A stretch of DNA of 21,350 nucleotides from a virus, in the IMG/VR virus record IMGVR_UViG_3300010148_000154, positions 1-21,350 of that record. The stretch is one strand, 5' to 3'. Below, one piece after another: positions 1-21,350 of this stretch (positions are counted from its first letter, which is position 1; each line of letters starts with the position of its first letter). Below the pieces are notes generated by a model. The model was not told where the DNA came from and did no database searches. It saw only the letters and a list, made by a program, of their open reading frames with translations. The position numbers and the translations under genes are program-made.

Positions 1-6
1 GTAAGA

Positions 7-96
7 ATGACTAAACGAAAATCTAAAAATCCTAATATAGCACGAGGTTGTGGTGCTATAATGGCAGGCAGAAGAAAAAAGACAAAGTACGCATAA
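7..96 (+). CDS. Small basic conserved phage protein (29 aa)
   Basis: An ATG at position 7 opens a 29-codon frame ending in TAA at 94-96, and this stop overlaps the next gene's ATG in a TAATG junction. The protein is strongly basic. It ends in an ARGCGAIM segment followed by RRKKTKYA. From memory, short proteins ending in a GCG-x-(V/I)-M plus RRKxTKY signature recur near the connector genes of marine phages, which is why I call it real despite its size. A purine-rich GTAAGA lies directly before the start. Function is unknown; the charge would suit nucleic acid binding or a minor head role. The 5' neighbour is outside the window, so an upstream in-frame start cannot be fully excluded. Confidence 0.6.
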   Translation: MTKRKSKNPNIARGCGAIMAGRRKKTKYA

Positions 97-374
97 TGGC
101 AGTTAGAAAGACAAAAGCTGGTTTAGCACTTAAGAGATGGTTCAAAGAAGATTGGAAAGATCAAAGAACTGGTAAAAAGTGTGGAAGACAAAAAGGAGAG
201 AAAAGAGGTACGCCTTATTGTAGACCAACAAAAAGGATTTCTAGTAAAACACCAAAGACGGCTTCAGAGATGACAGCAGCTGAAAAACGTAGTAGGATAG
301 CACAGAAGAAAAGAATAGGACAACCAGCAGGTGCACCTAGAAGAGTTAAGGCAGTGAGAAGAAGGAAGAAATAA
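96..374 (+). CDS. Small very basic protein, DUF5872-like (92 aa)
   Basis: I chose the ATG at 96 because it overlaps the upstream stop in TAATG and gives the start MAVRKTKAGLALKRWF. A longer frame opening at 48 would run through the small upstream gene. The protein is lysine/arginine-rich along its whole length and has two cysteines (in GKKCGR and PYCRP), a central SSKTPKTASEMT segment and a basic tail ending RRRKK. The layout LKRWFKEDW, CGRxKGEKR, CRPxKR, SKTPKTASEMT matches what I remember of the DUF5872 family, known from marine phages, large DNA viruses and some bacteria; function is not established. DNA or RNA binding is a reasonable inference from composition. It sits directly before the connector genes. 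Confidence 0.75.
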   Translation: MAVRKTKAGLALKRWFKEDWKDQRTGKKCGRQKGEKRGTPYCRPTKRISSKTPKTASEMTAAEKRSRIAQKKRIGQPAGAPRRVKAVRRRKK

Positions 375-1043
375 ATGGCAACTTCAAGCTCAAGAGATTT
401 TAATTTAGATGTAGCAGAACTTATTGAAGAGGCATACGAAAGATGTGGCTTAGAGATGAGAACTGGTTACGATGCTAGAACAGCTAGACGTTCTTTAAAT
501 CTTATGTTTGCTGATTGGGCAAACAGAGGATTGAATCTTTGGACAGTTAAGCAATCAACTGTGGCAGTGACTTCTGGAACTGCTTCTTACACTCTCTTAG
601 ATGCTACAGTTGTAGATTTATTAGAAGTTGTTTTAAGAAACAGTAGTGGCACAGATTTTACTTTGACTCAAATGAGCCGTAGTGAGTATCTAAAAATACC
701 TAATAAGAGTAACTCTGGACAACCAAGTCAGTATTTTTTTGATAGACAAGTAACTCCTACGATTACATTATGGTCAACTCCAGATGATTCCTACACTTTA
801 GTCTTTTACTATGTAAGACGAATAGAAGATGCAGACACATTAGTTAATACAACTGATGCACCTTTTAGATTCTTACCATGTATGGCAGCGGGACTTGCTT
901 ATTATATAGCTATAAAAAGAGCACCCGAAAGAATACAAATACTAAAAAGTATATACGAAGAAGAGTTTCAAAGAGCCGCAGCAGAAGATGCAAGTAGCAC
1001 ACCTCTCAAGTTAACACCTAACATTTCATACTTGAGATACTAA
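375..1043 (+). CDS. Head-tail connector / tail accessory factor, P22 gp4-like
   Basis: This 222-residue protein starts directly after the previous stop (TAA then ATG) behind a GAAGGAAGAA ribosome-binding stretch. Residues about 18-58 form a helical segment (EEAYERCGLEMRTGYDARTA, then RRSLNLMFADWANRGLNLW), which is the signature of a protein very common in marine podoviruses and placed in the P22 gp4-type tail accessory factor or connector group. After it comes a beta-rich middle, including an LWSTPDDSYTLVFYYVRR strand pair, then a C-terminal helical part with APFRFLPCMAAGLAYYIAIK. Such proteins bind below the portal ring and help seal packaged DNA. The next gene but one is also adaptor-like, which supports a neck module. 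The family assignment is from remembered motif similarity, not from a profile search. Confidence 0.75.
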   Translation: MATSSSRDFNLDVAELIEEAYERCGLEMRTGYDARTARRSLNLMFADWANRGLNLWTVKQSTVAVTSGTASYTLLDATVVDLLEVVLRNSSGTDFTLTQMSRSEYLKIPNKSNSGQPSQYFFDRQVTPTITLWSTPDDSYTLVFYYVRRIEDADTLVNTTDAPFRFLPCMAAGLAYYIAIKRAPERIQILKSIYEEEFQRAAAEDASSTPLKLTPNISYLRY

Positions 1044-1360
1044 TGGCTAGGTACGCAAGTGGCAGATACGCATGGGGATATTCAGATAGATCTGGATTTC
1101 GTTATCGTTTGCGTGAAATGAGAAAAGAATGGAATGGACTTAAAGTAGGTCCAGATGAGTATGAAGCTAAACATCCTCAACTAGAACCTAATTATCCAGG
1201 CCCAGACCCAACAGCATTGTATGAACCAAGACCTAATCAAGACACAGACTTGACTGCATTTGTAGTATACACAAACGCTGGAAATGGTATAATAGGACAA
1301 AAGATGACAGCGTTTACAGCTACAACTAGTTTGGGAACAGTAACAGTGAGTACATCATGA
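1043..1360 (+). CDS. Conserved phage protein of unknown function (105 aa)
   Basis: The start overlaps the previous stop (TAATG at 1041-1045) and the stop overlaps the next start (ATGA at 1357-1360), so it is probably translationally coupled on both sides. The N-terminal half is polar and aromatic (YASGRYAWGYSDRSGFRYR, then REMRKEWNGLKVGPDEYE) and includes a proline-rich HPQLEPNYPGPDPTALYEPRP segment. The last 30 residues are a Thr/Gly/Val beta-type tail ending LGTVTVSTS. A closely similar ending (LGNVTVSVS) occurs on the 99-residue protein at 11107-11406. Placement between two connector-type genes suggests a virion or assembly role. I do not recognise a named domain. Confidence 0.75.
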   Translation: MARYASGRYAWGYSDRSGFRYRLREMRKEWNGLKVGPDEYEAKHPQLEPNYPGPDPTALYEPRPNQDTDLTAFVVYTNAGNGIIGQKMTAFTATTSLGTVTVSTS

Positions 1361-2001
1361 GTTTTACTTTAACGACATTAAAACAATCAATACAAGATTG
1401 GACAGAAAACAACGAAACGACTTTTGTAAACGAACTAGATTTTATTATTAAAAACGCAGAAGAAAGAATATTAAAGTCTGTAGATTTAGATTTTTTTAGA
1501 AAAAATGTAGAAGGTGGTTTGACAACTGGTAATAAATTTTTACAAAAACCAAGCGATTATCTAGCAACTTTTTCTTTATCTTATGTAAAAAATAGTGAGA
1601 ATATTTTTCTTTTACAAAAAGATGTAAACTTCATTCAACAGTATACTCCTAATCCAGCAACAACTGGATCTCCAATATATTATGCTTCTTTTGATGTTGA
1701 TAATTACATAGTAGCTCCAACACCAGATGCCGATTATGTAGCAGAATTACATTATTATTATAGACCTGCCTCACTTACCACAGATAATTCTGGCACAACT
1801 TGGATAAGCACTAATGCACCAGACGCTTTGTTATACGCTTGTTTGATCGAGGCATATAGTTTTATGAAAGGGGAGTCCGATATACTACAACTTTATACTG
1901 CTAGATATGGTGAAGCTATAACTAGACTTAAGGTTTATGGAGAAGGACAAGAAAATACTGATGCTTATAGAGAAGGTTTGGTAAAGATTCCGAAACAGTA
2001 A
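1357..2001 (+). CDS. Phage neck adaptor protein, SU10 adaptor-like
   Basis: A 214-residue protein with an N-terminal helical region containing NELDFIIKNAEERILKSVDL (about residues 25-45), a middle with QKPSDYLATFSLSY, a YYASFDVDNYIVAPTPDADY strand region, and a C-terminal helix around ALLYACLIEAYSFMKGE. This pattern (ERI helix early, a P-x-D-Y stretch, then a helix with an E-A-x-x-F-x-K-G-E motif near the end) is characteristic of short-tailed phage adaptor proteins that bridge portal and tail. It likely acts with the gp4-like protein at 375-1043; two adaptor-like proteins one gene apart could be ancient duplicates or two different neck rings. It overlaps the previous gene by four bases. Confidence 0.75.
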   Translation: MSFTLTTLKQSIQDWTENNETTFVNELDFIIKNAEERILKSVDLDFFRKNVEGGLTTGNKFLQKPSDYLATFSLSYVKNSENIFLLQKDVNFIQQYTPNPATTGSPIYYASFDVDNYIVAPTPDADYVAELHYYYRPASLTTDNSGTTWISTNAPDALLYACLIEAYSFMKGESDILQLYTARYGEAITRLKVYGEGQENTDAYREGLVKIPKQ

Positions 2002-2011
2002 GGGAAGCATT

Positions 2012-2728
2012 ATGGGGAAGAAAATCGGTAGCGTAGCCATTGTCGGTCTCGGCAATAGTTGTAGTGAATATCTAATGTCCAGAATCAGAAGCGAAAAGTT
2101 TGATGAAGTCTGGGCAATCAATTCTATATCTGGCGTTATATATCACGATAAATGTTTTATGATGGATCCACCATCAAGGTTTCTTGATAGTCCTAACGCT
2201 GGTAAACAAACAAATATCATGGTAGACAGACTAAAAGCAAAGTTAGGTATTCCAATCTTTTCTTGCACCATAGACAAAAGATGTCCAGATGTTGTTGAAT
2301 ATCCTTTACAAGAAGTCCTACAAAAGACTAAGTATGCTTACCTTAATAATACAGTTGCTTACAGTATTGCTTTTGCAATAGCTCAAGAAGTAAAAGAAAT
2401 TCATTTGTATGGCATAGACTTTACATATAGTAATGTAGCTTTTGCTGAAGCAGGCAGAGGATGTTGTGAGTTTTGGTTAGCGATTGCTATATCAAAAGGT
2501 ATAAAAGTAAACATTGCACATAATTCATCATTGCTTGATACAAACGTAAAAGAAGATCAAAAGCTCTATGGGTATCATAGATTAGATGATCCGATTGTAT
2601 CTACCACAACACAAGGCAATATGTTAATTACAAGAAAATCAAAGCTACAACCACCAGAACCTTTAGACTCTACACCTAACATTATAGGTAGAGAAGACAT
2701 ACCTGGTGTCACTTACGAGGAGAAATAA
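2012..2728 (+). CDS. Rossmann-like protein resembling GT42 sialyltransferase/DUF115
   Basis: This 238-residue protein starts with a hydrophobic strand and glycine-rich loop, VAIVGLGNSCSE (residues 8-19), followed by VWAINS (33-38) and MMDP (50-53). The centre has NNTVAYSIAFAI (112-123), the strand KEIHLYGIDF (128-137) and a long helix through AEAGRGCCEFWLAIAISKG (145-163). The order of G-x-G-x-S loop, S/T-G/V-x-x-A-x-x-x-A helix and a K-E-I-x-L-x-G-I-D-F strand resembles bacterial GT42 sialyltransferases (Cst-II type) and the DUF115/MptE-like group, which share related nucleotide-binding folds. It is a soluble protein with no signal peptide. Its place between neck genes and tail-fibre genes suggests virion or host-surface glycan modification, but substrate and activity are inference; a nucleotide-binding structural role is possible. 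A GGGAAG ribosome-binding site precedes the start. Confidence 0.6.
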   Translation: MGKKIGSVAIVGLGNSCSEYLMSRIRSEKFDEVWAINSISGVIYHDKCFMMDPPSRFLDSPNAGKQTNIMVDRLKAKLGIPIFSCTIDKRCPDVVEYPLQEVLQKTKYAYLNNTVAYSIAFAIAQEVKEIHLYGIDFTYSNVAFAEAGRGCCEFWLAIAISKGIKVNIAHNSSLLDTNVKEDQKLYGYHRLDDPIVSTTTQGNMLITRKSKLQPPEPLDSTPNIIGREDIPGVTYEEK

Positions 2729-3016
2729 ATGTTTAATGTAGGAGTATCACAAGCGGGTAATGTCAATGTCATGACTTCAAATGAAGGTGGTCTATCAAAC
2801 GAACAGTTAGCAGATTTAGCCGTAGACAAGATAGTCAGTATATCTGATGAAGCTCCACCACACATACGACAACAAGCCAATCAATTTAGAGAACATCTCA
2901 AAAAAGTATTGTATCATTATCTTCTCTTGGCAAGAAGAGAAGAGCGTGGTACTATCATTCAAGCCTTAAGATCAAGTGGTCAAAAGGAAACGGCTGAATA
3001 TATAAGGAGACTCTAA
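2729..3016 (+). CDS. Conserved small phage protein, helical (95 aa)
   Basis: Starts immediately after the previous stop, with GAGGAGAAATAA as a strong ribosome-binding sequence inside the end of that gene. The first 20 residues are polar and beta-like (FNVGVSQAGNVNVMTSNEGG). The rest is predicted helical: LSNEQLADLAVDKIVSIS, then PPHIRQQANQFREHLKKVLY, then ARREERGTIIQALRSSG and a closing IRRL. Proteins with this LADLAVDKI, IRQQA, VxYHYLLLA, ER-x-TI layout are widespread in marine phage virion modules and have no known function that I can state. An assembly or connector accessory role is a guess from position only. Confidence 0.75.
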   Translation: MFNVGVSQAGNVNVMTSNEGGLSNEQLADLAVDKIVSISDEAPPHIRQQANQFREHLKKVLYHYLLLARREERGTIIQALRSSGQKETAEYIRRL

Positions 3017-3017
3017 T

Positions 3018-3473
3018 ATGGCTATAGCACAAGCAATGTGTACCTCTTTTAAACAAGAGCTGTTAGTAGGGACACATAACTTTACAAACTCAAGTGGAAA
3101 CACTTTTAAGTTAGCACTCTATGCAGAAGGCAGTGGTGGTAAATCAAGCACAACTGCAACATTAGGAGCAACAACAACTGCGTTCACTACGACTGGCGAA
3201 GTTGCTTCAAGTGGAACTTATGCAACTGGTGGTGGTTCTTTAACAAATGTTACTCCAACCACATCTGGAACAACTGCGTTTACAGATTTTGCTGACTTGA
3301 GTTTCACAACTGCAACAATTACTGCAATGGGAGCGTTAATTTATAATAGCTCTGCCAGTAATAAAGCTGTTTGTGTTTTGGATTTTACATCTAATAAGAC
3401 ATCAACATCTGGAACTTTTACAATACAATTCCCTACAGCTGACGCTTCAAACGCTATTATCCGTATAGCATAG
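3018..3473 (+). CDS. Conserved virion/tail structural protein (151 aa)
   Basis: The start follows an AAGGAGAC ribosome-binding site. The N-terminus MAIAQAMCTSFKQELLVGTH is a highly recognisable opening of a short beta-rich protein found in many marine phages. The remainder is Thr/Ser/Gly-rich with alternating hydrophobic residues, for instance FKLALYAE, GALIYNSS, KAVCVLDF and FTIQFPTAD, ending AIIRIA. The composition fits an all-beta virion component such as a tail or fibre-associated protein. It opens a run of four low-complexity tail-type genes ending at 6813, all on the same strand with very short gaps. The exact position in the particle cannot be stated. Confidence 0.75.
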   Translation: MAIAQAMCTSFKQELLVGTHNFTNSSGNTFKLALYAEGSGGKSSTTATLGATTTAFTTTGEVASSGTYATGGGSLTNVTPTTSGTTAFTDFADLSFTTATITAMGALIYNSSASNKAVCVLDFTSNKTSTSGTFTIQFPTADASNAIIRIA

Positions 3474-3484
3474 GGTAAATCCTT

Positions 3485-4750
3485 ATGGCTAACGGCTGGG
3501 GACAAGGCACCTGGGGTGCTGTTGGTTGGGGTGGTATTGGTAACACCTCTGTTGCCGTTACTGGTGTAGCGGGTACGTCAGCCGTTGGTGATGAAGCAAC
3601 TACTGCTGGTTCTCTTGTAATCGAAACTGGATTACAAGCTACTGGTTCTATAGGAACAGTCAACGCTAGTAGTGTTCATATAACAATACCTACACCTGTT
3701 GTAGGTACTACTTTTCTTGGTAGTGCCATTGGTTCAATTCCAATTACCGCAACTGTAACTGGCTTTTCTGCAACAATCGGTTTTATGACTGGTTGGGGAG
3801 ATGGTGGCTGGGGTGCTGGAGTTTGGGGTGGTGGAGTATTTGCAGACGTAGGTCAAGTTCTTCCAGTAACTACAAATGTAGCACAAGGCTTAGTGCAAAC
3901 TCCAACAATAACTGGAACTTGTATATTCAGCGTCACTGGTGTTGCGGGAACAACTGCCCTAGGAAATGCTTTAGCCGCAGCTGGAGCCATAGTAGAAGAA
4001 ACTGGATTAACTGGCACAATAGGATTTGGTGATGAATCTGTTGTAGGTACTGCATTAGTTTCACCTACTGGTGTTTCTGGAGTAATTGATCTTGCTCAAA
4101 AATCTACAGCAACCATTACATTTACGGTTACTGTTGTGGGTGGTAATCCATCTAATCATCCTTATTACAACTTAGGCTCTACAAATAAATATGCAATCAA
4201 TGGATCGACTGCAACGGCAGATGTTACTTTAGATTTATACGAAGGGAATACTTATAGATTTGACCAAAGTGATGCTAGTAACGATGGACACCCATTAAGA
4301 TTTAGTGTCACGCCAAATGGAACTCATGGTGGTGGTCAAGAGTACACAACTGGTGTAACAACAAATGGAACGCCTGGTACAGCTGGAGCGTATACAGAAA
4401 TAACTGTCGCTTCTGGAGCACAGACTTTACATTATTATTGTACTAATCATACTAACATGGGTTACTATGCTTATACTCCAGTTATCAATTACACTGTAAG
4501 TGGAACAACTGGAGCACCAGTCACAACAGTCGTTGGAACAACTGGATTGGGTAACGAATCTGTTACTGCTGATGGAAATCTAGCAGTGACGTTAGCGGGA
4601 GCAACAATTTCGATAGGAACGGTTGCAATAACTGGTGGTTCTGTGCTATCTTTGACTGGAGTTAGTGGCACTGGTGCAACTGGAGAAGAAAATATCTGGG
4701 GTCTAATTGTCCCAGATCAAGTAGCTAATTGGATTGAAAGGGTAGCATAA
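3485..4750 (+). CDS. Gly/Thr-rich tail protein with cupredoxin-like domain
   Basis: The 421-residue protein opens with a Gly-Trp cluster (GWGQGTWGAVGWGGIG, residues 4-19), with a second cluster at about 103-117 (GWGDGGWGAGVWGGG). Between and after these are loosely repeated beta segments (VTGVAGTSAVG, VTGVAGTTALG, LTGVSGTGATG). Residues about 212-332 form a distinct module resembling a cupredoxin: LYEGNTYRFDQSD, then GHPLRFS with H269, then LHYYCTNHTNMG with C319, H322 and M325. His, then Cys-x2-His-x2-Met, is the ligand order and spacing of the type 1 copper site of amicyanin. The domain type recurs in marine phage tail proteins; whether copper is bound is not shown. The glycine-rich parts suggest a tail fibre or adhesin. 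A weak AGGGTAA precedes the start. Confidence 0.8.
   Translation: MANGWGQGTWGAVGWGGIGNTSVAVTGVAGTSAVGDEATTAGSLVIETGLQATGSIGTVNASSVHITIPTPVVGTTFLGSAIGSIPITATVTGFSATIGFMTGWGDGGWGAGVWGGGVFADVGQVLPVTTNVAQGLVQTPTITGTCIFSVTGVAGTTALGNALAAAGAIVEETGLTGTIGFGDESVVGTALVSPTGVSGVIDLAQKSTATITFTVTVVGGNPSNHPYYNLGSTNKYAINGSTATADVTLDLYEGNTYRFDQSDASNDGHPLRFSVTPNGTHGGGQEYTTGVTTNGTPGTAGAYTEITVASGAQTLHYYCTNHTNMGYYAYTPVINYTVSGTTGAPVTTVVGTTGLGNESVTADGNLAVTLAGATISIGTVAITGGSVLSLTGVSGTGATGEENIWGLIVPDQVANWIERVA
4118..4480 (+). other. Cupredoxin-like domain within tail protein
   Basis: This is the domain span (residues about 212-332) inside the protein at 3485-4750. Candidate type 1 copper ligands are H269, C319 (codon 4439-4441), H322 and M325. 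The segment between them includes EYTTGVTTNGTPGTAGAYTE, a loop pattern I associate with the same module in other marine phage proteins. Flanking sequence is low-complexity beta repeat, so the domain looks like an insertion in a fibre-like protein. Assignment rests on ligand order and hydrophobic pattern, not on a profile search. Confidence 0.65.
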
Positions 4751-5370
4751 TGGCAACATACGTTAACAATCTTCGATTAAAAGAAATCACAACTGGTGAT
4801 GAGTCAGGTACTTGGGGTACTTCGACTAACACAAATCTTGAATTAATAGGAGAGGCATTAGGTTTTGGTACAGAAGCCATAACAACAAACGCTGACACAC
4901 ATACAACTACGATAGCAGATGGATCTTCGGATGCTGCTAGATCAATGTATATCAAGTACACTGGAACATTAGATTCTGCTTGTACGATTACAATAGGTCC
5001 GAACACCATGAAAAGAGTGCATATAATAGAAAATGCAACAAGTGGTTCACAAAACATAATTATATCACAAGGCTCTGGTGCAAACGTAACGATAGCACCT
5101 AGCACTGCAAAAGCAATTTATTTAGATGGAGCTGGAAGTGGAGCAGCCGTTGTTGATGCTTTTAATACACTTAGTTTAGCTAGTCCAACAATGACAGGCA
5201 CACCAGTTGCACCAACTGCTTCGGCAAATACTAATTCAACTCAAGTAGCTACAACTGCTTATGTGCAAACAGAGTTAGGTCATTTGTTAGTCTTGGAAGC
5301 AGATGCGAGTAATGATGATCCAGTAGCTGGAGATTTTACAAATGGTGCTATATTAGTAGGACAGTTCTAG
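4750..5370 (+). CDS. Tail fibre-type protein with fibre repeat motif (206 aa)
   Basis: The start overlaps the preceding stop (TAATG). The N-terminus YVNNLRLKEITTGDESGTWG is typical of a family of marine phage fibre proteins in which a G-x-x-S-G-T-W-G segment follows an LRLxE strand. The middle is beta-rich (ACTITIGPN, SQNIIISQG). At about residues 155-180 lies TGTPVAPTASANTNSTQVAT followed by TAYV, the short repeat typical of lambda Stf and other side tail fibres (T-P-x-A-P-T-A then T-x-x-A-T-T-A-Y-V). This supports a tail-fibre role. At 206 residues it is short for a complete receptor-binding fibre, so it may be a connector segment that partners the next gene. Confidence 0.75.
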   Translation: MATYVNNLRLKEITTGDESGTWGTSTNTNLELIGEALGFGTEAITTNADTHTTTIADGSSDAARSMYIKYTGTLDSACTITIGPNTMKRVHIIENATSGSQNIIISQGSGANVTIAPSTAKAIYLDGAGSGAAVVDAFNTLSLASPTMTGTPVAPTASANTNSTQVATTAYVQTELGHLLVLEADASNDDPVAGDFTNGAILVGQF

Positions 5371-5379
5371 GAGTTTTAA

Positions 5380-6813
5380 ATGCCAAAAATATTCGGATTG
5401 GATGCTAGTACAGTTAGACAAATAACAAAACTGTTTGCTCTTGACGGAGCGACACCTCGTAGAGTTAAAAAACTATTCTCAAATGATGGTGGTACAATAA
5501 GATTAATATTCGAAGATAAATCCACATTTACTGTATCTGGAACAGCTAACTTAATTCAATCACCAGTCAACGAAGTTATAGAGTTTGGTTTTAGAACAGA
5601 CTTTGATGCAGGTGGTACAGATGTAAGTGTAAACGCATCTGGTAGTGGAGATGCAAGTAACGTAGGAACTCCAGGACTAACAATCGATGTAGATAGTAGT
5701 CATACCTATTCTGGTAATTCACCATTAAGGAGTCCAGGTGGAGCACCAATGGCACAAGGTCCAAGTCCAGGGTTTTCTCAACCACCAACAAATGCAGTTT
5801 TTATACCGAATGATCCTCAACTGGGTATGGATCCACCTGTCAATCAACAAATGGCACAAGAGTTTGCATCAGTGTTAGGATCAAATTTTAATTCTAAATG
5901 GAGTTCAGGTTCTTATTTAACAATAAATGGAACACAATCATTTGGTAGTGCTACACCAGGTGGTAATCGTCAGTTTCAAGGTCCGTGGGGTAATGTTGAA
6001 GGACTTTACTTCGGTGGTCAATATGGAGCAAGAGTGCAATGTTCTCCAAGCACTTCACTTGGTCCCATGAGACTTGCTGGTGCTTCAACAGTTTCAACCA
6101 CAGGTAGAAGAGCAAGAGTTCAAAATGGAACTGGTAAAACATTTACCGTGCAAAGTGGTGGCTTAACTGCTGGTGGTAATTTTGCTACTGGTGATTTAGC
6201 TAATGGTGCAGCTACTGGTTTTATTACTGCAAACAGCACTAGTGAAGCGTGGACTTTGGTAGGTCTTATTTCACAAGATCCAGCAACTTTTGCTATATCT
6301 AATGCAGATGGTACTATTAGTGTAAGTGGTACTTTTGCTGATGGTGAAAATGCTACACAAGCAAGAACTAGAATAAAAAATGCACTAAATGGTAATAGTA
6401 CATTTACTGGTAAGTTTGATACTGGCACAGATAGTGATAAAACAATCAGTAGTGTTGACCATAAGATAGTAACTTTTACTAGTGATAGTGCTGAAAATAC
6501 AAGTGACTTTACAATAACGATTACACAGAATGATGGTAGTAATACTACAGGTCATGAAGCAGTGACAACACAAGGAGCGGCAGAAAGTCTGCAAACAGTT
6601 GTTACAGTGGTAAGAGAAGTTGAAGGATCTTCAGTATCAACAGCTACTGCGATATCAAGTGAAGCAGACACAGATACTGCTGGTGCAGCCGTGGCTTCTA
6701 ATACAACACAAGAAGTTACATACGATTCATCAACAAATAAATTAAGGGTAAACGATCAAGAGGCAACTGTATCAGTTTCAAATCCAGGATCACTATCATT
6801 TTCTAAAGATTAA
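5380..6813 (+). CDS. Putative tail fibre/virion protein with triple N-terminal repeat (477 aa)
   Basis: A TAGGAG ribosome-binding site lies before the ATG. The first 44 residues are three consecutive 14-residue repeats, each starting K-(I/L)-F and carrying D-x-x-T-x-R at fixed spacing. After this, residues 45-110 are beta-type, 115-160 are Pro/Gly/Gln-rich (RSPGGAPMAQGPSPGFSQPP), and the C-terminal half is a long Thr/Ser/Asp-rich beta stretch with FAISNADGTISVSGTFADG, TFTSDSAENTSDFTITIT and a closing LRVNDQEATVSVSNPGSLSF. No catalytic motif is seen. Composition and its place after a fibre gene argue for a tail fibre or decoration protein. It is the last gene before the oxygenase cassette. Confidence 0.7.
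   Translation: MPKIFGLDASTVRQITKLFALDGATPRRVKKLFSNDGGTIRLIFEDKSTFTVSGTANLIQSPVNEVIEFGFRTDFDAGGTDVSVNASGSGDASNVGTPGLTIDVDSSHTYSGNSPLRSPGGAPMAQGPSPGFSQPPTNAVFIPNDPQLGMDPPVNQQMAQEFASVLGSNFNSKWSSGSYLTINGTQSFGSATPGGNRQFQGPWGNVEGLYFGGQYGARVQCSPSTSLGPMRLAGASTVSTTGRRARVQNGTGKTFTVQSGGLTAGGNFATGDLANGAATGFITANSTSEAWTLVGLISQDPATFAISNADGTISVSGTFADGENATQARTRIKNALNGNSTFTGKFDTGTDSDKTISSVDHKIVTFTSDSAENTSDFTITITQNDGSNTTGHEAVTTQGAAESLQTVVTVVREVEGSSVSTATAISSEADTDTAGAAVASNTTQEVTYDSSTNKLRVNDQEATVSVSNPGSLSFSKD
5386..5511 (+). repeat. Three tandem 14-residue coding repeats
   Basis: Residues 3-16, 17-30 and 31-44 of the protein at 5380 align without gaps: KIFGLDASTVRQIT, KLFALDGATPRRVK, KLFSNDGGTIRLIF. Shared positions are K1, (I/L)2, F3, D6, T9, R11 and a hydrophobic residue near the end. 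The DNA copies have diverged in third codon positions, so the repeat is old rather than a recent slippage product. Confidence 0.85.
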
Positions 6814-6820
6814 TCATGTA

Positions 6821-6828
6821 AAGGGGGA
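6821..6828 (+). promoter_or_regulatory. Strong ribosome-binding site before first oxygenase gene
   Basis: AAGGGGGA lies four bases from the ATG at 6832 in the 18-base gap after the fibre gene. It is among the more purine-rich start sites in the window. It marks the beginning of the oxygenase cassette; no convincing promoter was seen in the same gap. Confidence 0.5.
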
Positions 6829-6831
6829 AAC

Positions 6832-7440
6832 ATGAACAACTTAGATAAAATCGAAGAACCGTTACAATTAGACAACGCTATGTCTGATTACTATGTTTAT
6901 AACCGAGCCGTACCAAAAGAAACTTGCGATCAAATCATCAAATTTGCAGAAGGTCAATGGGAAGACGCAAGTGTTGGTGGTGAAAATGTTACACAAAAAA
7001 ACGTAAGAAAAGAGATAAGAGACTCACAAGTTGCTTGGAGTAGTTGTCCAAATCTTTTTGAGATGGTTTGGGGTTATCTTAATGATGCAAACGATAAAGC
7101 CATGTGGAGGTTTCAGATTGATTCAGCGCAACCTATGCAGATTACCAAATATCAAGTCGGTGGTTTCTACGAGTTTCATAAAGATGGTAATGGTTTTACA
7201 AGAGACGTAAGTGATAAAAACATAGTTACTTACAATAAAACAAGAAAACTATCTATGACAGTTGTTTTAAATGACGACTATGAAGGTGGAGAGTTTGAGT
7301 TTTTAGGTAATGGAAAGATTAAAGAAAAGATGGGAACAGTTATTGTTTTCCCTTCATATATGCAACACAGAGTCTTGCCAGTAACAAAAGGTGTAAGATA
7401 TTCACTTGTTGTTTGGTTTTGTGGTGAACCATTTATTTAA
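6832..7440 (+). CDS. 2OG-Fe(II) oxygenase, PKHD/prolyl-4-hydroxylase type
   Basis: This 202-residue protein shows a full 2-oxoglutarate/Fe(II) dioxygenase signature. GFYEFHKDGN gives the iron ligands H116 and D118. The FPSYMQHRVLPVTKGVRYSL segment gives the distal ligand H179 and the 2-oxoglutarate-binding R189, ten residues later. Between them lies LSMTVVLNDDYEGGEFEF, the typical double-stranded beta-helix core strand pair. The N-terminal part (YNRAVPKETCDQIIKFAEGQ) also fits the family. Such enzymes hydroxylate protein or small-molecule substrates using 2-oxoglutarate and oxygen in the cytosol. It is the first of four consecutive oxygenase-like genes placed inside the tail module. Substrate unknown; catalytic competence looks likely because all four key residues are present. 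Confidence 0.88.
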   Translation: MNNLDKIEEPLQLDNAMSDYYVYNRAVPKETCDQIIKFAEGQWEDASVGGENVTQKNVRKEIRDSQVAWSSCPNLFEMVWGYLNDANDKAMWRFQIDSAQPMQITKYQVGGFYEFHKDGNGFTRDVSDKNIVTYNKTRKLSMTVVLNDDYEGGEFEFLGNGKIKEKMGTVIVFPSYMQHRVLPVTKGVRYSLVVWFCGEPFI

Positions 7441-7863
7441 TATGTCTTATCAAATACATAATTTAAAATACATCCAAGATGATTTTTTTGGTTTTGTAAC
7501 CGATTGTGAAAATGCAAAAGAAAGATTTGATGGTTTCTTTCCAGACACATCAACGACATGGGGTTATCAAGCCTATAATATATTTAGTCTAACATCTGGT
7601 TCATTAAGATTTTATAGATTATTTAATGATATAAAAAAGATAGCACGAGAATATTTAAAAACTGACAAGCCTTTATGGTTACAGAGTTGGTTGAATTTTC
7701 ATAACATGGATGAAGTATTAGACTGGCATGTTCATATTGAGTGTTCTGCACATGGCTATGTTTCTATAAACCCAATGAAAACAAAAACAGTTTTTGAAAC
7801 ATTTGAAGTAGAAAATGAAATAGGAAAACTTTATATAGGCGAACCATTTATGCAACACAGAGT
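7359..7863 (+). repeat. 15-base direct repeat shared by first two oxygenase genes
   Basis: TATGCAACACAGAGT occurs at 7359-7373 and again at 7849-7863. In both genes it encodes the MQHRV segment that holds the distal iron-ligand histidine, and it is in the same reading frame relative to that motif. A further shared block, GAACCATTTA, is found at 7426-7435 (end of the first gene) and 7841-7850 (second gene). Convergence on a motif, common ancestry or local gene conversion could explain this. Confidence 0.75.
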
Positions 7864-7993
7864 AGAGATTTCAGAACCTTTTCTTAACAGACCACGGATC
7901 ACGGTTGCTTTTGATGTTTTGACAGAAGACAACTTAGATAAATTAAGAGAAGAAGCTGGAAATAAAATCAACCTTTCACACATACCCATATAA
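7442..7993 (+). CDS. 2OG-Fe(II) oxygenase-like protein with HxH site (183 aa)
   Basis: I chose the ATG at 7442, one base after the previous stop, because the ATG at 7406 would overlap the upstream oxygenase in another frame and add an unrelated tail. The 183-residue protein has the oxygenase-type pattern LDWHVHIE (H96, H98, E100), then GYVSINPMKTKTVFE, then GEPFMQHRV with H139, and RPRITVAFDV with R150 and R152 as candidate 2-oxoglutarate ligands. This layout matches a phage and marine bacterial group of putative 2OG oxygenases. Where most members have H-x-D, this one reads H-x-H with Glu two residues later, so the metal site may be altered. It shares an identical 15-base block with the preceding gene around the distal His. 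Confidence 0.7.
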   Translation: MSYQIHNLKYIQDDFFGFVTDCENAKERFDGFFPDTSTTWGYQAYNIFSLTSGSLRFYRLFNDIKKIAREYLKTDKPLWLQSWLNFHNMDEVLDWHVHIECSAHGYVSINPMKTKTVFETFEVENEIGKLYIGEPFMQHRVEISEPFLNRPRITVAFDVLTEDNLDKLREEAGNKINLSHIPI

Positions 7994-8004
7994 AGAGAAG
8001 TAGA

Positions 8005-8514
8005 ATGAAACACAGAATAATTGAAAATTTTTTACCAGAGGAAACCTTTAAAAAAATAGCAGACCATATATACACACCTAGTTTTGGTTGGGGTTACAAT
8101 GAATGTGTTGCCTTTGAAGAACCTAGTAAAGACGACAACTTTTATTTTACCCACGAACTTTATAACTGGGGTGCTCCCAAATGTACTTTTTTTGATGAGG
8201 TTTTTTTCCCAATAGAGGGTGCTCTACGTCAAAAAGCAGATATAGATATAAAAGCAATCGTTAGAATTAAATGTAATTTATACACAAGAACAGAAAAAAT
8301 AGTGCAACATGATATGCACAAAGATTACGATTATAGCCACACTGCTTGTATTTTAGGAATAAATGACTGTGATGGATTTACAATTTTTGAAAATGGGGAT
8401 AAAATTGAAAGCAAAGCAAATAGAATGTTGATCTTTGATGGGTTAGATAAACACTGTTCGACAACTTGCACAGATAAAAAAGCAAGAATAAATATAAATT
8501 TTAATTTTTTATAG
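8005..8514 (+). CDS. 2OG-Fe(II) oxygenase-like protein (169 aa)
   Basis: The 169-residue protein starts after an AGAGAAG ribosome-binding stretch. It opens IIENFLPEETFKKIADHI, a common oxygenase N-terminus. The core has VQHDMHKDYDYSHTACILGI (H105 and D107 as iron ligands, with H102/D103 as an alternative pair), DGFTIFENGDKIESKANRML, then FDGLDKHCS with H150 and KKARININF with R161 eleven residues later. The G-x-T-x-F followed by N-R-x-x-x-F and a late H are typical of the small 2OG oxygenases common in marine T4-like and other phages. It is third in the four-gene cassette. The gene and its 3' end are visibly more AT-rich than the neighbouring structural genes. Confidence 0.78.
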   Translation: MKHRIIENFLPEETFKKIADHIYTPSFGWGYNECVAFEEPSKDDNFYFTHELYNWGAPKCTFFDEVFFPIEGALRQKADIDIKAIVRIKCNLYTRTEKIVQHDMHKDYDYSHTACILGINDCDGFTIFENGDKIESKANRMLIFDGLDKHCSTTCTDKKARININFNFL

Positions 8515-8522
8515 GGAAAAAA

Positions 8523-9230
8523 ATGGACGGATCAAACACAGTTACTAACACCGTACAACTGTTTAAAGAAAATAATTATGTAGTTATTAGAAACATCATA
8601 CCAGATGCTTTGACACAACATCTTTATAATTATACAATTTTAAAAAGAAGAGCTATACAGACAATGATACTAAGAGGTAGACTAGCACCAGATAATTGGT
8701 TGGGTGGTTTTACTTCCGATCAAGTACCTGATGCTTTTGGTTGTTACGCAGATTTTGCAATGGAAACTTTAATGCAAGATTTACAAGGTAAAATAGAAGA
8801 AATAACTGGATTGAAATTATGTCCAACGTATACATTCTCAAGAATTTATACAGAGGGAGATATTTTAGAAAGACATAAAGACAGACCAAGTTGTGAAATA
8901 TCTTCAACACTTTGTCTTGGTTATGATTATAGCACAGCACCAGAAGGTTACGAGTGGGGTATGTTTGTAGAAAAGTCTGGAGAGTTAGGTAAAGAAGGCA
9001 AAGAAGTACACTTAAACCCAGGTGACGCAATCGTCTATCGTGGTTGTGAGATTGAACACTGGCGAGAAGAATTTTTAGGTGCTCACCAATCTCAAGTGTT
9101 TTTACATTATAATGATATTAATGGACCTAGCGGTAAGACATATATGTATGATACAAAGCCACATCTAGGTTTACCTGCCGAGTTTCAAAAACAAGGAGTG
9201 CTTGGAGTTAAAATGCCTGCACCAAAATAA
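8523..9230 (+). CDS. 2OG-Fe(II) oxygenase-like protein (235 aa)
   Basis: Starts after TAGGGAAAAAA. The N-terminus, with VQLFKENNYVVIRNIIPDAL, is typical of phytanoyl-CoA-dioxygenase-like and related oxygenases. The catalytic pattern is ILERHKDRPSCEISSTLCLG (H118, D120), then HLNPGDAIVYRGCEIEHWRE with H179, then HQSQVFLHYND. Where most 2OG oxygenases have Arg or Lys about ten residues past the distal His, this protein has H188, Q189 and S190; R181 is only two residues on. I remember similar phage proteins with a conserved Q-V-F-L-H-Y segment, so this may be a family trait. It is fourth in the cassette, immediately before the gp10-like tail gene. Iron binding is plausible; co-substrate binding is less certain. 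Confidence 0.78.
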   Translation: MDGSNTVTNTVQLFKENNYVVIRNIIPDALTQHLYNYTILKRRAIQTMILRGRLAPDNWLGGFTSDQVPDAFGCYADFAMETLMQDLQGKIEEITGLKLCPTYTFSRIYTEGDILERHKDRPSCEISSTLCLGYDYSTAPEGYEWGMFVEKSGELGKEGKEVHLNPGDAIVYRGCEIEHWREEFLGAHQSQVFLHYNDINGPSGKTYMYDTKPHLGLPAEFQKQGVLGVKMPAPK

Positions 9231-9241
9231 ACGAGAGTGAT

Positions 9242-11107
9242 ATGCCCTTAACCAGTTTAAAATTTAGACCAGGAATTAATAGAGAAATAACTTCTTATTC
9301 TAATGAGGGTGGTTTCTTTGATTGTGAAAAAGTTAGATTTTATGCTGGGTTTCCAGAAAAAATAGGTGGTTGGGCAAAACATTCAGATAACACCTATCAA
9401 GGCACGGCTAGAGCATTACATAACTGGGTTGCTCTAGACAACTCTAACTTTATGGGCGTTGGTACACATTTGAAATACTATATAGAAGAGGGTGGTCAGT
9501 TTAATGATGTAACACCTGCTCGTAAGACTTCTACTAACAGTATTACTTTTGCCGCTACTAATGGCTCATCAACTATAACTGTAACGGATTCGAATCATGG
9601 AGCAATACAAAATGATTTTGTAGTTATATCTGGTGCAGTTACTTTAGGTGGTCTTGTCACAGCCAATATTCTTAATGCAGAGCATCAAATAACAAGAGTT
9701 GTTAATGGTAATACTTATGAAATTACTGTAAGCGTCACAGCAAATAGTTCAGATTCTGGTAATGGTGGCTCTGGTGTTGATGGAGTATATCAAATAAATG
9801 TGGGTCTTGATACTTCTGTTGGTGGTAACGGATGGGGTGCTGGTGGATATGGTGGTATCAATGCAGATTTAACTACATTCGGATGGGGTGAAGCAGCGGC
9901 AAGTGGAACAACTGCACAAATTCGTTTGTGGTCACATGATAATTTTGGTGAAGACTTACTTTTGAATCCTAAAGATGATGCCGTTTATTACTGGGATAAA
10001 ACTAATGGTGTTAATAATAGAGCAGTTTTATTATCAAGTTTAACTGGTGCGTCAGATGTTCCTACGATTGCAAAACAAATTTTAGTATCAGATATTGATA
10101 GACATGTAATTGCATTTGGAACTAATACCATAGGCACAACGACACAAGATCCTCTTCTTATTCGTTTTGGTTCTCAAGAGTCTCTAACAGATTTTACTCC
10201 AACTGCAACAAATACAGCAGGCGATTTAAGATTAAGTAGTGGCTCCACATTCGTTCAAGCAGTTGAAACAAAACAACAAATACTGGTGTTCACAGACAGA
10301 AGTTTGTTTAGTATGAGATTCATCGGACCACCTTTTACTTTTGGTCTGCAAGAACTTTCTAAAAATATTACAATCATGAGTCCAAAAGCCGCCGTTGCTG
10401 TAGATGATGCAGTGTTCTGGATGGGTAAAGATACTTTTTATCTGTATGGTGGACAGACACAACAGATACCTTGCACAGTTAGAGAAAAAGTATTTTTAGA
10501 TTTTAATCTTAGTCAGGTCGATAAAGTGTTTGCCGCAGTTAATTCTCAATGGGGAGAGATATGGTGGTTTTATCCGTCTGCTAGTTCAACAGAAAATGAT
10601 AAGTATGTTATTTACAATTACCTAGAGAAAACATGGTATTATGGAACTTTAACTAGAACTGCTTGGCATGACAGAGGTATCAGACGATTTCCAATAGCAG
10701 CAGGCTCATCTTATTTATTTGACCACGAAACTGGAAACGATGATGATGGATCAGCAATGACTGCTTCTATTGAATCAAGTCAAATTGATATAGGTGATGG
10801 GTATCAATTTAGTTTTATAAAGCAATTAATTCCAGATATTACTTTTGAGGGATCTACATCAGACACTGGTAATCCAACGGCTACTTTCACATTACAAGCA
10901 AGGAAAGGACCTGGTAGCACTTATGCTAATAGTTCAAGTGGATCAAGCGAAAGAACATCCACTACTTCAGTAGAACAGTTTACAGATTTAATTAACGTAA
11001 GACTTAGAGGTCGTTCTTTTAACATGAAGCTCGAATCAACGGCACAAGGCGTTGCTTGGAAGTTAGGGACACCAAGAGTAGACATTAGACCAGATGGGAG
11101 AAGATAA
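9242..11107 (+). CDS. P22 gp10-like tail/packaged DNA stabilisation protein
   Basis: The 621-residue protein opens LTSLKFRPGINREITSYSNE, followed by GGFFDCEKVRF and GFPEKIGGW. This is the signature of a large marine-phage family related to P22 gp10, the tail hub protein that closes the portal channel after packaging. The C-terminal two thirds fit the family as well: VLVFTDRSLFSMRFIGPP, FWMGKDTFYLYGGQTQ, EIWWFYPSASS, YVIYNYLEKTWYYG and a closing GTPRVDIRPDGRR, consistent with a beta-propeller-like fold. It is longer than P22 gp10 (472 residues). Residues 101-216 look like an inserted beta region with a Gly-Trp cluster (GGNGWGAGGYGG and FGWGEA). It likely works with the gp4-like protein at 375-1043, although the fibre and oxygenase genes separate them. 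Confidence 0.82.
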   Translation: MPLTSLKFRPGINREITSYSNEGGFFDCEKVRFYAGFPEKIGGWAKHSDNTYQGTARALHNWVALDNSNFMGVGTHLKYYIEEGGQFNDVTPARKTSTNSITFAATNGSSTITVTDSNHGAIQNDFVVISGAVTLGGLVTANILNAEHQITRVVNGNTYEITVSVTANSSDSGNGGSGVDGVYQINVGLDTSVGGNGWGAGGYGGINADLTTFGWGEAAASGTTAQIRLWSHDNFGEDLLLNPKDDAVYYWDKTNGVNNRAVLLSSLTGASDVPTIAKQILVSDIDRHVIAFGTNTIGTTTQDPLLIRFGSQESLTDFTPTATNTAGDLRLSSGSTFVQAVETKQQILVFTDRSLFSMRFIGPPFTFGLQELSKNITIMSPKAAVAVDDAVFWMGKDTFYLYGGQTQQIPCTVREKVFLDFNLSQVDKVFAAVNSQWGEIWWFYPSASSTENDKYVIYNYLEKTWYYGTLTRTAWHDRGIRRFPIAAGSSYLFDHETGNDDDGSAMTASIESSQIDIGDGYQFSFIKQLIPDITFEGSTSDTGNPTATFTLQARKGPGSTYANSSSGSSERTSTTSVEQFTDLINVRLRGRSFNMKLESTAQGVAWKLGTPRVDIRPDGRR

Positions 11108-11406
11108 TGTCTTCAAGAAATCTTGCTTCACCAAGACTACCTTTACCGATTGGAGAGGTCGATCAAGCATATATTATTGATTTAGTAAGAGCTCTAGATT
11201 TTTTCATACAACAAAATGACAATCCAGGTGAGGGACGAAACACTAAAATAGTATTATCGGATATACCAACAAGTGATATAGGTTTAGAACCTGGAACCTT
11301 GTATAGATTTGGAAATGATGTTAAAGTAAGTTTATTAAACATAGCAGGTGTTGACGGATCTTCTGGAACTGCTACATTAGGTAATGTTACTGTATCGGTG
11401 TCGTGA
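11107..11406 (+). CDS. Conserved small phage protein after gp10-like gene (99 aa)
   Basis: It starts in a TAATG overlap with the gp10-like gene, and its stop is immediately followed by the next ATG. The N-terminal part (LPLPIGEVDQAYIIDLVRAL then DFFIQQNDNPGEG) is typical of small proteins found after gp10-like genes in marine phages. The middle has LSDIPTSDIGLEPGTLYRFG, a strand-turn motif also seen in tail-associated proteins, and the end is beta-rich (SGTATLGNVTVSVS). The tail resembles the end of the 105-residue protein at 1043-1360. Function unknown; a tail-tip or fibre-attachment role is a guess from position. Confidence 0.72.
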   Translation: MSSRNLASPRLPLPIGEVDQAYIIDLVRALDFFIQQNDNPGEGRNTKIVLSDIPTSDIGLEPGTLYRFGNDVKVSLLNIAGVDGSSGTATLGNVTVSVS

Positions 11407-12183
11407 ATGGGTATATTTAAAAGTTTTAAAAGAATCTTAAAAAAAGCCGCACCAGTCATAGGTGGTACTCTCGGTTTCGCTCTTGGTGGTCCGTTAGGTT
11501 CTGCCGCTATAGGTTCTGCTTTAGGTGCAGGTATAGGCTCACTGGCTGCAGGTGGCGATACGGATGATGCGTTGAAGGCGGCACTTTTTGGTGGTATTGG
11601 TGGATACGCTGCAAGTGGTGGTAATTTTTTCACTCCAAAAGCTGCAGCACTTCCCGCACAATACGGATCTGGCACTATGGCGACTGGTGAAGCTCTAACA
11701 CCTGGGTTTGAAGCATCCGTAAAAACAGTAGATACTCCAAGTTTTTTTCAAAAAGCAGTTGATTTTGCAAAAGAGAACCCGGGAACTGCGTTAGGTATAG
11801 GTGGTGCTGGTATAGGAGCACTTGCGTTAGGCGAGGAACCAAAACAAGAACAGTTTGCACAAAGACCAGATCCAGTTGGTAAATCTAGATTAGGTCTTGG
11901 CTTTATAGGCGACAAGAGTTATGATTTAGATGATGATGAAGACAGAAAAAAATATTTTGATGATTTGAGGAAACAAGAAGAAAGACAAGTAGGGATAATG
12001 GCTGCCGCTGGTGGTGAAGTAACTGGACCTGGAACAGGAACAAGTGATTCTGTACCAGCAAGATTGTCAGATGGCGAGTTTGTGTTAACTGCAAAAGCAG
12101 TCAGAGGTGCAGGTGGTGGAGATAGAGACATTGGAGCTGCAAGAATGTATGAGATGATGTCTGAATTAGAAAGGGTTGCATAA
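11407..12183 (+). CDS. Glycine-zipper internal virion-like protein (258 aa)
   Basis: After a short basic N-terminus (GIFKSFKRILKKAA), residues 17-72 are Gly/Ala-rich with many small-x-x-x-small spacings (LGFALGGPLGSAAIGSALGA), and a second such segment lies at about 127-140 (GIGGAGIGALALG). Such glycine zippers favour membrane insertion or tight helix packing. The C-terminus has GPGTGTSDSVPARLSDGEFV followed by LTAKAVRGAGGGD, a motif found near the ends of many phage tape-measure and internal virion proteins. The final helix ends MYEMMSELERVA. It opens the run of large proteins to 19762 and is plausibly a DNA-ejection component that contacts the host membrane. It is coupled to the next gene by TAATG. 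Confidence 0.68.
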   Translation: MGIFKSFKRILKKAAPVIGGTLGFALGGPLGSAAIGSALGAGIGSLAAGGDTDDALKAALFGGIGGYAASGGNFFTPKAAALPAQYGSGTMATGEALTPGFEASVKTVDTPSFFQKAVDFAKENPGTALGIGGAGIGALALGEEPKQEQFAQRPDPVGKSRLGLGFIGDKSYDLDDDEDRKKYFDDLRKQEERQVGIMAAAGGEVTGPGTGTSDSVPARLSDGEFVLTAKAVRGAGGGDRDIGAARMYEMMSELERVA

Positions 12184-13268
12184 TGGCTACAACAACTTCA
12201 GAACAAACCGTTAGGTTAGCACCATTCCAAGAAGAATTTTTAGCAGATATATTTAAAAGTGCAGAGGCTGTAACAGAACCTGGCTCATCTATGCCGTTTG
12301 CTAGACAGCAATTACAAGGTCTTTCACAGAGTCAGTTAGATGCAATAGACAGAGCTAGAGCAGGTGTGGGTGGCTTTGAGCCTTTTATACAAAGAGGCAG
12401 TGAAGCGATTGGTCAAGGCATAGGAGCAGTTGGTACTGGACTAGGAGTCGTTGGCACTGGACTAGGAACCGTGACCCAAGGACTAGGGACTATAGATCAA
12501 GCAGTAGATCAAGCTGGCAGAGCCACCTTTGATTTTGATCCAACTTCTTACCAAGACTTTATGAATCCGTTTACAGAAGATGTGATTGCAGCAACACAAG
12601 CTGATATAGCAAGACAAGGACAGATGCAACAGAATCAATTAGCTGGACAAGCCGTAGGAAGTGGTGCGTTTGGGGGATCTAGACAAGGTATAGCTCAAGC
12701 AGAGATTGCAAGAAATGTCATGGATCAACAAGCTAGAACTGGTGCACAGTTAAGAACACAAGGATTTCAACAAGCACAACAATTAGCTCAACAAGCGGCA
12801 ACAACAAGAGCTCAACAAGCCTTACGACAAGCACAATTAACTGGACAACTCGGTGCATCAACTGGGCAACTTGGTGCGACAACTGGACAGCTTGGTGCGA
12901 CAACTGGACGACTCGGTCAGACAATCGGGCAACTTGGAACATCAACTGCTGCTCTTGGACAATTAGGGCAGCAGTTAGGTGTCCAAGATGTAAACACGCT
13001 ACTTGGAATTGGTGGTTTGCAACAACAACAAGGACAAAAAGAATTAGACATAGCAAGAGCAAACGAACTAGCACAAGAAGCTCTACCATTCCAGAGAGTA
13101 GGTTTCTTATCTGACATATTCAGAGGTGTTCCAGCACTGCAACAAACTACATCTAGAGTTTCAACTCCACCACCAAGTAGATCTTCACAACTTCTTGGAT
13201 TAGGGATCGCGGGTCTCGGAGCAGTAGGACAAGCTGGTGGTTTTAATAACTTTTTTGGAAGAGCCTAA
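12183..13268 (+). CDS. Heptad-repeat virion protein, probably internal/ejection (361 aa)
   Basis: Begins in a TAATG overlap. The N-terminus (VRLAPFQEEFLADIFKSAEA) and the central GSGAFGGSRQGIAQAEIARN (around residues 160-179) are landmarks of a common marine-phage virion protein. Two stretches repeat every seven residues: residues 81-108 (GAVGTGL, GVVGTGL, GTVTQGL, GTIDQAV) and 220-260 (TGQLGAS, TGQLGAT and variants). Around the second tract is a Gln/Ala-rich helical region (FQQAQQLAQQAATTRAQQAL), probably an extended helix or coiled coil. The C-terminus carries a Gly-rich LLGLGIAGLGAVGQAGGFNN. It is likely a structural or ejection protein of the same group as its neighbours. No enzyme motif seen. 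Confidence 0.7.
   Translation: MATTTSEQTVRLAPFQEEFLADIFKSAEAVTEPGSSMPFARQQLQGLSQSQLDAIDRARAGVGGFEPFIQRGSEAIGQGIGAVGTGLGVVGTGLGTVTQGLGTIDQAVDQAGRATFDFDPTSYQDFMNPFTEDVIAATQADIARQGQMQQNQLAGQAVGSGAFGGSRQGIAQAEIARNVMDQQARTGAQLRTQGFQQAQQLAQQAATTRAQQALRQAQLTGQLGASTGQLGATTGQLGATTGRLGQTIGQLGTSTAALGQLGQQLGVQDVNTLLGIGGLQQQQGQKELDIARANELAQEALPFQRVGFLSDIFRGVPALQQTTSRVSTPPPSRSSQLLGLGIAGLGAVGQAGGFNNFFGRA
12423..12506 (+). repeat. First seven-residue (21-base) repeat tract
   Basis: Codons for residues 81-108 of the protein at 12183 form four 21-base units giving GAVGTGL, GVVGTGL, GTVTQGL and GTIDQAV. The DNA words GGACTAGGA and GGACTAGGG recur at the unit junctions. The last unit is degenerate. Confidence 0.75.
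12840..12944 (+). repeat. Second seven-residue (21-base) repeat tract
   Basis: Five consecutive in-frame 21-base units (12840, 12861, 12882, 12903, 12924) encode TGQLGAS, TGQLGAT, TGQLGAT, TGRLGQT and IGQLGTS. Units two and three differ by a few bases only, so this array is younger than the one at 12423-12506 and could vary in copy number. A degenerate unit follows. Confidence 0.88.
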
Positions 13269-15010
13269 TGATAAGAAGCGTATTTGATAGACCAATGTTT
13301 CGTAATCCTAATATCCGTAGGAGTGATCCTTCTGGTATCATGGCTTCTAGTCCAGAGTTGATTAGAGTTGGAACAGCAGAAGCTAGTCAAATAAATCCTA
13401 CTGTGGCAAATGAATTTAAAGTTGGTAAACTTAAGTCAATTTACGATTTCACAATACCTTTTTATGGACAGAGAAAACCACTAGGCAGATCTAACACAGA
13501 GATAGACGCGGCAGATTTTGAGTTTGGAAGAGTTACACCTGTAACAGCAAAAGGTTTTGGTGCAATCCCAGGCAGTTCGGCTATAACAGAAGAAGTGGGT
13601 GGTGGAGAAGTAACCAATATTCCGCCATCAATAAATGATACAACTCAAAACATATTGAATACAGCAACAGCTAAGAAAATTGATGATGAAGCAGAAACAT
13701 ATGATGGTGGAGATATACCAGTTTCAGAAGCTCCTTTTACATCTAATGTAAAACCAAAACCAGAGGACACTACAAAAAAGTTTGACTTTAAGGACATCAA
13801 AAAAAGAACAGCTACCGAGATACAAGGCATACAAAATCTTTATTCAACCTACGCAACTGATTTAGATAATTTAGACAATGCTAATATATTAGGTAAAACT
13901 TATGATAAGCATAAAGAAGAATATATAGCTGCTCTACAGAAGAAACCAGAAGAGGCTACGTTTGGGGATGTAAGAGATGCCGCTTTTGATTTGCTTGGTT
14001 ATGACAAAGACAAACTTGACGAAAACTTATCTAAGGATCAACAAGGATCTGTATGGTTGAATATGATGAGGGCAGGTCTTGCCATGGCTGCGGGTGAGAG
14101 TGAAAACGCACTAACAAATGTAGCTAAAGGTTTTCAAGTTGGTCTTGAAGGCTACGGCAGAGACATGAAAGATCTTTCAGATGATTACAGAGAAGACGTA
14201 AAAACTTATCAAAGCACAATGTATAAGTTGTTAGCAGACAAGAAATCTGAAAACATTGCAAAGAACGCATTAGATGTCCAAAGAAAAGCAGCAGAATTTA
14301 ACATAGTACAACAAACTCGTGGTGAAGAAAGAAAAGACTTGCTTGATAAGTTAAACACAGAAGTTGCCATGAGAAAGATAAAGATTGAAAGTCTGGCTAC
14401 CATGGCTAACTATGACTTAGAGAAGTTTAAGTTAGACAAGAGTGATTCAGAGTTTCAAAACATGTTAGAGATTCACAAAGCTAAGATAGCTGCTCTGTTA
14501 CCAGATGAGATTCAAGCAGCGGTAACTCAAGGTCTTGTTAAGATAAAAGATGAGAGTAAGTTGATGACTGCTGAAAACTTAGAACTTACGCAAAAAGGTA
14601 TAAATCAACAGTTTGATTTACTTAAAGAACTAAAAGATAGTAAAGTTACCAGACCAACAGAATCCATGCAAAAAATTAACATAGCTGGACGTAAAGGAGG
14701 TTTTGGTATGCAGGCGGCTCCAGGCACAGAGCTTTCTGCTTCCGTACAAGAAGAGTTAGGATTGACTCTTCAAAACTTAACTGCATCTACTAGTCCTTTT
14801 CAAAAAGCTCTAGATCCATTTCAAGGTAACGCTAACGCTGCTTTAGGTGCATTGATTACTGCATTTAAACCTTTAAGAGAAAAAGGTGTTATTCTTAAAT
14901 ATGACGATATGCCAGAGATAATTAAAAACGCTATTGAAACTGGAGATGCAGACACTGTACGAACATATCAAAACAACGCAGACCTCTTTGTGGGATCACC
15001 AGGCAGTTAA
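13268..15010 (+). CDS. Internal virion-like protein with coiled-coil region (580 aa)
   Basis: Begins in a TAATG overlap. The first 190 residues are polar and probably flexible. At about residues 255-300 lies WLNMMRAGLAMAAGESENAL and then TNVAKGFQVGLEGYGRDMKD; this LAMAAGxSxNAL pattern recurs in marine phage internal or structural proteins. It is followed by a long charged helical region (about 300-420, including KNALDVQRKAAEFNIVQQTR and DKLNTEVAMRKIKIESLATM) likely to form coiled coils. The C-terminal 130 residues are mixed helical. There are no signal peptide, membrane segment or enzyme motifs. Position between the heptad-repeat protein and the 1583-residue protein fits a DNA-ejection complex of the T7 gp14/gp15/gp16 kind by analogy only. 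Confidence 0.68.
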   Translation: MIRSVFDRPMFRNPNIRRSDPSGIMASSPELIRVGTAEASQINPTVANEFKVGKLKSIYDFTIPFYGQRKPLGRSNTEIDAADFEFGRVTPVTAKGFGAIPGSSAITEEVGGGEVTNIPPSINDTTQNILNTATAKKIDDEAETYDGGDIPVSEAPFTSNVKPKPEDTTKKFDFKDIKKRTATEIQGIQNLYSTYATDLDNLDNANILGKTYDKHKEEYIAALQKKPEEATFGDVRDAAFDLLGYDKDKLDENLSKDQQGSVWLNMMRAGLAMAAGESENALTNVAKGFQVGLEGYGRDMKDLSDDYREDVKTYQSTMYKLLADKKSENIAKNALDVQRKAAEFNIVQQTRGEERKDLLDKLNTEVAMRKIKIESLATMANYDLEKFKLDKSDSEFQNMLEIHKAKIAALLPDEIQAAVTQGLVKIKDESKLMTAENLELTQKGINQQFDLLKELKDSKVTRPTESMQKINIAGRKGGFGMQAAPGTELSASVQEELGLTLQNLTASTSPFQKALDPFQGNANAALGALITAFKPLREKGVILKYDDMPEIIKNAIETGDADTVRTYQNNADLFVGSPGS

Positions 15011-18000
15011 ATGTTTACTTATGAAGTTGATGGAAAAAAATACACCTACCTAAAAGAGATAGGTCAAGAAGAAGCTGAAAAAAGAGTTAGAGCTTTCAAT
15101 GAAAAACAAGCAAATCTAGCTAAAGCTAGAGGTGGTGGTAGCTACGAGGGGTTTTTTACAGAAGCTGGTGAGGGTGTGCTTTCTGGTTTATCTAAAATAC
15201 CAGAAGGAATAATTACAACAGGAACTTTGGTAAGCGATGCCATAACTGGAGGTAGAGCCACCGACACAGTTGAAGCATGGTTTGATGGAATCAGAGAAGA
15301 TCTTGGTATAGATCCAGAAGGAGCAGCTGGTAAAGTTACAGAAGCTCTAGTTCAATTTGGTATTCCAGGTGTTGCAGCTGCTTCTGCCGTGTCCAAAGCG
15401 GGCAGAGTAGGAAGAATCTTACAAGGTAAGCCACTGATAGGTGCAAGAAATCCACAGATAGGTCCTAAAAATGCTCGTGTTCTAGGAACCAACCTAAGTG
15501 GTATCAACAAAGCTAGAGATCCTTTCAGAAAATTTAAGAAAGATGGAAAAACTGTTTTTCAAAAACAAACAAAGGCACAAAAGTTAGGGCGATATGCAAC
15601 TATGTTAACTGCCGCTGGTTTAGCAGATGCGATTGTTTCTACAGATGATACACAAACACTAGGTGACTTCTTTGATGCAGGTCCTACAAACACCATAGAT
15701 GCTGTCGGTCTTGATGGACAAGAAAGAGCTTTTGCAAAAATTTTAAATAAATTAAAGATTGGTCTTGAAGGCGGTGTGGCAACTGCCGTGATACCTCCAG
15801 CACTTGGTGCGTCTCTAAAAGTTTTAAACAAGACTCTAAGTGCACGGCCCATAGAAGCATTAACAGAGTTAAATTCCAGAGTGGGTAATGCAGCTGCTAA
15901 TGTTTTACCCAGAGAGTCTACTGTTTTAGATATTGCAAGTGGTATGACAGTACCTTTGGCTAAAGGCATGATAGAGGGTGCTAAAAAATCTATTGGTCGA
16001 AGAGAGATGGCACTTAAGCAGAATGAATCAAGTATGAGAAGTTTACCAGCTCTTGTTGGTAAAATGGAAGCCTTATTAAGATACAGAGGTTTTTTAGATC
16101 CAGTAGTAGCAAGAGCACGATCTTTAATTAATCCAGAAGTCGAAGGCAATATAAAAGTTGCTAAACAAAAGATGCAAGATATCGATAAAAAGATTGAAGA
16201 AATTTTAAGAACTCCTAGATATATTGGACTTCCAGACCACAATAAAAGAAAATATTTAGATAACTTCATGGATGTTCTTGAGGGTGCAAGAAAAGGACAA
16301 GACACTTCCTCTTTGACTAATAGACAAAGAAGATTAGCGGTTGAAAAAGAAAACAAAATTATAGATCTACCAGATGAGCTTTATCAAGAATATGTAAAAG
16401 CCGCTGATACCATCAAAGGATTAACTGACCAGTTCTTAAATAGTAAAGTTATATCTGATTTACCAGAAGACGCTGTGATACAAGGTGGTTTAACTAGAGA
16501 AAATTTTAGAGCACAAGTTTCAAGAATGATGAGAGAGGGTGGATATCTAAGAAGATTATATAGAATATACAACGATAAGAACTATGTTATAAAACCTCAA
16601 GCTAAGACAGAAATAATTAGAAAAATAACAAGAGGTGAAGGCGTAGATTATGGTCACATAAGAGGTATATTAAGTGACACACCATACAAGATAACTGACG
16701 AACAGATGGCTGAATTGACTGCAAGACAAAGCACTTTAAGTCGAGATCAAGCACAGTTTTATATAGACAAAGTTGTTAGTAACGCAAAAGCAAAAGGCAG
16801 TGGTGTCCACGCATTATCAAGAGTGTTCCAAACAAGATTAGATACGAGTTTGATTAACAAAAGAAAAGTAGATAGTGAAGTCTTACGCTTAATACTTGGA
16901 GAGATCAGAGATCCAAGAGAGGCTTTCATATCAACAGTGTCAGAGTTATCTAATTTTATAGCGACTGATAGATTTTTAGGATTGTTTAAAGAAACTGTAG
17001 ATGAAAACATAGCCGCAACAGTTGCGAGAAATGCAGCACGACCCACGACACTAAGAGCAGCTCCAGAAGAAAAACAACTTTTCTATAAAATGGATGATGA
17101 AATTATAAACTGGATAAGACAAAAGCCAGACGTATTTAATGTAAACCCAAACGTAATAGATAGAGTATCTGATCTTGATGAAAAGACATTGGGAGCAGCT
17201 CTTGATGATTGGTTAGCTGCCCATCCTAATCATGTTATTCTAGGACGATCTGCCGAAACTAGTGTGAAGAGAGATATATATTCACCTGGTGCTAACCAAA
17301 CAACTAGTATGTTCGGAAGTATGTTTGGATACGCAGTACCAAGAGTTATGTATAATAACTTGAGCACATACGCTATGAATGATTCTGACACCATGCCGAC
17401 TTTGCTTAGACAAGCGTATGGTTTTTTTCAGACTTTGAAGGGTGCAACACAATATGCGAAAACAATTCTCTCTCCTTTAACACAAGTTAGAAACGTCACT
17501 TCTGCAGCGGGTTTTGCACTAGCACAAGGTAATGTTGGTAAAGGAGCCAGTCTTGGTAGCTCTTTTAATCTTGTTTTAAGAGATGTAATTGACAAAGAAC
17601 TTAAAGTGAAAGGTATGACTTTTGCAGATTTACAAAGAGATGGTAAAACACTGGACTTTCTTGTTGATATGCAGAAGCGAGGAGTCATTGGTAGCTCGGC
17701 TCAGTTACGAGAGATACAAGAAAATTTAAGAAAAGGACTAGGATACGAAGCAAGAGGAGATTTTGTAGAAGGTCAAATTAAAGGTGGAGCAGCACAAGAA
17801 AGAGTAGAGACTTTAGGTAGATCTGATCCACAATTTAAAACAGAAAAGAGAAGTAAACTGGGACAGTTTTTTAAGAAGCCTCTTGGTTTTGCAGAAGACT
17901 TATACAGAGGTGGCGATGATGTTTGGAAGATATACAACTATCTCTTTGAGACACAGAAGTTTAGAAATGCTCGAAGAAAGATGCAGGCCAGTGCCATAAA

Positions 18001-19762
18001 CAATGCTAAAAAAGCTCCAGGGTTTGACAATCTAACTATAGAACAACAACGAGCAGCTATCGCTAACGCAACAAGAAATGCAGACAGAGAGTTTGGAAGA
18101 ACGATAGGTGCAAAAGCAGACGCTACGCCAGAGGAGTTTGAAGAGGCTTTCAAACAATTTACGGCAGACAATATTCGTAATCTCGTTCCAAACTACGAAC
18201 TTGTTCCAGATGCGATAAAAGGTTTAAGAGGTTTGCCTCTTGGTAACTTTATAGCGTTTCCAGCAGAAATAATTAGAACTGGTTTTAATACTTTAGATGT
18301 AGCCATGAAAGAACTTGCTAGTGATAGTGCAGCAATCAGAGAGATTGGTGCTAGAAGAATGACTAGCTCGTTGTTCACATTTGGTATAATGGGTGAAGGC
18401 TTACAAAGATTTGGTCAGATGATGACAGACACATCTGATGAAGAGATTGATGCTATCAACAGACTATCTGCTCCGTGGCAAAGAAACTCTGTGTTGATAC
18501 CAGTTGGTAAAGATGAAAAAGGTAATCCAGAAGTTATAGATTTTAGTTACACAAATCCTTGGGACTTGGTTTCCAAACCTTTTCATACCATGGCTAGATC
18601 TTTAAGAGATGGTACAAGATTAGATAAAAGTGATTTTGCTAAAATTAGAGGTGCTACTTTTGATTCCATTGCAGAATTTTTCAGTCCTTTCTTCGAAGTA
18701 TCCATGGTTTATGATGCAGTGTTAGATGTGTTACCAAAAGAAAGTGCTCTTGGACTTGGTGTTGGAAGAGGTGGAGTAACTAGATCTGGTGCTAAAGTTT
18801 ACAAAGAAGGAGATGAGTTAGGACTACAGTTTGAAAAAGGCTTGATACATATACTTGATACTCTTAAACCAAACATACTTCCTATAAGAATACCAACTGG
18901 TGCTGATCTTGGTATTGCTAGAGGACAGGCAGTTAAGTCTCCAGAACTTGGTAGAACTGCAAGAGGTTTATTCTTTCCAGAAGGTGGTCAGTTTCTAGGT
19001 TTTAATGTTGAAGCAGAAGAACCTACAACTGGTCGAGAATATAAAAGATATGGTGAACTATTCAGAGCTTTCACTGGTCTTCAGTCACAGATTATAGACA
19101 GAGATAGAATTGCAGAGTTTAAAGCTCAAGAGTTTAAAGGAGCTAGATCTGGCGCTGCAACATTGTTTACAGATGTATTAAGATTAAAAGATCCTAGTAA
19201 AGATCAAGTGCTCGAAGCATATCTAAGAGCAGATGATGCAAGACTTAGAGCATTTAAAGAAATGAAACTAAACTATGATAGTCTAAAAAAATTAGGGATG
19301 TCAGATACTCAACTCGCTAGAATTTTTAAGGTAAAAGCTGGATTAGGTAACAGAGAAATCTTTTCTTTGAGAGCAGACAAATACTTACCATACTTTCCAA
19401 GTAAAGAAAGACTTGGAGTAGCTAGAAGACAAGGGATTAATTTACCGATATCTTCTCTTCAAAAATTATTTAGAAACAGATTGGGTCTTCGATTAACACC
19501 AGAACCAGTAGAATTAAAAACACCAACAAAAAATATTAGAGAGTTCTTAAACTTATCGAATCTTCCCAAGAAGAACGATCAGTTACCTCAACCAAGACCA
19601 CAAAACTTGACTCAAGAACCACCGACAGTGGAGATGACTGAAAATAGAGCCGTGAACGAATTGTTAAGACCCTCTCCAGAAAATAGACAGATCGCAGCCT
19701 TCTTAGGTGGTGATCCAGAAACTATAATAAAAAATATGGAAATAGCTAGGAGAACTGGATGA
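15011..19762 (+). CDS. Very large internal virion / DNA-ejection-type protein (1583 aa)
   Basis: The longest frame in the window, starting directly after the previous stop. The opening FTYEVDGKKYTYLKEIGQEE resembles the short DGK-x-Y start module of phage structural proteins. Residues about 110-140 hold a hydrophobic segment (VQFGIPGVAAASAVSKAG), with others near 195-210 (YATMLTAAGLADAI) and 255-270 (GGVATAVIPPALGA). The rest is mostly charged helix with many Arg/Lys-rich stretches, plus repeated loosely hydrophobic parts such as QVRNVTSAAGFALAQGNVGK. The last 90 residues are proline-rich. I find no lytic transglycosylase, polymerase or protease motif by eye. Size, helicity and position just before the endolysin resemble the largest T7-like ejection protein (gp16, 1318 residues), so an internal virion role is the best inference. 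Confidence 0.65.
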   Translation: MFTYEVDGKKYTYLKEIGQEEAEKRVRAFNEKQANLAKARGGGSYEGFFTEAGEGVLSGLSKIPEGIITTGTLVSDAITGGRATDTVEAWFDGIREDLGIDPEGAAGKVTEALVQFGIPGVAAASAVSKAGRVGRILQGKPLIGARNPQIGPKNARVLGTNLSGINKARDPFRKFKKDGKTVFQKQTKAQKLGRYATMLTAAGLADAIVSTDDTQTLGDFFDAGPTNTIDAVGLDGQERAFAKILNKLKIGLEGGVATAVIPPALGASLKVLNKTLSARPIEALTELNSRVGNAAANVLPRESTVLDIASGMTVPLAKGMIEGAKKSIGRREMALKQNESSMRSLPALVGKMEALLRYRGFLDPVVARARSLINPEVEGNIKVAKQKMQDIDKKIEEILRTPRYIGLPDHNKRKYLDNFMDVLEGARKGQDTSSLTNRQRRLAVEKENKIIDLPDELYQEYVKAADTIKGLTDQFLNSKVISDLPEDAVIQGGLTRENFRAQVSRMMREGGYLRRLYRIYNDKNYVIKPQAKTEIIRKITRGEGVDYGHIRGILSDTPYKITDEQMAELTARQSTLSRDQAQFYIDKVVSNAKAKGSGVHALSRVFQTRLDTSLINKRKVDSEVLRLILGEIRDPREAFISTVSELSNFIATDRFLGLFKETVDENIAATVARNAARPTTLRAAPEEKQLFYKMDDEIINWIRQKPDVFNVNPNVIDRVSDLDEKTLGAALDDWLAAHPNHVILGRSAETSVKRDIYSPGANQTTSMFGSMFGYAVPRVMYNNLSTYAMNDSDTMPTLLRQAYGFFQTLKGATQYAKTILSPLTQVRNVTSAAGFALAQGNVGKGASLGSSFNLVLRDVIDKELKVKGMTFADLQRDGKTLDFLVDMQKRGVIGSSAQLREIQENLRKGLGYEARGDFVEGQIKGGAAQERVETLGRSDPQFKTEKRSKLGQFFKKPLGFAEDLYRGGDDVWKIYNYLFETQKFRNARRKMQASAINNAKKAPGFDNLTIEQQRAAIANATRNADREFGRTIGAKADATPEEFEEAFKQFTADNIRNLVPNYELVPDAIKGLRGLPLGNFIAFPAEIIRTGFNTLDVAMKELASDSAAIREIGARRMTSSLFTFGIMGEGLQRFGQMMTDTSDEEIDAINRLSAPWQRNSVLIPVGKDEKGNPEVIDFSYTNPWDLVSKPFHTMARSLRDGTRLDKSDFAKIRGATFDSIAEFFSPFFEVSMVYDAVLDVLPKESALGLGVGRGGVTRSGAKVYKEGDELGLQFEKGLIHILDTLKPNILPIRIPTGADLGIARGQAVKSPELGRTARGLFFPEGGQFLGFNVEAEEPTTGREYKRYGELFRAFTGLQSQIIDRDRIAEFKAQEFKGARSGAATLFTDVLRLKDPSKDQVLEAYLRADDARLRAFKEMKLNYDSLKKLGMSDTQLARIFKVKAGLGNREIFSLRADKYLPYFPSKERLGVARRQGINLPISSLQKLFRNRLGLRLTPEPVELKTPTKNIREFLNLSNLPKKNDQLPQPRPQNLTQEPPTVEMTENRAVNELLRPSPENRQIAAFLGGDPETIIKNMEIARRTG

Positions 19763-20223
19763 GTAGATTATCACCACATTTTACAATAGCAGAGTTTGTG
19801 AAATCACAAACGGCAGAAAGAAAAGGTATAGAGAACACGCCTGGAGACAAACATGTAGTAGCTATGATGGCACTATGTGAGAATGTTCTTGAACCTATCA
19901 GAACTCACTTTGATAAACCAGTTGTTATTAACTCTGGGTATCGCAGCGCAGCGTTATGTCGAGCCATAGGATCAAAAAGCACAAGTCAACATTGTAAAGG
20001 TCAAGCGGCGGACATAGAGATACCAGGTATTGCCAATGCAGAACTAGCACAACATATAGCAAACGAATTAGATTTCGATCAGTTAATATTAGAATGTTAT
20101 GAAAGAGCCAAGGGTCCAAGCTCTGGTTGGGTGCATGTATCATACGTTGGTGACGCAAACAGAAAAGAGACTCTTACATACGATAGAGTAAACGGATACA
20201 GAAGAGGTTTAATTTATACATAA
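19759..20223 (+). CDS. Endolysin-like M15 peptidase (D-Ala-D-Ala carboxypeptidase type)
   Basis: The 154-residue protein overlaps the preceding stop by ATGA. It is a compact M15_3-type zinc peptidase: FTIAEFVKSQTAERKGIENT at the N-terminus, VVINSGYRS at about 55-63, then STSQHCKGQAADIEI giving zinc ligands H78 and D85, and GWVHVSYVG giving the third ligand H126. E112 in LILECYE is a candidate catalytic acid. Such enzymes cut peptide cross-links in peptidoglycan for host lysis or, if in the virion, for wall penetration. There is no signal peptide, so release would need a holin or equivalent. The length is normal for single-domain phage M15 enzymes and all key residues are present. Confidence 0.9.
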   Translation: MSRLSPHFTIAEFVKSQTAERKGIENTPGDKHVVAMMALCENVLEPIRTHFDKPVVINSGYRSAALCRAIGSKSTSQHCKGQAADIEIPGIANAELAQHIANELDFDQLILECYERAKGPSSGWVHVSYVGDANRKETLTYDRVNGYRRGLIYT

Positions 20224-20865
20224 ATGTCTACATTAATTGTTAATTTACCTTCGATAGATGTATGGGTTCGTAAAGAATATTTAAGAGATGGAGAAGATGG
20301 ACACGGAGAATTTGTAAAAGGTGTCTGGGTTACTGCGAAATCTATTCCAGGTCGAGCTTTCTATTTTGAAACTTATCTCCCTGACTACGGTGCTCTTTAC
20401 GATAAACTACCTATTAGTGCTTTTACTTCTGAACCACAGACCCCAGATCCAGATATGGATCTTTATAATCTCCAGTTTTGGAATTGCATGGATTATGGGG
20501 TGGTGGCAGTTAGCAAACAGTTTATAGGATCAATGGACTTTGAAGTTTACACAAGAGATCACGGCATTGTAAAAGGATCTTACGTTTGTACTTTAGATAA
20601 CTATCACGAGAGTATAGACACGATAGATTATTCAACCAGTGAGAAACCAGCAGAACACAAATCATTTAACTTATTAGAATTAGATAACGGACAGTTCTGT
20701 CTGTATCCAAACAACAGAATGAGAGTGTACGATAATTCACTAACACCAGACAAGCCACTGCAACCAGACTTCAAAGTTAGTACAGAAATATATCAAGTTG
20801 AGAACGGACAGAAGTTCAGACTCGGAGATACAGACGAGTATTTTTGGAAGGCAAAAGATGAATGA
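20224..20865 (+). CDS. Conserved phage protein of unknown function (213 aa)
   Basis: Starts at once after the endolysin stop (TAA then ATG). The protein is soluble and aromatic-rich, with VNLPSIDVWVRKEYLRDGED at the N-terminus, WVTAKSIPGRAFYFETYLPD, FWNCMDYGVVAVSK in the middle and a C-terminal half with NGQFCLYPNNRMRVYDNSLT and FKVSTEIY. The style (E-Y-L-x-D, GR-x-F-x-FE-x-YLP-x-YGA-x-YDKLPISAF) is strongly conserved in marine phages, where it is usually adjacent to lysis or late genes; I know no assigned function. The stop overlaps the next start in ATGA, so the two genes are coupled. Confidence 0.75.
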   Translation: MSTLIVNLPSIDVWVRKEYLRDGEDGHGEFVKGVWVTAKSIPGRAFYFETYLPDYGALYDKLPISAFTSEPQTPDPDMDLYNLQFWNCMDYGVVAVSKQFIGSMDFEVYTRDHGIVKGSYVCTLDNYHESIDTIDYSTSEKPAEHKSFNLLELDNGQFCLYPNNRMRVYDNSLTPDKPLQPDFKVSTEIYQVENGQKFRLGDTDEYFWKAKDE

Positions 20866-21044
20866 TAGAGTTTCTTCTGGTCTTCATGCTCAACGAAAGA
20901 GTGATAGATCAGACACAAAGATTTGAAAATATTAACAGTTGTTTGTATTTTGCAAGACGTTTGAACAATCAACCAGATGTTCCACTACCAGATGGTGAAA
21001 TCGGCAAAATCACTGCATATTGCAAACCTGTCAGAAAAAACTAG
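20862..21044 (+). CDS. Small conserved phage protein with hydrophobic N-terminus (60 aa)
   Basis: Starts in an ATGA overlap with the previous gene. The first 10 residues (MIEFLLVFML) are hydrophobic, too short for a classical spanning helix, but then comes NERVIDQTQRFENINSCLYF. Two cysteines (C28 and C54) could pair if exported. The pattern IEFLL-x-F, F-x-(N/D)-IN-x-CLYFA-x-RLN and a C-terminal TAYCKPVRK is one I recognise from other marine phages, next to the gene seen here upstream. A membrane-associated or lysis-accessory role is a guess from position and hydrophobicity. Its last bases form part of the leftward terminator-like hairpin. Confidence 0.7.
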   Translation: MIEFLLVFMLNERVIDQTQRFENINSCLYFARRLNNQPDVPLPDGEIGKITAYCKPVRKN

Positions 21045-21068
21045 GCTCTCAGATCGCCACACAGAGCC
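21035..21068 (-). terminator. Candidate intrinsic terminator for leftward DNA polymerase transcript
   Basis: Read on the - strand, GGCTCT (21068-21063) pairs with AGAGCC (21049-21044) across a 13-base loop, and six T residues follow at 21040-21035 after a three-base spacer. This is the layout of a Rho-independent terminator, although the 6-bp stem is short. It lies about 70 bases past the polymerase stop and partly inside the end of the + strand gene at 20862-21044. Confidence 0.45.
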
Positions 21069-21087
21069 AAAACAAAGTGTCTGTGTG
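21058..21087 (+). repeat. Inverted repeat in convergent gap
   Basis: CACACAGA (21058-21065) is exactly complementary to TCTGTGTG (21080-21087) with a 14-base loop. It overlaps and so competes with the hairpin at 21044-21068. On the + strand T-rich sequence only follows about 20 bases later (21108-21130), so a rightward terminator role is possible but weak. Confidence 0.5.
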
Positions 21088-21110
21088 TGATTATACCCTA
21101 GAAATACCTT

Positions 21111-21130
21111 TGTTTTTGTATGTTTTTGTA
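21111..21130. repeat. Perfect 10-base tandem duplication
   Basis: TGTTTTTGTA is repeated exactly twice in a row just upstream of the polymerase stop position. On the + strand it supplies a T-rich tract after the hairpins. It is probably simple-sequence slippage in a non-coding gap. Confidence 0.8.
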
Positions 21131-21137
21131 TTGTCCA

Positions 21138-21350
21138 CTATCCAACTTCTCCCCAATTTGACCCCATTTCAGCGTCTACATCAAAGGGAATTTTTAGTTC
21201 TGGCACACAATTAGACATAATGTCTTTAATTTGTTCTATTTGTTTGTTGTTTTCAATATTAAAACATAATTCATCATGCACTGTTAGCATTGGTGTAAGA
21301 CCAGCATCGTAACAATCGACCATGGCTTTCTTAGTTTGATCTGCACTTGA
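21138..21350 (-). CDS. polA: Family A DNA polymerase, C-terminal fragment (window-truncated)
   Basis: The frame runs leftward from the window edge to a TAG at 21138-21140, so only the last 70 residues are present. They read SSADQTKKAMVDCYDAGLTP, then MLTVHDELCFNI, an acidic helix and a closing AEMGSNWGEVG. The S-A-D-x-x-K-x-A-M helix and the T-V-H-D-E-L strand are polymerase motif C of family A (T7 gp5/Pol I) enzymes; the HDE carries one of the two metal-binding acids. The in-frame ATG at 21323-21321 is internal and not the start, because the family match continues through codons upstream of it to the edge. This is the replication module, transcribed opposite to the virion genes. The gene symbol follows family practice. 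Confidence 0.9.
   Translation of the reverse strand, partial: SSADQTKKAMVDCYDAGLTPMLTVHDELCFNIENNKQIEQIKDIMSNCVPELKIPFDVDAEMGSNWGEVG

Follow-up and report, generated by a model that had tools for sequence, protein, structure and literature searches.

Oxygenase-fold gene sets that vary with tail-fibre type in marine phages: candidate fibre-modifying enzymes

Marine phages often carry, as auxiliary genes, oxygenases that depend on Fe(II) and 2-oxoglutarate (2OG); these are usually taken as metabolic, and our literature search found no functional test of them. Clusters of 2OG oxygenase and "ferrochelatase" genes have been described in HTVC023P-type pelagiphages (gp65-67 and gp71 of HTVC023P, URG13117-13120 of 023Pt_psg01), where they are read as iron-metabolism partner AMGs, with ferrochelatase nearby but not adjacent (Wittmers et al. 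2022, PMC9599517). T4-like cyanophages carry multiple 2OG-Fe(II) oxygenases (Sullivan 2010, PMC3037559), 24 of them in S-SCSM1 (PMC9602691), for which roles in nitrogen metabolism or DNA repair have been proposed. The metaviromic islands of marine phages are hypervariable host-recognition regions with tail fibres, and the accessible part of their description assigns eight Fe(II)-dependent oxygenases the inferred function "host recognition"; within that part no enzyme array, fibre matching or mechanism is found (Mizuno et al. 2014, PMC3909814). The presence of 2OG oxygenases in phage host-recognition islands is already known (Mizuno 2014; Wittmers 2022). A first-pass annotation of the locus described here, which mentioned single oxygenases in marine phages, understated this, given the numbers in S-SCSM1 and the HTVC023P-type clusters.

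The window, the whole stretch of 21,350 nucleotides of viral DNA that was analysed, encodes on its + strand at 6832-9230 four consecutive, divergent double-stranded beta-helix (DSBH) proteins of the Fe(II)/2OG type with conserved metal motifs. The genes occupy the interval between the fibre genes and a gp10-like stabilization gene, referred to below as the slot:

3485..4750, + strand: tail-fibre-like protein, 421 aa, upstream anchor of the slot (PHROG tail fiber, phrog_30742, 1e-18; conserved in relatives)
4750..5370, + strand: fibre-like protein, 206 aa (PHROG tail fiber)
5380..6813, + strand: large fibre and presumed adhesin, 477 aa, fibre type D (homologues L109, L122, L126, L130)
6832-7440, + strand: P1, 202 aa, 2OG-Fe(II) oxygenase, PiuC / prolyl-4-hydroxylase-like (PF13640)
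7442-7993, + strand: P2, 183 aa, 2OG-Fe(II) oxygenase-like, PF13759-type, with an H-x-H motif
8005-8514, + strand: P3, 169 aa, 2OG-Fe(II) oxygenase-like, phrog_274 family, labelled "DNA endonuclease V"
8523-9230, + strand: P4, 235 aa, prolyl-hydroxylase-fold protein, phrog_2954, labelled "ferrochelatase"
9242..11107, + strand: gp10-like / stabilization virion protein, downstream anchor of the slot (phrog_3287 virion structural protein, 9e-68; "stabilization protein" relatives)

The start of P2 is taken as the ATG at 7442 (the ORF tool runs the frame back to a TTG at 7406), leaving gaps of 1, 11 and 8 bases between successive genes. PHROG matches of the flanking genes bear out the earlier placement of the cassette between fibre genes and a gp10-like gene. 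Relatives of the 206-aa protein are longer (about 320-470 aa), and the L099 homologue carries a Peptidase_S74 chaperone domain (PF13884). The HTVC023P-type clusters share with the window the genome position, the association of P1 with P4 and the presence of several non-orthologous 2OG genes adjoining fibre genes, but the large fibre of the window belongs to another family. This fibre has no protein relative in the INPHARED phage collection, and at the DNA level nothing in the phage collection matches the window. As in the window, the oxygenases of T4-like cyanophages fall into the PF13640 and PF13759 superfamilies and include homologues of the same phage families; unlike in the window, each genome has many of them, and most have not been described as a single array.

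Profile, motif or structure places each of the four adjacent proteins in the oxygenase superfamily, as the first-pass annotation had proposed. The likeness among them is visible at the profile level only, in agreement with its view of four separate families without recent tandem duplication. P1 combines the metal triad, the 2OG-binding Arg and a DSBH profile: PF13640 (2OG-FeII_Oxy_3) matches above the Pfam cut-off (E 1.4e-15), the motif H116xD118/H179/R189 is invariant in 37 diverse homologues, and PDB profile matches include PiuC (3dkq, 4e-15) and the prolyl 4-hydroxylases 5c5t and 2jig. P3 reaches PF13640 below the cut-off (E 0.16) and phrog_274 at 3e-43; P1 also matches the latter (5e-7), and PHROG 2297 is likewise matched by both. 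The HxD...H triad and Arg of P3 (H105xD107/H150/R161) are invariant in 35 homologues. Relatives of P3 are labelled "DNA endonuclease V" or denV; P3 matches no T4 endonuclease V Pfam model, PF13640 being its sole Pfam match at E <= 1, and is 2OG-like by motif and profile. The label probably needs reclassification.

P2 matches PF13759 below the cut-off (E 0.019), phrog_2696 (2e-41) and the 2OG family phrog_81 (4e-7), and its PDB profile matches are 3bvc and 2rg4 (E 5e-25 and 3e-24). Its AlphaFold2 model (pLDDT 92.5) finds the same two structures in Foldseek at a modest TM of about 0.5, so that both DSBH fold and profile place it in the superfamily. Among 20 sequences, H96xH98/H139 is invariant and R152 is conserved at 90% or more. 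The canonical HxD/E first ligands are thus replaced by H96-x-H98 in 20 of 20, as in PF13759-like relatives, and in P2 the metal site may be atypical or another residue may serve as second ligand. A search of viral contigs with P2 alone found no related loci.

P4 has no Pfam match and belongs to phrog_2954 (1e-46). The motif H118xD120/H179 is invariant in 54 homologues; about 10 residues past the distal His, where a 2OG-binding Arg or Lys would be expected, there is no conserved basic residue, and R107, R181 and H195 are invariant instead of the canonical late Arg. Homologue alignments therefore agree with the earlier observation of H-x-D/H and a late His in all four proteins and a late Arg in three. 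The AlphaFold2 model of P4 (pLDDT 92.3) has as best Foldseek matches the Pseudomonas putida prolyl hydroxylase (4iw3/4j25, E 4e-10) and PHD2, and this DSBH fold with its HxD...H triad assigns P4 to the superfamily; the models of P2 and P4 both match known DSBH oxygenases. Fold and metal motif are common to P1, P4 and prolyl hydroxylases, including P. putida PPHD (4iw3, in complex with EF-Tu), viral and algal prolyl 4-hydroxylases and PiuC, although P4 is 12-16% identical to them and has no canonical 2OG-binding Arg. A profile scan of genome contigs found no cellular relative of P4, a weak result from one short pattern. A P1-type neighbour lies beside P4 in 56 of 74 loci, overlapping it in 39, and one fusion occurs. 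The two proteins match different halves of phrog_3531, which therefore looks like a two-domain fusion and is no evidence of P1-P4 homology.

The "ferrochelatase" model of S-SM1 matches P4, yet none of the 54 P4 members matches a ferrochelatase Pfam model (E <= 0.1). Together with the predicted fold, this rejects P4 as a ferrochelatase: by structure modelling, the "ferrochelatase" of marine phage annotation is an oxygenase-fold protein like prolyl hydroxylases. The finding bears on the proposal that host metabolism is the target of such genes, through depletion of 2-oxoglutarate to succinate, an influence on nitrogen sensing, DNA repair, or a part in iron/heme metabolism together with a ferrochelatase. 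A metabolic role has been proposed for cyanophages (PMC3037559), as has a partnership of 2OG oxygenase and ferrochelatase for HTVC023P-type phages (PMC9599517). However, the supposed partner has a prolyl-hydroxylase fold, the best DNA demethylase match, considered for P3, is not significant (E 0.17), and draining one metabolite needs no set of up to about eight divergent, fibre-tied enzymes. We consider host metabolism a quite improbable explanation.

The tie to the fibre emerges from about 70 related IMG/VR contigs compared at the slot. At least one 2OG-like gene is present in 42 of 51 anchored loci; content ranges from none to about eight per locus, in combinations that vary with fibre type. 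Type A fibres (Gly-rich, about 420 aa) are followed by P4-P1-P3 and variable extra genes, type B fibres (PF21722, Gly_rich_2) mostly by c2-c1 or c1-c4, and type D fibres, as in the window, by P3 with or without P1, P2 and P4. Gene content at the fibre locus differs between close relatives, as defines a host-recognition island. All detected 2OG genes of HTVC023P, 023Pt_psg01, HTVC027P and contig G002 lie inside this slot, with homologous Gly-rich fibres adjoining in three of the four; HTVC023P and 023Pt_psg01 are distantly related pelagiphages whose slot follows related Gly-rich fibres. The arrangement thus recurs at the same position in related phages. Since all four proteins are also oxygenase-like, neither outcome that the first-pass annotation had named against itself (two or more non-oxygenases, or genes dispersed singly) was observed.

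Fibre type requires 15 changes on the stabilization-gene tree of 66 loci, which indicates frequent swapping of the fibre block. The trees of P1, P3, c2 and P4 require 4, 3, 4 and 3 (minimum 3, 3, 3 and 2), whereas for the respective loci the stabilization-gene trees require 8, 6, 7 and 4; the oxygenase families thus sort almost perfectly by fibre type. This joint change of oxygenase types and fibre suggests chemical modification, by the phage, of the fibre with which it recognizes its host. The large fibre of the window has a hypervariable, Pro-rich, presumed receptor-binding segment at about residues 115-235. In type D fibres Pro makes up 9.8% of variable columns versus 1.7% of conserved columns, and in types A and D alike the variable segment has 4-6 times the Pro content of the remaining fibre; a high Pro content may be no more than a usual trait of variable loops in binding segments. 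The tracking of fibre type by oxygenase type and this Pro-rich segment lend indirect support to a virion protein as candidate substrate.

We propose, with a probability of about one in two, that the cassette enzymes hydroxylate the co-encoded fibre, most likely in this segment. The four genes would form a fibre-maturation cassette, made late and on one transcript with the fibre genes; scans for promoters and terminators showed no enrichment relative to shuffled sequence. The gene products would be Fe(II)/2OG-dependent hydroxylases akin to prolyl hydroxylases. Protein prolyl hydroxylases are among the closest solved relatives of P1 and P4, and fold and profile make prolyl hydroxylation their candidate activity. 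Side chains of the fibre proteins, most likely Pro and possibly Asn, Asp, Lys or Tyr, would be modified before or during virion assembly, chiefly in the hypervariable segment of the large fibre. Such hydroxylation could tune fibre folding, stability or receptor binding. A fibre type would require its matching enzyme set, and fibre and oxygenases would be exchanged among phages as one block. Instead of the multi-step modification suggested earlier, several enzymes could work side by side, with different target sites or proteins.

The covariation is accounted for equally well by modification of the host surface late in infection, with LPS sugars or lipids or outer-membrane proteins as targets. 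The oxygenases would alter the receptor of the matching fibre and, for example, block superinfection or free progeny; a shared receptor would then be the reason why fibre and enzyme set vary together. Small molecules or lipids are the substrates of many 2OG oxygenases, and glycosyltransferase genes lie slightly further downstream in HTVC023P and HTVC027P. The protein prolyl hydroxylases among the closest solved relatives of P1 and P4, and a location among structural genes of the tail-fibre region rather than takeover genes, argue against host-surface modification, which we regard as rather unlikely. Physical linkage alone, through block exchange between homologous flanks, could yield part to much of the covariation. 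For type A, hypervariable-segment distance correlates significantly but weakly with the distal oxygenase set in a Mantel test (rho 0.24), compared with 0.30-0.54 for other block genes (0.54 for P4 itself) and the weakest value for the adjacent stabilization gene (rho 0.16, p 0.054). The segment correlation does not exceed that of other block genes, so this test cannot separate function from linkage.

Gene-content turnover in the slot is high, and by a rough method median dN/dS is about 0.4-0.6 for P1, P3, P4 and c2 versus 0.09 for the neighbouring virion gene. Such rapid evolution would fit a hot spot that tolerates insertions between the fibre genes and the stabilization gene, with the oxygenases as hitch-hikers without a fibre role, maintained through phage-to-phage exchange. 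Nevertheless, dN/dS is mostly below 1, the motif residues of P1, P3 and P4 are invariant in 35-54 diverse homologues, the cargo is almost wholly one superfamily plus small fibre-associated genes, and the same module is found in distantly related phages. A passenger role is unlikely.

Fibre matching and the corrected "ferrochelatase" appear new within the open literature searched, and both depart from the published account of the HTVC023P-type clusters. If the sets are matched to fibre types, these genes are probably tools for making host-recognition proteins, and many annotations would be reread; reclassifying "ferrochelatase", and probably "DNA endonuclease V", corrects labels underlying published interpretations. 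More tentatively, and with somewhat less than even confidence, marine phages may carry fibre-specific hydroxylase sets that post-translationally modify the hypervariable part of the phage's receptor-binding fibre. Such modification would diversify host range at a second level beyond sequence change, with fibre and enzymes exchanged between phages as one module. Hydroxylated phage fibres would then offer abundant ocean viruses a new way of controlling host range. Glycine-rich motifs and hypervariable segments also mark T-even gp38-type tail-fibre adhesins, which the fibres beside the cassettes may resemble. Gly accounts for 23-33% of type A and B fibres; type A has a hypervariable segment as well and type B matches Gly_rich_2, whereas the type D fibre of the window has only about 11% Gly.

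Some observations count against the fibre-modification proposal. HTVC027P carries its two oxygenases in inverted orientation, and in contig G001 two to three 2OG-like genes lie beyond the slot. In cyanomyoviruses, relatives lie elsewhere in the genome, some of them adjoining a helicase gene. The missing canonical 2OG-binding Arg of P4 is a further point against it. As to the host, no psbA gene was found in nine related contigs, which neither shows nor excludes a cyanobacterial one.

The + strand of the window, a 21,350-base IMG/VR virus record to which the phage collection offers no DNA-level match, carries virion genes, fibre-like genes, four small genes (P1 to P4), a stabilization gene, more virion proteins and an endolysin-like gene, in that order:

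3485-6813, + strand, fibre-like genes
6832-7440, + strand, P1
7442-7993, + strand, P2
8005-8514, + strand, P3
8523-9230, + strand, P4
9242-11107, + strand, gp10-like stabilization protein
downstream of 9242-11107, + strand, further virion proteins and an endolysin-like gene

Gaps of 1, 11 and 8 bases separate P1 to P4, bearing out the tight spacing reported in the first-pass annotation. Promoter and terminator scans of the window gave no excess over shuffled sequence, which would be compatible with a single late transcript.

Profile and structural comparisons identify the four proteins as 2OG-Fe(II) oxygenase-like. P1 exceeds the Pfam threshold for PF13640, and its alignment profile retrieves PDB entries for PiuC and prolyl 4-hydroxylases (4e-15 to 5e-10). 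P2 stays below the Pfam threshold; it matches phrog_2696 as well as phrog_81, a 2OG family, and finds 3bvc (5e-25) and 2rg4 (3e-24) by profile. Its AlphaFold2 model (pLDDT 92.5) resembles, at modest TM scores, 3bvc, cupins and HIF prolyl hydroxylase. Its first ligands are H-x-H rather than H-x-D in 20/20 aligned sequences. P3 belongs to phrog_274, and its HxD...H...R is invariant in 35 sequences. P4, a member of phrog_2954, yields an AlphaFold2 model (pLDDT 92.3) whose matches include PHD2 and, at E 4e-10, the prolyl hydroxylase of Pseudomonas putida. HxD...H is invariant in 54/54 P4 sequences; the late Arg is missing, and R107, R181 and H195 are invariant in its place.

Database names tell a different story. 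The label of phrog_274, "DNA endonuclease V", is unsupported by Pfam, and the "ferrochelatase" label of phrog_2954 is contradicted by 0/54 members matching a ferrochelatase model and by the prolyl hydroxylase-like predicted fold. PHROGs 274, 2297, 2954 and 3531 bear the names "DNA endonuclease V", "DNA endonuclease" or "ferrochelatase", as do 023Pt_psg01, S-SM1 and many cyanophage GenBank records; these names seem wrongly applied to 2OG-oxygenase-like families. Recognition of "ferrochelatase" as an oxygenase fold was not found in the open-licence papers searched.

The slot between fibre and stabilization genes was compared at 70 IMG/VR loci that encode a protein related to the window's stabilization protein. 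At least one 2OG-like gene occupies the slot at 42 of the 51 loci having a fibre anchor, with a maximum of seven or eight (L094, L100/L101, L117). Slot genes without a direct P1-P4 match are mostly 2OG families too (phrog_81, phrog_61), and the DUF6445 family has, by eye, an HxD...H-like pattern. From these counts and identities, the slot is a changing gene set, mostly of one superfamily. The main non-oxygenase enzyme, present inside several cassettes with class A fibres (cluster c13; L094:7279-7941 and relatives), is PP-loop ATPase-like with a weak PAPS reductase/QueC-like match, and is possibly an additional modifying enzyme.

Slot content varies with the five fibre classes (A-E) distinguished. 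Behind class A fibres (~420 aa, 23% Gly), the loci seen carry P4-P1-P3 relatives and zero to several extras. Gly-rich class B fibres (PF21722) mostly accompany gene clusters c2-c1 or c1-c4, and class C accompanies c2 and the small gene c11. P3 is present in every class D locus (the window plus four contigs), whereas P1, P2 and P4 may be present or absent; class E is mixed. Fibre class requires 15 changes among 66 loci on the stabilization-protein tree, so exchange of the fibre block has been frequent. On the P1, P3, c2 and P4 trees only 4, 3, 4 and 3 changes are needed (minimum 3, 3, 3 and 2), versus 8, 6, 7 and 4 on stabilization-gene trees of the same loci, and thus the oxygenases travel with the fibre.

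Block swapping via homologous flanks alone could explain this co-travel. Correlations of the class A distal gene set span rho 0.24-0.54 across the genes of the block and are lowest, at 0.16, for the stabilization gene; function and linkage stay inseparable by these correlations. That the oxygenases are simply passenger genes is improbable in our estimation. dN/dS is mostly <1, with medians of ~0.4-0.6 for P1, P3, P4 and c2 versus 0.09 for the stabilization gene, by a simple method that overestimates when divergence is high.

Pairing of P1 and P4 recurs. In P4-seeded viral loci, the immediate neighbour is P1-type in 56/74 and any 2OG-like gene in 67/74; P1 lies upstream in 50 cases, overlapping P4 in 39 of them. 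One 397-aa ORF (L086:2529-3722) fuses P4-like and P1-like domains, and phrog_3531 appears to describe such P4-P1 fusions. The module extends to two distantly related phages, HTVC023P and 023Pt_psg01, with just 31-34% identity between their stabilization proteins and that of the window. There, a row of class B-family Gly-rich fibres and the small gene c7 precede P1-x-P4 and P3-P1-x-P4, respectively (x, another 2OG-like gene), and no 2OG-like gene was detected in the rest of either genome. All those detected in HTVC027P and contig G002 likewise lie inside the slot, and G003 has none; in G001, seven occupy the slot and another two to three lie outside it. Gly-rich ORFs are more frequent up to 2 kb from oxygenases (61/472) than farther away (11/328), a descriptive comparison since the loci are related.

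The best-supported reading, at a probability of roughly one half, is that P1-P4 form a fibre-maturation cassette of protein hydroxylases; co-inheritance with the fibre, slot position, fold and motif residues are established, and we infer substrate, activity and effect. Fibres of classes A and D contain a hypervariable stretch of ~70-140 residues in which Pro reaches 10.5% versus 2.5% elsewhere (class A) and 9.8% versus 1.7% (class D), an enrichment reached by 0/1000 circular shifts; Tyr and Trp are also enriched in class A. Such a stretch is consistent with a receptor-binding segment and holds candidate hydroxylation targets, but this composition may be typical of variable binding loops in any case. 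Modification of a host surface receptor instead is unlikely. Host metabolism as the target is more doubtful still. It follows literature proposals of nitrogen metabolism or DNA repair for cyanophage 2OG oxygenases (PMC3037559), of which a cyanophage may have up to 24 genes (PMC9602691). The metaviromic islands catalogued by Mizuno et al. 2014 (PMC3909814) already include Fe(II)-dependent oxygenases, given the inferred function "host recognition". HTVC023P-type phages were described with eight non-orthologous 2OG genes and ferrochelatase partners (Wittmers et al. 2022, PMC9599517). An oxygenase set tied to fibre type was likewise not found in the open-licence papers searched.

Two other regions of the window deserve mention. 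Amid the virion genes, 2012-2728 encodes a 238-aa protein lacking PHROGs or NCBIfam matches. In some related contigs (L098, L109, L126), a 2OG-like gene directly precedes the 95-aa gene that comes after 2012-2728, and these genes may mark another small variable slot ahead of the fibre genes. Near the window end, 20224-20865 encodes a 213-aa protein (phrog_3704, E 9e-108) that shares ~75% identity along its whole length with Synechococcus myovirus proteins annotated "ferredoxin", "PurM" or hypothetical; its sequence is unlike ferredoxin. This cyanophage similarity is far above that of the remainder of the phage. Copies at 84-89% identity occur only in some related contigs, with ~30% identical versions in others. 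Together, these similarities suggest exchange with cyanophages.
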